Assembly (NCBI GenBank): GCA_003278425.1
Contig: QCFE01000001.1
Coordinates: 62,001-126,000 of the forward strand
Length of the DNA stretch: 64,000 bases
Direction: 5' to 3'
Origin: Prochlorococcus sp. AG-363-B11
GTDB taxonomy: Bacteria; Cyanobacteriota; Cyanobacteriia; PCC-6307; Cyanobiaceae
Part shown: piece after piece, positions 1-64,000 of the stretch
Layout of the letters: each line of letters starts with the position of its first letter
How positions within the stretch are numbered: the stretch's first letter is position 1
Translations under genes and position numbers: made by a program
The notes under the pieces: generated by a model
Databases searched by the model: none
Told to the model about the DNA's origin: nothing
Seen by the model: the letters and a program-made list of their open reading frames with translations, nothing else

Positions 1-873
1 AGATATTTCTGTAGGCAAAACAGTCTGAATACTTCCTACACCACTAGCCATTGCGCCTTGTAATGCAAGCAAAGAAGCTCCTTTATATTTCTTACACCCA
101 GCAACTACAAATAATCTTCCTCTCTTATATTTACTTGCATCAGGAGAAATTTTTGGAAGTTCAAAAGACTCAATATCATTTGAAGATATTTTCAAAGGAG
201 TCGTATTGGGGAATGAGTCAAAAAGAGCTTTTGGTATTCCAATATCAATCCTTACTAAAGTTCCTACATGAGGCAATGCAGAATCTTGAAGCAAGCCTTC
301 CTTTATTAAGCCTACTGTTAAGGTAAAAGATGCTTTTGCAGCACCTGTCTCAAATATTCTCCCTTTTTCTGAGCATATTCCCGCAGGCACATCCAAACTA
401 ACTAAACGACCTGGTTTTAGTTCTTCTCTTCTTTTCAAAAGCCTGCCAATGGCTTGAGGTATCGGCCTAGACTGAGCAAGACCAAAAAGAGCCTCAATCC
501 AAATTGCCTCATCAGAAGCATCAGGCTCTTGTTGGAGTTTAGTTATCCCAATAGAACTACAATAGGACAGCTGTTTAGCCGTTAAAGGCCTTTTAACTTT
601 TATTGGGCACCATATAGAGACATCAAACCCTGCTAGATGAAGCTCCCTTGCCAAGACAAGACCATCCCCGCCGTTATGACCAGGTCCAACCAAAACAATG
701 ACGCCATTATTTAAATATTTTCGATTCTTCATGAACCAATCTTTCATGCCTAAGCCAACTTTTTCCATCAATGCTTCTTCAGGCATTCCATACGAAAAAA
801 GTTGTTCTTCTAACCCTCTCATCTGTGAAGATGAGACAATTAAATGATCAGCATCAAAATTAGGCCAGATCAA
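1..873 (-). CDS. nnr: Bifunctional NAD(P)HX repair enzyme (epimerase/dehydratase), 3' end outside window
   Basis: Repairs hydrated NAD(P)H: the N-terminal YjeF domain epimerises NAD(P)HX and the C-terminal ribokinase-like domain dehydrates it. Reading the minus strand, the frame is open from about 873 to the window edge, giving 291 residues. The N-domain has the glycine-rich motif VGPGHNGGDGL and a later LDVPAGI; the start of the dehydratase domain is seen as SPDASKYKRGRLFVVAG and ALQGAMASGVGSIQT. The C-terminal part lies beyond position 1. No ATG precedes the conserved N-terminus after the in-frame TGA, so TTG at 873 is the likely start, with ATG about 45 bases further in as alternative. It is divergent from mnmA, 40 bases away. 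Family call is firm; the start is less so. Confidence 0.88.
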   Translation of the reverse strand, partial: MIWPNFDADHLIVSSSQMRGLEEQLFSYGMPEEALMEKVGLGMKDWFMKNRKYLNNGVIVLVGPGHNGGDGLVLARELHLAGFDVSIWCPIKVKRPLTAKQLSYCSSIGITKLQQEPDASDEAIWIEALFGLAQSRPIPQAIGRLLKRREELKPGRLVSLDVPAGICSEKGRIFETGAAKASFTLTVGLIKEGLLQDSALPHVGTLVRIDIGIPKALFDSFPNTTPLKISSNDIESFELPKISPDASKYKRGRLFVVAGCKKYKGASLLALQGAMASGVGSIQTVLPTEIS

Positions 874-913
874 AGCTGTTCAATGCGTCCATCCACACTA
901 TGAAGAAATTAGT

Positions 914-2143
914 ATGGCAATGACTATTACTCCAAAAGAATCATCACGTTTATCTATTAACCAAGAAGAGGAAGTTACTATTGGTGTAAAGCAAGTTTTA
1001 AAAAGATTAAAGAAGCTTAGGGGAGTGCACCATATAGCTGTAGGTCTCTCTGGGGGAGTTGATAGTTCGTTAACTGCTGCTCTTCTCGTAGAAGCAGGCT
1101 GGAAAGTTGAAGGAATAACTCTTTGGTTAATGAGTGGTAAAGGTTCATGCTGTACTGATGGACTTATTGATGCAGCAGGAATCTGCAAACAACTTGAAAT
1201 ACCTCATCATGTTATTGATGCTAGAGATAATTTTAAAAAGGAGATCATTGATTCTCTTGTTAGAGGGTACAAAGAAGGTCTAACGCCCTCTCCCTGTTCA
1301 AAATGCAACCGCTTTGTAAAGTTTTTTCCAATGCTCGATTGGAGTGAAAAGAATCTAGGGTTAACGCGAATAGCTACTGGACACTATGCTCGAATAAGGC
1401 ATTCTGAAGTAGCCTCAAGCACTAATTCAAAGCAATTAATTCTGCGTCATCAACTTTTGAGGGGCCTTGATGAAACAAAAGATCAAAGCTATTTTCTTTA
1501 CGACTTACCACAAGAAGTTCTAGCAAAAGTGGTTTTCCCTCTAGGAGAGCTAAAAAAATCAGACACAAGAAAAGAAGCAAATCGCTTGAACCTTAGAACT
1601 GCAACTAAACCAGAAAGTCAAGATCTATGCCTAGCAGAACATCATGGCTCAATGAAGGCATTTTTAGATAACTATTTACCCTCAAAGAAAGGTGAAATCA
1701 TTCTTCAAAACGGGGAAATCATAGGAAATCATGATGGAATTGAGCATTTCACAATTGGACAAAGAAAAGGCTTAGGGGTTGCCTGGAAAGAGCCACTTCA
1801 TGTGATAGAGATCCAGGCTTCTACTAATCGTGTAATAGTTGCTCCCAGGTCAGAAGCAAGCAAAAGAGAATGTACTGTGGGAGAAATTAACTGGGTATCA
1901 ATAGAACCACCTAATAAAGAAATAAAAGTGGAAGTTCAATTACGCTATCGAAGTAAGCCTGTTTCAGCCACTCTTTCTCCTTTGCAACCTTCAAGAGAAA
2001 ACATTAAAAACAGGCGACCTTACCGATGTAATTTGACGTTCCAATTAGAGCAATTTTCTATAACACCAGGGCAAGCTGCAGTTTTTTATGAAGGAGACGT
2101 TCTACTTGGAGGGGGGATAATAGAAAAGAATATACCTAACTAA
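914..2143 (+). CDS. mnmA: tRNA-specific 2-thiouridylase MnmA
   Basis: Thiolates U34 of tRNA-Lys, -Glu and -Gln in the cytoplasm using ATP and a persulfide sulfur. The PP-loop GLSGGVDSS lies at about residues 44-52. The tRNA-binding part carries GHYARIRH, DQSYFLYDLP, and the FTIGQRKGLGV signature; candidate catalytic cysteines are in TPSPCSKCN and ESQDLCLA. At 409 residues it is slightly longer than E. coli MnmA because of an N-terminal extension before the PP-loop. An extra CC pair (GKGSCCTDG) follows the PP-loop domain. Its TAA stop (2141-2143) overlaps the TAG stop of the convergent lnt gene by three bases. Confidence 0.95.
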   Translation: MAMTITPKESSRLSINQEEEVTIGVKQVLKRLKKLRGVHHIAVGLSGGVDSSLTAALLVEAGWKVEGITLWLMSGKGSCCTDGLIDAAGICKQLEIPHHVIDARDNFKKEIIDSLVRGYKEGLTPSPCSKCNRFVKFFPMLDWSEKNLGLTRIATGHYARIRHSEVASSTNSKQLILRHQLLRGLDETKDQSYFLYDLPQEVLAKVVFPLGELKKSDTRKEANRLNLRTATKPESQDLCLAEHHGSMKAFLDNYLPSKKGEIILQNGEIIGNHDGIEHFTIGQRKGLGVAWKEPLHVIEIQASTNRVIVAPRSEASKRECTVGEINWVSIEPPNKEIKVEVQLRYRSKPVSATLSPLQPSRENIKNRRPYRCNLTFQLEQFSITPGQAAVFYEGDVLLGGGIIEKNIPN

Positions 2144-3630
2144 CAAGCTCGATTGCCTATTTTTGATCGAGAAATTAAACAAAGAGTGATTATTAAAGTA
2201 ATAATCAATGGGAATTCTTTCCAACGAGCATATCCACTGATTTCATGAGTCAAATGAACATTTATAGAAGTAACTTCTTTTTTAAATGAAGGAATCAATG
2301 AAGAAATTTTCCCTGAGCTTAGGACTAAAGAGGTTGGTCCAGTATTAGCAACAGTAACTACATCTCTATCTAATTCAATACTCCTCAATTGAGCCAATGC
2401 AAGGAATTGCTTTTGTAGAGATAATGGATACGGATCTAAGTTTGCAATAGATAGAATCCATTCACCTCCTCTCATTGTTGCTTCAGCCAGAGCATTCCCA
2501 TCACTTAATTCATAACAAATAGCAACTCCCACAGGTGGGCCTTCCCAAGAGAGAAACCTTGATGCTTTCCCTGGCTCAAGACCGCCCACAAAAGAAAAAC
2601 CATTAGATAAAAACCCTGGCAAGGTTGGCACCCACTCTCCTAATGGAACTAGGCGATGTTTATCAATATATTCATTAAAAATCTTTTCTCCTTTGTTAAA
2701 AACAAGCAAGGAACTTCTTTGGTTACCATTAACCCAGCGAAAGCCACCTGTTAGGAATGGGATAGGAGGAGGCGAAAAGAGAGTCTCATTTGCTTGCATC
2801 GTGCCTTCAGGCGCAACCAAGAAATCAACATCAAGTTTTTCAGCCTGCTCTAATGCTTGTTGAATAGATTTAGGAAGCCTTTCTAATTCCAAAGTAGTAA
2901 ATTTTTCTCTTGTTGGAATATTTGTTTGCCAGAGAGCTATTCGTTTAGTTGATGAGAAATGATTATTAGAGATAAGGCTCCAACCCAAGTAATGAGCAAG
3001 GAATAAAGTAAAAGCACCCCAAGCAAATAATCTTAGAAGAGATATACCTCTTCTATTCGCGACTCCTAGTTGCCAAAACCACCATCCAATTAACAATTGA
3101 ACTGTTACTACACCTCCCGCTCCAAACCATCGCGCCAAACCAACTAACCATCGGTCTTGAGGCAACAAACTTCCGCCAAGTCCGATCCAAAATAAGGGGG
3201 TTTTTGTAAGGCATACCTCTATCAAGGCCCAAGTCAATGACAAAGCAAAGGCAGATAAAAATTCCCTTTGAATTGAAGGATGATCAGTGTTATTAAAAAA
3301 AGAAGTATTGGACAAAAAACACCAACATCCAACTAGCAAGCCCCCAAAGACACTACATGAAATCCATATTAAAACTGCAATTGGGAGACTTAAAAACTCT
3401 GGAATACCTAACCAAGTCAAAGGATGAAGAGCTAGAAGCCAACGATGGCTAACAAGAGTGGCGACACCTCCCCACAAAAAGCCAACAAAAGGGAACCTTT
3501 TTGAAGCCCAGAGCAAAGCAAGTGCAAAAAGAGTAAATAAAGATCCAGCTTGTGAAAGGCCAACACCAGCAAAAACCCCACCAGCAATTCCCATCAAGAT
3601 CGCGAAATATTTCTTACGATTAATATTCAT
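2140..3630 (-). CDS. lnt: Apolipoprotein N-acyltransferase
   Basis: Inner-membrane enzyme that adds the third acyl chain to the N-terminal cysteine of outer-membrane lipoproteins. The first roughly 220 residues are strongly hydrophobic with several membrane segments; the rest is a periplasmic nitrilase-like domain. The nitrilase Glu-Lys-Cys triad is visible as VAPEGT, DKHRLVPLGEW and VAICYE. A final hydrophobic helix (FPLIITLIITLCLI) closes the protein. The 496-residue length fits the family. It is convergent with mnmA with overlapping stop codons, and divergent from the FKBP gene, sharing a 107-base promoter region. Confidence 0.93.
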   Translation of the reverse strand: MNINRKKYFAILMGIAGGVFAGVGLSQAGSLFTLFALALLWASKRFPFVGFLWGGVATLVSHRWLLALHPLTWLGIPEFLSLPIAVLIWISCSVFGGLLVGCWCFLSNTSFFNNTDHPSIQREFLSAFALSLTWALIEVCLTKTPLFWIGLGGSLLPQDRWLVGLARWFGAGGVVTVQLLIGWWFWQLGVANRRGISLLRLFAWGAFTLFLAHYLGWSLISNNHFSSTKRIALWQTNIPTREKFTTLELERLPKSIQQALEQAEKLDVDFLVAPEGTMQANETLFSPPPIPFLTGGFRWVNGNQRSSLLVFNKGEKIFNEYIDKHRLVPLGEWVPTLPGFLSNGFSFVGGLEPGKASRFLSWEGPPVGVAICYELSDGNALAEATMRGGEWILSIANLDPYPLSLQKQFLALAQLRSIELDRDVVTVANTGPTSLVLSSGKISSLIPSFKKEVTSINVHLTHEISGYARWKEFPLIITLIITLCLISRSKIGNRAC

Positions 3631-3737
3631 CTTTTAAGACATCACGAAAAACTATTTGATTTTTATTCTTTCCAAAAACAAAATGACTTAATGACAATTC
3701 TTCTGCAAGAATCAAACTACATAAATTATAAATTCCC

Positions 3738-4331
3738 GTGAAAGAAGTCGTCATTAGTTTCTCAGTTTTTCTGGCATGCATAATTGTGGCAGTTGCCAGT
3801 CAAATAATTTCTCCAACACTTGTTTCTGCTGAAAGCAATGTATCTACGGCCTTGAATTCTTCAATAGAAAGCCTAGGACCTCAAAGAGCTATCAACAATC
3901 CAATGGAATTGGACCCAGACGACCCAAACCCTTCTCTTTTCACCATGATTAATGATTCTTCACCAAACAAAAGCCCTCTTGGAGGTTCATTGAAGACAGA
4001 AACAACCTCAACAGGCCTCAGAATTACTGACCTAGTAATTGGCAATGGTGAAGAAGCTGTTGAAGGGAAAAATGTCACTGTAAACTACAGAGGAACTCTA
4101 GAAAATGGTAAAGAATTTGATAGTAGCTATGGCAGAGCTCCCTTTCCATTTCCTCTTGGTGCTGGAAGAGTAATCAAAGGATGGGATGAAGGAGTCGCAG
4201 GGATGAAAGTTGGAGGGAAAAGAGAACTTGTTATTCCACCCTCCCTAGCATATGGAGAGAGAGGGGCAGGTGGAGTCATACCTCCAAATGCCACTTTAAT
4301 TTTTGAAGTTGAATTGTTAAGTGTTAAGTAG
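3738..4331 (+). CDS. FKBP-type peptidyl-prolyl cis-trans isomerase, exported or membrane-anchored
   Basis: Catalyses proline isomerisation during protein folding. Residues 1-30 form a hydrophobic signal or anchor segment ([21 protein letters not shown]), followed by a low-complexity linker of about 60 residues, then an FKBP domain from about 95 to 197. The FKBP core is clear: [57 protein letters not shown] and LIFEVELL. A thylakoid-lumen or periplasmic location is inferred from the N-terminus. The start is GTG at 3738; no ATG gives an intact signal segment. Confidence 0.92.
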
Positions 4332-4414
4332 CAATCTTTCTACCAAATAGATCCAAAACCACTCATTAATTCACATATCCAAGTAATGTGTTATTAGGTT
4401 TTAATTAATGCCAA

Positions 4415-4888
4415 ATGCTTCGTTCGGCGATCTCATCAATTCTAAAAAGGCTTCCTGCCAAGAAAGCACTTGCTCATTGTGATGGGCCTTGTGGTGTATA
4501 CGATCCAGCCTCAGCACGTATTGCAGCTGAAGCAGTTCTCTCTATGACTAAAAAGCTGCTTGCATTAACACCTCCTGAAGGAAATGATGCAACAACATGG
4601 GCAACATATAATAATACTTTCTCACGATTTGTTGCTGTAAAAGAAGAACAAGCACAAGAAACAAAAGAAGAACTTTTGATTCTTTGGACCGATTATTTTA
4701 AACCGGAGCATTTGAGTGCCTTCCCTGATTTACATGACACTTTCTGGAAAGCAGCCAAGCTTTGTAGTGCGTGCAAAGTCAATGTTGACCAAGGAAAAGC
4801 TGAAGAGTTATTGGCTGCTGTAGAAAAAATCCATAACATGTTCTGGACATCTAAAGGTCGTTCAGATTCTTGGACAACAGCAAGCTAA
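4415..4888 (+). CDS. sodN: Nickel superoxide dismutase
   Basis: Converts superoxide to peroxide and oxygen with a Ni cofactor, the typical SOD of marine picocyanobacteria. The nickel hook HCDGPCGVYDP lies at about residues 21-31. In the family the mature protein begins at this His after removal of the N-terminal propeptide, here about 20 residues (MLRSAISSILKRLPAKKALA). The rest is the four-helix-bundle region, and the 157-residue total is normal. The gene for the processing peptidase overlaps its 3' end by 19 bases, and a nickel transporter-like gene lies convergent just downstream, so the three form a nickel block. Confidence 0.97.
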   Translation: MLRSAISSILKRLPAKKALAHCDGPCGVYDPASARIAAEAVLSMTKKLLALTPPEGNDATTWATYNNTFSRFVAVKEEQAQETKEELLILWTDYFKPEHLSAFPDLHDTFWKAAKLCSACKVNVDQGKAEELLAAVEKIHNMFWTSKGRSDSWTTAS

Positions 4889-5241
4889 GAAATCATCTTT
4901 CTCATAAGAGCATTCTGAGCTCTATTTTCTGTTTATTAATTGGTACCCGGAGACACTGTCGTGTCTCCGGTAATTCTATGAAGCCAACATTAAAAGAAGG
5001 TGATCTGATAATCTACAAACCATTTAAACCATCTGAAAATGTAATTTCAGAAGGAAATTTAGTAGTTTTAGAGCATCCTTTAATAAAGAAAGCATTAATG
5101 GTAAAACGGGTTTCAGAAATCTACGTAGATGCGATAACAGTTATGGGAGACAATGAGTCAACAAGCATTGATAGTAGACAATTTGGTCAAATTCACAAAA
5201 GTAAAGTAAAAGGAATTGTGGAAAAGATATTCCCTCTCTAA
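4870..5241 (+). CDS. sodX: SodX, nickel-type SOD maturation protease (S26 family)
   Basis: Predicted to cleave the SodN propeptide so that the N-terminal His can bind nickel. It resembles a small signal peptidase: the catalytic Ser region is SGNSMKPTLKEGDLI at about residues 34-48, and the lysine general base is likely in MVKRVSEI; VMGDNESTSIDSRQFG is the conserved C-terminal S26 box. The longest frame starts with TTG at 4870, inside sodN, which suggests translational coupling. A later start after the sodN stop is possible because the first 20 or so residues are not clearly conserved. Confidence 0.88.
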   Translation: MDNSKLRNHLSHKSILSSIFCLLIGTRRHCRVSGNSMKPTLKEGDLIIYKPFKPSENVISEGNLVVLEHPLIKKALMVKRVSEIYVDAITVMGDNESTSIDSRQFGQIHKSKVKGIVEKIFPL

Positions 5242-5246
5242 GACAA

Positions 5247-5278
5247 ATTCAGAAAATATATGCAGATGTTTTCTGAAT
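5247..5278. repeat. Inverted repeat between sodX and the nickel transporter gene
   Basis: A 10-bp perfect inverted repeat (ATTCAGAAAA / TTTTCTGAAT) with a 12-base loop sits just past the sodX stop and over the last codons of the convergent transporter gene. It could act as a terminator or 3'-end stabiliser for either message, but no T-tract follows, so function is only a guess. Confidence 0.45.
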
Positions 5279-5926
5279 CCAGAAAACACCTGTAAGAACA
5301 GATAGTCCACCTGTAAAAGCAAATACAAGAGGTATAGCTCTTTCCCCCACTCGTAATGTGGCTAAAGACATTATAGAAATTACTGTTCCCATCGCGAGAA
5401 CAGAGCCTAAAAGATAAAACATCAAATAAAGGAAAGCTCCAACTGGAGGGAGTGCTAAAGCAGGTATTACTGCCAACAAATGACTAGCTCCTGCTAATCC
5501 ATGAAGTAATCCCAAACTTGTCGAAGCATGAGAGTGACTGTTGTGTTTTTTTCTTCCTCTTAAATGCAAATGAAGGTGTTGATGTTTTGAACCATTACCA
5601 TGTTTGTGACTATGTGTATGTATACGTAATCCCAAAGAAGTCTTGATGGTCAAAGTGCCAACAACTAAGAGGAAAACACCTACACAAAGTTCAGCAAAAC
5701 TAGACATTCGTTCAATTTTCACAAAATCTTTAAGCAAAATAGCTGCACAAGCTAAAAGAAGAACGCCTACAGAGTGACCCAATCCCCATGCCAATCCACT
5801 CCGAAGAGCCAATTTTGGTTGACGAAAAGCTGTCGGCGCCATTGCAACCAAATGATCGGCCCCACTCACAACGTGAACAGCTCCCGCAGCAAAACCAGTC
5901 AAGATGCTAAAAAGCATTTCATTCAT
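5249..5926 (-). CDS. NicO/UreH-type nickel (or cobalt) transporter-like membrane protein
   Basis: A polytopic membrane protein of 225 residues with about six hydrophobic segments. The pattern GAVHVVSGADHLVAM near the N-terminus and LLHGLAGASHLLAV in the second half is the duplicated His/Asp motif of the HupE/UreH/NicO transporters. Between them lies a very His-rich loop (HTHSHKHG, KHQHLHLHL, NSHSH) that probably binds metal. Convergent with sodN-sodX and only 7 bases from the sodX stop, so a role in nickel supply or balance for SodN is a reasonable inference; transport direction and metal are not shown by the sequence. Confidence 0.82.
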   Translation of the reverse strand: MNEMLFSILTGFAAGAVHVVSGADHLVAMAPTAFRQPKLALRSGLAWGLGHSVGVLLLACAAILLKDFVKIERMSSFAELCVGVFLLVVGTLTIKTSLGLRIHTHSHKHGNGSKHQHLHLHLRGRKKHNSHSHASTSLGLLHGLAGASHLLAVIPALALPPVGAFLYLMFYLLGSVLAMGTVISIMSLATLRVGERAIPLVFAFTGGLSVLTGVFWIQKTSAYIF

Positions 5927-6017
5927 CCACTACATTAAGTCTGCCCAACAAGCATCCAATTTGTATGTTTTTCTTTTGAGGAAAAAAGATTTTTGATGAA
6001 AAGTACTTCAATTTAAT

Positions 6018-6911
6018 CTATCCAATAATTCTCTTCAAAGCTGACAAAATATCATTTTGTCTCATCAGCGACTCGCCAACTAAAACTGCTTGAGCACCAA
6101 AAGAAAAAACCTTATTTAAATCTTCTCGAGTAAAAAGACCAGACTCACTCACTAACAAAACATTCTGCTCTTTTAAAGCTTTTGAGCATGCTTTAGATAA
6201 CTTCTCAGTGGTAGCTATATCAGTTTCAAATGTTTTAAGATCACGATTATTAATACCAATCAAAGGGAAACCACCAAGAGAAAGAATTCTATTCAATTCT
6301 TCAACATTATGAACTTCAACTAGTATAGACAGAGAAAGAGTAGATGCTATTTTCTTCAAATAAATTAGATCCTGATCAGAAAGTATTGCGGCTATTAGCA
6401 AAATTGCATCAGCTCCGGCAGCTCTAGCTTGGTAGATCTGATAAGGATGAAGAATAAAGTCCTTACACAGCAAAGGGAGTTCAATTGTATCTCTAACTTC
6501 TAGAAGAACATCAAAGCCTCCCTGAAAAAAAATCTTATCTGTTAATACGGATACACATGTTGCACCTCCTTCTTCATAGGCAGTCGCAATTTGTTTTGGG
6601 TTAAAGTCTTCTCGGATTACTCCTCTGCTAGGACTTGCCTTCTTAATCTCTGCAATCACAGCTGGAAAGTGATCAGAGTTCTTTAAAGCGGCCAAGAAAT
6701 CCTTAGGTTGTTTTAACTTTGCGATCTTCTCAATTAGTTGTGATAAAGGTACACGTTCTTTAACGATAGTGATTTCTCTATCCTTCTCCCAAACAATCTT
6801 TTCAAGAATATTCCGAGGTTCAGAATCTTTATGCGGTATCGCATATTCTAGATTGTCTACCTGAACTTTAGGGTTTGGTGGACGTCGTCGAATCTCCATC
6901 TGAGAAATCAA
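6018..6911 (-). CDS. trpC: Indole-3-glycerol phosphate synthase
   Basis: Fourth step of the tryptophan pathway: closes the indole ring from CdRP. The (beta/alpha)8 barrel signatures are present: [13 protein letters not shown] with the catalytic Lys, [42 protein letters not shown] and LLVSESGL. Length 297 fits the stand-alone cyanobacterial form, which has an N-terminal extension of about 30 residues. It is the last gene of a minus-strand run (TrmH-lpd-trpC), 10 bases behind lpd, so probably cotranscribed with it. Confidence 0.96.
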
Positions 6912-6921
6912 ATAAAAGTGG

Positions 6922-8367
6922 TTAAGAATTCTTCAATTGACTAGCTGCCTGTTTATAGGCAACTTCAACAACTTCACTCAAAGTAGGATGCGTATGAACT
7001 TCTCTAGACAAGTCGGTTACAGTTTGCTTTCGTGATAAGGCATTAGCTACTTCTTGTATTAGATCAGCTGCATGTAGACCGTATATGTGAGCACCTAGAA
7101 TCTCACCGGTATCTTTTCTAAACAATAATTTCATTAAACCATCACTCTCCAACTCTGCCAAAGCCTTTGAATTTGCCTTGAAATAACTGCGGACAATTCC
7201 AAGCTGGAAATCTTCTTGAGCAGAAAAGTCCTTGGCTTCTTCTTCAGAGAAGCCTACCGAACTTATTTCTGGATGAGTAAAAGTCGCAGCAGGGATGCTT
7301 CTATAGTCAATTGTTCGAAGATTTCCAAGAATGTTATCAACAGCTACTGTACCCTGTGCTGCTGCTGTGTGCGCCAACATCAACTTGCCAGTCACATCTC
7401 CAACAGCCCAAAGATGAGGCAATGGATTACCTTTGGCGAGAACCCTCATCGAGTCATCAATAGGTATAAAACCTTTATTGGTCTCAACAGACAACGATGC
7501 TAAATTTAATTTTTTACTACTTGGGACCCTTCCTGTAGCAACAAGAACGGCATCTACTTCTAGCTCTTCAACCAACTTCCTAGTAACAACATCAGAAAGT
7601 TCTATTTTTACTGGACATCCTGGAGAGACTTTGCTAGCCAGGAAACCTGCCTTTGCATCTATATCTCTGCCTGTAATCAAATTACGAGCAGCAATCTTGG
7701 TTATATCAGGATCGAATGTAGGCATTACTCTCTCTAACGCCTCAATCATTGTCACTTCACATCCCAAAGCTGTATAAACATCTGCAAATTCCAACCCTAT
7801 ATACCCACTGCCAATGATTGCGATCCATCTAGGAAGCCATTCTAAATTTACAGCCTCATCACTTGTAAAAACTGTTCGTCCATCAACCTCAATACCTGGA
7901 GGCACAAATGGATCTGAACCAGTTGCCAAAATAACGTCCTGTGCTGACAAAATACGGTCTACACCGTTAATTTCTCTCAACCCAACTTTTTGGGGGCCCT
8001 CTAAACGTCCTTCACCTCTCAAAATAGTTACACCAGCTCTCTCTAATGTTTTTGTCAAATTATTCCTAACGTTAGCGACTAAATTATTCGCATGATCAGC
8101 GATCTTTCGTCTTTCAAAGCGAACAGGTGCTGCATGTATCCCAAAGTTAGATAAATGGGCAGCATCTGCAAGTTCGCGGACCTTTCCGCTAGCAGCCAAC
8201 AAAGCCTTGGAAGGAACACAACCTCGATTAACGCAAGTACCCCCCATCTCTCGAGATTCAATGATCCCGACTTTCATGCCATGATCAGCAGCATGTTTAG
8301 CAGCATCAAAGCCACCATAACCTGCCCCAATGACAATTAAATCAAAATCAAAATTCGTTTTGCTCAC
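6922..8367 (-). CDS. lpd: Dihydrolipoamide dehydrogenase (E3)
   Basis: FAD flavoprotein that reoxidises dihydrolipoamide with NAD+, in the pyruvate dehydrogenase complex and glycine cleavage system. The FAD Rossmann motif [15 protein letters not shown] is at the N-terminus, the redox disulfide [13 protein letters not shown] at about residues 42-54, the NAD motif [14 protein letters not shown] at about 183-196, and the C-terminal catalytic His-Glu pair in [12 protein letters not shown]. The 481-residue length is typical. It follows the TrmH-type gene by 15 bases and precedes trpC by 10, in one likely operon. Confidence 0.96.
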
Positions 8368-8382
8368 CTTTCTTGTTTGATA

Positions 8383-9255
8383 CTAAGAGGTCATTCTGGC
8401 CCGTAGCCTTTCTAACAGTAGAGGAACGGCAGCAGATGCAACATTTAGAGACTCAACAATTTTATTATGAGGCAAAGTTACTGCATGGGTACAGCAAGAC
8501 AGAACCTTTGGATGCAGCCCACTCCCTTCATTGCCTAAAACTAATACTGTTGGCTTTTGCCAATCTATCTCCCAATAAGGAAAAAGCTCTATCTCTAAAA
8601 TTGCACTAGGGCTATAAGCCCCTACCACCTGAAATCCTCTATTTTTTGCATGCTTTAATTTACAGGATAGTTCATCTACAGCGTCCTCTTCATGCAAGCC
8701 AAAACGTTCAAAAGGTAGATGCATCAAAGCTCCTGCTGAAGCTCTTAAAGCTTTTTGACCTAAGGGGTCAGCTCCCAAGGCAAGCCAGATCAATTCAACA
8801 TCCGCAGCCAAAGCAGTACGAAACAAGGTCCCTAAATTGCCTGGATCTTGTAATCGATCCAAAGCCAAAATAAAAGTGGTCTCCTTATCATTTGTAGGAA
8901 GAGCCGAAAAGTGTAAAAGAGATGCGACTCCATCAGGCGTAACTGTGGAAAGAGAAGCCTCAAGAACTGATTCTGTAACCATATGAACTTGAACCCCTTT
9001 AAATATTCCCTGGAATATTGCTCCATGCTCCTCCAACCATTTTGGTGTAGCAATAATTTCCGAGGGCAAACAACATGTTTTCAAGGCTTCTTGAAGCAAA
9101 TGGGTGCCTTCAAGAAGAAGCATCGAAGCCTGACTCCGTCCTTTAGCTCTAGAAAGTGCCTTTAAACGTCGAACCAAAGGATTACGACGGCTCGAAATCA
9201 ACTGCAAATCAGATGTCTTAATCTTTACTCTCCCTAATGATTCCAAGAAGTCCAA
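8383..9255 (-). CDS. TrmH/SpoU-family RNA 2'-O-methyltransferase
   Basis: SPOUT-fold methyltransferase that modifies ribose in rRNA or tRNA with S-adenosylmethionine. Three SpoU motifs are seen: LQDPGNLGTLFRTA (motif 1), LVLGNEGSGL (motif 2) and VESLNVASAAVPLLLERLR (motif 3) with the knot. An N-terminal substrate-binding domain (LISSRRNPLVRRLKALSRA) precedes it. The exact RNA target cannot be told from sequence. It is the first gene of the minus-strand run leading to lpd and trpC. Confidence 0.9.
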   Translation of the reverse strand: MDFLESLGRVKIKTSDLQLISSRRNPLVRRLKALSRAKGRSQASMLLLEGTHLLQEALKTCCLPSEIIATPKWLEEHGAIFQGIFKGVQVHMVTESVLEASLSTVTPDGVASLLHFSALPTNDKETTFILALDRLQDPGNLGTLFRTALAADVELIWLALGADPLGQKALRASAGALMHLPFERFGLHEEDAVDELSCKLKHAKNRGFQVVGAYSPSAILEIELFPYWEIDWQKPTVLVLGNEGSGLHPKVLSCCTHAVTLPHNKIVESLNVASAAVPLLLERLRARMTS

Positions 9256-9346
9256 AACATGACTCCTTACTTTTACAATTTAGCGTTATTTTAGGCATCA
9301 ATAAATATTCAAATGTTCTATGGGTTGATTATTCAAAAAATAACAA

Positions 9347-9429
9347 TGCGGATGAGGAGACTTGAACTCCTACAGCCAAAAGCCACATGTACCTGAAACA
9401 TGCGCGTCTACCAATTCCGCCACACCCGC
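9347..9429 (-). tRNA. tRNA-Leu (anticodon CAG)
   Basis: On the minus strand the acceptor halves GCGGGTG and CATCCGC pair (one G-T), the D arm reads GCG...CGC, the anticodon stem CATGT/ACATG encloses TTCAGGT giving CAG, and AGGAG TTCAAGT CTCCT forms the T arm. A long variable arm (class II) supports Leu. CCA is not encoded. About 83 nt including discriminator A. It sits in the 340-base gap between the TrmH-type gene and murA, which otherwise holds nothing I recognise. Confidence 0.96.
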
Positions 9430-9595
9430 ACAAGCATCTATTAGTCAATCATACAAACTCGAAAAACCTTAATAAAAACTTTTTTAGAATCTAAATTTTC
9501 TAGTGACAAAAAAAGGCGATTCCAGACTATTTCATTTATCTAGAACTGATCAGATGTACTTGTCATCCTATGAAATTGGTGATTTGATTTAGTGT

Positions 9596-10984
9596 ATGCA
9601 AAGAATGGAAACGTTCAAAAAAGAATCAAGTCCTTTACCATTTTTGAAGGTTGAAGGTAAAAGAAAACTTGTAGGTCACCTGAGAGTTAGTGGTGCAAAG
9701 AATTCTGCTTTGGTTCTTATGGCCGCTTCTCTATTAACAAATGAAGTTGTATATCTAAAAAATGTTCCTCAACTTACAGATATTGATGTCATGTCAAGGC
9801 TGCTCAAGGCCATCGGATCAAAGCTTAAGCCAGATTCAAATACCTTAAAAATAAAAGCTAGTGAGCTAAATCTTTCTTCAAATCATCTTCCCTATGAACT
9901 TGTTCATGCACTTCGAGCTAGTTTTGTTTGTATTGGTCCTCTTCTGACAAGACTGGGAGAAGTAAAGATACCATTGCCTGGTGGCTGCAAAATAGGGACA
10001 AGGCCTATTGATGAGCATATACAAGGATTAAGGAGATTAGGAGCAAACGTTGAGATTGAGAATGATCATGTTGTTGCAAAAGCTATTAGTCCTCAAAAAA
10101 AATTGATCGGTGCACGAATCAAATTTAATTGCAAAAGCGTCGGGGCTACTGAAACTATTTTAATGGCAGCGACTCTTGCAAAGGGAAAGACCATTCTGGA
10201 AAATGCTGCACAAGAACCAGAAATTCAAGATCTAGCAATCATGTTGAACAAGATGGGTGCCAAAATTAAAGGTGCAGGAAGCTCTCAAATAATTATTGAA
10301 GGAGTCAATCATCTAAATGGTTCAGTCCACAGTGTAATTCCAGATCGGATTGAGGCTGGAACATTCCTTATTGCATCAGCTATTACCCGTTCACCCTTAA
10401 CTATTTCTCCCGTTATACCAGAGCACTTAGAAGCAGTGATTTTAAAGCTACAAGAATGTGGTTGTTTTTTCGAGTACTCAGATCCAATTCTGAGAATCAT
10501 TCCAAGAAAAAATCTTCAAGCAGTTGATATAACAACAAATCCATTCCCAGGTTTCCCAACTGATCTCCAAGCTCCCTTCATGTCTCTAATGACTACTGTT
10601 AAAGGCCGCTCAAAAATCAAAGAAACCATTTTTGAGAACAGAATGCAACATGTTGGCGAATTACAGAGAATGGGAGCAAAAATTTTCTTGGAAAATGATA
10701 CTGCCTTTGTTGCTGGGGAAAATAGCTTGAAGGCAACTTCTATTACAGGTGGGGACTTAAGGTCCTGTGCTGCAATGGTATTAGCAAGTCTTGCTGCAAA
10801 TGGGACAAGCGTCATTCAAGGTTTGGATCACCTTGATAGAGGATATGAAGACCTCTCGCAAAAACTGAATGCAGTTGGAGCCTCCATCTATAGGTGCGAC
10901 AATGAAGTTGGGAAAGTATCTAAACCAGCTACAAAAAAATATGAAGATACACAAATTTTTTATTCTGGTACCGAAGTGGCCTAA
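9596..10984 (+). CDS. murA: UDP-N-acetylglucosamine 1-carboxyvinyltransferase
   Basis: First committed step of peptidoglycan synthesis, adding enolpyruvate to UDP-GlcNAc. N-terminal [16 protein letters not shown] holds the substrate-binding KN, and the catalytic cysteine is present in [15 protein letters not shown] (about residue 130), so it should be fosfomycin-sensitive. [12 protein letters not shown] and [12 protein letters not shown] are other family signatures. At 462 residues it is about 40 longer than E. coli MurA, with short extra stretches at both ends. The first ATG at 9596 or the second at 9602 could be used. tRNA-Leu(CAA) follows 35 bases downstream. Confidence 0.96.
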
Positions 10985-11019
10985 AATCAAAGCTTATTCC
11001 TGACATAAAACACAATTAA

Positions 11020-11101
11020 GGGAGCGTGGTGGAATTGGTAGACGCACCGCACTCAAAATGCGGCACCTTCGGGTTTGTCGGTTCAAGTCCGACCGCTCCC
11101 A
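11020..11101 (+). tRNA. tRNA-Leu (anticodon CAA)
   Basis: Acceptor GGGAGCG/CGCTCCC, D arm with GAATTGGTAGA loop, anticodon stem CCGCA/TGCGG around CTCAAAA giving CAA, a long variable arm (CACCTTCGGGTTTG) and a GTCGG TTCAAGT CCGAC T arm. CCA is not encoded; the discriminator A at 11101 is also the A of an in-frame ATG of argD. See findings. Confidence 0.97.
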
Positions 11102-11109
11102 TGTGTTTA

Positions 11110-12291
11110 ATGAACACTTATCAACGACTTCCACTAAAGTTAGTCAGGGGGAAGGGCTGCTGGGTTTGGGACGAGAATGGGAATAAATACCTAGACGCAG
11201 TAGCTGGGATCGCTACATGTAGTCTTGGCCATAGTCACAGGAAGTTAATCAAAGTTCTAAATAAGCAACTTAGGAAAATTCAACATGTTTCCAACTTATT
11301 TTCAATACCTGAGCAGGAAGATTTAGCTCAATGGTTAGTTAATAAAAGTTGTGCTGATAGAGTTTTCTTTTGCAATAGCGGCGCAGAGGCAAATGAAGCC
11401 GCAATAAAACTAGCTAGAAAATATGCTCATATTAAAAAAGGGGTTGAAAATCCAATTATTCTTTCAGCCAAATCAAGCTTTCACGGGCGAACTCTCGCTG
11501 CATTAAGTGCTACTGGTCAAAAGAAATATCACAAAAACTTTGAGCCATTAGTCCCAGGTTTTGAATTCTTTTCTTTTAATAACCCACAATCATTCAATGC
11601 TTTACAGAAAAAATTAGAGAAGGACTTACCTAGGATTTCTGCTGTATTGATAGAGCCTATACAAGGTGAAGGTGGAATATTTCCAGGAGACAAAGCCTTT
11701 TTCCATTTACTTAGGGATTTTTGTACAAAGCATAAAGTTTTACTTATCTTTGACGAAGTCCAATCAGGTATGGGCAGAACTGGCAAGCTATGGGCATACG
11801 AACACCTTCAGATAGAACCAGATGCTTTCACTCTCGCTAAAGGACTAGGAGGCGGACATGCAATTGGTGCACTTCTTGTAAAAGAATGCGCGAACTTATT
11901 TGAACCTGGAGATCATGCAAGCACTTTTGGAGGGAATCCCTTTGCATGTAAAGCAGCCCTAACAGTTGCAAAAGAAATAGAAAGTGAAAACTTTTTGGAC
12001 AATATCAATTCTAGAGGGGCACAAACAAGGGAAGGTCTAGAAAAAATTATCAATGATCATCCAAATCATTTTAAGGAAGTAAGAGGATTTGGATTAATGC
12101 AGGGATTAGTTATAAAAGAAGAAAGTTATTTAAATTCCCAAGATCTAACTAAAGAAGCAATTAAGGAAGGTTTACTTACTATTGGTGCAGGGCCTAAAGT
12201 AATAAGGTTAGTGCCACCTTTAATAATTAGAAAGAAAGAAGTAAGTCAATTATTGTATAGACTGGCAAAATCTATAGAGAGTTTAATTTAA
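11110..12291 (+). CDS. argD: Acetylornithine aminotransferase
   Basis: PLP-dependent class III aminotransferase of arginine synthesis (N-acetylglutamate semialdehyde to N-acetylornithine). Signatures: YLDAVAGIATCSLGHSH near the N-terminus, FFCNSGAEANEAAIKLAR, SSFHGRTLAALSATGQ, LIFDEVQSGMGRTGKLWAYE, the PLP lysine in AFTLAKGLGGGHAIGA, and STFGGNPFACKAAL. The reading frame runs back into the upstream tRNA. ATG at 11101 would share its A with the tRNA discriminator, so ATG at 11110 is preferred, giving 393 residues, the usual length. folC follows 8 bases after the stop. Confidence 0.95.
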   Translation: MNTYQRLPLKLVRGKGCWVWDENGNKYLDAVAGIATCSLGHSHRKLIKVLNKQLRKIQHVSNLFSIPEQEDLAQWLVNKSCADRVFFCNSGAEANEAAIKLARKYAHIKKGVENPIILSAKSSFHGRTLAALSATGQKKYHKNFEPLVPGFEFFSFNNPQSFNALQKKLEKDLPRISAVLIEPIQGEGGIFPGDKAFFHLLRDFCTKHKVLLIFDEVQSGMGRTGKLWAYEHLQIEPDAFTLAKGLGGGHAIGALLVKECANLFEPGDHASTFGGNPFACKAALTVAKEIESENFLDNINSRGAQTREGLEKIINDHPNHFKEVRGFGLMQGLVIKEESYLNSQDLTKEAIKEGLLTIGAGPKVIRLVPPLIIRKKEVSQLLYRLAKSIESLI

Positions 12292-12299
12292 TTTTCTTA

Positions 12300-13526
12300 T
12301 TGACTAAAAACTCAAGCCAAATAAAGCTTTCTCAACTAATCCCTTCTCTAAAGTCAAGGGGTATGAATCTTGATCTCAGTAGAATTAAAAATACACTTTA
12401 TAGAATGGGAAACCCCTGTAAAGAAATACCTGCAATTCAGATTGTAGGAACAAATGGTAAGGGCTCGATTGCATGTTTCCTTGAGAGTTGCTTAATAAAA
12501 GCTGGGATCAAGGTTGGTTGTACAATATCTCCACATTTAGTTAACTGGTGTGAGAGGATAAGAATCAATGGTGAAATGATTAGCGAAAAAGAGTTTGAAG
12601 AATGTATAAATACAGTCAAGTACTATTCTCATGAAGAACAACTAACTCCTTTTGAGCTTGTAATAGCTTCTGCTTTTAATTATTTTTCAGTCAATCAAGT
12701 TGAATTAATGATTTTAGAAGTAGGCCTTGGGGGACGACTTGATGCTACAACAGTTCATCCTTTGAGACCTTTAATAGCTATAGCAGGAATAGGGTTAGAC
12801 CATTGTGAATACCTTGGCAAGGATTTAAAAAGTATTACCAACGAAAAGGCTGCTGTAATCTCCCCAGGGAGCATAGTAATCAGCTCAAATCAACACCAAG
12901 AGGTTCGAGAAGTTCTTCTTAAAAATGCAGAAAAGAAGAATTCAAAACTAGTTTGGGTCTCAGCTTTGTCAAAAGCTTGGGAATTGGGTCTCCCTGGAGA
13001 AATACAAAAAGAGAATGCAGCCGTAGCAAAAGGAATCTTAGAAGCATTACCAAGCATTGGATTCCAAATCAGCCATAAAGATATTCAAAAAGGTCTTGCC
13101 ACTGCAAAATGGCCAGGAAGACTGCAAAGTGCCTCATGGGAAGGCCTTCCTCTTATTTTAGATGGTGCGCATAATCCCCATGCAATAAAACAACTCTCCA
13201 AAGAACGCTCAACTTGGAAGGAACAAAGCAAAGGTATTCAATGGATTATTGGGATACAACAGCAGAAGGATGGCCCGGAAATCATGAGATGTTTATTAAA
13301 AAAACATGATATGGCATGGATAGTGCCTGTGCCCAATCATCAAAGCTGGAAATCAAGAGATCTTGCAAAAGCTTGTCCGGAAATATCTTCCCAATTACAC
13401 GAAGTAGATAGTGTTGAAAAAGTTTTTGAGATTTTTAGGTTAAAAGATAAGTGGCCAAAACCATCTCCTGTTATAACTGGCTCGCTTTACTTAGTTGGTG
13501 AAATGCTTCAAAAGCTCAAAACTTAA
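12300..13526 (+). CDS. folC: Folylpolyglutamate synthase / dihydrofolate synthase
   Basis: Mur-ligase-family enzyme that adds glutamate to dihydropteroate and tetrahydrofolate. The ATP loop IVGTNGKGSIACFLES is at about residues 48-63, with TISPHLVNWCERIRING, EVGLGGRLDAT, IGLDHCEYLGKDLKSITNEKA and LILDGAHNPHA as further family motifs. Length 408 fits. The longest frame begins with TTG at 12300 and no ATG lies between it and the conserved start (ATG 12363 would drop about 20 residues of the first helix). It follows argD by 8 bases and is probably cotranscribed. Confidence 0.93.
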   Translation: MTKNSSQIKLSQLIPSLKSRGMNLDLSRIKNTLYRMGNPCKEIPAIQIVGTNGKGSIACFLESCLIKAGIKVGCTISPHLVNWCERIRINGEMISEKEFEECINTVKYYSHEEQLTPFELVIASAFNYFSVNQVELMILEVGLGGRLDATTVHPLRPLIAIAGIGLDHCEYLGKDLKSITNEKAAVISPGSIVISSNQHQEVREVLLKNAEKKNSKLVWVSALSKAWELGLPGEIQKENAAVAKGILEALPSIGFQISHKDIQKGLATAKWPGRLQSASWEGLPLILDGAHNPHAIKQLSKERSTWKEQSKGIQWIIGIQQQKDGPEIMRCLLKKHDMAWIVPVPNHQSWKSRDLAKACPEISSQLHEVDSVEKVFEIFRLKDKWPKPSPVITGSLYLVGEMLQKLKT

Positions 13527-13540
13527 ACAAAATAGAAATA

Positions 13541-14881
13541 TTAAGGCCATCCCTTTAATTTTCCAGGGTTCAAAACACCTTTAGGGTCATAATCTTTTTT
13601 TGCCTGAACTTGATCAGAGTCAATTACACCTAGTCCACCATCCTCAACTGTAATCACATGAGGATTAAACAAAATCGTCCCAACCTTTCTAAAGTCATTC
13701 ATTAGGGTCTCCAAATGCTTGGGGCCTTCCCATTTGACTAAAGGCAAAGCCGCCATTCGCTGAACACCTTGCTGCCTAACAGCTTCAAAATGCCATAGAA
13801 TCTTATCTCCCCATTTTTTATTAATGGCATTAATTGCATTGATTTCTGGCTGAGGCAAAAGCATCTGAAGGTATGTCCATTTAGAATCAATTGATCTCAT
13901 GTGAAGAGTCGTGTGATTCCAAGTAAGTTCACGTAAACCATTACCACCTTGTTTTTCTTCTGGTCCTAGATGACAAAAATCTACTCCATTCCTATTAGCA
14001 ATTCTTTCCAAAGTCGTTACTCCGTCAGGAGCAACTAGAAGTAATAACCTATGCTTACCTCTCGACTTTCCACTCCAAGAGGGAAGACATTCAACAATCT
14101 TATTTTCTAAAAGACTGCAAAGAAATAAATCCACAGCTGATTTCGTACAAGACTGAAAGATTTCAACTGCTGCATGGAAATCTTCACAATCAATAGCAAC
14201 CTCATGCCAATCAACGGCGTCACATGTAGATAGGGTTACAGCAGTAATAATTCCATTTGTACCATAAGCGTGGTTAAGTGCTTCAGAAGATCTTGCATCA
14301 AGTTGAATTTTTCTAGGGCAATCTTCTAGTGTTACAACTTCAAGTCCAAGCAAATGGCCTGGGTCCCGAAGGAAACCCCACTTAACCGAACCAATACCTC
14401 CAGAACCTCCAGCGATAAAGCCAGCAACAGAAGCAGTTCTCCAAGTACTAGGCAGCAATCGAAGCTGTCGACCCTTAAAAAGCAAATATTTGTTCAGATC
14501 TCCAAGCAAACAACCTGCCTCAACAGTTACTTCACAAGTAGTAGAATCAAAATTTCTTATTTTGGTGAAAGACGTCATAATCATTACTACGCCTCCTTTT
14601 ATAGGAACGCATTGGCCATAGTTCCCTGTTCCTGCTCCTCTTATAGTCAAAGGCACCTCATGTTTTTGACAACTAAATGCAACCAACAAAACTGCTTCAA
14701 CAGAAAGAGGTTTAACTACAAAATCTGCACAACAATCAGAAAGTTTCTCTTTAAGAATCGGAGAATAATCAAAGAAGTCGCGAGAAAATCTTTTTTGGTC
14801 AGCAGGTCTAAGAAGAAGCTCTAAATCACTGATTCTCCTAATTTCTTCTAGAAAGTTATCTAAGTTTGATCTGTTAAGCAT
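13541..14881 (-). CDS. FAD-linked oxidase (GlcD / D-lactate dehydrogenase-like)
   Basis: A PCMH-type FAD-binding oxidoreductase. The FAD-binding region shows VPLTIRGAGTGNYGQCVP at about residues 75-92, TCEVTVEAGCLLGDLNKYL and GFIAGGSGGIGSVKWGFLRD; the C-terminus ends in DPKGVLNPGKL, the standard tail of this family. Substrate (glycolate, D-lactate or another hydroxy acid) is not determined by what I can see. It lies 31 bases downstream of the amidohydrolase gene on the same strand and is convergent with folC. Confidence 0.85.
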   Translation of the reverse strand: MLNRSNLDNFLEEIRRISDLELLLRPADQKRFSRDFFDYSPILKEKLSDCCADFVVKPLSVEAVLLVAFSCQKHEVPLTIRGAGTGNYGQCVPIKGGVVMIMTSFTKIRNFDSTTCEVTVEAGCLLGDLNKYLLFKGRQLRLLPSTWRTASVAGFIAGGSGGIGSVKWGFLRDPGHLLGLEVVTLEDCPRKIQLDARSSEALNHAYGTNGIITAVTLSTCDAVDWHEVAIDCEDFHAAVEIFQSCTKSAVDLFLCSLLENKIVECLPSWSGKSRGKHRLLLLVAPDGVTTLERIANRNGVDFCHLGPEEKQGGNGLRELTWNHTTLHMRSIDSKWTYLQMLLPQPEINAINAINKKWGDKILWHFEAVRQQGVQRMAALPLVKWEGPKHLETLMNDFRKVGTILFNPHVITVEDGGLGVIDSDQVQAKKDYDPKGVLNPGKLKGWP

Positions 14882-14912
14882 TTGTCGAAGAATTTTTAAA
14901 TGAGGAAATTAA

Positions 14913-16169
14913 TTATTCAATCCAAGCTCCCTTAACCATTATCTTTCTATCTGGTGACATTGAAAGAGCGCTAGTCCAACTATCAGCATCTAACAAAATA
15001 AAATCTGCTGGACTTCCGACTTGTAAGCTTCCATCCCACTCAAGGTCCATTGCTCTAGCAGCTCCAGTTGTAAATAAAGCTAATCCCTCCCTCTGCCATG
15101 GAGCGACTTGGGTCATGGGAATCGAAGCTGCCATTAAGGATAACGGATCAAAATCGCCAATTGGGTTCCAAGGATCTTGCACATTGTCGGCACCAATCCC
15201 AACTGTAACTCCTGCCTGTTGAAGCTGATTAATAGGAGCCAAAGGCCTCTTAACAGGCGTTTTCATGTAATCCTTAGAAAGTAGCCAAAAGTTGGTTAGA
15301 GGTAATGCCACCACTTTTACTCTGTAATGAGCCAATCTTTCTGCAAAGAAACACAAGTTTTGGTGGGAAAGCAAGCTCATACTACTTAGGTGGCTACAAG
15401 TTATTGGCACATCAATGCTTATGCGATCAAGCACATAAAGTAATTCTCGTAAACCTGCTCCAGGGTCTAAGTCAGACTCATCTATATGGAAGTCAATAGC
15501 ACATCCCAAATTATTCGCCAAAGAAAAGACGTCAAACAAAGATTCTCTCAAAAGTTTTTGCTTATAAGGCATACCTATTACTCCTCCAAGCAACCCACCT
15601 TCTTTCGAGACTCTCTTCGCCAAATTTTTTCCTTCATTACTGCTCCAGTATTCCAATGGGACCATGGCAACAAGTTGCAATTCAATTTTTTGCTCCCATT
15701 CACTTTTGATTTCCAGCAAAACATCCCAAGTTTGACCTCCTATACATCCAAAACTGTCTACATGACTGCGAATTGCTCTAAGACCATTTGTTACGCCTAA
15801 TTCCAATGCTTTCTCGGCTCTAAAACGAACTTTCGATTTATTGCGATATTTATGCTCTTCTAAGTTTGCCTTCATCGCCCCTTCATATGTTCCAGACAAA
15901 TTAGGGAAATCTTTCCATGTAAAAGCCTTATCTATATGTGCGTGAGGTTCAACAAGTCTGGGGAGTAATAAGCCCAAACATTTTTCTGAACAGTAACTAA
16001 TTTTTTCAAAACCTCTAATAATTCCGTCACCTAAAAACATTCTTAAAGAGCAAAGACCCTCACTCGAAACTGGTACATTTAAAAGATTTCTACCATTACT
16101 CACCAAGCCCCGAGGTACAAGTACATCAAGGTAAGGAATATCAGAAGATGTCTTTTTTTGCGCAAACAT
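14913..16169 (-). CDS. Cytosine-deaminase-like amidohydrolase
   Basis: Metal-dependent hydrolase of the amidohydrolase superfamily, closest in pattern to CodA. The metal motif VEPHAHIDKAFTW is at about residues 72-84, followed by the helix motif AIDFHIDESDLDPGAG, ITCSHLSSMSL, and the CodA-like VGIGADNVQDPWNPIGDFDP. The C-terminus returns to the beta-sandwich (GSPADFILLDADSW). It may deaminate cytosine or hydrolyse a related cyclic amide; the true substrate is unknown. The gene is divergent from tRNA-His and precedes the FAD oxidase by 31 bases. Confidence 0.85.
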   Translation of the reverse strand: MFAQKKTSSDIPYLDVLVPRGLVSNGRNLLNVPVSSEGLCSLRMFLGDGIIRGFEKISYCSEKCLGLLLPRLVEPHAHIDKAFTWKDFPNLSGTYEGAMKANLEEHKYRNKSKVRFRAEKALELGVTNGLRAIRSHVDSFGCIGGQTWDVLLEIKSEWEQKIELQLVAMVPLEYWSSNEGKNLAKRVSKEGGLLGGVIGMPYKQKLLRESLFDVFSLANNLGCAIDFHIDESDLDPGAGLRELLYVLDRISIDVPITCSHLSSMSLLSHQNLCFFAERLAHYRVKVVALPLTNFWLLSKDYMKTPVKRPLAPINQLQQAGVTVGIGADNVQDPWNPIGDFDPLSLMAASIPMTQVAPWQREGLALFTTGAARAMDLEWDGSLQVGSPADFILLDADSWTSALSMSPDRKIMVKGAWIE

Positions 16170-16209
16170 TTATATGAATGAGGAAGAATTGGTTAATTTG
16201 TATACATGC

Positions 16210-16283
16210 GGCGGGCGTCGCCAAGTGGTTAAGGCAGCGGCTTGTGGCGCCGCTATTCGGGGGTTCGAATCCCCTCGCTCGCC
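16210..16283 (+). tRNA. tRNA-His (anticodon GTG)
   Basis: Acceptor GCGGGCG/CGCTCGC, anticodon stem GCGGC/GCCGC around TTGTGGC giving GTG, T arm GGGGG TTCGAAT CCCCT. The His-specific extra G at position -1 (16210) and discriminator C73 (16283) are both encoded. CCA is not encoded. The following 100 bases before miaB hold no gene that I recognise. Confidence 0.96.
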
Positions 16284-16383
16284 CTTTCTTAATAGAATCT
16301 TATGGAATATCACCTCCAAAAGTAGAACTCCATGGGGAAAATAAGAAAGCCTTTTGTTCCATCAGTAGAGACATAGTTTTACT

Positions 16384-17784
16384 GTGATATCAACAAAATC
16401 ACAATCAAATTATAAAGATTTGGATAACTCTCTAAACATTAGAGGTAGTTACTGGATTACAACCTTTGGCTGTCAGATGAACAAGGCTGATTCAGAAAGA
16501 ATGGCTGGAATTCTTCAAGACATGGGGTATCAAGAAGCAGATAATGAGCTTAATGCAGATCTTGTTTTATACAATACCTGTACTATCCGAGACAATGCTG
16601 AGAAAAAAGTCTATAGCTACCTAGGTAGACAAGCTCTAAGAAAAAAAACAACTCCCAATCTAAAACTTATCGTTGCAGGTTGTGTCGCACAGCAAGAGGG
16701 GGAATCTCTCTTAAGAAGAGTCCCTGAGCTGGACCTAGTTATGGGACCTCAACATGCAAATAGACTTGAGACACTCCTCTCTCAAGTAGACAATGGACAA
16801 CAAGTTGTAGCAACTGAAGAACATCAAATTCTCGAGGATTTAACTACTGCAAGAAGAGATAGTGAAATATGCGGATGGGTGAATATAATCTATGGTTGTA
16901 ATGAAAGATGCACTTATTGTGTTGTCCCATCAGTGAGAGGGAAGGAGCAATCTAGAGACCCAAAATCAATAAAAAAAGAAATAGGGGAGCTCGCTCAAAA
17001 AGGCTTTAAAGAAATAACTTTACTTGGGCAAAATATTGATGCATATGGACGAGATTTACCTGGAATTTCTTCATCTGGAAGAAGGGAAAACACCTTAACT
17101 GATTTACTTTATTATATCCATGATATTCAGGGGATTGAACGAATTCGTTTTGCAACAAGTCATCCTCGTTATTTTACAAATCGTCTAATTGAAGCCTGTG
17201 CAAATCTTTCTAAAGTTTGTGAGCACTTCCATATTCCTTTTCAAAGTGGAGACAATGAAGTCCTTAAAAGAATGAGCAGAGGGTATACAATTGAGAAATA
17301 TAAGAAAATTATTTATAGGATACGTACTCTAATGCCTGAAGCATCAGTTAGTGCTGATGTAATAGTTGCATTCCCTGGTGAAAGAGAAGATCAATTCAAA
17401 CATACCCTTGAAGTTATTAAAGAAATCGGATTTGACCAAGTTAATACTGCTGCTTATTCACCAAGGCCCAACACACCATCAGCAACATGGTCTAATCAAA
17501 TACCAGAAGAAATAAAAGTAGCGCGGCTAAGAGAACTTAATCTACTTGTTGAGAAAACAGCTAAGGAAAGAAACTCAAGGTATAGTGGTAGGGTAGAAGA
17601 GGTTCTTGCGGAGAAAATTAATCCCAAAGATTCTAATCAATTAATGGGTAGAACAAGAACAAACAGACTTACATTTTTTCCAAAACGAAGTTCAAAAGGT
17701 TATTTATATAAACCTGGTGATTTAGTAAAAGTAAGGATTAATCAAATCAGGCCATTTTCACTAACTGGGTCACTTATTGAATAA
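16384..17784 (+). CDS. miaB: tRNA-2-methylthio-N6-dimethylallyladenosine synthase
   Basis: Radical-SAM methylthiotransferase acting on i6A37 of tRNAs reading U-starting codons. The UPF0004 domain begins at [15 protein letters not shown], with [10 protein letters not shown] and [11 protein letters not shown] supplying the other two cluster cysteines. The radical-SAM CxxxCxxC is [12 protein letters not shown] at about residues 170-181, then [16 protein letters not shown] and [22 protein letters not shown] domain closes the protein. Start is GTG at 16384. ddl follows 40 bases later. Confidence 0.96.
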
Positions 17785-17824
17785 ATATATCTACTTACTA
17801 ATATGAATAATACTGAATTAAATT

Positions 17825-18880
17825 ATGGATAATAAACTTACAACAGTTGGTCTAATTTTTGGTGGAGTTTCAAAAGAGCATAGTGTTTCAATCAAATCTG
17901 CAGCAACTATCATCAATGCTTTAAGAGATAATTTTAACAAGAATAAATTTGAAGTAGTTAGCATTTATATAGATACCAAAGGAGTTTGGTGGCCTAGTCA
18001 CATTTCAGAGAAAGTTTTAAAGGAAGGTTCTACCTTCTTAAATGACCAATTAGCTTCATCTTCAAAAGGATTCACGCATTTACCAGCAGAAGCAGAAGTC
18101 GTAGATGTGTGGTTCCCTGTTCTACATGGACCAAATGGTGAAGATGGAACGATTCAAGGACTATTCAAACTTACTGGAAAACCATTTGTAGGCAGCGGCA
18201 TTTTGGGATCGGCCTTAGGCATGGACAAACTGGCAATGAAAGCGGCGTTTGAAAAAGAAAACTTGCCTCAGGTGAATTATTGCAAAGCCTATGCAAAAGA
18301 TTTATTAGACAATGAAAAAACAGCTTATTTAATTCAACAAATAGAATCTGAATTGGCATACCCATGTTTTATAAAACCAGCCAACCTCGGATCATCGGTT
18401 GGAATCACAAAGGCATATACAAAAATTGAACTTCTAGCAGGATTAACGCTTGCTGCCCAATTAGATCAAAGAATAATCATTGAAAAAAGTATTAAAGCAA
18501 GAGAATTAGAATGCGCTGTACTTGGCAAAAGTAATATTGCTGCATCTTGCGTTGGTGAGATCAAATGTAACGCTGATTGGTATGACTATGACTCAAAGTA
18601 CTCCATAAACTCAGCGAAAATACTAATTCCTGCTCCCATATCAGAACAGGTTTCTAAGAAAGTTCGAGATTTATCTCTACTTGCATGCAAAGCAATCTCA
18701 GCTGAAGGAATTGCAAGAGTAGATTTTTTTTACGAAGAAGACACAGGATCTATTTTAATCAATGAAATAAATACACTTCCTGGTTTCACACCCAAAAGTA
18801 TGTATCCCATGCTTTGGGCAGCTTCAGGAATCAATCTTTCACAACTTGTGGCAAGGTTGATAGAAAGCGCTAAAGAATAA
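17825..18880 (+). CDS. ddl: D-alanine--D-alanine ligase
   Basis: ATP-grasp ligase making the D-Ala-D-Ala dipeptide of peptidoglycan. Seen: LIFGGVSKEHSVSIKSA at the N-terminus, VLHGPNGEDGTIQGLFKLTGKPFVGSG at about residues 99-125, CFIKPANLGSSVGITK (ATP and substrate lysine), and the Mg-binding INEINTLPGFTPKSMYPML near the C-terminus. 351 residues is typical. With the downstream ftsQ and ftsZ it belongs to a cell-wall and division run. Confidence 0.97.
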   Translation: MDNKLTTVGLIFGGVSKEHSVSIKSAATIINALRDNFNKNKFEVVSIYIDTKGVWWPSHISEKVLKEGSTFLNDQLASSSKGFTHLPAEAEVVDVWFPVLHGPNGEDGTIQGLFKLTGKPFVGSGILGSALGMDKLAMKAAFEKENLPQVNYCKAYAKDLLDNEKTAYLIQQIESELAYPCFIKPANLGSSVGITKAYTKIELLAGLTLAAQLDQRIIIEKSIKARELECAVLGKSNIAASCVGEIKCNADWYDYDSKYSINSAKILIPAPISEQVSKKVRDLSLLACKAISAEGIARVDFFYEEDTGSILINEINTLPGFTPKSMYPMLWAASGINLSQLVARLIESAKE

Positions 18881-18923
18881 ATTAGTTTCATATAAATACT
18901 GCTTAAATAACCTTTGGAAAAAT

Positions 18924-19334
18924 ATGATGCATGGATTACTTTGGTTCCCGTTACTCTTAGTATTCGTACTTTTAACGTCACTCGGGTGGCTTGAGAGAAG
19001 ACGACAGAACCTCTACCGCTTATGGGCTGAGGGCTCAGAATTAGCCAAGTTGGATGGCTCGGGAGCAGCCAAGCTCAAGGAAGGGTTTATTACCTGGAGC
19101 AACTTTGAAGCAGGTAGCTTTAAAGAAAAAGACAAGTTTGAACTCAAGTCCCTTGAATTAATAGAATTGATGGCTTTAAGCTCTGGCGAAGCACCTCTAA
19201 CCAATGAGTCTCAAGGCCAATGCCGTCTAAGGTTAATTGGCTGCGGAAAAGAGATAGATGTTCCCTTTGCAGATGCGGATAGGGCTCGCGAGTGGATGAA
19301 CCAACTAATGAGGAAAGCACGCTGTGATCTATGA
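18924..19334 (+). CDS. Conserved hypothetical membrane-anchored protein upstream of ftsQ
   Basis: 136 residues: one N-terminal membrane helix (LLWFPLLLVFVLLTSLGWLE) and a soluble remainder of mixed composition. The final part (IDVPFADADRAREWMNQL) reads like a cytoplasmic or PH-like fold, but I do not recognise a family. It sits between ddl and ftsQ, and its TGA stop overlaps the ftsQ ATG (ATGA), so it is translationally coupled to a division gene. A role in division or the cell wall is only inferred from that position. Confidence 0.72.
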   Translation: MMHGLLWFPLLLVFVLLTSLGWLERRRQNLYRLWAEGSELAKLDGSGAAKLKEGFITWSNFEAGSFKEKDKFELKSLELIELMALSSGEAPLTNESQGQCRLRLIGCGKEIDVPFADADRAREWMNQLMRKARCDL

Positions 19335-20110
19335 AAGGTTCAAATTTTCAAAAGCCTTCAAATAATCCCTCTTTTTTTAAATTTACACAAGTCTGGCAAG
19401 TCATTTGTTTCCTATCAATTACAACAAGTCTCGGGGTTCTTCTCGTTACTAAAGGCTGGGAGCCAATTGATAAAAACAAAATCTATGTATCAGGTGGAAT
19501 CAATACTCCTAAGGAAAAAGTTCTTGAAGCAATGAAGCTTAATTTGCCAAAAGCTATTTTAGAAATAAACCCAAAACGAGTTGAAGAAAACATAAGGAAA
19601 GGGTTATCAGTTAAATCAGTGAAAGTAAACAGAAGGATTGCACCATTAAGTCTTGAAGTAAAAATTTTAGAGAGAGTACCAAAGGCATTCGCCTTAAAAC
19701 GAGGAGTAAATGGACAAGAGAAAGGAATGATTGATGATGGAGGGTATTGGATTCCTATTTTTAAGTCTTCAGAAAATAAAATTCCAGCTCTTGAACTAAT
19801 TATCGACGGATGGTCACAAAAAAATCAAAATCTGATTTCTATGATTTTGAGGAATGAAAAAGACCTTGGGAGTCCCTTAAAAAGAATTATCATCAACCCT
19901 AATGGAAACATTGTTTTACAAACTGCAGACTTTTTATTTATTTATCTAGGAAATAACCCTGTTCTTCTAAAACAACAAATCAAATCAATAGAACAACTAT
20001 CAAAGTCTCTTCCAAATGAATTAATTCATAGCTCGTCAACTATTCTTGATTTGAAGAACCCCTTGAAACCAAAACTATTTCTCCCAGAGGAGTCAGGTAT
20101 ATCAAAATAA
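19331..20110 (+). CDS. ftsQ: Cell division protein FtsQ (POTRA domain)
   Basis: Bitopic septal protein linking the cytoplasmic ring with the wall machinery. A cytoplasmic stretch of about 20 residues is followed by a membrane helix (VICFLSITTSLGVLLV) and a POTRA domain (NKIYVSGGINTPKEKVLEAM, SVKSVKVNRRIAPLSLEVKI, ERVPKAFALKRG). The rest matches the weakly conserved FtsQ beta-domain. Overlaps the preceding gene by 4 bases and lies upstream of ftsZ, the normal cyanobacterial arrangement. Sequence conservation is low, so the call leans on topology and position. Confidence 0.85.
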   Translation: MKGSNFQKPSNNPSFFKFTQVWQVICFLSITTSLGVLLVTKGWEPIDKNKIYVSGGINTPKEKVLEAMKLNLPKAILEINPKRVEENIRKGLSVKSVKVNRRIAPLSLEVKILERVPKAFALKRGVNGQEKGMIDDGGYWIPIFKSSENKIPALELIIDGWSQKNQNLISMILRNEKDLGSPLKRIIINPNGNIVLQTADFLFIYLGNNPVLLKQQIKSIEQLSKSLPNELIHSSSTILDLKNPLKPKLFLPEESGISK

Positions 20111-20267
20111 ATTCGCCGAAAATTCAAAAATATCCAACTATGCATTTGGCAAAAGTCAGTGAATTCTGATTTATTTCCTTAAAGAAAAGAAGAGACTTTC
20201 TTGAAAAAGCCAACATGAGTCTATAACAGTTCATAATGCAGCAAAAATCATTGTTTAAATTTTCAAT

Positions 20268-21395
20268 ATGGTGATGGGTATGGGAAACAATTCAAGCACT
20301 CCTTCTAGAAACGAAGGCATTCAACCAAGTCAGAACGCCAGAATTGAAGTAATCGGCGTTGGCGGAGGCGGAAGCAATGCTGTAAATCGAATGATTCTCA
20401 GTGATCTGCAAGGAGTTTCCTATAGAGTTCTTAATACAGATGCACAAGCTTTATTACAATCTTCTGCAGAGAACAGAGTTCAACTTGGTCAGACTCTCAC
20501 TAGAGGATTAGGCGCAGGGGGCAACCCTAATATTGGAGAAAAAGCTGCAGAAGAGTCAAGGGCAGACCTTCAACAGGCCTTAGAAGGTGCAGACCTAGTC
20601 TTCATTGCTGCAGGGATGGGTGGAGGAACAGGAACAGGCGCTGCGCCAGTAGTTGCTGAAGTAGCTAAACAGAGTGGTGCTCTAACCGTTGCAATAGTTA
20701 CGAAGCCATTTGGGTTTGAGGGTCGTAGAAGAATGCGACAGGCTGATGAAGGGATAGCAAAGCTAAGTCAGAGTGTAGATACATTGATTGTCATACCAAA
20801 TGATCGCCTGAAAGAAGCAATAGGTGCTGCACCGCTTCAAGAAGCTTTTAAAAATGCTGATGACGTTTTAAGAATGGGTGTAAAAGGCATAACTGATATA
20901 ATCACCTGTCCTGGTCTTGTTAACGTTGATTTTGCTGATGTTCGTTCTGTAATGACCGAAGCAGGCACTTCCTTATTAGGCATAGGCATAGGTTCTGGGC
21001 GATCTAGAGCAGCAGAAGCAGCTCAAGCAGCAATAAGCAGTCCTTTATTAGAAGCTGGTCGCATTGATGGAGCAAAAGGTTGCGTGGTTAATATTACTGG
21101 AGGGAAAGACATGACATTAGAGGATATGACTTCAGCCTCTGAAGTTATTTATGATGTAGTTGATCCAGAAGCCAATATTATTGTAGGAGCTGTTATCGAT
21201 GAAACCCTTGAAGGAGAAGTACAAGTAACTGTAATAGCTACAGGTTTTGAAGGTAATCAGCCATACAGGAATCAACAGCCTGGTGCACAGTTAGCTTCTC
21301 AGTCACTGTATCGAAAAGCTAACAATAGGGAGAATGGGGCTAGTATCCCCGAGTTTTTAAGACTTAGGCAGATAAAACGTGACCTTGGGAACTAA
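20268..21395 (+). CDS. ftsZ: Cell division protein FtsZ
   Basis: Tubulin-like GTPase forming the division ring. GTP-binding signatures: [13 protein letters not shown], the tubulin loop [15 protein letters not shown], and NDRLKEA. The C-terminal peptide [15 protein letters not shown], used for binding partners, is present at the extreme end after a short linker. 375 residues is normal. Several in-frame starts lie within five codons (M1, M3, M5); the first is given. The 157 bases between ftsQ and ftsZ should hold its own promoter and leader. Confidence 0.98.
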
Positions 21396-21413
21396 CATAA
21401 ATCGTTCGATTTA

Positions 21414-21513
21414 GGTGACCCGGGGTCTACGCCTGCTTCGAGCATCCCTTTTGGCTGCTACCTTCCGGTCCTGACCAGATTTAGGCGTCGAGGCCGCATA
21501 GGTCCGAGTCTCC
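21414..21513 (-). ncRNA. ffs: Signal recognition particle RNA (4.5S-type)
   Basis: The minus strand contains the invariant SRP domain IV core TGGTCAGGACCGGAAGGTAGCAGCC (split here: TGGTCAGGACCGGAAGG then TAGCAGCC), flanked by complementary arms that close the long hairpin (GGAGACTCGGACC at the 5' end against GGTC...GGGTCACC at the 3' end). Ends are approximate. It is transcribed against both neighbours, ftsZ and panB, and fills their intergenic space. Confidence 0.93.
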
Positions 21514-21552
21514 TAAAGTTTAGCAATTCAAGTCTCTTAGCAAACAAGCTAA

Positions 21553-22371
21553 ATGCTTCCTAAGGAATTAATTCGATTTAAAGAGCAAGGACGCCACATC
21601 ACAATCCTTACTGCGTGGGACAGTCTTTCATCTGCAATTGTCGAGGCGGCAGGGGCAGATGTTGTCCTTGTAGGAGACTCACTATCAATGTTTATTCATG
21701 GACATAGCACAACATTGCCTGTCACATTGCAACAAATGCTTCATCACACTCAAGCAGTCGGCAGGGGGTTATCTAGTTCAAAACAAAAACAACCTCTAAT
21801 TGTATGCGACTTACCTTTCCTCAGCTATCAATGTGGAGAGGACAAAGCTGTAGCAGCTGCAGGTACTCTATTAAAAGAATCTTCTGCGGCTGCTGTTAAG
21901 CTTGAAGGAGCTGAACCTGAAGTGATAAGCGTTATAGAAAGATTAATTCGTATGGGAATACCTGTTATGGGACATCTTGGCCTAACACCGCAATCAGTTC
22001 ATAAACTTGGCTACCAAAAACAAGCAGAAAGTCAATTAGAACAAGAGAAATTGATTAACCAAGCTTTAAAACTAGAAGCAATTGGATGTTTTTCTTTAGT
22101 TCTAGAACATATTCCTTCAAAGGTTGCGAGTAAATTAAGCCGAACTTTAAAAATTCCAGTCATAGGAATTGGTGCAGGTGAGGATTGTGATGGACAAGTT
22201 CGCGTAACTGCTGATTTACTTGGATTGACAGACAAACAGCCTCCTTTTGCTAAGCCATTAATCCAAACTAGGGAACTTTGCATAAAAGCTCTTAAAGATT
22301 GGGTTAATCAGAAGAACAACCATTCAAAGATTCCCACCACTCCAACATCTGAACAAGTATCTGATTACTAA
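21553..22371 (+). CDS. panB: 3-methyl-2-oxobutanoate hydroxymethyltransferase
   Basis: First step to pantothenate: transfers a hydroxymethyl group from methylene-THF to ketoisovalerate. Signatures: [76 protein letters not shown] and [13 protein letters not shown]. Length 272. Its last 68 bases overlap the convergent hemW gene; the overlapped tail is outside the conserved barrel. Confidence 0.95.
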
Positions 22372-23578
22372 TTTCCATACCCTCTGGGTCAGTTAGGTAG
22401 AATCTCCAACCTCTTTGCTTAATCCATCCCATTCCCAAGGGGTATTCCCAGCAGTTTTTTAATGCATTTATATTTGCTTTTAACTGATCTTTGCTCCATC
22501 CTAAGTCTTTTGAGAGCTCCTTGAGATTTACCCCCTCTCTGCGCCGCAAGCCAACAATTAAAAGATCTTCAAAAGGTATATGCTGAGATTTTTGGATTGA
22601 TTTCAATGACTCGTTCTTGGATGAAATTTCTTGCATTTCAAGCCATTGTTTATATAACTTCCTAGTTCTTGGCCTTGAGAACCTATTGCCCCAAGGACAC
22701 GCTGTAGCACCTTGCCCAAACCCCCACCAACTTGCTCCACTCCAATAAACTCTATTATGTCGAGATGCATGCCCTGGTAATGCATAATTGGAAATTTCAT
22801 AACGAGAAAACCCTTCTTCTTTTAAAATTTGACTGGTAACTCTTGAAATTTCAAAAGACATCTCATCATTTGGTAAAGACAATTCACCTCGACTCATTTT
22901 CCAGGCAAAAACAGTCCCTTTTTCAATAGATAGGTCATATATAGACAAATGAGGGGGCAAAATAGAAATCGCCTTTGATAATTGTCTCTTCCATGAAATC
23001 AAATTCTGTCCTGGTAAATTTTTAATAAGGTCAAGACTCCAACTCGCTAGTTGCCCACTCTTAAAACAATCCTGAATCAAATTGCATGCCTCTAGCAAGT
23101 CTCTTGATGAATGTCGTCTTCCTAAAATTTTTAGGACATTATTATCAAAACTTTGTGCACCTAAACTCAGTCGATTAATCCCAGCTTCTAAGAACCCTTC
23201 CAGTGAAACCTTGTCAAAACTTGCAGGGTCTATTTCAAGTGTAATTTCTGCTCCATATTGAAATCCAAAATGCACTCGTAAATGGTCTAATAAACTTGCA
23301 ACCTGATAAGAGCTTAAAAGAGATGGGGTCCCTCCACCTATATAAACAGTTGCCAATGGAATTCCTTTCGGGGACAAAGAAATATCTCTATAGAGAAGGT
23401 CTAAATATGACTTAATTGAATTACTCCCTGGTCCATGATCCCCTTGGGCACTGTCTCCTAGAGGTACAACAGGAAAGTCACAATAGAAACAACGTCTATG
23501 GCAAAAAGGAATATGCAAATAAGCACTTTGAGGGTAATTCACAAGTTGACTTATAAATCCATACATAAAGGTATCCAT
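22304..23578 (-). CDS. hemW: HemW-type radical-SAM protein (heme chaperone; formerly HemN-like)
   Basis: Radical-SAM protein of the coproporphyrinogen-III-oxidase-like family; HemW members bind heme and do not carry out the oxidase reaction. The cluster motif [16 protein letters not shown] (CxxxCxxC) is at about residues 22-37, then [28 protein letters not shown] and the C-terminal [10 protein letters not shown]. It lacks the extra N-terminal residues of true HemN. The longest start (23578) is given; a Met a few codons in is also possible. 68-base tail-to-tail overlap with panB. Confidence 0.9.
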
Positions 23579-23649
23579 CTACCACTAAAGCAATAGATTA
23601 AATATGAACAATGCTCCATAAATCAAAGAAAAGGACGCAAAATTAAACC

Positions 23650-24759
23650 ATGGTGGAGATCCTAATACTGATTTTATTTTGTATTGCTGGAGGAGCTAGT
23701 GGTTGGCTTGGAGTGAGTTTATTTCCTTCAAACATATTAGAAAAGTTCCAATCCCCAAATGAAGCCAAAATATTTCTAGCAGTTTTCACTGCTTTGACAG
23801 CTTTAGTTACAGGTATTTTCTTTCAAAAATTAAGAAAAAAGCTAACTCAACAAATTAGAACCACTCCTACTGATCTATTGGTGAGCAGATCAGTAGGCTT
23901 AATTCTTGGTCTTCTTGTAGCCAACCTGCTACTAGCACCCATTCTGCTTCTCCCTCTCCCAAAAGAAATATTCCTTGCAAAACCAATTGCAGCAGTAATT
24001 AGTAATTTCTTCTTTGGTCTTCTTGGATATAACCTTGCTGAAATTCATGGACGAACATTTCTTCGTCTTTTAAATCCAAATAGTACAGAAGCCTTGCTAG
24101 TAGCAGAAGGCATCCTTACACCTGCATGCGCAAAAATTTTGGATACAAGTGTCATTATTGATGGTCGTATTAAAGATCTTCTTAGTTTTGGACTCATTGA
24201 AGGGAAAGTAATAGTCGCACAAACAGTTATAGAAGAATTACAACAATTAGCTGATTCTAGTAATAATGAAAAAAGGGCAAAAGGTAGGAGAGGTCTAAAA
24301 ATACTTACTTCATTGCGTGAAAGTTTTAAAAAAAGACTTGTAATAAATAGCACCAAATATGAAGGTCCTGGTACAGATGAAAAACTTCTAAAACTAACTG
24401 AAGATACAGGTGGAATGCTTATCACTGCTGACTACAATCTAGCCCAAGTCGCACAAGTCAAAGAATTAAACAACTTAAATCTCAGTGAATTAGTAATAGC
24501 GCTTAGACCAGAAGTTCAACCAGGTGAAAAATTATTGTTAAAGATAGTTAGAGAAGGAAAAGAAAATAGCCAAGGAGTAGGATATTTAGAAGATGGAACG
24601 ATGGTTGTAGTAGAGGGTGCAAAAAACTTATTAGGTCAGAGACTAGATGTGATTGTCACAGGGGCATTGCAGACCCCATCAGGAAGAATGGTTTTTGGCA
24701 AACTTGAGAAAAATCCTCCTACCAACAAATCTGACAAAACAAATGCTTCTTCTAACTAG
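23650..24759 (+). CDS. PIN/TRAM-domain membrane protein (YacL-like)
   Basis: An integral-membrane ribonuclease-like protein. Four hydrophobic segments fill about residues 1-145, followed by a PIN domain with acidic residues in ILDTSVIIDGRIKDL and ITADYNLAQVAQ (about residues 163-275), then a TRAM domain (VGYLEDGTMVVVEGAKNLLGQ) that likely binds RNA. The family is widespread in Firmicutes and cyanobacteria; its substrate is not known. It is followed by clpR after 31 to 40 bases. Confidence 0.9.
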   Translation: MVEILILILFCIAGGASGWLGVSLFPSNILEKFQSPNEAKIFLAVFTALTALVTGIFFQKLRKKLTQQIRTTPTDLLVSRSVGLILGLLVANLLLAPILLLPLPKEIFLAKPIAAVISNFFFGLLGYNLAEIHGRTFLRLLNPNSTEALLVAEGILTPACAKILDTSVIIDGRIKDLLSFGLIEGKVIVAQTVIEELQQLADSSNNEKRAKGRRGLKILTSLRESFKKRLVINSTKYEGPGTDEKLLKLTEDTGGMLITADYNLAQVAQVKELNNLNLSELVIALRPEVQPGEKLLLKIVREGKENSQGVGYLEDGTMVVVEGAKNLLGQRLDVIVTGALQTPSGRMVFGKLEKNPPTNKSDKTNASSN

Positions 24760-24799
24760 ATATATAGCTAGGATTTAGTCCTGGACATTCTTGATCTAT

Positions 24800-25471
24800 A
24801 TGACGGTTTCGGCTCCTTACTACGGCGACTCAGCCGTAATGCGCACACCCCCACCAGATTTGCCATCATTATTGCTTAAAGAAAGGATTGTTTACCTTGG
24901 TCTTCCTTTGTTTTCTGACGATGATGCAAAAAGACAACTTGGGATGGATGTTACCGAATTAATTATCGCTCAATTACTTTTTTTAGAATTTGATAATCCT
25001 GAAAAACCAATTTACTTCTATATCAATTCCACAGGAACAAGCTGGCATACTGGAGATGCAATAGGTTTTGAGACTGAAGCCTTTGCTATTTGTGACACAA
25101 TCAGCTACATAAAGCCACCTATTCATACTATTTGCATAGGCCAAGCAATGGGGACTGCTGCTGTAATACTATCTGCAGGTTCCAAAGGTCATAGAGCTGC
25201 TTTGCCCCATTCATCAATTGTGCTTCATCAACCAAGGAGTGGTGCTAGTGGTCAGGCAACAGATATCCAAATACGTGCAAAAGAAGTAATTCACAATAAA
25301 CAAGCCATGCTCAAAATTCTTTCTGAAAATACTGGGAAAAGTGTAGAACAACTATCAAAGGATTCTGACAGAATGAGCTATTTAAACCCTCATGAAGCTC
25401 TTAAATACGGACTAATTGATAGGGTCCTGACAAGCAGAAAAGATCTACCAACCTCCGAATCTATAAGCTAA
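24800..25471 (+). CDS. clpR: ClpR, catalytically inactive ClpP-like subunit
   Basis: Subunit of the mixed ClpP3/ClpR protease ring known in cyanobacteria and plastids. The fold is ClpP throughout, but the usual Ser motif (G-x-A-A-S-M-G) reads GQAMGTAAVIL, with Gly in place of the catalytic Ser; the His region IVLHQP remains. An inserted stretch STGTSWHTGDAIGFETEAF is the ClpR signature. The natural start is ATG at 24800 (TVSAPYYGDS); a longer frame from TTG at 24791 adds only three residues. It precedes the active clpP by 46 bases. Confidence 0.93.
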   Translation: MTVSAPYYGDSAVMRTPPPDLPSLLLKERIVYLGLPLFSDDDAKRQLGMDVTELIIAQLLFLEFDNPEKPIYFYINSTGTSWHTGDAIGFETEAFAICDTISYIKPPIHTICIGQAMGTAAVILSAGSKGHRAALPHSSIVLHQPRSGASGQATDIQIRAKEVIHNKQAMLKILSENTGKSVEQLSKDSDRMSYLNPHEALKYGLIDRVLTSRKDLPTSESIS

Positions 25472-25517
25472 TTTAAATCTCAATCTTTCTATTATCTCAC
25501 CTAATTTCTATTAAATC

Positions 25518-26126
25518 ATGCCTATTGGTACTCCAAGTGTCCCCTATAGACTTCCTGGCAGTCAATTTGAACGCTGGGTAGACATTTATACAAGGCTAGG
25601 TGCTGAAAGAATTTTATTTCTTGGTCAAGAAGTAACAGATGGAGTGGCGAATAGTCTGGTTGCTCAAATGCTATACCTAGACTCAGAAGACAGTACTAAA
25701 CCTATTTATTTATATATCAATAGTCCTGGCGGATCAGTTACTGCTGGATTAGCTATATACGACACCATGAAATACGTCAAAAGTGACGTTGTCACTATAT
25801 GTGTTGGTCTTGCAGCTTCAATGGGAGCATTCCTATTATCAGCAGGTACAAAAAATAAACGTCTTGCGTTACCTCACAGTCGCATTATGATTCACCAACC
25901 TCTGGGCGGTACTTCTCAAAGACAAGCAAGTGACATTGAAATTGAAGCGAAAGAAATTCTAAGAATCAAGGAAATGCTCAACCGCGCAATGTCTGAAATG
26001 ACAGGGCAATCATTTGAAAAAATTGAGAAAGATACTGATAGAGATTATTTCCTAAGTGCAGAAGAAGCCAAACAATATGGACTTATTGACAGGGTTATTT
26101 CTCATCCCAATGAGGCCAACAATTAA
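25518..26126 (+). CDS. clpP: ATP-dependent Clp protease proteolytic subunit (ClpP3-type)
   Basis: Serine peptidase subunit partnering ClpR. The catalytic triad is intact: Ser in [14 protein letters not shown], His in [19 protein letters not shown], Asp in the later [11 protein letters not shown] region. [25 protein letters not shown] is the standard N-terminal core. Length 202. Position directly after clpR argues for the essential ClpP3-R core rather than ClpP1 or P2. Confidence 0.95.
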
Positions 26127-26215
26127 ATTGAAATATGAAGAATTTTGCATAAGGTTCAACACAAAAACTACCTAATTTTAAAAAAGTCCTTTTAGCAAAG
26201 CTTTCTTATTTATAA

Positions 26216-28272
<2,057 letters not shown>

Positions 28273-28406
28273 TGATCAACTCTACCTATTTAAGATATCC
28301 AGATTCAAAGGTTCTTAAACATAGATTAATAAAAACAAGTGGCAGCATAAAGGTTCATAAGATAAAGAATCAATAAGCCAACAAGAAAGGTACTATAAAA
28401 AAGTTT

Positions 28407-28862
28407 TTAGAGTCTGAAGAATACAATATTATTTGAATAAGTACTAAGGCAATAGAAAAATAAAAGTCCAAAGAAAGAGCATAACGAAGTCAAGTACATT
28501 ACATATCCCTTTCTTCTAGGGAGTTTAAGATAGGATAATAACATTACAAGCAAAGCTAGAATGCCAGTAATAATCAAAAATATTTCCACTGATTGATTTA
28601 ATCTAAAACTAATAAGAAAGTCAGAGTTAATTAATTTAAAAGGCTTAATATCAAATTTTCCACTAAGATGTTTATAGAATAGAAAGCTAGAGTAAAGTGT
28701 TGATAAAAGAATGCTATTTACAAGCAAAAAAGATACAGGCTTCGTTAGCCTATTCATTGTTCGGTTAAAGCTAAAAAGTAAAGCAGCAATTAAAAAAGAA
28801 GCTGATAAAGGGATTAGAGGTATAAGGAATGAAGAGTTGACGAGTTTAGACATTGCATACAT
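28407..28862 (-). CDS. NdhF-like N-terminal fragment, small membrane protein
   Basis: 151 residues with about four membrane helices. The pattern LIPLIPLSASF, LFSFNRTMNRL, ISFRLNQSVEIFLIITGILALLVML and GYVMYLTSLCSFFGLLFF resembles the first roughly 130 residues of NdhF/NuoL, the antiporter-like subunit of complex I, but it stops where the conserved antiporter core should start. Either a stand-alone small protein (similar short ORFs have been labelled NADH-plastoquinone-like in picocyanobacteria, from memory) or a remnant. No catalytic or proton-channel residues of the full subunit are included. Confidence 0.6.
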   Translation of the reverse strand: MYAMSKLVNSSFLIPLIPLSASFLIAALLFSFNRTMNRLTKPVSFLLVNSILLSTLYSSFLFYKHLSGKFDIKPFKLINSDFLISFRLNQSVEIFLIITGILALLVMLLSYLKLPRRKGYVMYLTSLCSFFGLLFFYCLSTYSNNIVFFRL

Positions 28863-29129
28863 TGCTTATCACTCTTGACACTAACCTGCTTAAGTCTGAG
28901 GCAATAGCCATTTAGAATAAAACAAAACAATTTCATGATAACTAGATTTTTGAATAGCTAAAGGCATTAATGATAGTTCTGCTTTCAAATGCCAAGCAAA
29001 GTATTTCCAGGGATTTTTTTAAATGGGGATATTATAAAAAGCTATCTTGAGAAAATATTTAAAGAGATATCAATTAAAGCACTATAAAGACTAAGAAGTG
29101 AAATTAAATACTTATCAACAATAAGATAG

Positions 29130-29327
29130 ATGCAGAAAATCTTACAAGAAATGATGAGCTATCTATTAATCTTAATGATGGTAACCATAATTTCAATATT
29201 AGGCTTTAGGATTTATCTAAGAGAAAAGCATTTTTACCTGAAAAAGGTTCAGAAAATAGTCAAGAAAAGAAAAAAGAAATTGCTCAAAAGGAAAAAAAAT
29301 AATAAGATCCGTAAATATCATCCATAG
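29130..29327 (+). CDS. Small membrane protein with a highly basic tail, unrecognised
   Basis: 65 residues: one hydrophobic helix (SYLLILMMVTIISILGF) followed by a tail made largely of Lys and Arg. The bias is compatible with a real small membrane protein but also with AT-rich non-coding DNA, since AAA/AAG runs arise easily. It ends 9 bases before the hli gene on the same strand. The 267 bases upstream (28863-29129) show nothing I recognise. Confidence 0.4.
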   Translation: MQKILQEMMSYLLILMMVTIISILGFRIYLREKHFYLKKVQKIVKKRKKKLLKRKKNNKIRKYHP

Positions 29328-29336
29328 AAAAATCAA

Positions 29337-29582
29337 ATGGTCGAGAATCAAGAAGGAGTCGGGGAAGTAAATGCAAGAGAGGTACTCATCCAAGGCAAAT
29401 CATCTACAAATGCAAAGTGGCTCGACAACGAGGACAATGCTGTAGAGAACGTTTTTGGGTTTAATAAAAATGCAGAGTTAGTAAATTCCAGGGCAGCAAT
29501 GATTGGTTTCCTAATGCTTGTCTTAACGGAATTACTCTTTAACGGGAAGCCAGTGACCCTTGCAATATTTGGCATCAACTAA
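29337..29582 (+). CDS. hli: High-light-inducible protein (Hli/CAB family)
   Basis: Single-helix thylakoid protein that binds chlorophyll and carotenoid and protects photosystems under stress. The C-terminal half holds the CAB motif ELVNSRAAMIGFLMLVLTEL with the chlorophyll-binding Glu and Asn/Arg, preceded by FGFNKNAE and followed by the short family ending. The N-terminal 45 residues are acidic and not conserved. 81 residues fits longer Hli proteins. It lies in a region of small ORFs, as hli genes often do. Confidence 0.93.
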   Translation: MVENQEGVGEVNAREVLIQGKSSTNAKWLDNEDNAVENVFGFNKNAELVNSRAAMIGFLMLVLTELLFNGKPVTLAIFGIN

Positions 29583-29645
29583 TCGATTAAAGTAAAATAG
29601 TTGATTTCTTATCTTATACTATAAGAAAATTATTTTAACCCTAGC

Positions 29646-29861
29646 ATGAATAAGAAATACTGGATTGGTTTTCTTTATGTATCTATATGCATTTTGATCT
29701 GGGGCACAATCGGATCTTTAATTGATTACCCACTTTTACAAAAAGATATCTACCAGGCTGGTTCATTTGGGCAATTAACAACTTTTCTAGCCGCAGGTAT
29801 AATAACAACTATAATCTCAACCATTTTATTTAAGAGAATACCTAAGAGATTTATTGAATAA
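29646..29861 (+). CDS. Small two-helix membrane protein, unrecognised
   Basis: 71 residues with two clear membrane helices (WIGFLYVSICILIWGTIGSLI and LTTFLAAGIITTIISTILF) joined by a short polar loop, and a basic end (KRIPKRFIE). The well-formed topology and good initiation ATG suggest a real gene; I do not recognise the family. It follows hli by 63 bases on the same strand. Confidence 0.65.
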   Translation: MNKKYWIGFLYVSICILIWGTIGSLIDYPLLQKDIYQAGSFGQLTTFLAAGIITTIISTILFKRIPKRFIE

Positions 29862-29871
29862 TAGTAATTAT

Positions 29872-30120
29872 TTAATATCTATATCTTTTCAAAACTTCTG
29901 CAGGTTTATTTTGTAGTCCAGAATCGAAGAGCAACCACTGTCTAGTTTCAGTATCATGATCACAACCTAAGTTAGGTTTATCAATTACCAAAGTTGATAA
30001 TTCATAGTGACACTGCTGGTCTGCTTCAAAAGCTGATTCATATTCTGGCTTAAAATATGCGGTAGAGAAAATTGAAGTAAGTAATAAAAATAAGAAACTA
30101 GCAACTACTACTATCTTCAT
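29872..30120 (-). CDS. Small secreted or anchored protein, unrecognised
   Basis: 82 residues with a strong N-terminal signal segment (IVVVASFLFLLLTSIFSTAYF) and a short mature part holding two cysteines (QQCHYEL and LGCDHDTETRQW) that could form a disulfide outside the cytoplasm. No family recognised. It is convergent with the preceding two-helix gene, 10 bases from its stop. Confidence 0.6.
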   Translation of the reverse strand: MKIVVVASFLFLLLTSIFSTAYFKPEYESAFEADQQCHYELSTLVIDKPNLGCDHDTETRQWLLFDSGLQNKPAEVLKRYRY

Positions 30121-30256
30121 AATTAAGATTAAAAAAGAGTTATAGTTGAATACTCTAGTACAATAGTAAAAGGTTAATCAAGGATTTAGAGTTTTAGTTT
30201 GTTACGTAAAAAGACTTTAAAAAGCAAGTTTAATTTTTCTCAGCATTATTTTCAGA

Positions 30257-30592
30257 TTAACTTCTACCAATATTATAGATAAAATCCTTAAATGAAGGTA
30301 CATAAAAATACAGAGCAGTTGCCAAAACTAGGAGTAAGTTCAGGCCTATCACAAGACCGCCCAACAGAACACGCGTCCTCTTTGTAGGAGTCTTATACTC
30401 AAACCCACCAACCTTAATAAGCACCTCACGCTCTCCTGAGATAGAGGGAGAGTTCTCTGGCTTATTTCTTTTTTTAGATTTAGAGGCTTTCAAGAAGATT
30501 TCAGGATCTTTTGATTTGTTTGAATCCTCCGCAGGTGCATTCTCCTTTACCATTTTGTTTATGTAGCTTTCTTCTATAAGAGTTAGCAGCAA
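30257..30592 (-). CDS. Conserved-looking tail-anchored membrane protein, unrecognised
   Basis: 111 residues: a polar, Lys-rich N-terminal half, a segment EREVLIKVGGFEYKTPTKRTR, then one membrane helix (VLLGGLVIGLNLLLVLATALYFYV) near the C-terminus. A start at the internal ATG, position 30553 (VKENAPAED), looks more natural than the longest frame because the first 13 residues overlap the spacing from the upstream gene. No family recognised. Confidence 0.6.
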   Translation of the reverse strand: MLLTLIEESYINKMVKENAPAEDSNKSKDPEIFLKASKSKKRNKPENSPSISGEREVLIKVGGFEYKTPTKRTRVLLGGLVIGLNLLLVLATALYFYVPSFKDFIYNIGRS

Positions 30593-30595
30593 AAG

Positions 30596-31036
30596 CTATT
30601 TAAATTCTTTCGAAGGAGTAAAACTCAATAATTCAAAACTATCGCCTATGCCAGAAAAGCTTGAATTCAACTCGGTGGATTCACTACAAAATATCTTTAC
30701 ATCTTTAACAGTACTAAGATAAAAAGGCTTTTTGTGTTTATTGAGGATAACCATTATTAACTTTGATTCTAAACCAAGTAATCTTGTTTGACATGAGTAA
30801 TTTTCTTCTGAACCTCTAATCAATTGAAAATTTTCAACTTGCTCTATTGCATTTAGACAAGTCTCGCGTTCTCGAGATTTGAAACATTCATTAGACAAGG
30901 AAAGAACTATTTGAATATTTCTAGCTTGAACATCGGAGAAAAATATCTGAGTTAACAAAATTAAAGAAGCAACAATTTCCAGATTATCTGAGCTAAAAGT
31001 CTTCTTCAAATTGTTTTTAATCAATTTGTAATTCAT
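30596..31036 (-). CDS. Hypothetical secreted or membrane-anchored protein
   Basis: 146 residues. A hydrophobic stretch (IVASLILLTQIFFSDVQA) starts about residue 21 and could be a signal or anchor; downstream are several cysteines (NECFKSRERETCLNAIEQ, SCQTRLL, IFCSE). No family recognised. It lies between gluQ (19 bases upstream on the same strand) and the tail-anchored protein, at the edge of the small-ORF region. Confidence 0.55.
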   Translation of the reverse strand: MNYKLIKNNLKKTFSSDNLEIVASLILLTQIFFSDVQARNIQIVLSLSNECFKSRERETCLNAIEQVENFQLIRGSEENYSCQTRLLGLESKLIMVILNKHKKPFYLSTVKDVKIFCSESTELNSSFSGIGDSFELLSFTPSKEFK

Positions 31037-31055
31037 AAAAGTAATCTAGCAATAT

Positions 31056-31985
31056 TTATCCTCTCGCATTAATAAATATATTGAACAACTTGGTTTTATT
31101 ATTTTTTAGTTCAGTAAGCAATTCCATTGTGTTCATCTCAGAGTTTGTGTTAACAAGGTTAAGGCTTGCAGCCAATTTACCTATTACTTGGGGAGGTCCG
31201 AGCCCTTGAGATTGATAAAAAGATAATGAATCATCTCGATTTCTCTTAGAAAGCTTCCTCCCAAATTGATTTAATAAGATTGGAACATAAAGATATGAAG
31301 CAGGTTTCTGCTCTAAAGCATCAAAAATTGCAAGCTGTGCTGACATCTCTCCAATTAAATCTTCGCCTCTAACTACTTCAGTTACCCCTAGCATTAATTC
31401 ATCCACCACTGTAGCCAGGTGATATGAAACAATGCCATCTGCTCTTCTTAAAATCACATCTCCACAGAGATTAGAAAAGTCTAATCCTACTTTCAACCTA
31501 ATACTAGGAGACTTGCTATTTTGAGCAGGAAAAGGTTTGTTCAGTTTCCTACATCTCCCAGAATAAATTAAAGATCCATTAGAATTTAATCCTTCTTGTC
31601 TAACCCTCTTCCTATTACATGTACAAGGGTAAGTAACTTTACGATTGCTAAGAGCATTAATTACTTCTTGATAGATATGGTTTCTTTTGCTCTGAAAATA
31701 AATTGGTTCATCCCAATCAAGACCTAACCAAAGCAAATCATTCTTAATTTTTTCAACGGCACCTGCTCTATTTCTAGGTGTGTCAAGATCATCAATTCGT
31801 AAAATAAATTTGCCTGAAGAAATTCTCGCCCTTAACCATGCTATCAAGGCAGTTCTTAAATTTCCTAAGTGAAGATCCCCTGATGGTGTAGGAGCAAAGC
31901 GACCTATATAACTTTGTTTCCTAAGTTGCTCTCCACGAAAAAAAGCTTGGAGAAGATTCTCAGGAATATCTGGTAGATCGTTCAT
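31056..31985 (-). CDS. gluQ: Glutamyl-Q tRNA(Asp) synthetase
   Basis: Truncated GluRS paralogue that charges queuosine 34 of tRNA-Asp with glutamate. The HIGH-like motif is FAPTPSGDLHLGNLRTAL (about residues 29-46) and the KMSKS-like motif is RKLSKRN. Zinc ligands are in YPCTCNRKR and YSGRC. No anticodon-binding domain follows, as expected, and 309 residues fits. Its ATG (31983-31985 on the plus coordinates) directly follows an 11-base T tract of a strong hairpin, so no Shine-Dalgarno exists. Confidence 0.94.
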   Translation of the reverse strand: MNDLPDIPENLLQAFFRGEQLRKQSYIGRFAPTPSGDLHLGNLRTALIAWLRARISSGKFILRIDDLDTPRNRAGAVEKIKNDLLWLGLDWDEPIYFQSKRNHIYQEVINALSNRKVTYPCTCNRKRVRQEGLNSNGSLIYSGRCRKLNKPFPAQNSKSPSIRLKVGLDFSNLCGDVILRRADGIVSYHLATVVDELMLGVTEVVRGEDLIGEMSAQLAIFDALEQKPASYLYVPILLNQFGRKLSKRNRDDSLSFYQSQGLGPPQVIGKLAASLNLVNTNSEMNTMELLTELKNNKTKLFNIFINARG

Positions 31986-32021
31986 AAAAAAAAAAATAGG
32001 AACTCAAAAAATTTGAGTTCC
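31986..32021 (-). terminator. Intrinsic terminator of hup, abutting the gluQ start
   Basis: On the minus strand a perfect 10-bp hairpin (GGAACTCAAA / TTTGAGTTCC, 3-base loop, 31999-32021) is followed by TA and eleven Ts (31986-31996), which run straight into the gluQ ATG. A textbook factor-independent terminator 46 bases after the hup stop. Confidence 0.9.
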
Positions 32022-32067
32022 TAAAAAACTTATGAATTCAAAAGGAACTAAGTCCCAAAATTACAAC

Positions 32068-32349
32068 TTACTTGCCGCTCTGAACTCGATCTTTAAAAAG
32101 CTTGCCGGCTGTAAAAGCAGGAACTCGTTTTGCAGGAATTGCAATCTTCTCGCCAGTTTTTGGATTAAGTCCTTGACGGGCTGAGCGGTCACGAGGTTCA
32201 AACGAGCCAAACCCAAGTATGGAGACTTTCTTATCATCCACAACTGAGTCAACAATTGTTTCTATGGCAGCATCGACAACAAGTGCCACGTCTGTCTTAG
32301 TTAGCTCTGTACGAGCTGCAACCAAATTAACTAAATCTGCTTTGTTCAT
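32068..32349 (-). CDS. hup: DNA-binding protein HU
   Basis: Nucleoid-associated histone-like protein of 93 residues. MNKADLVNLVAARTELTKTD is the N-terminal helix region; VSILGFGSFEPRDRSARQGLNPKTGE is the conserved beta region leading into the DNA-binding arms, and IPAKRVPAFTAGKLFKDRV is the C-terminal end. The ATG at 32349 gives the correct length; the longer frame to 32403 adds residues absent from HU proteins. A strong terminator lies immediately downstream. Confidence 0.97.
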   Translation of the reverse strand: MNKADLVNLVAARTELTKTDVALVVDAAIETIVDSVVDDKKVSILGFGSFEPRDRSARQGLNPKTGEKIAIPAKRVPAFTAGKLFKDRVQSGK

Positions 32350-32507
32350 TGGAAAAGTGTGTTGTAGCAGAGAGTGAACGATGGACGGCTTTAAAAAAGC
32401 CAATCAAACAAACACTCGATCCCGCTAATCGTATGGACCTAAAGCAGTTGAGGCAATAGAAAAGTAAGGTGGTGCAAAGCTTTATACAAAATTTTAAGGA
32501 TCATTAA

Positions 32508-33143
32508 CTATTTATCACTATGCTTCCAAGCTATCCAAGGCAGAAGCATTTCATTCCCAAGAAGATGAAGATTCTTCCCAGAAGCTAGTAGTGGGAACTG
32601 ATCTCGAGGGAGCCAATTGCACAACTTTATCAAGCTTTCCTGCTGCATAGTCCAATGAAAAGTACTTCGAGTGCGTATAGGGCTAATTTGATCATTTGAA
32701 AGCGGAATTAACAAACGTCCGCAGAACAGCACATTCCAAGGTGATGGCAGGTGTAAAACACAGCTTCCTGGGGTTGGCCCAGGAGTCCAAAGAATACGAG
32801 CACCAGAAGAAAGAACAAGCTCATCAGAAAAAGTCTCTAAAGCATCCACATTGGGCAACAAGTAAGCCTCTTGTTCCTGAACTATCAAAGGCCAACCAAG
32901 CTGACGATGAAGGATAGATGCCTCATGATGTGAATCTCGATTGCTCAAAAAGACTTTTGGGGAAGCCCCCCCTGAGAGTTCCTGTAAGTCATTAATAACT
33001 TCTTCGTTGATTTTGGGACAATCAATTAAAACAGGAGCATTATCAAGGCTTACAAACCATGCGCTCATAACTGATGAGCCCTTCTCAGATTGGAACAGCC
33101 AAAGCCAATTTCTAACCTGCTTAACGGAAATACTCAAGTTCAC
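32508..33143 (-). CDS. MBL-fold-like protein with degenerate metal motifs
   Basis: 211 residues resembling a metallo-beta-lactamase fold in order of motifs: SAWFVSLDNAPVLIDCP (like the N-terminal strand), VFLSNRDSHHEASI where THxHxDH should be, LWTPGPTPGSCVLHLP where HTPGHTPGS should be, and NVLFCGRLLIP where FTGDxL should be. The metal-binding His and Asp residues at all three sites are replaced. Likely a non-catalytic member; function unknown. Divergent from glgX by 85 bases. Confidence 0.75.
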   Translation of the reverse strand: MNLSISVKQVRNWLWLFQSEKGSSVMSAWFVSLDNAPVLIDCPKINEEVINDLQELSGGASPKVFLSNRDSHHEASILHRQLGWPLIVQEQEAYLLPNVDALETFSDELVLSSGARILWTPGPTPGSCVLHLPSPWNVLFCGRLLIPLSNDQISPIRTRSTFHWTMQQESLIKLCNWLPRDQFPLLASGKNLHLLGNEMLLPWIAWKHSDK

Positions 33144-33228
33144 TGAAAAATAGAGAAATTAAGTTGCTAAAAGCGACTATGGCATTAGCTTGTAATCAAT
33201 GCTTATTGTAAAAGAATAAAAATCATCA

Positions 33229-35289
33229 GTGCAAAAAACCAACATTGGCACTGCTTATCCTCTTGGAAGCTCTGTAAGCGAGAGAGGTGTAAATTTTTCA
33301 GTGGTCGCCCCTGCAGCAACTGAGTTAGAACTTCTATTATTTGAAAATGAAAATGATATTCAACCTAAGGAAATAGTTAAGTTTGGCTTTGAGAATAAGT
33401 CTGGAGATTACTGGCACATTGAAATTGAAGGAATCGGTTTAGGTTGTTTTTACGCATATAGACTTAACAAACCTGAAAAAATAGGAGATAAGAGCTCTAC
33501 TACTTGCAAAAAAGTATTATTAGACCCATGTGCAAGATCAATAGCAGGTTGGGATGTTTTTAAAAGAAATGCAAATGAAGACGAAATCTCAACTCTTAAA
33601 GGTGTTGTTTCTGAAAGAAATAATTTCAACTTCAAAGATCACCCTCGCCCAAGACATCGATGGAGTCAAACAATAATTTATGAGCTACATGTAGGTGGTT
33701 TTACAAAAAATACAGCCTCAAATATAAGTGATCAAAATAAAGGGACATTTATTGGCCTTATTGAAAAGCTACCTTACCTAAAAGATCTTGGCATCACTAC
33801 AATTGAATTACTTCCTGTTTTCTCATTTGACCCTTCAGATGCCCCCATCGGTTTAGAAAATTACTGGGGATATAGTCCATTAAATTGGTTTACTCCACAT
33901 CAAAGTTACATATCAAAAAGCACACTACTAACTCCCAGAGATCAATTCAGAAAGCTTGTTGAAGCCTGTCATGATAAAGAAATAGAAGTAATTTTAGATG
34001 TTGTTTTCAATCACACAACTGAAGGAGATCAAAATGGTCCAATAATTAGTTGGAAAGGTTTTGGAGACTCAGTCTATTACCATAAAAATGTACAAGACGA
34101 ATTCTTAGATGTAACTGGTTGTGGAAATACAGTCGCAGCAAATCATCCACTAGTAAGAAAACTAATAATTGAATCTATGAGGTGCTGGTCCTACGAGCTT
34201 GGTGTTGATGGGTTTCGTTTTGATTTAGGTGTTGCATTAAGCAGGGGAAAAGATTTAGCCCCTCTTGATTCGCCGCCACTCTTTGAAGACATTGAATCAG
34301 ACCCATTTTTAAGTGAGCTAAAGCTTATAAGTGAACCTTGGGACTGTGGGGGACTTTACAGATTATCCGACTTCCCTGCAAAAAGAATAAGCACTTGGAA
34401 TGGACATTTTAGAGATGATCTTCGACGTTTCTGGAAAGGAGACAAGAATAGTACATGGCCTTTAAAAGATAGACTTATTGGCAGTCCACTTATTTACAAA
34501 GACAATAAAAATTCTGTCAAAAAATCAATTAATTTTATAACTTCACATGATGGATTTACATTGATTGACTTACTAAGTTTTAATAAAAAGCACAATCTTT
34601 CTAATGGGGAAAATAATCGCGATGGAGAAAATCACAACAATAGTTGGAACCACGGTATAGAAGGTCCTAGCACAGATAAGGCTTTAAATAATATTAGGAA
34701 AAGACAGCAAAGAAATCTTTTATCCTGCTTAATACTTGCACCAGGGATACCAATGCTTCTTATGGGTGATGAAGTAGGAAGAAGTCAAGGTGGGAATAAT
34801 AATTCTTGGTGTCAAAATACACCTCTCGGATGGATGATTTGGGACTTGAATAGTTGTGATAATGAATTAAAAAACTTTTTAAAAAAGATTATAAGAATTA
34901 GAAAAGATTTATCAGTTTTATTTAGCCCAGAGATTACTCCCTCTAGCAACTCTTCTATACCTGATGATTCCCAAGAATATTGGATTCAATGGCATGGTGT
35001 AAAAGTAAATTCTCCTGATTGGAGCAGTTGGTCTCACACCATTAGCTATAGCATTAATCAAGGTAGAGAAGGATCTTTAATCTGGCTTGGGTTAAATGGG
35101 TATGACCAATCAATGAAATTCGAATTGCCAAAATCAACTTCAAGCTGGTTAAAAATAATTGACACTGCTTTAATTAATGAAAAAGATGTCATCCAAACTC
35201 AGATCTCTAATGAAGATGCCATACAAATAGAAAGTAGAAGTCTTGTATTAATCGTTTCAAAAGAATTCTACAATCCATCAACAGCTTAA
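33229..35289 (+). CDS. glgX: Glycogen debranching enzyme (isoamylase type)
   Basis: GH13 enzyme that cleaves alpha-1,6 branches during glycogen mobilisation. An N-terminal CBM48-like region (YPLGSSVSERGVNFSVVAP) is followed by the barrel: LHVGGFT, LLPVFSFD with NYWGYSPLNWFTPH, DVVFNHTTEGD, the nucleophile in GFRFDLGVALSR, the acid in KLISEPWDCGGLY and the transition-state Asp in FITSHDGFTLIDLLSF. 686 residues is typical. Start is GTG at 33229. Followed by tRNA-Gly on the opposite strand. Confidence 0.94.
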   Translation: MQKTNIGTAYPLGSSVSERGVNFSVVAPAATELELLLFENENDIQPKEIVKFGFENKSGDYWHIEIEGIGLGCFYAYRLNKPEKIGDKSSTTCKKVLLDPCARSIAGWDVFKRNANEDEISTLKGVVSERNNFNFKDHPRPRHRWSQTIIYELHVGGFTKNTASNISDQNKGTFIGLIEKLPYLKDLGITTIELLPVFSFDPSDAPIGLENYWGYSPLNWFTPHQSYISKSTLLTPRDQFRKLVEACHDKEIEVILDVVFNHTTEGDQNGPIISWKGFGDSVYYHKNVQDEFLDVTGCGNTVAANHPLVRKLIIESMRCWSYELGVDGFRFDLGVALSRGKDLAPLDSPPLFEDIESDPFLSELKLISEPWDCGGLYRLSDFPAKRISTWNGHFRDDLRRFWKGDKNSTWPLKDRLIGSPLIYKDNKNSVKKSINFITSHDGFTLIDLLSFNKKHNLSNGENNRDGENHNNSWNHGIEGPSTDKALNNIRKRQQRNLLSCLILAPGIPMLLMGDEVGRSQGGNNNSWCQNTPLGWMIWDLNSCDNELKNFLKKIIRIRKDLSVLFSPEITPSSNSSIPDDSQEYWIQWHGVKVNSPDWSSWSHTISYSINQGREGSLIWLGLNGYDQSMKFELPKSTSSWLKIIDTALINEKDVIQTQISNEDAIQIESRSLVLIVSKEFYNPSTA

Positions 35290-35301
35290 AATATTTCAAT
35301 A

Positions 35302-35372
<71 letters not shown>

Positions 35373-35444
35373 GCTAAGCACTAAAGATAACCAGTCCAAT
35401 AATAGGATCTGAAGTTTGTCTTAGCACTTCTACATTATTACCTT

Positions 35445-36866
35445 GTGGAGCCCATTTTAACGAGACAATCTAAGACTAAGGCCTTAAGGGATGGAGCGAG
35501 AAGGAGGTTGATGATTGCATACGGCTTAGGAGATGCTGGGACTGGCCTTGCAGCATCTCAGCTTGGGTTTTACTTATTCGCGTTTTTTACTAGTGCTGCT
35601 GGCCTGCCTGCTTTCATAGCAGGCTCTTTACTAATGGTAATAAAAATTTGGGACGCAATTAATGATCCTCTTATTGGCTGGTTAAGCGATCATACAAAAT
35701 CAAAGTGGGGACCTAGGCTCCCATGGATGATAGGAGGCTCAGTGCCACTTGGTATTAGTCTTGCTGCGATTTGGTTGGTTCCATCTGGAGACACATCTGA
35801 AAAAGTTCTTTATTACATAGCAATAACCCTTTTACTGATGACTGCTTATACAAGTGTAAATCTTCCATTTGCAGCCTTAGCAACAGAAATAACAGAAGAA
35901 ACTTCTATTAGAACCCGCCTAAATGCAGCTAGGTTTACAGGTTCAATACTTGCTTCCTTGACTGGGCTTGTAGTTGCAGCTTGGCTTTTGTCTTCAGGTA
36001 ATAATGGCTATGTTCAAATGGGACGAATTACGGGGCTAATAGCAACTTTCGCAACCTTGGTTTCATGCTGGGGGTTAGCTCCATTTGCAAAAAAAGCAAG
36101 AAAACCAAAACTTCATGCTGAACCTCTCAAGCTCCAAATAAAAAGAATATTTAATAACAGTCTTTTCCTTAAAATTATATGTCTTTACCTAATGCTCTGG
36201 TGCTCCCTCCAATTAATGCAAACAGTCTCGCTAATCTATTTAGAGCAAGTTATAAATGTGCCAAATCAAATTTCAAAGTGGATACCAATACCTTTTCAAA
36301 TTAATGCTCTGATTGGACTTCAGTATTGGAGTTTCTTTTCAAATAAATATGGAAGGTTAAAAGCACTATCAAGAGGAGCTCTTATATGGATTTCAGCATG
36401 CCTAATCTTAATAGTCTTTCCTCCATTAAAAGCTGGAATTAGTCTAGATAGCTTATTAACTTTTGACACCTTCGAGTCATTCAAGATGACTTTTCTTTTG
36501 CTAATAATTATGTTTCTAGGATTTGGTGCATCAACCGCTTATCTAATCCCTTGGTCATTACTTCCAGATGCTATAGATGCTGATCCAGACAAACCCGCAG
36601 GAATTTATACAGCTTGGATGGTTTTAGTCCAAAAAATAGGAATTGGCCTTAGCGTCCAATTGCTTGGTCTGCTATTAAGTTTTGCTGGATACAAGTCTTC
36701 TACCAATTGCATTGATATGTTGAACTGCTCTGAGCAATCATTAACTGCCTTAGCAACTATTCGTATATGCATGGGACTTATTCCATCATTATTAATAGTT
36801 TTAGGATTATTAATAATGAAAAACTGGGTTACTCAAAAACCTACCTATCTGAGCAAAACTTCATGA
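35445..36866 (+). CDS. GPH-family (sodium/sugar symporter-like) MFS transporter
   Basis: A 12-helix transporter of 473 residues related to MelB-type symporters. The N-terminal IAYGLGDAGTGLAASQLGFYLFAFF, then IKIWDAINDPLIGWLSDHTKSKWGPRLPW is the diagnostic loop between helices 2 and 3. Later LLPDAIDADPDKPAGIYTAWMVLVQKIGIG is the second conserved loop. Substrate is unknown. Start GTG at 35445. Its stop overlaps the start of the MlaE-type permease (ATGA). Confidence 0.86.
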   Translation: MEPILTRQSKTKALRDGARRRLMIAYGLGDAGTGLAASQLGFYLFAFFTSAAGLPAFIAGSLLMVIKIWDAINDPLIGWLSDHTKSKWGPRLPWMIGGSVPLGISLAAIWLVPSGDTSEKVLYYIAITLLLMTAYTSVNLPFAALATEITEETSIRTRLNAARFTGSILASLTGLVVAAWLLSSGNNGYVQMGRITGLIATFATLVSCWGLAPFAKKARKPKLHAEPLKLQIKRIFNNSLFLKIICLYLMLWCSLQLMQTVSLIYLEQVINVPNQISKWIPIPFQINALIGLQYWSFFSNKYGRLKALSRGALIWISACLILIVFPPLKAGISLDSLLTFDTFESFKMTFLLLIIMFLGFGASTAYLIPWSLLPDAIDADPDKPAGIYTAWMVLVQKIGIGLSVQLLGLLLSFAGYKSSTNCIDMLNCSEQSLTALATIRICMGLIPSLLIVLGLLIMKNWVTQKPTYLSKTS

Positions 36867-37609
36867 AGATGCCCCGTTGGATAAAAAGACTTGGTAGCAG
36901 CTTAATTATCGGGGGACAAGCTGTGACTTCTACTGCAAAGGGTCGCTTCAATAAATCAGATCTAACTGATCAACTAATGGAGGCAGGTCCGGCAAGTTTT
37001 CTTATTGTTTTAATCACAGGGATCTCAGCAGGGACAGTTTTCAATATCCAAGTCGCCGCAGAGTTAAGTAGTCAGGGTCTTGGTTCAGAAGTAGGAGGTT
37101 TACTTGCAATCGGATTAGCAAGAGAAATTGCTCCACTGTTAACTGCAACACTTCTTACAGGGAAAGTAGCAACTGCATATGCAGCACAACTTGGCACAAT
37201 GAAAGTTACTGAGCAAATTGATGCAATAACAATGTTAAAAACCGATCCTGTCGAATACCTAGTAGTTCCTAGACTAATAGCGATGGTTGTCATGGCACCT
37301 TTACAGTGCTTACTCTTTTTTTCAGTAGCCTTATGGAGTGGTCAAGTTAGCAGTACTGCTTTCTACAGTATTCCACCAAATATTTTTTGGAATTCTGTTA
37401 AAAGCTGGCTTGTTATAAGTGACCTGCCTTTCATGCTTATAAAAGCTGTTGTATTTGGTCTCCAAATTGCAGTAATAGCATGTGGATGGGGGCTTACCAC
37501 CAGAGGCGGGGCAAAAGAAGTAGGTACGAGCACTACTGGTGCTGTAGTAATGACACTGTTAACGGTTTCCCTCATGGATGTTGTTTTAACTAAAATTTTA
37601 TTTGGATAA
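36863..37609 (+). CDS. MlaE-type ABC transporter permease (lipid trafficking)
   Basis: Permease of the MlaE/YrbE family, which moves phospholipids between membranes in bacteria and plastids (TGD1 in plants). The family core is visible: LIVLITGISAGTVFNIQVAAEL, EVGGLLAIGLAREIAPLLTATLLTGKVATAYAAQLGTMKVTEQIDAI (positions about 75-125), and LYGLTTRGGAKEVG-like GWGLTTRGGAKEVGTSTTGAVV. About five membrane helices in 248 residues. ATG at 36863 overlaps the MFS stop; a longer in-frame extension lies inside that gene and is not needed. Confidence 0.92.
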   Translation: MKMPRWIKRLGSSLIIGGQAVTSTAKGRFNKSDLTDQLMEAGPASFLIVLITGISAGTVFNIQVAAELSSQGLGSEVGGLLAIGLAREIAPLLTATLLTGKVATAYAAQLGTMKVTEQIDAITMLKTDPVEYLVVPRLIAMVVMAPLQCLLFFSVALWSGQVSSTAFYSIPPNIFWNSVKSWLVISDLPFMLIKAVVFGLQIAVIACGWGLTTRGGAKEVGTSTTGAVVMTLLTVSLMDVVLTKILFG

Positions 37610-37614
37610 TTACT

Positions 37615-38022
37615 ATGAGTTCTTCATCAAACAAAGACACCTCTCTAGAGGTAACATTAGCACCGATGCATAGATTACCTTTCTTAATCATTGCAATTGG
37701 TCTTAGTATTTTATTAACTCCTTTAGCAACATGGGTCGCACTAATTATAAGCATTTTTGGTTTATTTCTATTAATTCAGTCATTTACCCTTAAGTTGAAA
37801 TTTACATCAAATGATTTAATTGTTTTGCAATTAGGAAAAGAGATAAGACGCTTCCCCTTTAAACAATGGATAGCATGGAGAATCTTTTTTCCGAAATTAC
37901 CAGGTATACTTTACTTTAGAGAAACAGCAAGTCCTCACCTCTTACCTATACTGTTTGATGAAGAAATGCTTGAAGCTCAACTAAGGTTACGTGTTGGCTC
38001 ACTAGAGATAAAAAACGAATAA
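37615..38022 (+). CDS. DUF3119 family protein
   Basis: 135-residue cyanobacterial protein with two adjoining hydrophobic segments (LPFLIIAIGLSILLTPLATWVALIISIFGLFLLI) and a C-terminal PH-like domain (SNDLIVLQLGKEIRRFPFKQWIAWRIFFPKLPGILYFRE). Family is recognised, function unknown. It begins 5 bases after the MlaE-type permease, so is probably in its operon, and precedes the DUF3086 gene by 42 bases. Confidence 0.82.
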   Translation: MSSSSNKDTSLEVTLAPMHRLPFLIIAIGLSILLTPLATWVALIISIFGLFLLIQSFTLKLKFTSNDLIVLQLGKEIRRFPFKQWIAWRIFFPKLPGILYFRETASPHLLPILFDEEMLEAQLRLRVGSLEIKNE

Positions 38023-38064
38023 ATGCAACCTTTAGCAATCTTACCTTTTCAATAAATTTAATTA

Positions 38065-39087
38065 ATGACTAAAGCTGATCTACCAAAAAAAAATGAATCC
38101 CAAGAAGAGCAGACTAGTCAAAGTTCGAAACCAGTAAAAAATGTAAAGACAAAAGAAATAACTAAATTATCTCAACAAGATAATTTAGTTACTAGTCAAA
38201 ATTATAATCAAGATATCTCTCAAGATATCATTAGGATTGCTTTAAATGATCTAAAAGAAAAGCGGTCTAATCTAGAAAAAGAAATAGAAACACTAGAAAA
38301 AAGGAAGCAACGTTTAGAGAAAGAAGCTTCAACAACCTTTTCAGGGCAATCAGATTCGATTGCAAGAAGAGTTAAAGGTTTTCAGGAATACTTGACTGGA
38401 GCCCTTCAAGACTTGAGCAATTCTGTAGAACAACTTGATCTAATAGCGCAACCTGTAGTAGTTAACCCTTCTCCTCTTGATCAAACAAAAACTAAAGAAT
38501 CTGAAGAAGTAGAAGAAAAAGTTGACACTACTCCTGCAATAGCAGAAACATTCAAACCAGACAAAGACTTAATACTTCAACTCCTCAGTCAATACTTAGA
38601 AGGTCCAGATTACTATGCTGATCCCTGGAAATTCAGAAGGAGTTTAGAACCTCAAGATGCAGAGATCTTGCAAGATTGGTTTTTCAATATGGGTGGGAGA
38701 GGAGCTCAACCAAGCAGAGGAAATAGACCTAGAAACGTTCTTTTAGCAGCTGCATTAATTGCAATTCTTGGAGAATTATATGGAGATCGATTCCAAGCAC
38801 TTGTGTTAGCGAGCCAACCTGAACGATTAGGAGAGTGGCGACGAGGTCTTCAAGATGCTTTGGGACTGAATAGAGAAGATTTTGGCCCAAATAGTGGAAT
38901 TGTTCTTTTTGAAAGACCAGAACCTCTGATTGAGAGAGCGGACCGCCTAGAAGCAGAAAATGAGGTGCCCTTAATACTTATAGATGCTGCAGAACAAAGC
39001 ATTGAAATCCCTATACTTCAATTTCCTATATGGCTCACATTTGCAGCAACTCCTGATGAACTTTATATTGAAGAAGAATTAATTTAG
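38065..39087 (+). CDS. DUF3086 family protein
   Basis: 340-residue cyanobacterial protein. A polar N-terminal tail is followed by a coiled coil ([30 protein letters not shown], about residues 57-86). The conserved C-terminal domain (about 165-340) contains [57 protein letters not shown] and [15 protein letters not shown]. No catalytic motif seen; function unknown. The next gene, plsY, starts within about 14 bases of its stop. Confidence 0.85.
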
Positions 39088-39100
39088 CAGGTTAAAAGCA

Positions 39101-39703
39101 ATTAAAATCACATTTTTTTTATTACTCATTAGTTATTTTCTTGGATCTATCCCAAGTGGATATCTTGCAGGGAAATGGATAGCTGGAATAGACCTTAGAA
39201 AAAAAGGTTCTGGGTCTACAGGTGCAACAAATGTTTTAAGACATGTTGGGAAGATACCTGCTTTACTTGTTTTCTTTTTAGATGTTAGTAAAGGTACAGC
39301 TGCAATATTAATTTCCAAAGCATATCTGTTAGACGAGAGCCTACAAATCATTGCAGGTCTTGCCGCTATAACAGGTCATATCTGGCCAATTTGGCTAAAA
39401 GGAAAAGGAGGCAAAGCTGTAGCTACTGGTCTTGGAATATTTCTCGGAATCTCATGGGAAGTAGGGCTTGGATCTTTAGGTATATTTCTTATTATTTTAA
39501 GTATTTGGAGAATAGTTTCTTTATCAAGTATTTGCGCTGCGATAAGTCTTCCAATAATTATGGCCATTCACTTATCAGATAATACTTCTATTCCCTATAT
39601 GTTAATTAGTCTTATTGCAATGGCACTTGTTCTATGGAGACATAGGACGAATTTCATTAGATTAATTAATGGAGAAGAACCAAAAGTAGGTAGTAAGGGT
39701 TAA
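39101..39703 (+). CDS. plsY: Glycerol-3-phosphate acyltransferase PlsY, non-canonical start
   Basis: Membrane acyltransferase that makes lysophosphatidate from acyl-phosphate. The translated frame 39083-39703 shows the three conserved loops: [30 protein letters not shown] with FFLDVSKG, and [21 protein letters not shown]. It ends in a TAA three bases before the convergent pyrF. There is no ATG, GTG or TTG anywhere between the in-frame TAA (39080-39082) and the conserved N-terminus, so initiation must be at ATT (39101) or ATC (39107). An AGGT element at 39089 is 8 bases upstream of ATT. About 200 residues. Confidence 0.9.
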
Positions 39704-39705
39704 GT

Positions 39706-40440
39706 CTATCGAATCTCAGAACAGATTTTATTAAAGACCTTTTCAGGTTGATTAGCATTAGTTATTTCCCTTCCTATTACTAATTTTGATGATCCCAAAT
39801 TCAATGCTTCAGATGGCGTCATTACTCTTGCTTGATCGTCTAAGTTAACACCTGAAGAACGAATTCCCGGTGTGATTAACTGAAAAGGTTCCGGGAAAGA
39901 ATTACGCAATTTATTAACTTCCCAGGGGGAGCATACACAACCTCCAACACCTGCTTCAAAAGCTTGTTGAGCAAAGAAAAAAGCTCTTTCACTTAATGTT
40001 TGGTTAATAGCTAGTTCTTGAGAAAACCTTTGACTATCCCAACTAGTCAAGACAGTAACTGCCAAGAGGGTAGGGGGAGGAAGTCCTGCATCCTTAGCGC
40101 CTTTAATTGCTGAATAATTTGATTCTTTTAACCCTTTCATCCCTGCCGAGGCATGAACTGTAATCAATTCCGCTCCAGTTTGAGCTGCTCTGTAAGACGC
40201 TCTTGCCATTGTGATTGGAATATCATGAAATTTAAGGTCCAAAAAAACCTTTTTTCCTAGTTTCCTTAATTTATAGATAATTTCAGGTCCCAATAGAGTA
40301 AATAATTCAAGTCCTACTTTGACCCAAAGTAAATCTGGGAGCTTATCAAGTAGAACTAACATCTCATCCTCACTCATCTGGTCAAGAGCAAGGATAAGTT
40401 TTTCCTCTGGCTTAAAAGAAGCTATCATCAAAATAATCAA
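39706..40440 (-). CDS. pyrF: Orotidine-5'-phosphate decarboxylase
   Basis: Last step of UMP synthesis. KLILALDQMSEDE near the N-terminus, FLDLKFHDIPITMARASYRAA with the catalytic Asp-Lys-Asp, LITVHASAGMKGLK, ITPGIRSSGV and KLVIGREITNA are the family signatures. The best start is likely the internal ATG at 40428 (IASFKPEEKL), giving 240 residues. It follows tyrS by about 11 bases on the same strand. Confidence 0.95.
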   Translation of the reverse strand: MIILMIASFKPEEKLILALDQMSEDEMLVLLDKLPDLLWVKVGLELFTLLGPEIIYKLRKLGKKVFLDLKFHDIPITMARASYRAAQTGAELITVHASAGMKGLKESNYSAIKGAKDAGLPPPTLLAVTVLTSWDSQRFSQELAINQTLSERAFFFAQQAFEAGVGGCVCSPWEVNKLRNSFPEPFQLITPGIRSSGVNLDDQARVMTPSEALNLGSSKLVIGREITNANQPEKVFNKICSEIR

Positions 40441-40451
40441 CTAATGGTTAA

Positions 40452-41705
40452 TCACATAGAAAGTCTTCGGAAAACCTTTTTTCCTAATTGCAATATTTTG
40501 CCAACAAGGTCTTTATGCTCTAAAAATTGAAAATTTGGATCAATAATTTTTTCTCCGTTTAATCGAACTCCACCACCTTGTATTTTCCTCCTTGCTTCAC
40601 TACTGCTAGAACATAAACCCAATGAACTTAATAAATAAAAAGCTTTTACTGGGAATTGAATTTTTGCAATAGATAATTCAGGAACCTCCTCAGCTTTATT
40701 TTGAGCACCTAAAACAAGATTTGATGAATCTGATTGAGCAATCTTTGCTGAAGACAAGCCGTGAAATTTTGCTGTAACAGTCAAAGCCATAAATTTTTGA
40801 AGTTCTCTGGGATCATTACTTAGAGTGCTCAGATCACAATCAGTTAGCAAAGTAAGGTAGTTGAGAACTTGGCTATCGGGAACTTTTTCTAATTTTGAAT
40901 ACATTGAAAGAGCATCTTCAGAAAGACCAACAGTATTGTCTAAAGTTTTGCTCATTTTTTGCACCCCATCCAACCCAACAAGAATGGGTAGCAATAAACC
41001 AAACTGAGGCTTCTGTAAAAAATGGCGCTGAATATCTCTCCCAATCGCTACATTAAATTTTTGGTCTACTCCTCCGAGTTCTATATCTGCTTCAACTGCA
41101 ACTGAATCATACCCCTGAAGTAATGGATATAGAAACTCATGCAGCGCAATAGACGTTCCTGAGGAGTAACGATTAGCAAATTCTTCTTTTGCAAGCATTT
41201 GACCAACAGTTGACTTGCTTAAAAGATCAATAATCTTACTCATATCAAAGTTTTTGAGCCACTCACTATTTCTTCTAATTTCAATGCGTCCTTTCGTTTC
41301 AAAATCTAAAAGAGAAAGATTTTTGGGCTTGCCAAAACCCAATTGTTCAAGATATGTCTTTGAATTAGTCTTAATTTCCTCAGAAGATAATTGAACACGA
41401 GTTTTACTTTTCCCAGTTGGGTCTCCAATCCTCGCTGTGAAATCACCGATAATCAATACTGCTGTATGCCCTGCATCTTGAAATGCCCTCAATTTTCGAA
41501 AAATGATGCTATGTCCTAAATGAATATCAGAACCAGTTGGGTCAATACCAAGCTTTACCCTAAGTGGCCTATTAATTCTAGAAGCTTCTGAAAGTTTTAA
41601 AGCTAAATTCTGATCTTGGTCTTGGCTTAAAGCCTTAGAGAATGGGAATAAGTCTTCTATACCTCGAGAAAGCCAATCTGGCAGAGAAGAAAATTGATCA
41701 GACAT
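40452..41705 (-). CDS. tyrS: Tyrosyl-tRNA synthetase (TyrZ-type)
   Basis: Class I synthetase. [20 protein letters not shown] carries the HIGH motif (HLGH), and [14 protein letters not shown] is the KMSKS loop. The C-terminal S4 RNA-binding domain starts at [20 protein letters not shown]. This layout belongs to the TyrZ subgroup rather than E. coli TyrS. 417 residues. Upstream is DUF1825 (46 bases); downstream is pyrF. Confidence 0.96.
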
Positions 41706-41751
41706 AAGAATCTTTCCTATTCATATCATCACTTATTGATAAAAACACTAT

Positions 41752-42078
41752 TTAGGATTGAGAGTCATCAAGTTGAGATCTCATTCTATCTAAAGTTAAA
41801 TTCATTTGATCAAACATTTGATCTGGAGTCATGCCAAATTGACCTAGTTGGGTCTTCAATTGTTCTACCGTCATCTTTGCCTGGAAATCTTCAGACAACT
41901 CAAACCTTTTCATGAAAACCTTATATCTCTCCATCAAAGACTCCATTTTAGAAATAAACATTTTTTTACCTTCTCGATCAAATTTCCCATAATCACCTCC
42001 TAGCTGCATAAGGTTCTGATAATCCATAAAGAGACTTCGCGCCTCTTCCTGCACAATCTCGGATTCAAAAAATGCCAT
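41752..42078 (-). CDS. DUF1825 family protein
   Basis: 108 residues, almost wholly helical and polar (FFESEIVQEEARSLFMDYQNLMQLGGDYGKFDREGKKMFISKMESLMERYKVF), the known cyanobacterial DUF1825 pattern. ATG at 42078 (AFFESEIVQEEA) is the natural start; the longer frame adds five residues. Function unknown. Precedes tyrS on the same strand. Confidence 0.82.
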   Translation of the reverse strand: MAFFESEIVQEEARSLFMDYQNLMQLGGDYGKFDREGKKMFISKMESLMERYKVFMKRFELSEDFQAKMTVEQLKTQLGQFGMTPDQMFDQMNLTLDRMRSQLDDSQS

Positions 42079-42257
42079 ATGTCTATACCTCAAAAATTAC
42101 AAGCTTTCTAAATGAGTTTAGAGTTGACATTACTAATGATTCCTCCAATTCTGAAACGATTTAATTAAAAAAGCTAATCGTATTACTTCCAAATTATAAT
42201 TAATCGAATAAAACTGAATTTTCTTGAAAAGTAGGGAACACCAAACCAATCATTCAT

Positions 42258-42860
42258 ATGAACCGATCAAAAGGTCAAGGGGAATTATTTACTCAGGAAC
42301 AATTCTATAAAAATCCAATCTCAATCAACGATGATTTTTGCTTTTCGAAAGATCTCATAAGAGCATGGCAAAAACAAATTCACACTTACCAAGAACCTCA
42401 TTTTAAAAACGAAGAAAAAACTCCTGTCCAACAATCTATTTTTCAAACCATTGGAATTGAATCAAGTGAGGTCAGCCCTAATCCACAAAACCTAGTTCCT
42501 TTGCCACTTAATTTCTGGCGATGGCCCCAACCCCCTCATAACGGTCCATCTATATACATAGTCATGGACAAGCCTAAAGCTCTAAGTTCTCATATTCTTC
42601 TTTATATTGGTGAAACTATTGCATCAGAAAAGCGATGGAAAGGAGACCATGATTGTAAGCAATATCTTCAAGCGTATTCAGAAGCTTGTAATAAGGCTGG
42701 ATTAAAAACTCAATTAAGCATTCGTTTTTGGAAGGATGTACCACAAGAAACGAGATGCAGGAGAGATTTAGAACAAAAACTTATTCAAAAATGGCTCCCA
42801 GCATTTAATAAAGAAACCAGAAGTATATGGAACACACCTTTTACAAACTTTAATCCTTGA
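42258..42860 (+). CDS. GIY-YIG-like nuclease-fold protein
   Basis: 200 residues. The N-terminal 90 are not recognised; the C-terminal half resembles a GIY-YIG domain: PSIYIVMDK (GIY strand), ILLYIGET (YIG strand), a conserved Trp/Lys helix, SIRFWKDVP, then CRRDLEQKLIQKWLPAFNKE whose Glu could be the metal ligand. A stand-alone nuclease-fold protein of unknown role. The frame is intact and codon use looks ordinary. It lies in front of pepA on the same strand. Confidence 0.72.
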   Translation: MNRSKGQGELFTQEQFYKNPISINDDFCFSKDLIRAWQKQIHTYQEPHFKNEEKTPVQQSIFQTIGIESSEVSPNPQNLVPLPLNFWRWPQPPHNGPSIYIVMDKPKALSSHILLYIGETIASEKRWKGDHDCKQYLQAYSEACNKAGLKTQLSIRFWKDVPQETRCRRDLEQKLIQKWLPAFNKETRSIWNTPFTNFNP

Positions 42861-42897
42861 GATAAACAGTTAGCATTATTAGACAACCAAAAAGCAC

Positions 42898-44370
42898 ATG
42901 CAAATCTCAGTAAAAAATAAGAATCTTCGCGATTGGTCAGGGTCAGTTCTTGTAATAGGAATATTTGAAGGGGACATTCAATTACAACTTGAGCTCTTAG
43001 CAGGAATATTCGATATTGCATTATTAACAAGTCACCTAGAAACAAATGATTTTTCTGGAAAGGTTGGGGAAAAAGTCCATCTTCAAATTCTAGGAAGATC
43101 GCCTCAAAAACTAGTCTTTATAGGTCTTGGGGATACCACAAAGCTCATGTTAAATGACCTTCGTGAAGGAGCTGTGCTTGCCGCAAGGGAAGCCTTCGAT
43201 TCAGAAGGATCCATGGGTGTTCTATTCCCTTGGGAGCAATTTGACTCAAAAATTGCTGCAAAAGCAGTAACGGAATCTATTAGGCTTTCTTTTTTTAAGG
43301 ATCAACGCTTTCAAAGCGATCCAAAACCTCGAAAGCAACCAATCGCAATTGATTTAATTGGAATCTCAGAAAATATTGATACCACTATTAAAGAAGTAAA
43401 TTCGATTTGTGCAGGCGTAGAACTTGCAAGAGAACTTGTGGGTGCCCCACCTAATGAATTGACACCAGAATGCTTGGCAAAGAAGGCTATTCAAATTGCA
43501 AAAGAATTTAAATTGGAATACAAAATCCTTAATAGAAAGGATTGCGAAAAAGAAGGCATGGGAGCCTACCTAGCAGTTGCTCAAGGTTCTGACTTAGATC
43601 CCAAATTCATTCATCTAATCTATAAACCTTCCGGACAAATTCTACGCAAAGTTGTACTCGTAGGGAAAGGGCTAACCTTTGATTCCGGAGGATATAACTT
43701 AAAAGTAGGAGCGTCTAAAATAGAAATGATGAAATACGATATGGGTGGAAGTGCTTCTGTGCTTGGTGCAGCTCGCTCAATAGGAGAAATTGCACCAAAA
43801 GGAACAGAAGTTCACTTCATAGTTGCATCCTGTGAAAACATGGTTAACGGGTCTGCCGTTCACCCTGGAGATATAATAAAAGCCTCTAATGGCACAACCA
43901 TTGAGATAAATAATACTGATGCAGAAGGAAGATTGACACTTGCTGACGCACTAATCTATGCATGCAAGCTAAAACCTGATGTGATAGTTGACTTAGCAAC
44001 ACTTACTGGCGCATGCGTAATTGCTTTAGGAGAGCAAATTGCAGGTCTATGGGCTAATGACGATATGCTGGCAAATCAATTAAAAGAAGCGTCAAGTTGT
44101 TGTGGTGAAAATCTTTGGCGCATGCCTCTCCATTCCAGTTATAAAGAAGGCCTAAAATCTATGCTCGCAGATATTAAAAACACTGGTCCTAGAGCTGGTG
44201 GATCGATCACTGCTGCTCTGTTTCTAAGAGAATTTATTGAAGAAGGTATATCATGGGCACATATTGATATTGCTGGTCCTTGTTGGTCTGACAAAGGTTA
44301 TGGATCTAATCCTGCAGGAGCGACTGGGTTTGGTGTGAAGACCCTTGTTAATTGGGCATGCAATCAATAA
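42898..44370 (+). CDS. pepA: Leucyl aminopeptidase
   Basis: M17 di-metal aminopeptidase. The C-terminal catalytic domain has VGKGLTFDSGGYNLK, MKYDMGGSASVLGAA, the signature NTDAEGRLTLADALIYA at about residues 338-354, and GPRAGGSITAALFLREF. The N-terminal domain is more variable. 490 residues is typical. Acts on peptides in the cytoplasm. Confidence 0.96.
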   Translation: MQISVKNKNLRDWSGSVLVIGIFEGDIQLQLELLAGIFDIALLTSHLETNDFSGKVGEKVHLQILGRSPQKLVFIGLGDTTKLMLNDLREGAVLAAREAFDSEGSMGVLFPWEQFDSKIAAKAVTESIRLSFFKDQRFQSDPKPRKQPIAIDLIGISENIDTTIKEVNSICAGVELARELVGAPPNELTPECLAKKAIQIAKEFKLEYKILNRKDCEKEGMGAYLAVAQGSDLDPKFIHLIYKPSGQILRKVVLVGKGLTFDSGGYNLKVGASKIEMMKYDMGGSASVLGAARSIGEIAPKGTEVHFIVASCENMVNGSAVHPGDIIKASNGTTIEINNTDAEGRLTLADALIYACKLKPDVIVDLATLTGACVIALGEQIAGLWANDDMLANQLKEASSCCGENLWRMPLHSSYKEGLKSMLADIKNTGPRAGGSITAALFLREFIEEGISWAHIDIAGPCWSDKGYGSNPAGATGFGVKTLVNWACNQ

Positions 44371-44402
44371 ACACTAAGTTAATTACTCAACATGTCTTAC
44401 TG

Positions 44403-44618
44403 CTAAGAAGCTTTAGGGAAAATGGTTTGTCTACAAATCGAATCTCTTCGTTCTTCTAGAAAAGAATTTTCCGGTTTCTCCAAACAATGAATCTGCCAAC
44501 TGGCTTTCTTAGAAGAAGTCAATAGAATACGCTGAAGATCATCAGATGCATGTTTTGTAGTCAAATATGGTCCAATGTATCTTTTTGAAAAACCATCTTG
44601 AATAATTACTAAATACAC
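44403..44618 (-). CDS. Small hypothetical protein
   Basis: 71 residues with no membrane segment. The N-terminus (YLVIIQDGFSKRYIGPYLTTKHASDDLQRILLTS) looks like a compact beta-alpha fold. I do not recognise it. It is convergent with pepA, and its upstream flank (44619-44740) shows no gene. Confidence 0.55.
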   Translation of the reverse strand: MYLVIIQDGFSKRYIGPYLTTKHASDDLQRILLTSSKKASWQIHCLEKPENSFLEERRDSICRQTIFPKAS

Positions 44619-44740
44619 TTCCCCTCCATAAATTCTTGATAGATATTATTTTCCTAAAGAGAAATTAAAACTCAAATTTCAAAGATCTTAATCTCAAAAC
44701 ACATTTATTTATTATTTTCTTAAGATTTTAGGTGTAAATA

Positions 44741-45373
44741 TCATTTCACCCAATCAATACCCCTGCTAGCATTCTCGCCCCAAACTTCTTCTAATCGCTG
44801 ATCTCTTTGACAACTATACCTATAAAATTTGTATTTAATAGTATTTCGTTCTGCATAATTTTGATGATAATCTTCTGCTAGCCAAAATTCACTTGCAGGT
44901 TGAATTTTAACGCCTAACTTATTGAGAGAGATTGATAATTCTTTTGCTGCTTTTTCTAAGCTTAAATTAGCAGAATTCATCTGTAATTCATCACTAAAGA
45001 AAATTACTGGGCGATATGAGTCACCTCTATCACAAAACTGGCCTGAGGAGTCATAGGGGTCTATATTTCTCCAATAACTTCTCAATAAGTTCTCATAACT
45101 TAGCTCTAAAGAATCATACAAAACCCTAACAGCTTCTTGGTGACCTTTATGATTTCTATAGGAAGGGTTATCAATTTGCCCTCCTGTATAGCCACTTTGA
45201 ACAGATATAACTCCAGGCAATTCCTCTAAATCATGCTCTAAACACCAAAAACATCCACCTGCGAAAATAGCCATTTCTTCTAATGCTTTTACAGAAGCAA
45301 CAGGCGTAAATAAAATCAAACATCCCATTAAAAAAGGGAAATAGGTTTTAAATATTTTCCCTAATAAATTCAT
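44741..45373 (-). CDS. msrA: Peptide-methionine (S)-S-oxide reductase MsrA, exported form
   Basis: Reduces oxidised methionine. The catalytic motif [18 protein letters not shown] is at about residues 35-52, and [12 protein letters not shown] plus [14 protein letters not shown] give the recycling Cys region. The N-terminus ([23 protein letters not shown]) is a signal peptide, so it should act in the periplasm or thylakoid lumen. Its start overlaps the lpxB stop by 4 bases (ATGA-like), placing it at the end of the envelope operon. Confidence 0.93.
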
Positions 45374-46545
45374 TGTTCGACTAAATCCATAATTTCTTTA
45401 GCTGCCCTTTGTGTAACCCCAGCCTCACCCAAATCCATTCTTAGCCTTTTATAACCTTCTAGTATTCTTGTACGATAGGACTCATTATCTAATAAAGACG
45501 AAGCCAAAGAGTAGATTCCATGAGCTGTAAATTCCTTTTGCACAAGTTCTGGAACTAATCTTTCATTTAATAAAAGATTTACAGGCGAAATATGATCCAC
45601 ATGAAAATTAAGTAATTTCTTAGCTACAAATGCAGTAACTCTACTTACTTTATAAGCAACAATTTGAGGAATAGAGTGAAGTGCTAATTCCATATTAATA
45701 GTTCCAGATTTAGCAAGAGCAAGTTCAGCAACTTTAAATAAGCTTGGTTTTAATTGATCTGAATCTTTTGCAGGAACAACCATACCAGTTACACCAGAGT
45801 CTTCCAATGCTTTATTAAGATAATCCTCAAAACTTTCTTGACCAGCAGGTAGTAAAACGAAGATTGAGGGGTCATCTTTTTGTAGCAAATAAGCAGCTTT
45901 AAGAAATGTAGGCAATAAATAGCGTAATTCTTGAGACCTCGAAGCTGGTAGAACTAACAAGAATCTGAGAGAAGTATCAATCCCTAATTTTTTACAGGCT
46001 TCATTTCGATCAGGAAACTTTTTTAAAGTATCAAGCATTGGGTGCCCTACCCATGTAACATTTCCTCCTCTAGATGAATAAAAATCAGCTTCTTTACGAA
46101 ATATTGCCAATATTTTGTCAGTAAAACTAATAAGATCAGTTGAGCCCCCCTCTCCTATCCTCCAGGCCCATTCTTGAGGGGCAATATAATAAATAATTGG
46201 AATAGATGGAAGTAATTGACGTACTTTATTTCCAAGTCTGATATTGGGTCCCATATAATCAATCAAAACTACAGCATCTGGTGGGCAATTAACTAATAAA
46301 TCATCAACTTTCTTTTGGGCTTTAAGAGTAGGTATTAAATAAGGCAAAGTCTCCCAAAAACCAATCGCTCCTATAGAAGCTGTATTTGTAATAAGTTCAG
46401 CTCCAGCCTTCTCCATACGCTGACCACCAAGGGCAACTACTTTTAAAGACACCGAGCGTCTTTGAGACTCTTTCAAAAGAGCCTCAACTAACAAGCCTCC
46501 TTGCAAATCTCCCGAAACCTCCCCAGTACTTATAAGCAAGCGCAT
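45370..46545 (-). CDS. lpxB: Lipid-A-disaccharide synthase
   Basis: GT19 enzyme joining UDP-2,3-diacylglucosamine to lipid [20 protein letters not shown] near the start, [56 protein letters not shown] and [15 protein letters not shown] are family signatures. 391 residues. Three bases downstream of lpxA in the lpx run. Confidence 0.95.
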
Positions 46546-46548
46546 AAA

Positions 46549-47403
46549 TTAGTTTTTGTGGGAATTCAAGTAAGGCATAGGTCCTCTCCTACCCTGCTCT
46601 ATTGATGCTTCAAGAAACTGACAGAAATCTTTAGCTGCTTTAAAAAGCTTTTTCTCCTGGGCTAATTGCAAGCCTTTCTTATAAATATGTCCAGATTTAT
46701 AAATTAAATTCCAAGTTTCTTGCAATTGCTTGAACTCTTCTGGATTCTGGCTATCCAAGCCTCTCCTTCGAATTCCAACACGGTTTAAACCACGGACTCT
46801 TCCAGGATGACCTTCCACCAAGCAGTAAGGTGGCACATCCCTATCTACTCTTGTCATACCCCCTACCATTGCAAGAGATCCAATATGGACAAACTGATGA
46901 ATGCCTAAAGAACCACCAATAACAGCCTTGTCCTCAATAACAACTTCTCCAGCGACCTGAACACTATTAGAAATAACTACTTCATTACCAATGTCACAAC
47001 CATGAGCGATATGTGTATAAGCCATCAAAAGACTACTGTTGCCAATTTTAGTCTGTTCGCCATCATTAGTTGCTCTATTAATAGTTACACACTCACGAAA
47101 AGTATTATTATCTCCAATCACAACTTCTGTAGGGGCTCCTTGGTATTTCAAATCTTGAGGTTCAAGCCCTATACAAGCTCCAGGGAAAATTTTATTAGAC
47201 GAGCCAATATTTACTCTTCCATCAAGAACAACATTAGGACCAATAATAGTCTTTTTACCTACTTTAACTTCTGGTCCAATAACTGCACCAGCCCCTACTA
47301 TGACACCTCTTTCAAGTTCAGCTTTGGGATGAACAATTGCTGAAGGATGAATTTCTGCTGCTGAGTCATTACTCATCTCAGGCGAAAATTTAATGTTTTC
47401 CAT
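46549..47403 (-). CDS. lpxA: Acyl-ACP--UDP-N-acetylglucosamine O-acyltransferase
   Basis: First step of lipid A. Left-handed beta-helix hexapeptide repeats fill most of the protein: IHPSAIVHPKAELERGV, VVIGDNNTFRECVTINRA, MAYTHIAHGCDIGNEVVISN with the catalytic His, and VHIGSLAMVGGMTRVDRDVPPYCLVEG. The C-terminal helical tail follows. 284 residues, slightly longer than E. coli. Lies 7 bases after fabZ. Confidence 0.96.
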   Translation of the reverse strand: MENIKFSPEMSNDSAAEIHPSAIVHPKAELERGVIVGAGAVIGPEVKVGKKTIIGPNVVLDGRVNIGSSNKIFPGACIGLEPQDLKYQGAPTEVVIGDNNTFRECVTINRATNDGEQTKIGNSSLLMAYTHIAHGCDIGNEVVISNSVQVAGEVVIEDKAVIGGSLGIHQFVHIGSLAMVGGMTRVDRDVPPYCLVEGHPGRVRGLNRVGIRRRGLDSQNPEEFKQLQETWNLIYKSGHIYKKGLQLAQEKKLFKAAKDFCQFLEASIEQGRRGPMPYLNSHKN

Positions 47404-47410
47404 TTTCTCA

Positions 47411-47869
47411 TCAATCCACCAAGGAGAACATCAACTCACCTGAACAGGCTAATTTCCCTGCCACTCTGGCCTCTCCCTTTACTTTGCCAAAACGTTGCCT
47501 TTTAATGCTCATTAATTCGCAATTTATAAGCAGCTGATCTCCAGGAACTACTGGGCGACGAAATCGAACACTATCAATACCAGCAAAAACAAACAGGCCC
47601 TTAGGGATATCAGGCATCTGAGTGACAATTAAACCACCAACCTGTGCCATAGCCTCAACAATTAAGACACCTGGCATTAAGGGTCTACCAGGGAAATGGC
47701 CTTGAAAGTGAGGCTCATTGATAGTCACATTTTTAATGGCAGTTGCGCTTTTCCCAGCCTCATAATCAACAACACGGTCAACCAAAGCAAAAGGATAACG
47801 ATGAGGGAGAAGCCCCATTATCTCCTCATTGGTTAAAACAACGGAAGGGGTATCAGAAGAATTAGTCAA
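47411..47869 (-). CDS. fabZ: 3-hydroxyacyl-ACP dehydratase
   Basis: Dehydratase of type II fatty-acid synthesis with a hot-dog fold. [18 protein letters not shown] and the active-site [26 protein letters not shown] (positions about 48-73) are clear. 152 residues. Its start overlaps the lpxC stop by 8 bases, fixing it inside the lpx operon, where it balances fatty-acid and lipid A flux. Confidence 0.96.
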
Positions 47870-48752
47870 GGCAAGTTTCTGTTAAGGAACATTCTAGAGA
47901 GAGAGATTCTGCAAGTTGAGCATGCAGCGCATGAGAACCTCTGTAAACCAAAACCTGAGCTTTAGGCAACCCAACAAGCGCCAAGTCGCCTACCAAATCC
48001 AATAGCTTATGTCGAACAGGTTCATCAGTGAATCTCAAAGGAGGATTCAGCCAAGAATTACCATCGCAGACTAATGAATTGTTTAAATTACCTCCTTTAA
48101 TTAATCCTGCCTCTATTAAATTATCTATTTGATCCTTAAAACCAAATGTTCTTGCAGGTGCAAGATGTTTTACAAAAGACCTTGGAGTTAGTTCCAAAGA
48201 AAACTGCTGCCTACCTATAGCGGGATAAGGGAAATCAATCATGCCTATCAAATGAAAACTTTCAGAAGGTATTGCTGTGATTACACTAGAACCTTTATGT
48301 ATCACTAAAGGCTTTTTTACAACGGGCGAACGGTTATTAGAAGTATCCAAAGGCAATATCCCTACTTCTTGAATTGCCTCAACCCATCCAATTGATGAGC
48401 CATCTAAAAGGGGTATCTCATTACCAGAAACCTTAATATGAACATGAGTCAAACCACAACCAACAAGTGCAGCCAATAGATGTTCAACAGTTGACAACCT
48501 ATGACTTCCTAAAACAAGTGTCGTACATAATTGACTATTAACCACTTGAGCTGGGCTAAGCCTAATAGGAGAGTCGGAGGAATTCGTCCAGGATAAATAA
48601 AAGCCTACTTCTTCAGATGGGCAAAGAGAGACTTCTGATTGTTCACCACTATGCAAACAAACACCCTTTCGAGTGACAATTCCTCCAAGAGTCCAAGAAT
48701 TATCATAATTTTCAGGCAACCACTCCACACTAAAACTTCCAGCCAAACCCAA
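47862..48752 (-). CDS. lpxC: UDP-3-O-acyl-N-acetylglucosamine deacetylase
   Basis: Zinc enzyme and committed step of lipid A. The first Zn His is in [20 protein letters not shown]; the others are in [34 protein letters not shown] and ARTFGF are further signatures. 296 residues. Its start lies 23 bases inside the 3' end of the bamA gene. Confidence 0.95.
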
Positions 48753-50955
48753 TATTATATCGCCAATCTCCTTTTAGATCTTTATTTGCTGCCTCTATTC
48801 GTAAAGGTCCAACAGGGGTGTTAAAAGACAAACCCGAACCTACAGAATATCCAGAACCTTGTTTCCCTAAAAGTTCCCCTGGATTACCTGGAACGTCCTT
48901 CTGGGAGCCAAAATCAGTACCTGCATCTACAAAGATATTTGCCGAAATCATTCTCCACAAAGGGACTCGATATTCTGCAGATGCTTCACCAAAATTCCTA
49001 GCCACAGCCAAGTCACAGGAACTCCAACCTCTAATTGACTTAGAACCGCCTAAGCAAAATGCTTCATAAGGAGGTAAATCTCCCAAAATTGCTCCTGCTT
49101 TAAGCTGAAAAGCAATCGTTTGAGAACAAGAAGAATTCTTCCCTTTCTTTACTCTGCAATCTTTATGAAACTTCAACCAATTAAGCGGAATAAAATAAGA
49201 ATAACTAGCCTTGCTTCGGTTAAAGGTTGGAGAATCCGTCCCAATAGAAATGTATTGCTCAGAACCTAAGCTAAAAAAGCTTCCAGAAGTAGGGTTTCTT
49301 CGATTATTTAATTTATTGTGTGTCATTGCTCCTCTAAATCCAACAAGAGTATTTTCCTTTGCACAATTAAAGGCAATACAAATAACATCATTATTTGATG
49401 CAGAGTTACTTGAGTAATTAGAACTTAAGGCACCGTAAGGTCTATCTTCAGAAGAGTAATCAATTGGTTTAACTTTTTGAAAATCCATTCCCAAAAGGAC
49501 GCTCCAAGGAGCTTTCTTAAATGGGTCACCACCATTTAAAGGCCTGGAAAAAGAAAAATTTCCACCAGTCCTTTGCAAAAGAACTGAGTCACCTTCATAA
49601 TCAAACCAACTAGTATTTGGATCACTAGCTTTAGCTACTGGTACAGAACTAAAGGCTTCTCCATTTATACCAGAGTGTGCAAAATCAATATCATAAACTG
49701 TTGAAGAAGAGCTAGATCCTGGGACCTGATAGTAATCACTTACCCCTAAGATATTCGTTTTAGAACCTCTAAATTCCTGTGGGACATCTCTACTAATGAA
49801 AACAGAAGTACGAAAAGCAGTCCTATATTTATCTCCTTTGATCCATGGATCTGCTAAAGAAAAGCTTATTAGTGCGCCATATTCACCATAAGTAAAATTT
49901 AAATCACTGGACCAAGACCTACCGAATAAATTCTTTTCCTGAAGTCCTGCTGAGCCAAAAAAACCTTGGGATCCACTATATCCAATTCCACCAGTAAGAG
50001 AACCTGTCCTCTGTTCTGTAATTCCTAAAACTATACTTATTTTTCCAGGTTCTCCAGCAACTGGCTTTAAAGTAACTTTAATATCACTAAAAAGAGAAAG
50101 TCCATATAGTCTTTTGATGTCAGATTCAAGACTTTTCCTGTTAAATATTAACCCAGGTTTACTAATAAGTTCTCTATCAATAACCCATTGTTTCGTCTTA
50201 CCTCTTACGGGCTTTCCATTATCCCTAATTGTATTGCCTTCTTCATCTAGGAAGACAACCTGAATATCTTTAATAGTGCCTTCTTGAACTCGTAATTGAA
50301 CTTTACCGCTGGCTGTGATTCGATTTGGCCCAGAAATTCTTGCAAGAGAGTATCCTTTCTCTGAATACCAAGCCTTCAACTTATTCATACGCAACTTTAA
50401 AACATTAAGGTTCAAAGTCTTTCCAAAATCACTTTTAAAAATATCTTGAATAACCTTTTTTGTAAGAATAGAGTTAGGAGGATCAATTGCAACCTCAGTA
50501 AATACAGGGTTAGGTTTTACATCTACTTTGAGCTTTACTCCAAGAGGTGTATCAACTGGATCAATTTCTAAGCCTGAGAACCAACCAGTCGCATAAATTG
50601 AATTTAAATCTCTCTTAACTTCTAATCTGCTTACTCTACTTCCAGGTCTGATGCTCATTGCATCATAAGCTGCATACTCCAGACGCACCTTCTCTGGATG
50701 ATCTTCAAGACCAGTAATAACAACCTCAGAAATTAGAACCAATTCATCTTTAGGGCTCTCCTTTAAAGAACCTTCATCGGATTTTGAATCTGCAATTTCA
50801 AATTTGTCGTAATTTAAAAGTAAATTATCAAGATTAATTTTATTTTTTAAAAACCCTGCATTAGCTGTACCTCCCATTAAAGGAATGGTGAATGCTAATA
50901 GATATGCTCCTCTGCAAAATAGTCTCATTGAATTTACGGCAGTAATTCCTTTCAT
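48730..50955 (-). CDS. bamA: BamA/Omp85 outer-membrane assembly protein
   Basis: Inserts beta-barrel proteins in the outer membrane. A signal peptide (MRLFCRGAYLLAFTIPLMGGTANA) starts at the internal Met, about 50928. Three POTRA domains follow (VLISEVVITGL, VFTEVAIDPPNSILTKKVI, EGTIKDIQVVFLDEEG), then a barrel with YEAFCLGGSKSIRGW, the lid-lock loop motif. The protein ends in aromatic NIGFGWKF. Length 741 fits the cyanobacterial form. It overlaps lpxC by 23 bases and lies 58 bases after purC. Confidence 0.94.
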   Translation of the reverse strand: MKGITAVNSMRLFCRGAYLLAFTIPLMGGTANAGFLKNKINLDNLLLNYDKFEIADSKSDEGSLKESPKDELVLISEVVITGLEDHPEKVRLEYAAYDAMSIRPGSRVSRLEVKRDLNSIYATGWFSGLEIDPVDTPLGVKLKVDVKPNPVFTEVAIDPPNSILTKKVIQDIFKSDFGKTLNLNVLKLRMNKLKAWYSEKGYSLARISGPNRITASGKVQLRVQEGTIKDIQVVFLDEEGNTIRDNGKPVRGKTKQWVIDRELISKPGLIFNRKSLESDIKRLYGLSLFSDIKVTLKPVAGEPGKISIVLGITEQRTGSLTGGIGYSGSQGFFGSAGLQEKNLFGRSWSSDLNFTYGEYGALISFSLADPWIKGDKYRTAFRTSVFISRDVPQEFRGSKTNILGVSDYYQVPGSSSSSTVYDIDFAHSGINGEAFSSVPVAKASDPNTSWFDYEGDSVLLQRTGGNFSFSRPLNGGDPFKKAPWSVLLGMDFQKVKPIDYSSEDRPYGALSSNYSSNSASNNDVICIAFNCAKENTLVGFRGAMTHNKLNNRRNPTSGSFFSLGSEQYISIGTDSPTFNRSKASYSYFIPLNWLKFHKDCRVKKGKNSSCSQTIAFQLKAGAILGDLPPYEAFCLGGSKSIRGWSSCDLAVARNFGEASAEYRVPLWRMISANIFVDAGTDFGSQKDVPGNPGELLGKQGSGYSVGSGLSFNTPVGPLRIEAANKDLKGDWRYNIGFGWKF

Positions 50956-51013
50956 TGCTTTTTCTAGGATAAACCTAAGAAGATAAAATTAACTAATTTT
51001 GTTTTCATGTTTT

Positions 51014-51748
51014 CTAAGAAGAAAATCCCTTTATCCTTCTAAGCACTTCACTGTAACCCTCTAGGACTCCTCCAAGATCCCTACGAAATCGATCTTTATC
51101 AAGGATTCGATCTTCTTGATCATAAGTATTTAAATCCCAAATTCTACAACTATCAGGACTTATTTCATCAGCCACTACGAGTTGTCCATTTTTTGTGACA
51201 CCCATTTCCAACTTAAAGTCAACGAGTAAGAGGTTGATCTTTTTAAAAAATTCCTGCAAGTAGCTATTTACAGTAAGTGCAAGCGTTTTTATCTCCGACA
51301 ACGTAGTAGAAGAGACTAAACCTAATAATTTTATTCTTTCATCAGTTAATAGTGGGTCTCCCAAGTCATCATCTTTATAATACAAATCTAAAAGAGGGTT
51401 AAGAAGGGTTGTACCGGATTTTATAGGCGTCTCTTTGCACAATGACCCACTAGCAACATTGCGAATGACAATTTCCAATGGGATTACTTCTACCCTCTGA
51501 ACTAACATCCAAGCGTCATCATTTAAATCTAAATAGTGAGTAGGTACTCCTTTGCTTTCTAAAAACCTAAAGATGCAGGCTGAAATTTGACAGTTCAAGC
51601 TTCCTTTCCCCTCAAATTGAGCATGTTTTTTAGCATTAAAAGCAGTGGCATCATTCTTAAAATGAACTAGATACTCATCTGGATGACTCGTCTCATAAAC
51701 TTGTTTTGCTTTTCCTTCATAAAGAAGAGATCCATAAGCTGATGCCAT
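51014..51748 (-). CDS. purC: SAICAR synthase
   Basis: Purine synthesis step 7: joins aspartate to [15 protein letters not shown] near the start, [47 protein letters not shown] and the [11 protein letters not shown] helix near the C-terminus are family motifs. 244 residues. Divergent from purD, 156 bases away, and on the same strand as the bamA-lpx run. Confidence 0.96.
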
Positions 51749-51904
51749 TAAATTCCTTTTTACCTCAACTAAACGCTAGTAAGTTAAATAGTAGAAAAAC
51801 AATAAAATTGAGGGAAGCAAGCAAAATTGATTTTTGAAGAAGCACTATCTCTAATCAAAAAGCTAATTGCAACCTTAAATTTTAGCCAATACATCTAAAT
51901 TATT

Positions 51905-53233
51905 ATGGGAAAAACCCCAGCCTCTATGACAGCTCTTCCACCATTAAAAAAAATTCTTGTAGTCGGAGGTGGAGGACGTGAGAATGCTTTAGCTTGGTCC
52001 TTTACAAAGTTTCAAGAAGTTGAAGAAGTCTATGTTGCGCCAGGCAATGGAGGGACTCAAGAACAACAATCATGCCATCGCCTTAATATCGAAGAGTCCA
52101 ACAAAGAAGAAATCATACAAGCCTGTAAATCTCTCAAAATTGACTTAGTAATTGTTGGTGGTGAAAAGCCTCTTGCATCAGGATTAGCGGATCAATTACG
52201 AGAAGCCGGATTAATAGTTTTTGGTCCTGGGAAAAAGGGTGCTCAATTGGAAGCAAGTAAAACTTGGTCAAAAGAATTAATGAATGAAGCCAAGATCCCT
52301 ACAGCTAAATTCTGGAAAGCTAGTAATAACAAGGAAGCACAGGATCTACTTTTTGAGATAGACAAACCATTAGTCGTCAAAGCTGATGGACTAGCTTCTG
52401 GCAAAGGCGTAACAGTATGTACTTCTATACAAGAAACCAAGGCAGCTATAAAAGAAGCTTTTGAGGGGAAATTTGGAGAAGCAGGAGCAAAATTAGTCCT
52501 TGAAGAATGCCTTCAAGGTCCAGAGGTATCAGTTTTCGCAATAACTGATGGAGAACGACTCGAAATTCTTCCTTCAGCACAAGATCACAAAAGACTTTTA
52601 GAAGATGACAAAGGGCCAAATACAGGAGGAATGGGAGCATATGCTCCAACACTAATGTTAAACAAAGAAGATCTTGAAAAAATCAAAAAAAACATACTAC
52701 TCCCTACTTTAGATACACTTAAAAAAAGAAAAATCAACTATAGGGGAGTTATCTACGCAGGACTAATATTAACTAAAGATGGTCCTAAAGTTATAGAATT
52801 CAATTGTCGTTTTGGAGACCCAGAATGCCAGGCATTAATGCCATTGATGCCCTCAAATTTTGCTAAATGTCTTCAAGCTGCTGCACTTGGATGTCTCAAC
52901 AAGGTACAAAAATTAGAGACAAGTCCATTGAAAAGTGCATGTGTTGTTGCAACAGCATATGGTTATCCAGAAAACCCCAGGAAAGGAGATTTAGTTTCAA
53001 TTAAATTAAAGAATTCGCAAGAGAGTCAAATTCAATTGTTCCATTCAGGTACTAAGATTGACCAAGATGGCAAGCTACTTACATCTGGTGGAAGAGTCCT
53101 ATCAATTGTTTCTCAAGGAGATACGTACAATGAAGCTTTTGAAATTGCATATAAAGCAATCAAAAAAATTGATTTTTCTGGGATCAAATACCGAAAAGAT
53201 ATTGGCTACCAAGTCAGAGGAAAAGGCAACTAA
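51905..53233 (+). CDS. purD: Phosphoribosylamine--glycine ligase
   Basis: ATP-grasp enzyme making GAR in purine synthesis. ILVVGGGGRENALAWS at the N-terminus, VAPGNGGT, PLVVKADGLASGKGVTVC, QDHKRLLEDDKGPNTGGMGAYAP and VIEFNCRFGDPECQAL are present. Length 442. The frame is intact; ATG at 51905 or the second Met (51929) could be used. nblS starts 6 bases after its stop. Confidence 0.96.
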   Translation: MGKTPASMTALPPLKKILVVGGGGRENALAWSFTKFQEVEEVYVAPGNGGTQEQQSCHRLNIEESNKEEIIQACKSLKIDLVIVGGEKPLASGLADQLREAGLIVFGPGKKGAQLEASKTWSKELMNEAKIPTAKFWKASNNKEAQDLLFEIDKPLVVKADGLASGKGVTVCTSIQETKAAIKEAFEGKFGEAGAKLVLEECLQGPEVSVFAITDGERLEILPSAQDHKRLLEDDKGPNTGGMGAYAPTLMLNKEDLEKIKKNILLPTLDTLKKRKINYRGVIYAGLILTKDGPKVIEFNCRFGDPECQALMPLMPSNFAKCLQAAALGCLNKVQKLETSPLKSACVVATAYGYPENPRKGDLVSIKLKNSQESQIQLFHSGTKIDQDGKLLTSGGRVLSIVSQGDTYNEAFEIAYKAIKKIDFSGIKYRKDIGYQVRGKGN

Positions 53234-53239
53234 TTATTA

Positions 53240-55309
53240 ATGTCAATTAAGAATTTGGAAACACATGATCAAGCTATTTCAGCAGAACTGCTTAAAGGTG
53301 TGAAAGAGCAAAGTAATAAAAAGAATCTTATTTCTCAATGGTGGGATGAGTTTAGTTTAAGAGCAAAGTTACTTGCAATTGCAACCTTAGTGGTCAGTTT
53401 ATTAATGACTGGTATTACTTTTTTTGCATTAAGCAGTATTCAAAAAGATGCAGGAATGAATGATACTAGGTACGCAAGAGATCTTGGCTTACTTCTTTCT
53501 GGGAATGTCACGGAACTAGTGGCTAAAGATCAAGAAAGAGAGCTTTTCAATGTCGCTGAAAAATTCTGGCGATCAAGCAGAAATATAAGATATATATTCT
53601 TTACAGATCCAGATGGGGTTGTCAAATTAGGAATCCCAATAAGTGCAACTCCTAGTGATGCAGAAAGTGAATTACAATTAAGAAGAAAACTTAAACTTCC
53701 ACAAGAGTTAAAAAAACGTCCTCAATTTCCATTAGTAAGGCAGCATCTAACCCCTCAAGGCCAAGTCACAGATGTCTTTGTTGCTCTTCTTTTCAAAGGT
53801 GAATATGTAGGAAACCTTGCTTTAGGAGTCACACCTAACAAGACGGCCTTAGAAAGTGCTGCCTTAACTAGAGAAATAACAATAGCCGTTTTTATATCTA
53901 TCTGGATACTTGTAATTATTGGGGCTGTTTTTAATGCTCTGACTATTACGAGACCAATTAGAGAACTTGTTAGTGGCGTAAGAGAAATAGCAAAGGGAAA
54001 CTTTAAATCGAGAGTTACTCTACCTATGAGTGGAGAGTTAGGAGAACTACTGAATGGTTTTAATAATATGGCATCTCAACTTGAGAATTATGATGCAGCA
54101 AATATTGAGGAGCTTAAAGCTGCACAGGTAAAGCAACAATCTCTAATAGCTACTATGGCTGATGGGGCTATCCTTCTAGATGAGAAAGGTAAAATTGTAC
54201 TAGTTAATCCTACCGCCAGAAGATTATTTCGCTGGGAGGGTCGTAATTTAGAGTCTCAAAATTTAATTGATGAGTTACCAGAACTAATAGCAAATGATCT
54301 TCATCCTCATATAACATCTTTACTAAATAATTTTTGTGAGGCTGACGAGTTAAGGTGTTCTACTGGAGAACCAGCCAGAACCCTTCGAATAGTTTTGCAA
54401 TCAGTAAGAGATTCAAGTGGTTCAATTCTTAAAGGAATAGCTATAACTGTTCAAGATTTAACAAGAGAAGTAGAACTAAATGCAGCACAAAGACTTTTTA
54501 TAAGCAATGTTTCCCATGAACTACGGACACCATTATTTAATATTAAAAGTTATGTTGAGACTTTATATGACCTTGACGACAAGCTTGAGCACAAAGAAAA
54601 GATGGAATTCCTAGAGGTTGCCAATTCAGAGACAGATAGACTTACTCGATTAGTTAATGATGTACTAGATTTATCGAAAATTGAAACTTCCTCAAATGTT
54701 AAATTTGAAGAAATAGATATCAAACCTGCAATAGAGCAAACATTAAGGAATTACATGTTAAATGCAGATGAAAAGAAGGTTGAAATTATTCAAGAATTGG
54801 AAGAAAACATGCAATTGATACTTGGCAATTGGGATCTCATCTTGCAAGTTTTAGATAACTTAGTAGGCAATGCTCTTAAATTTAATAAGAATAATGGGAA
54901 AATTATTTTAAAAGCTTATACATGGCCAGATACATGTATCAATTCCACTTCAAAAGATTCTAATAATGCACCTACTTGCGATATTATTTCACCATTACCA
55001 AGAATAAGGGTAGAAGTTAGTGATACAGGTTGTGGCATATCTGAAGAAGGTCAAGCAAGAATATTTGAAAGGTTCTACAGAGTAGAGAATGCCGTTCATA
55101 CAGAAGTTGGGACTGGTCTTGGTCTATCAATTGTTAGAGAGATAGTTGAAAAGCATGGGAGCAAAATTAGGATGGTTAGCGCTCCTGGGATTGGTACAAC
55201 ATTTTGGTTTGACTTACCATTGGCCAAAAATGATGCAGATGAATTATTACTTGAATCCGAAAGGAAGCGGAGACAATGGGAGAAAAGTTTAGAAAAAGAA
55301 TTAACTTAA
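53240..55309 (+). CDS. nblS: NblS/Hik33-type sensor histidine kinase
   Basis: Conserved cyanobacterial membrane sensor that controls responses to high light, cold and nutrient stress. Two membrane helices (LLAIATLVVSLLMTGITFFAL and ITIAVFISIWILVIIGAVFNAL) flank a roughly 150-residue extracytoplasmic domain; a HAMP domain, a PAS domain (IATMADGAILLDEKGKIVLVN) and the kinase follow. The phospho-His is in FISNVSHELRTP (about His426); DTGCGISEEGQARIFERFYR and GTGLGLSIVREIVEKHGS are the ATP-binding boxes. 689 residues. Six bases after purD. Confidence 0.95.
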   Translation: MSIKNLETHDQAISAELLKGVKEQSNKKNLISQWWDEFSLRAKLLAIATLVVSLLMTGITFFALSSIQKDAGMNDTRYARDLGLLLSGNVTELVAKDQERELFNVAEKFWRSSRNIRYIFFTDPDGVVKLGIPISATPSDAESELQLRRKLKLPQELKKRPQFPLVRQHLTPQGQVTDVFVALLFKGEYVGNLALGVTPNKTALESAALTREITIAVFISIWILVIIGAVFNALTITRPIRELVSGVREIAKGNFKSRVTLPMSGELGELLNGFNNMASQLENYDAANIEELKAAQVKQQSLIATMADGAILLDEKGKIVLVNPTARRLFRWEGRNLESQNLIDELPELIANDLHPHITSLLNNFCEADELRCSTGEPARTLRIVLQSVRDSSGSILKGIAITVQDLTREVELNAAQRLFISNVSHELRTPLFNIKSYVETLYDLDDKLEHKEKMEFLEVANSETDRLTRLVNDVLDLSKIETSSNVKFEEIDIKPAIEQTLRNYMLNADEKKVEIIQELEENMQLILGNWDLILQVLDNLVGNALKFNKNNGKIILKAYTWPDTCINSTSKDSNNAPTCDIISPLPRIRVEVSDTGCGISEEGQARIFERFYRVENAVHTEVGTGLGLSIVREIVEKHGSKIRMVSAPGIGTTFWFDLPLAKNDADELLLESERKRRQWEKSLEKELT

Positions 55310-55336
55310 AATAATAATCACGCTTACTATCAATAT

Positions 55337-56857
55337 CTACGGTTTTTTAAATACTCCAGGGATATTATCATCAGAAGAGATACGATGCGGAGCACCACTA
55401 AAGATCTGCTCAAAATTAGTAAAAGAATCTTTAATTTCAGGACCTTCACTGGTAATTATAAATTCTCTAATGCGCTTATCGTGCCATGATCCTCTCATCT
55501 TAAAAACATTTACAGCTCTAGCCATCTCACCTCTAATCTCTACATATTGGAGCAATAATATTGTATCTGTAATGGTTGAGATGTGTGAGTCTGTAATCGA
55601 ATGACTACCCATAAACTCTTCAGCAGTATTAGTAAAAAATCCTGCTATCTCTTCTTGTTTTGCATAACCAGTCACACCAATAACGAATTGTCTAAATGCA
55701 TTCAGGCTTACACCACGAGCCAATGCCGAAAGAGAATCTATTGCCATTCTTGATGGCTTGAATTCAGTTATTTGTGTTTTAATAATTTGTAAGTGATCCT
55801 CTAGTCCTGTTGATTCTGGATATGCACAAATAATTTTTAACAAGCCATCACTTTCCATTTTCTCAAAGTCAATTCCCCAGCTTGTAGCATTTCTGAGTAG
55901 TTGAGCTCTTGATTCTTCATAGGCAAAAAGGATAGCTTTTTCATTATTAGAATATGCATCCTCTATGAATTTAGAAACAAGCATCGTCTTTCCTGTCCCA
56001 GTAGCACCTGTTGCAAGAATTATAGAATCCTGGAAATAACCTCCCCCACACATTTCATCAAGGTCAGGCACTCCAGAACTTATTCGAATGTTCGATGACC
56101 GCTGAGTTAGGCGCATTGCACCTAATGGGAAAACACTGATCCCTTGCGTACCCATAGTAAAAGGAAATTCTCCTTTCATATGTGTAGTTCCACGTAGCTT
56201 TAAAACCTCTACAGTTCTTCTTCTCTTTTCAGATTCAAGGACATTTCGCAAAATCACAACATTATCTGAAACAAACTCTTCAACCCCATACCTAGCTATT
56301 GGCCCATACTCATCTACTCTCTCGCTTGTCATAACAGTAGTAACACCTATTTCTTTAAGCCTTGCAATCAAGCGAAAAATTTCTCTTCTTACAACATACA
56401 CCGCATCATATTGCTGAAATACTGCTGTCATTGAATCTATTGCTACCCGCTTTGCTTTGTATTTATTTATTGCATAACTAATGCGTTCAATTAATCCAGA
56501 TAAGTCAAAATTCCCTGCAACATCCTGGCCATCAGGGTCAGGAGAGGCATCAAGAATAAACAATTTATCTTGATCAATTAATTCTTGAAGATCCCATCCA
56601 AAGCTTGCCGCATTTCTAATTATGTCTAATGGGGACTCTTCAAAGGTTACAAAGATCCCAGGTTCATCAAAATGGCAAATCCCATGATGTAAATACTGAA
56701 GAGAAAAAACAGTTTTCCCTGTTCCAGAAGTACCACTAAACAATGTACTTCTTGCAGTTGGCAATCCTCCTTGGCAAACATCATCAAAACCTTCTATACC
56801 AGTTGGTAATTTTTGAACCTGCATCTTTGGAATAGGGAAAATGCTAGAGGAATGCAT
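55337..56857 (-). CDS. kaiC: Circadian clock protein KaiC
   Basis: Double-domain AAA-type kinase and phosphatase. CI Walker A GTSGTGKTVF and CII Walker A GATGTGKTML are intact; the catalytic EE pairs are seen (VTFEESP, AYEESRAQ). The phosphosites are in DSHISTITDTI (about Ser427 and Thr428, equal to S431/T432 of Synechococcus). The C-terminal tail after FEQIFSGAP is only 16 residues, shorter than in S. elongatus by about 9, and lacks the RGVQEKGPES-type KaiA-binding peptide. 506 residues. 67 bases behind kaiB. Confidence 0.96.
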   Translation of the reverse strand: MHSSSIFPIPKMQVQKLPTGIEGFDDVCQGGLPTARSTLFSGTSGTGKTVFSLQYLHHGICHFDEPGIFVTFEESPLDIIRNAASFGWDLQELIDQDKLFILDASPDPDGQDVAGNFDLSGLIERISYAINKYKAKRVAIDSMTAVFQQYDAVYVVRREIFRLIARLKEIGVTTVMTSERVDEYGPIARYGVEEFVSDNVVILRNVLESEKRRRTVEVLKLRGTTHMKGEFPFTMGTQGISVFPLGAMRLTQRSSNIRISSGVPDLDEMCGGGYFQDSIILATGATGTGKTMLVSKFIEDAYSNNEKAILFAYEESRAQLLRNATSWGIDFEKMESDGLLKIICAYPESTGLEDHLQIIKTQITEFKPSRMAIDSLSALARGVSLNAFRQFVIGVTGYAKQEEIAGFFTNTAEEFMGSHSITDSHISTITDTILLLQYVEIRGEMARAVNVFKMRGSWHDKRIREFIITSEGPEIKDSFTNFEQIFSGAPHRISSDDNIPGVFKKP

Positions 56858-56924
56858 AAATCATCATTTCAGAATTAAAATTTAGGTACAAATTGAACGT
56901 TGGTCTTTACTTTTAAAGTGATAT

Positions 56925-57272
56925 TTAAGATTTGCCCTCATTTGTCAACTCGTTATCAACTTCTAAAAAGAAATCATTTTCAGATAATTCTTCAAAAAGC
57001 AAATCCAATCCAATCAAAACCTTTTCTCGATCTGACAAATCTCCAATTATTCTCCTGACTGGAGGAGGAAGAATTTTAGCTAATGTTGGAGTAGCAAGTA
57101 TTTTGTCTTCTTCAGCTAGCTGCGGGCTCTTTAGAACATCAATGACTTTTAAAGCATAAACACCCTTAAAATCTGTTTTAAGAATTTCTCTGAGAGTATT
57201 CAGCGCTCTCATAGAGTTTGGAGTGTTTCCAGCGACATATAACTTGAGGATGTATGTTTTGCGTGGGGACAT
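56925..57272 (-). CDS. kaiB: Circadian clock protein KaiB
   Basis: Thioredoxin-like clock protein that binds KaiC in the night phase. [50 protein letters not shown] and [25 protein letters not shown] are the canonical motifs. The 115-residue length includes a C-terminal acidic extension typical of picocyanobacteria. No kaiA gene lies in the 117 to 173 bases between it and rplU. Confidence 0.97.
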
Positions 57273-57344
57273 TTCTCAAACTCCTTAAAAAGAAAGTGAT
57301 TTACATATATAAATCTTGACGGAATCAACCTCTAAGCGTGAAGA

Positions 57345-57427
57345 TATAATCTTGTCTTTCGATTGTGTTGCAGGCTTAATCGGAAACGTTGAGGAATCCA
57401 ACTTTTATTCCTCCGCTACCGAGCCTG
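57345..57427 (+). promoter_or_regulatory. Candidate promoter and structured 5' leader of rplU
   Basis: A perfect TATAAT at 57345-57350 could be a -10 box. About 20 bases later a well-paired hairpin spans 57371-57427: CAGGCT with AGCCTG, CGG with CCG, then GAGGAAT (57391-57397) with ATTCCTC (57407-57413) around a 9-base loop. All three helices are perfect and stacked with small internal loops. The L21 ATG is 18 bases further. This may be an autoregulatory ribosomal-protein leader; function is inferred. Confidence 0.6.
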
Positions 57428-57445
57428 TTCACGTCCTTTGATTCC

Positions 57446-57874
57446 ATGACCCCAAAGAAGAAAACAGCTACAAAAGCTACTTCAACTGTAGGCAACTATG
57501 CAATTGTTGAAGCATCTGGCACTCAAATCTGGCTAGAAGCCAATCGCTACTATGATTTGGATCGAATCCATGCAGAGGTCGATGAAGCAGTTACTCTTGA
57601 AAAAGTTCTCTTAATAAATGATGAGAAAGGGCTATCAATAGGAAAGCCTTATATCAAAGGTGCAAGTATTGAGCTCAAGGTAATGGCTCATAAACGAGGT
57701 CCAAAGATAATCGTTTACAAGATGCGTCCTAAGAAAAAAACACGTACAAAGAACGGTCATAGGCAAGAACTTACAAGGGTAATGGTTACAGCTATAAATA
57801 AAGATATAAAAACAAAGCCTAAAGGGAGCAATGTAGAATCAAAAACTAGTAAGATAGACAAAGATTCTAATTAA
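57446..57874 (+). CDS. rplU: 50S ribosomal protein L21
   Basis: Large-subunit protein. NYAIVEASGTQIWLEANRYYDLDRI, EKVLLINDEKGLSIGKPYI and VYKMRPKKKTRTKNGHRQ are L21 signatures. The best start is ATG at 57446 (TPKKKTATK); a longer frame from TTG at 57389 would translate the leader hairpin and adds a proline-rich stretch not found in L21. The acidic-poor C-terminal tail is longer than in E. coli. rpmA follows 41 bases later, the normal pair. Confidence 0.95.
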   Translation: MTPKKKTATKATSTVGNYAIVEASGTQIWLEANRYYDLDRIHAEVDEAVTLEKVLLINDEKGLSIGKPYIKGASIELKVMAHKRGPKIIVYKMRPKKKTRTKNGHRQELTRVMVTAINKDIKTKPKGSNVESKTSKIDKDSN

Positions 57875-57915
57875 ATTTCCTTGCAAATTTATTTCTATTA
57901 ACTTTCTAATTTTCA

Positions 57916-58182
57916 ATGGCACATAAAAAAGGCACTGGCTCTACTAGAAACGGTAGGGATTCAAACTCAAAAAGACTTGGAGTAAAGGCCTATGGAGGTG
58001 AAAAAGTTCACGCTGGATCTATTCTTATAAGGCAACGTGGAACATCTATTTTGCCAGGAATTAATGTAGGGAAAGGAAAGGATGACACCTTATTTGCCCT
58101 TGTTGATGGGGTAGTAAAATTTGAGACTATTAAGCGCAGTCTCAAAACACGTAAGCGCATTAACATTGCAGCGCAAAACTAA
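57916..58182 (+). CDS. rpmA: 50S ribosomal protein L27
   Basis: Large-subunit protein with an N-terminus reaching the peptidyl-transferase centre. [28 protein letters not shown] and [30 protein letters not shown] are diagnostic. 88 residues. No cleavable extension before AHKKG is present. Only 6 bases from the convergent methyltransferase stop. Confidence 0.97.
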
Positions 58183-58188
58183 ATCCAC

Positions 58189-58941
58189 TTAACTCCTCTC
58201 TATTAAATTTGAAGGTTTATAAGAACGTGCCGTTATTAAAAAAGGATGAAAAATTTCAATAAAATTGCTTTGTAGCGTTAAAAAGAAATTTTCTATCATT
58301 TCTTTATTATCAAAATGAAATGGGTATTCTCCCTTATTACCCTTAAAAAAATACCAGTTTAATAAAGCTACAGAATTCTTTGACAGCCTTTTATGAAATA
58401 GCATCAAATGTTCCGCAGGGTTAGGTAAATGCTCTAAAACATCAAAGCAAATAATCGTATCGAACTGAACATTTCCTGTGCTAACTAAATCTCTATGCAC
58501 ACTTATCAACTCACTAACTCCTAATTTATTTGCTCTTTCAAGTAAGAATTCTCTATTTTGCGGGTTTAGATCAACAAAATATACATGATCAACTTGATCC
58601 ATCCCTGCAGCCGCAAGAGCATGTGTACCTATCCCTCCTCCAAAATCTAGAACATTCCCATGAGCAAACATTTGCAAAAGGCGGATTGTATCAGCTATGT
58701 ATTGAGAGCTTCCTAAATGCCAAGATGCGAGATCAAAAAGATGCCCACTACTAATTTCATTTTCATAAAAAGCTGTTATATCCTTTTCTTTAAAAGACCC
58801 TGGATGCAACCTAGACATATCTTCTTGCCCCTTTGAAAGCTTCTCTTCTAGTTTTTTTTGATTCAGATTAAGATATTGAGCCAAATGTTCCTTAAGATCA
58901 AAACCTGATTCAAAAAAATCTTCTATCTCTAAGTTCTTCAT
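58189..58941 (-). CDS. Class I SAM-dependent methyltransferase, substrate unknown
   Basis: 250 residues. The SAM-binding motif is NVLDFGGGIGTHALAAAG, followed by VYFVDLNPQN (acidic loop), QFDTIICFDVLEHLPNPAEHLMLFHKRL (motif II). The N-terminal 90 residues form a polar helical part (QKKLEEKLSKGQEDMSRLHPGSFKEKDITAFY). Substrate cannot be told. Divergent from truB and convergent with rpmA. Confidence 0.85.
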   Translation of the reverse strand: MKNLEIEDFFESGFDLKEHLAQYLNLNQKKLEEKLSKGQEDMSRLHPGSFKEKDITAFYENEISSGHLFDLASWHLGSSQYIADTIRLLQMFAHGNVLDFGGGIGTHALAAAGMDQVDHVYFVDLNPQNREFLLERANKLGVSELISVHRDLVSTGNVQFDTIICFDVLEHLPNPAEHLMLFHKRLSKNSVALLNWYFFKGNKGEYPFHFDNKEMIENFFLTLQSNFIEIFHPFLITARSYKPSNLIERS

Positions 58942-59054
58942 GCTTAGTTATGCTTAGGTATCTTTCCTTGATTAACCTATCTCTTTTCTATTAAATAAAT
59001 CTAAAAATAAATATAAAACTGAGGTCATCAAAGAAACTCTATTTAAACATTATT

Positions 59055-59981
59055 ATGATTGGATTCTTAGTTATTGACAAACCATTTGGTCTAACTTCCC
59101 ATGATTGCGTAAACAGACTGAGAAAAATATATGGAATTAAGCGAATAGGTCATGGAGGGACTCTTGACCCTGCAGTAACAGGAGTTCTTCCCATTGCTAT
59201 AGGTAAAGCAACTAGGTTCCTTTCATTACTACCATCTACAAAAAAATATGAAGGCACAATTCAACTTGGCCTAAGAACTGCCACTGACGACCTTGAAGGA
59301 GAAATAATTTCAGAAGAGGAATGGCCCCAATTGGAAAGAAAATCTATTTGCAATTACCTAAATGAATTCAAAGGCACTATTAAACAATGTCCTCCAAAGT
59401 TCTCTAGCGTTCATATAGATGGTGAAAGAGCTTATAAAAAAGCGCGCCAAGGAGATATTTTCGACTTACCACCTAAGCAAATAACTATTCATGACATAAA
59501 GCTTTTAAGGTGGGACGAGGCTTCAGGAGAAATAGATCTCAAAGTTCATTGTTCTTCTGGAACATATATAAGAGCTCTAGCAAGAGATATCGGGGATCGA
59601 ATTGGTTGTGGCGGCTCTTTAGCAAAGCTTAGGAGAACAGAAGCTCTAGGTTTTAACATTGATCAAGTAATACCTCTACCAGCATTTGAAGAATCCATTA
59701 AACCAGAAAGACCCGAACTTATTCCTCCTTTAGAAGTACTTACTCATTTACCCTCAATAAAACTCTCTAAAGAAGAAGAATCATTTTGGTGTAAAGGGCA
59801 ATCATTAGAAACTAGTTTAGATAGGTTCAACCTCAGATTAAGCTCAATTAAAAACAAGAAAGATATTAGTGAGCAAAATATTTTAGTTCTTGATTACGAA
59901 AGCAAACTGATTGGATTAGCTAAATGGAATTCTGAGCTTCTAAAGTTACAGCCTAAAATTGTTTTAAATGCTGCAGGCTAA
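59055..59981 (+). CDS. truB: tRNA pseudouridine(55) synthase
   Basis: Makes psi55 in the T loop of tRNAs. LVIDKPFGLTSHDCVNRLRK, the catalytic Asp in HGGTLDPAVTGVLPIAIGKATRF, KYEGTIQLGLRTATDDLEGE and CSSGTYIRALARDIG are family motifs. 308 residues with a C-terminal extension. Start ATG at 59055. Confidence 0.96.
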   Translation: MIGFLVIDKPFGLTSHDCVNRLRKIYGIKRIGHGGTLDPAVTGVLPIAIGKATRFLSLLPSTKKYEGTIQLGLRTATDDLEGEIISEEEWPQLERKSICNYLNEFKGTIKQCPPKFSSVHIDGERAYKKARQGDIFDLPPKQITIHDIKLLRWDEASGEIDLKVHCSSGTYIRALARDIGDRIGCGGSLAKLRRTEALGFNIDQVIPLPAFEESIKPERPELIPPLEVLTHLPSIKLSKEEESFWCKGQSLETSLDRFNLRLSSIKNKKDISEQNILVLDYESKLIGLAKWNSELLKLQPKIVLNAAG

Positions 59982-60006
59982 TAATTAAAAATAAGTTCTA
60001 ATTTTC

Positions 60007-61269
60007 TCAAAAAGTAGTAATTTGAATACCTGTATAAAAATGGCGGAGAATCCTTCTGAAACTTGCCCCTTGTTCAGCCATGGTTTTAGCCCCCCACTGA
60101 CTAAGACCTACACCATGTCCAGCTCCTGAACCTTTTACCAATAGAAAGTTATTATCTTGTATTCTTGGAGGTCGATCATTAAAGACAAGAACTCTATTTG
60201 GTTGTATTAGAAACTCTTTATCGACCCAATTAACATTTTGTCCATAAATATATGATTCATTCTTCTCAACAATACTATTATCAACTTCAGGTATAATCTC
60301 AAAGCTAACTAAAGTACTTTTTAAATTAAAAAGATTTCTGATCTCTTTTCCAGTCAGAGTTTGTACTCCTTTTGGACCATAAATTTTTGCGATTTTAATT
60401 CTATCAGTATTTGTTTTTTCCTGGATTCGAATAGCATTAAATCCGCCTATTTTTTTAAAAATCTCAGAAAGTTTTTTCTGTTCAATTCTCTTTTCCCATT
60501 TATAAGAAGGGTTCTGCTGATCATAATCAAGAACACTTTTTAAATAAGGTCTATATTTACCCCAAACTTCAATACTAGATTCAGTTTGTCCACCAGAACT
60601 ACTATGAAAGACTGCATCAATTAAACGTCCATTATGAAGCATAACGATTGACCTTGTACTATTAACAGCTTGAATTGTTCTAGCTGTCTCAGCTTCTACG
60701 CCTAGATACACCTGGCTTGAGACAGTTGAATCCAGATCATATTCAGACTTTTTCTTTAACTGATGCAATGCGTATGTTCTGGAAGCTACTGCCTGGGCCT
60801 TTAACGCCTCTATAGGCCAATCTTTTGGCATTTCACTACCCACAACACTTTTTAAATATTTCTCTATTTTCAAATAGTTAATCACATAGATACTGTTGTT
60901 TTTATCAACAAGTCTCAATTCACCTGCGAATCTTCGCTTCCCTAACCATGTGCCTCGAGGGTCTCTAGTCCAAATTCTTATTTGTGCATTTTTGGAAGGG
61001 TAACGCCACTGAGACGAGTTTCCATTAATTGAATACCTCAACTGCCCATTCTCAAGATTAATATTGAAAGATTTTATGGTTTTCCCAGTGGGCGCAATTC
61101 CCCTAACAATAAGAGGTCTCGAGTTATCAGCCTTAAATTGAAGTTCCTTACCTTGAAAAACTAAGACACGGATTTTTGGCTCAACCGCAGCAAAACTTTC
61201 AACTCTTACAACAATAAAAATACAAGAGATTGACGAAATAAATGGCAATAAAAACTTCTTCAAAAACAA
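60007..61269 (-). CDS. SpoIID/LytB-domain protein
   Basis: Extracytoplasmic protein of 420 residues with an N-terminal signal or anchor helix (FLLPFISSISCIFIVVRVESF). The SpoIID domain is clear: YLKSVVGSEMPKDWPIEALKAQAVASRTYAL, VFHSSSGGQTESSIEVWG and GSGAGHGVGLSQWGAKTMAEQG. In spore formers it cuts peptidoglycan stem-free glycan; in cyanobacteria the role is probably wall remodelling, inferred. Convergent with truB (25 bases). Confidence 0.88.
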   Translation of the reverse strand: MFLKKFLLPFISSISCIFIVVRVESFAAVEPKIRVLVFQGKELQFKADNSRPLIVRGIAPTGKTIKSFNINLENGQLRYSINGNSSQWRYPSKNAQIRIWTRDPRGTWLGKRRFAGELRLVDKNNSIYVINYLKIEKYLKSVVGSEMPKDWPIEALKAQAVASRTYALHQLKKKSEYDLDSTVSSQVYLGVEAETARTIQAVNSTRSIVMLHNGRLIDAVFHSSSGGQTESSIEVWGKYRPYLKSVLDYDQQNPSYKWEKRIEQKKLSEIFKKIGGFNAIRIQEKTNTDRIKIAKIYGPKGVQTLTGKEIRNLFNLKSTLVSFEIIPEVDNSIVEKNESYIYGQNVNWVDKEFLIQPNRVLVFNDRPPRIQDNNFLLVKGSGAGHGVGLSQWGAKTMAEQGASFRRILRHFYTGIQITTF

Positions 61270-61373
61270 TCATCTTAATTTCCTAATTAAGAATCTAATT
61301 TCACTTGAAGACAGTTTCCAAAAAAGTCATCAGAATCAATAATATGCAGATATTTATTTAAAAGTCCAAACCT

Positions 61374-62336
61374 TTGCAGATAACATTTCTAGGAACAAGT
61401 TCAGGTGTACCAACCAGAGGCCGTAATGTCTCTGCAGTGGCCTTAAGGCTTCCGCAACGTTCAGAGTTATGGTTGTTTGACTGCGGAGAAGGAACACAGC
61501 ACCAGTTCCTAAGAAGCGAACTACGAACCTCTCAGCTTAGAAGGATTTTTATCACTCATATGCATGGTGATCATGTTTATGGCTTACCAGGTCTCTTAGC
61601 CAGCTTAGGTCTAGCAGGGAATAGTGCAGGAATAGATCTATATGGGCCTAATCCTCTAAAAGACTTTCTAAATGGAATATTACAGACAACCTCAAGTAGA
61701 GTTTCATACCCCTTTAAGATCAATTCTGTAGAAAGGCTTGCACACGAAAACAAAATAATTTTTGAAGATAAAGAATTTGTTGTTAGATCAAGCCCTTTAA
61801 TTCATCGAATCCCAGCATTTGCCTATCGAGTTGACGAAAAAGCAAGGCCAGGACGTTTTAATATTGAAAAAGCAAAAGCTTTAGATATACCTCCAGGTCC
61901 TATTTATGCTCAGTTGCAAAAAGGCGAGACAGTTAAATTAAAAGATGGAAGAGTTTTTGATGGTAATGATTTTTGTGGCCCCAAAAGACCAGGTGCAAGC
62001 TTTGTTTACTGCACAGATACAGTTTTCTCAGAATCAGCTATCAAACTTGCAAACGGTGCAGACTTATTAATTCATGAAGCAACTTTTGCTCATGAAGATT
62101 CTAAATTGGCCTATCAAAGGCAACATTCGACATCTACCATGGCCGCTCAAGTAGCTATTGAAGCCAATGTTAAGCAGCTTATTCTCACGCATCTAAGCCC
62201 TAGATATGCACCAGGAAACCGTCTCTCAGCACACAATCTCTTATCCGAAGCAAAGGCCATTTTCCCTAACACCTTGCTAGCAAAGGATTTCCTACAAATT
62301 GATATACAAAAGCCTGCAACAGTTCGTGATACCTGA
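61374..62336 (+). CDS. rnz: Ribonuclease Z
   Basis: MBL-fold endonuclease trimming tRNA 3' ends. [19 protein letters not shown] near the start, the metal motif [17 protein letters not shown], the exosite region [49 protein letters not shown] and LTHLSPRY. 320 residues. Starts with TTG at 61374. Relevant here because the window's tRNAs do not encode CCA and so need RNase Z-type maturation. Confidence 0.95.
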
Positions 62337-62404
62337 ACACACTAAACCCACATCATGAAAGAATATGTTCCATCGGTTGTTTCCGTAAGTCTTTGGTGTC
62401 CTCA

Positions 62405-62959
62405 ATGGCCTCTCTTATTTCTTCCCTGAAAAGATCATTCTCAAAATTACTGATCCTATTACCAGTAATTTTCGGCCTCACTGTAAGTCCTCTTGCAGTA
62501 GATGCTTTATATCCAAGCGACCCATCTTCAGTTGATGCGCTCGATACAAGTCTTCACGGCCAAAACCTACAGAATACTGAATATGTCAAATACGACCTTT
62601 CAGGTAGAGATCTTGGCGACGCAGATCTAAGTGGTTCATATTTCAGCGTCTCCAATCTACAAAAAGCAGATCTTCGTGGTGCAAATATGCAAAATGTAAT
62701 TGCATATGCCACACGATTCGACAATGCTGATCTTTCAAATGCAAACTTTAGTGGTGCAGAACTATTAAAAAGTCGTTTTGATGGAGCAGTAATTGATGGT
62801 ACAAATTTCACTAATGCTGTTCTTGACTTGCCTCAAGTAAAATTATTATGTGAAAGAGCTACTGGTCAAACTGCAGAAAGTCTAGAATGTGGGGGCCTTA
62901 ATCAAAGTTACGTTCCTGCCTCTAAAGAACAAAATAAGTTCAATCCTGGTATTAGCTAA
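62405..62959 (+). CDS. Pentapeptide-repeat protein, exported
   Basis: An N-terminal signal segment (LLILLPVIFGLTVSPLAVDA) is followed by about eight A(D/N)LXX repeats (KYDLSGRDLGDADLSGSYF, LQKADLRGANMQNVI, FDNADLSNANFSGAEL) that fold as a right-handed beta helix, then a short Cys-containing tail (LLCERATG, ECGG). The ATG at 62405 is the better start; TTG at 62393 is a few residues upstream. Similar lumenal proteins occur across cyanobacteria; function unknown. A terminator follows. Confidence 0.87.
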   Translation: MASLISSLKRSFSKLLILLPVIFGLTVSPLAVDALYPSDPSSVDALDTSLHGQNLQNTEYVKYDLSGRDLGDADLSGSYFSVSNLQKADLRGANMQNVIAYATRFDNADLSNANFSGAELLKSRFDGAVIDGTNFTNAVLDLPQVKLLCERATGQTAESLECGGLNQSYVPASKEQNKFNPGIS

Positions 62960-62991
62960 TACTTCCAGGATAATCAATCGCATAAAAAAAA

Positions 62992-63018
62992 GGGTCTTAA
63001 ATTTAAGGCCCTTTTTTT
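62992..63018. terminator. Bidirectional terminator between the pentapeptide gene and the 64-residue gene
   Basis: GGGTCTTAAA pairs with TTTAAGGCCC (one T-G wobble) over 62992-63011, followed by seven Ts on the plus strand and preceded by eight As (giving a T tract on the minus strand). It can end both converging messages. Confidence 0.9.
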
Positions 63019-63054
63019 ATGTGATGTATAGATAAATAACCTATTCAGAAAAAA

Positions 63055-63249
63055 CTATGGAGCTGTTATGTAATAAAAGGCAGCGGCGGCAGCTCCAATA
63101 GCAAACATTGGCACGCCTACAAGCAAATGTGCCGTAGCAAAGCCTTGCCCTTTTGATCGCAAAATATAATAACCAACGCCAGCGGCTCCAGCAGCTAAAG
63201 GGATAGCAGTATGTAGAAGTGCGGCAACTGCGTGATAATCAAAGTTCAT
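63055..63249 (-). CDS. Small two-helix membrane protein, unrecognised
   Basis: 64 residues, Ala/Gly-rich with two membrane helices (VAALLHTAIPLAAGAAGVGYYIL and LVGVPMFAIGAAAAAFYYI). Codon use is less AT-rich than its surroundings and the gene has its own terminator, so it looks real and well expressed. I do not recognise the family. The 194 bases on its upstream side (63250-63443) hold nothing I can name. Confidence 0.72.
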   Translation of the reverse strand: MNFDYHAVAALLHTAIPLAAGAAGVGYYILRSKGQGFATAHLLVGVPMFAIGAAAAAFYYITAP

Positions 63250-63443
63250 TCTTAAATTTGAGCTTATCTGAAGAGTATCTCAGTAATCGATGATGAGAAT
63301 TCCTCCAAACCTCAATGATGCTTTATTTCTTCATCTTCATTTATTTTATAAAACAAAGACCAAAAGCCCAAAAAGCTTTCCCAGACTAGTTTCTCTGCAT
63401 AAGAGTTAAATTCTAGCCTTAAGACAAAAATTCAAACTCCTCC

Positions 63444-63788
63444 TCAAAAATCTGGAAATAGATTTGAAGGTTCCTTAGAACGAGGATGTTTGCTATACCA
63501 CCACTCTTGCATCGGAGGCTGAAATCGACTTGAAAAAAAAGTCAAAATTGTGTTAATAGGCTTAGACCCTGGCTGAAGAATATCAACAGAATAAGAAGGA
63601 CATCGCCTAGCAGCAATATCAGGAACAAAGCGTCTACCTATTCTCCTCCAGCTTGGCTCTTTGCTTCTCCAAGCCAGCCTCGAACAAGGCCATGGTAAGT
63701 CTTCTCTATCAAAAAGTCTGCAGCATGGTCCTACAACACGATAGCTAAAATGACCGCCTTCACTAGGATGAACGCTCCCGTGCTCCAT
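63444..63788 (-). CDS. Hypothetical protein, basic and Trp/Arg-rich
   Basis: 114 residues from the ATG at 63788 (EHGSVHPSEGG). Motifs: FSYRVVGPCCRLFDREDLPWPCSR, WRRIGRRFVPDIAARRCP and FQPPMQEWWYSKHPRS. No membrane segment. Four cysteines in CC, PC and RRC contexts might bind metal. The longer frame (to 63869) would run through the petF terminator, so the shorter start is chosen. Family not recognised. Confidence 0.72.
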   Translation of the reverse strand: MEHGSVHPSEGGHFSYRVVGPCCRLFDREDLPWPCSRLAWRSKEPSWRRIGRRFVPDIAARRCPSYSVDILQPGSKPINTILTFFSSRFQPPMQEWWYSKHPRSKEPSNLFPDF

Positions 63789-63854
63789 CAGATGATCTTG
63801 TTTTTTCTCTGCTAATAGTTCGAAATTCACAAATAAAAAAAATAAATTTAATTC

Positions 63855-63884
63855 AAAAAAAATAGCCACCCATTGAGGGTGGCT
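63855..63884 (-). terminator. Intrinsic terminator after petF
   Basis: Minus strand: AGCCACCC / GGGTGGCT, an 8-bp GC-rich perfect stem with a 5-base loop (63864-63884), then AT and a run of eight Ts (63855-63862). It lies 57 bases downstream of the petF stop and ahead of the hypothetical gene. Confidence 0.92.
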
Positions 63885-63940
63885 GATGAAACCTTTATTG
63901 GCAAGTATAAAAATAACTTTCTGATAGAAACAGATGCTTC

Positions 63941-64000
63941 TTAGTACAACTCTTCTTCTGCATGAGTTGTAATGCTCACATCAGAAGTTGGGTAAGCAAC
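63941..64000 (-). CDS. petF: Plant-type [2Fe-2S] ferredoxin, 3' end only
   Basis: The last 19 codons before TAA read VAYPTSDVSITTHAEEELY, the characteristic C-terminus of photosynthetic ferredoxin I. The cluster-binding cysteines lie outside the window. The protein passes electrons from photosystem I to FNR and other acceptors. Followed by a strong terminator. Confidence 0.9.
   Translation of the reverse strand, partial: VAYPTSDVSITTHAEEELY

Follow-up and report, generated by a model that had tools for sequence, protein, structure and literature searches.

Loss of the ancestral ATG of plsY in a Prochlorococcus clade and its probable replacement by an AUU start codon

Introduction

Needed housekeeping genes that start at AUU, as plsY of one Prochlorococcus clade appears to do, are represented in E. 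coli by infC and pcnB. The infC gene makes IF3, which discriminates against infC's own AUU. The two genes differ in what they encode, since the infC product acts on initiation, whereas the plsY product is by profile a lipid acyltransferase and the feedback that characterizes infC was not found for it. PlsY is the glycerol-3-phosphate acyltransferase that is needed for membrane lipid synthesis. In the paper found on plsY in Prochlorococcus, the gene is simply named among those for lipids. Functional AUU starts occur elsewhere as well, pcnB of E. coli being cited and cvfC1 of Staphylococcus aureus being described in this context (PMC13009471). The plsY gene analyzed here lies in a stretch of 64,000 nucleotides of Prochlorococcus sp. 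AG-363-B11 (the window), and its frame (39083-39703) was originally predicted to contain no standard start codon ahead of the conserved N-terminus.

Results

The prediction that plsY lacks an ATG, GTG or TTG start was borne out by the sequence. Downstream of the TAA that closes it (Table 1), the frame is open from 39083 to 39700 and ends with TAA at 39701-39703, and its first in-frame standard codon is codon 153 counted from ATT 39101, which lies deep in the conserved enzyme. The fact that no standard start occurs before this codon supports the expectation that gene callers easily miss or truncate the gene. The product belongs to the PlsY family according to the curated profile TIGR00023 (185 bits; cut-off 137), and it also matches PF02660 (180 bits; cut-off 24). 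When ATT is taken as residue 1, residues 5-197 align to residues 5-194 of the crystallised PlsY 5XJ5, with zero N-terminal offset. The gene is a single copy, with no second match in the multi-contig, 82% complete assembly, and the pairwise dN/dS values of 0.10-0.19 within a clade of five genomes indicate a working protein under purifying selection and not a decayed gene. No relatives were found among viral contigs.

Table 1. Positions of the plsY features and of other genes without a standard start (numbering of the window unless a contig of the genome, G000, is given)
Feature	Position	Strand	Remarks
DUF3086 gene	38065..39087	+	PF11285, 405 bits; stop TAG 39085-39087, 13 nt before ATT
In-frame TAA closing the plsY frame upstream	39080..39082	+	read in sequence
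AGGT, short Shine-Dalgarno-like motif	39089..39092	+	4-bp match, aligned spacing 9 nt; not above background; 8 nt before ATT
plsY CDS	39101..39703	+	inferred AUU start to stop, 200 residues; TIGR00023/PF02660, full-length 5XJ5 match, dN/dS
ATT, inferred plsY start codon	39101..39103	+	ATT in five clade members and G202; ATG in G204
ATC, rejected alternative start	39107..39109	+	ATA in G201, AAC in G151
T8 run	39113..39120	+	not a common slippage site: broken in G201 (CTTCTTTTATTG); 7 T in G135/G116
cobD/CbiB	27250-28269 (G000:C1:89250-90269)	+	no ATG/GTG/TTG before codon 132
rsmB (16S rRNA C967 methyltransferase)	G000:C3:64348-65691	-	loci L255-L265; in G000 no standard start before codon 35
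cobS	G000:C2:84265-85119	-	loci L267-L279; no standard start before conserved core
NAD-dependent epimerase	G000:C1:28815-29864	+	no standard start before conserved core; may be assembly error; seen in G000 vs G010 only
Metallophosphoesterase	G000:C5:31852-32727	-	no standard start before conserved core; seen in G000 vs G010 only

The genus comprises 14 species-level genomes, and plsY is present in 13 of them. Alignment of the region upstream of plsY, which had been proposed as a check, revealed the same start loss in four relatives, G135, G116 and G201 (the single-cell genomes AG-412-P08, AG-402-G10 and AG-436-K22, respectively) and G151. Together with the window's genome (G000) they form one clade (support 100/100), and in none of its five members does a standard start precede the conserved first helix. 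In G202, which stands outside this clade, plsY is likewise without a standard start. As in most relatives, the gene starts with a stop-overlapping ATG (TAATG, over the DUF3086 stop) in G010, G093, G166, G178 and G190, with TTG in G065, and with ATG at codon -14 in G204. Among about 100 distinct plsY 5' ends of the family, only those of the five clade members and G202 lack any ATG, GTG or TTG ten or more codons ahead of the conserved Gly-Ser. G201 is the sole clade member with an in-frame TTG, seven codons into plsY. The absence of a standard start is real and not a sequencing slip, because five separately assembled genomes agree, which excludes sequence error. An indel in the T8 run, raised in the original prediction, was rejected too: the run is interrupted in G201, and an ATG is not recoverable, since no other frame of the window has an ATG near ATT for an indel to restore. 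The five clade members share ancestry, and their state therefore represents one loss event, not five. At two further loci, L086 (G085) and L034 (AG-363-K07), ATA replaces the stop-overlapping ATG at codon -19, and the GTG of codon -12 may be used in its stead.

Codon -14 lies 13 nt beyond the DUF3086 stop in the five clade members and 14 nt beyond it in the relatives with the stop-overlapping ATG. As a result, the ancestral plsY ATG no longer shares the plsY frame in G135, G116 and G201; in the window and in G151 the ancestral triplet is no longer ATG. Comparison with the outgroups suggests that the change in the clade was a deletion. In G202 the spacing of 14 nt is kept, but AAG stands in the place of ATG. 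G202 thus lost its ATG separately, by substitution, and the genus total is at least two losses. In relatives that start with ATG (G093, G166 and locus L024), the ATT of codon -14 is an internal isoleucine codon, so it was already available once the ATG was lost. In plsY of G201 (L050/L048), the old ATG, 14 nt before ATT, opens an ORF of seven codons (MRQRQLL) that overlaps the plsY start and could compete with AUU initiation.

Codon -14 reads ATT throughout the clade and also in G202, and the codons -13, -12 and -11 vary within the clade. The invariance of ATT is weak by itself, as 5 of the 16 ATT codons of plsY are ATT in all five genomes. In the sister genome G204 the sole plsY start is an ATG that occupies the very position of ATT, and loci from other genera (L038, L040, L043 and L045) also have the plsY ATG at codon -14. 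Two properties of conserved near-cognate AUU genes were found in plsY, namely no standard start before the conserved N-terminus and the same codon across species. An AUU start would give PlsY an N-terminus of normal length, and this is the best explanation of the aligned sequences. The positions proposed for ATT 39101, ATC 39107 and an AGGT 8 nt before ATT were all located as described, and of the two codons put forward as likely starts, ATT, shared by the whole clade, was retained and ATC, which is ATA or AAC in relatives and has no fitting Shine-Dalgarno-like match, was not. Taken together, we consider it likely that translation of plsY starts at AUU 39101.

The Shine-Dalgarno-like motif before this codon is unremarkable and counts as supporting evidence at most. 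Shine-Dalgarno-like matches of 3-4 bp precede ATT at an aligned spacing of 6-9 nt in all six genomes (the clade and G202), and a match of 4 bp is equally frequent before ATG starts and before internal ATT codons (16% each). In terms of duplex energy, calculated with a 16S tail slightly unlike the genome's own, the plsY motif of the window beats 86% of ATG starts, as do 19% of internal ATT codons. Local RNA structure at the plsY start is weak, with 197 of 200 shuffles folding at least as well, which is in favor of a start there.

The base rate of such genes was estimated by comparing five contigs of G000 (C1-C5, 591 kb) with the SS120-like complete genome G010, which gave 470 orthologue pairs of at least 100 aligned residues. 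The plsY gene was the most extreme of the 470 pairs, with 121 identical residues ahead of its first standard codon. By eye, five further G000 genes were judged to reach their conserved core without any standard start, namely cobD, cobS, rsmB and the genes of an NAD-dependent epimerase and a metallophosphoesterase. Genes of this kind thus make up about 1% of those compared, a share in which the single-genome cases may include assembly errors. A published reconstruction found 1 AUG-to-AUU switch among 61,358 reconstructed AUG starts in 36 genome groups, a figure which counts switches and not standing cases and so gives no ratio with the 1% (PMC5622118). In rsmB, 9 of 10 readable genus loci, G010 included, have AGGAG and, a few bases on, ATT or ATA; several of these loci have a TTG further in. 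In cobS, CTG stands after an AAAGG- or AGAGG-like motif at 6 of the 7 genus loci read. The cobD gene is without a standard start in most genus loci; its candidate start CTG 27256 overlaps the ilvC TGA (CTGA) and is constrained by the end of ilvC. The infC gene was also considered as a within-genus precedent for AUU and was rejected, its start being ATG in all seven genomes with a readable start; the incomplete genome to which the window belongs yielded no infC.

Discussion

The state of plsY in the clade may be described by a short series of events. The ancestral ATG was put out of frame or destroyed, and the internal isoleucine AUU, five codons downstream, would have taken over as the start. 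Loss of the ancestral ATG and rescue by an existing isoleucine codon suffice to explain what is observed. Ribosomes that have just completed DUF3086, 13 nt upstream, would initiate at this AUU, where the short AGG motif perhaps holds them. AUU starts are normally weak, which makes a lower PlsY output plausible, and by this analogy the output of the gene is likely to be reduced. Initiation of plsY is probably coupled to DUF3086 termination. In model coupled genes, scanning ribosomes choose the start nearest to the upstream stop, at distances that reach a few tens of nucleotides (PMC12548453).

The rare codon may also be seen as a selected control point, as the original prediction suggested, with IF3 or the initiation machinery keeping PlsY low or tuned to conditions in the manner of infC or sigR. 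The genus has lost the plsY AUG at least twice and AUU was retained, and IF3 is able to repress the GUC start of sigR (PMC5472188). However, no conserved extra element was found at the plsY start, the Shine-Dalgarno-like motif is ordinary, and sister genomes freely use ATG or TTG for the same gene. Moreover, PlsY has no role in initiation, therefore no infC-like loop can be closed, and a small mutation followed by rescue is the simpler account. Control by AUU is thus possible but unsupported, a candidate role only, and we regard it as unlikely that the codon was selected for this purpose.

It seems quite unlikely that plsY starts at another near- or non-cognate codon, be it ATC 39107, one of the upstream TTT, AGC, AGG, TTA, AAA or GCA codons, or codons specific to each species. 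In HL-type relatives the codon that aligns with ATC 39107 is indeed an ATG, ATC directly precedes the ATT of G202, and the in-frame TTG of G201 lies at codon 7. Nevertheless, ATA in G201 and AAC in G151 mean that ATC 39107 cannot be a start shared by the clade, this codon has no Shine-Dalgarno-like match at a usable distance, and the codons upstream of ATT are not conserved.

That ribosomes reach the plsY frame by frameshifting is very improbable, whether they would slip at the T run after starting at an out-of-frame ATG or read from DUF3086 past its stop and so make a fusion. The plsY frame is open as far as the DUF3086 stop, and in G135 and G116 a +1-frame ATG lies 14 nt upstream of ATT with its frame open through the T7 run. 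This ATG is, however, absent from G000, G151 and G202, and in G201, where the T run is interrupted, its frame ends after seven codons. Programmed slippage after a start at this ATG was rejected, as only G135 and G116 combine it with an intact T run, and the DUF3086-PlsY fusion was ruled out by the relative frame of the two genes, which differs in G202. The chance that the observation stems from a mistake in sequencing or assembly, or from a gene in decay, is negligible, although the assembly of the window's genome is incomplete and in several contigs, since five separately assembled genomes agree and the only plsY copy is under purifying selection.

The additional genes without a standard start invite a wider reading, in which the SS120-like Prochlorococcus genus would routinely start about 1% of its genes (plsY, rsmB, cobS and perhaps cobD) at AUU or CUG, far above the handful of cases known in model bacteria, and in which rsmB, with AUU behind a strong Shine-Dalgarno motif, could be feedback-controlled like E. 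coli infC. The base that RsmB methylates, C967 of 16S rRNA, lies next to the initiator tRNA in the P site, and E. coli without RsmB selects its initiator less strictly (PMC7949028). As a hypothesis, an AUU start of rsmB could thereby permit an infC-like feedback loop; this wider reading as a whole is tentative, and we hold it to be doubtful. In these genomes, gene callers limited to ATG, GTG and TTG will omit plsY or shorten it, and the same probably holds for cobD, cobS and rsmB, with the consequence that lipid or vitamin B12 synthesis would look incomplete.

Initiation of plsY at AUU, as favored here, can be set beside several described systems. The cvfC1 (AUU) and ccpN (AUA) genes of Staphylococcus aureus likewise have conserved non-canonical starts outside infC, but they possess a strong extended Shine-Dalgarno sequence and proof from footprints, whereas plsY has a match of 3-4 bp and a start predicted from sequence (PMC13009471). 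The sigR gene of Streptomyces (GUC) shares with plsY a non-canonical start within a closely spaced gene pair; unlike plsY, it comes first in its pair, and IF3 has been shown to repress its start (PMC5472188). The plsY case also resembles the frame-shifted lambda cI gene, in which a one-base deletion displaces the ATG and a nearby non-standard codon takes over, but cI was studied in an E. coli laboratory circuit, while the change in plsY is natural and was kept across species (PMC6397469). The switch from AUG to AUU is very rare, and plsY seems to have made it and kept it across five species, which provides a natural test of the weakest start that a needed gene can tolerate and of whether upstream coupling enables it. 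Summarizing, plsY appears as a further case among the genes with near-cognate starts, one in which the record of start loss, as read from the compared genomes, is unusually clear.
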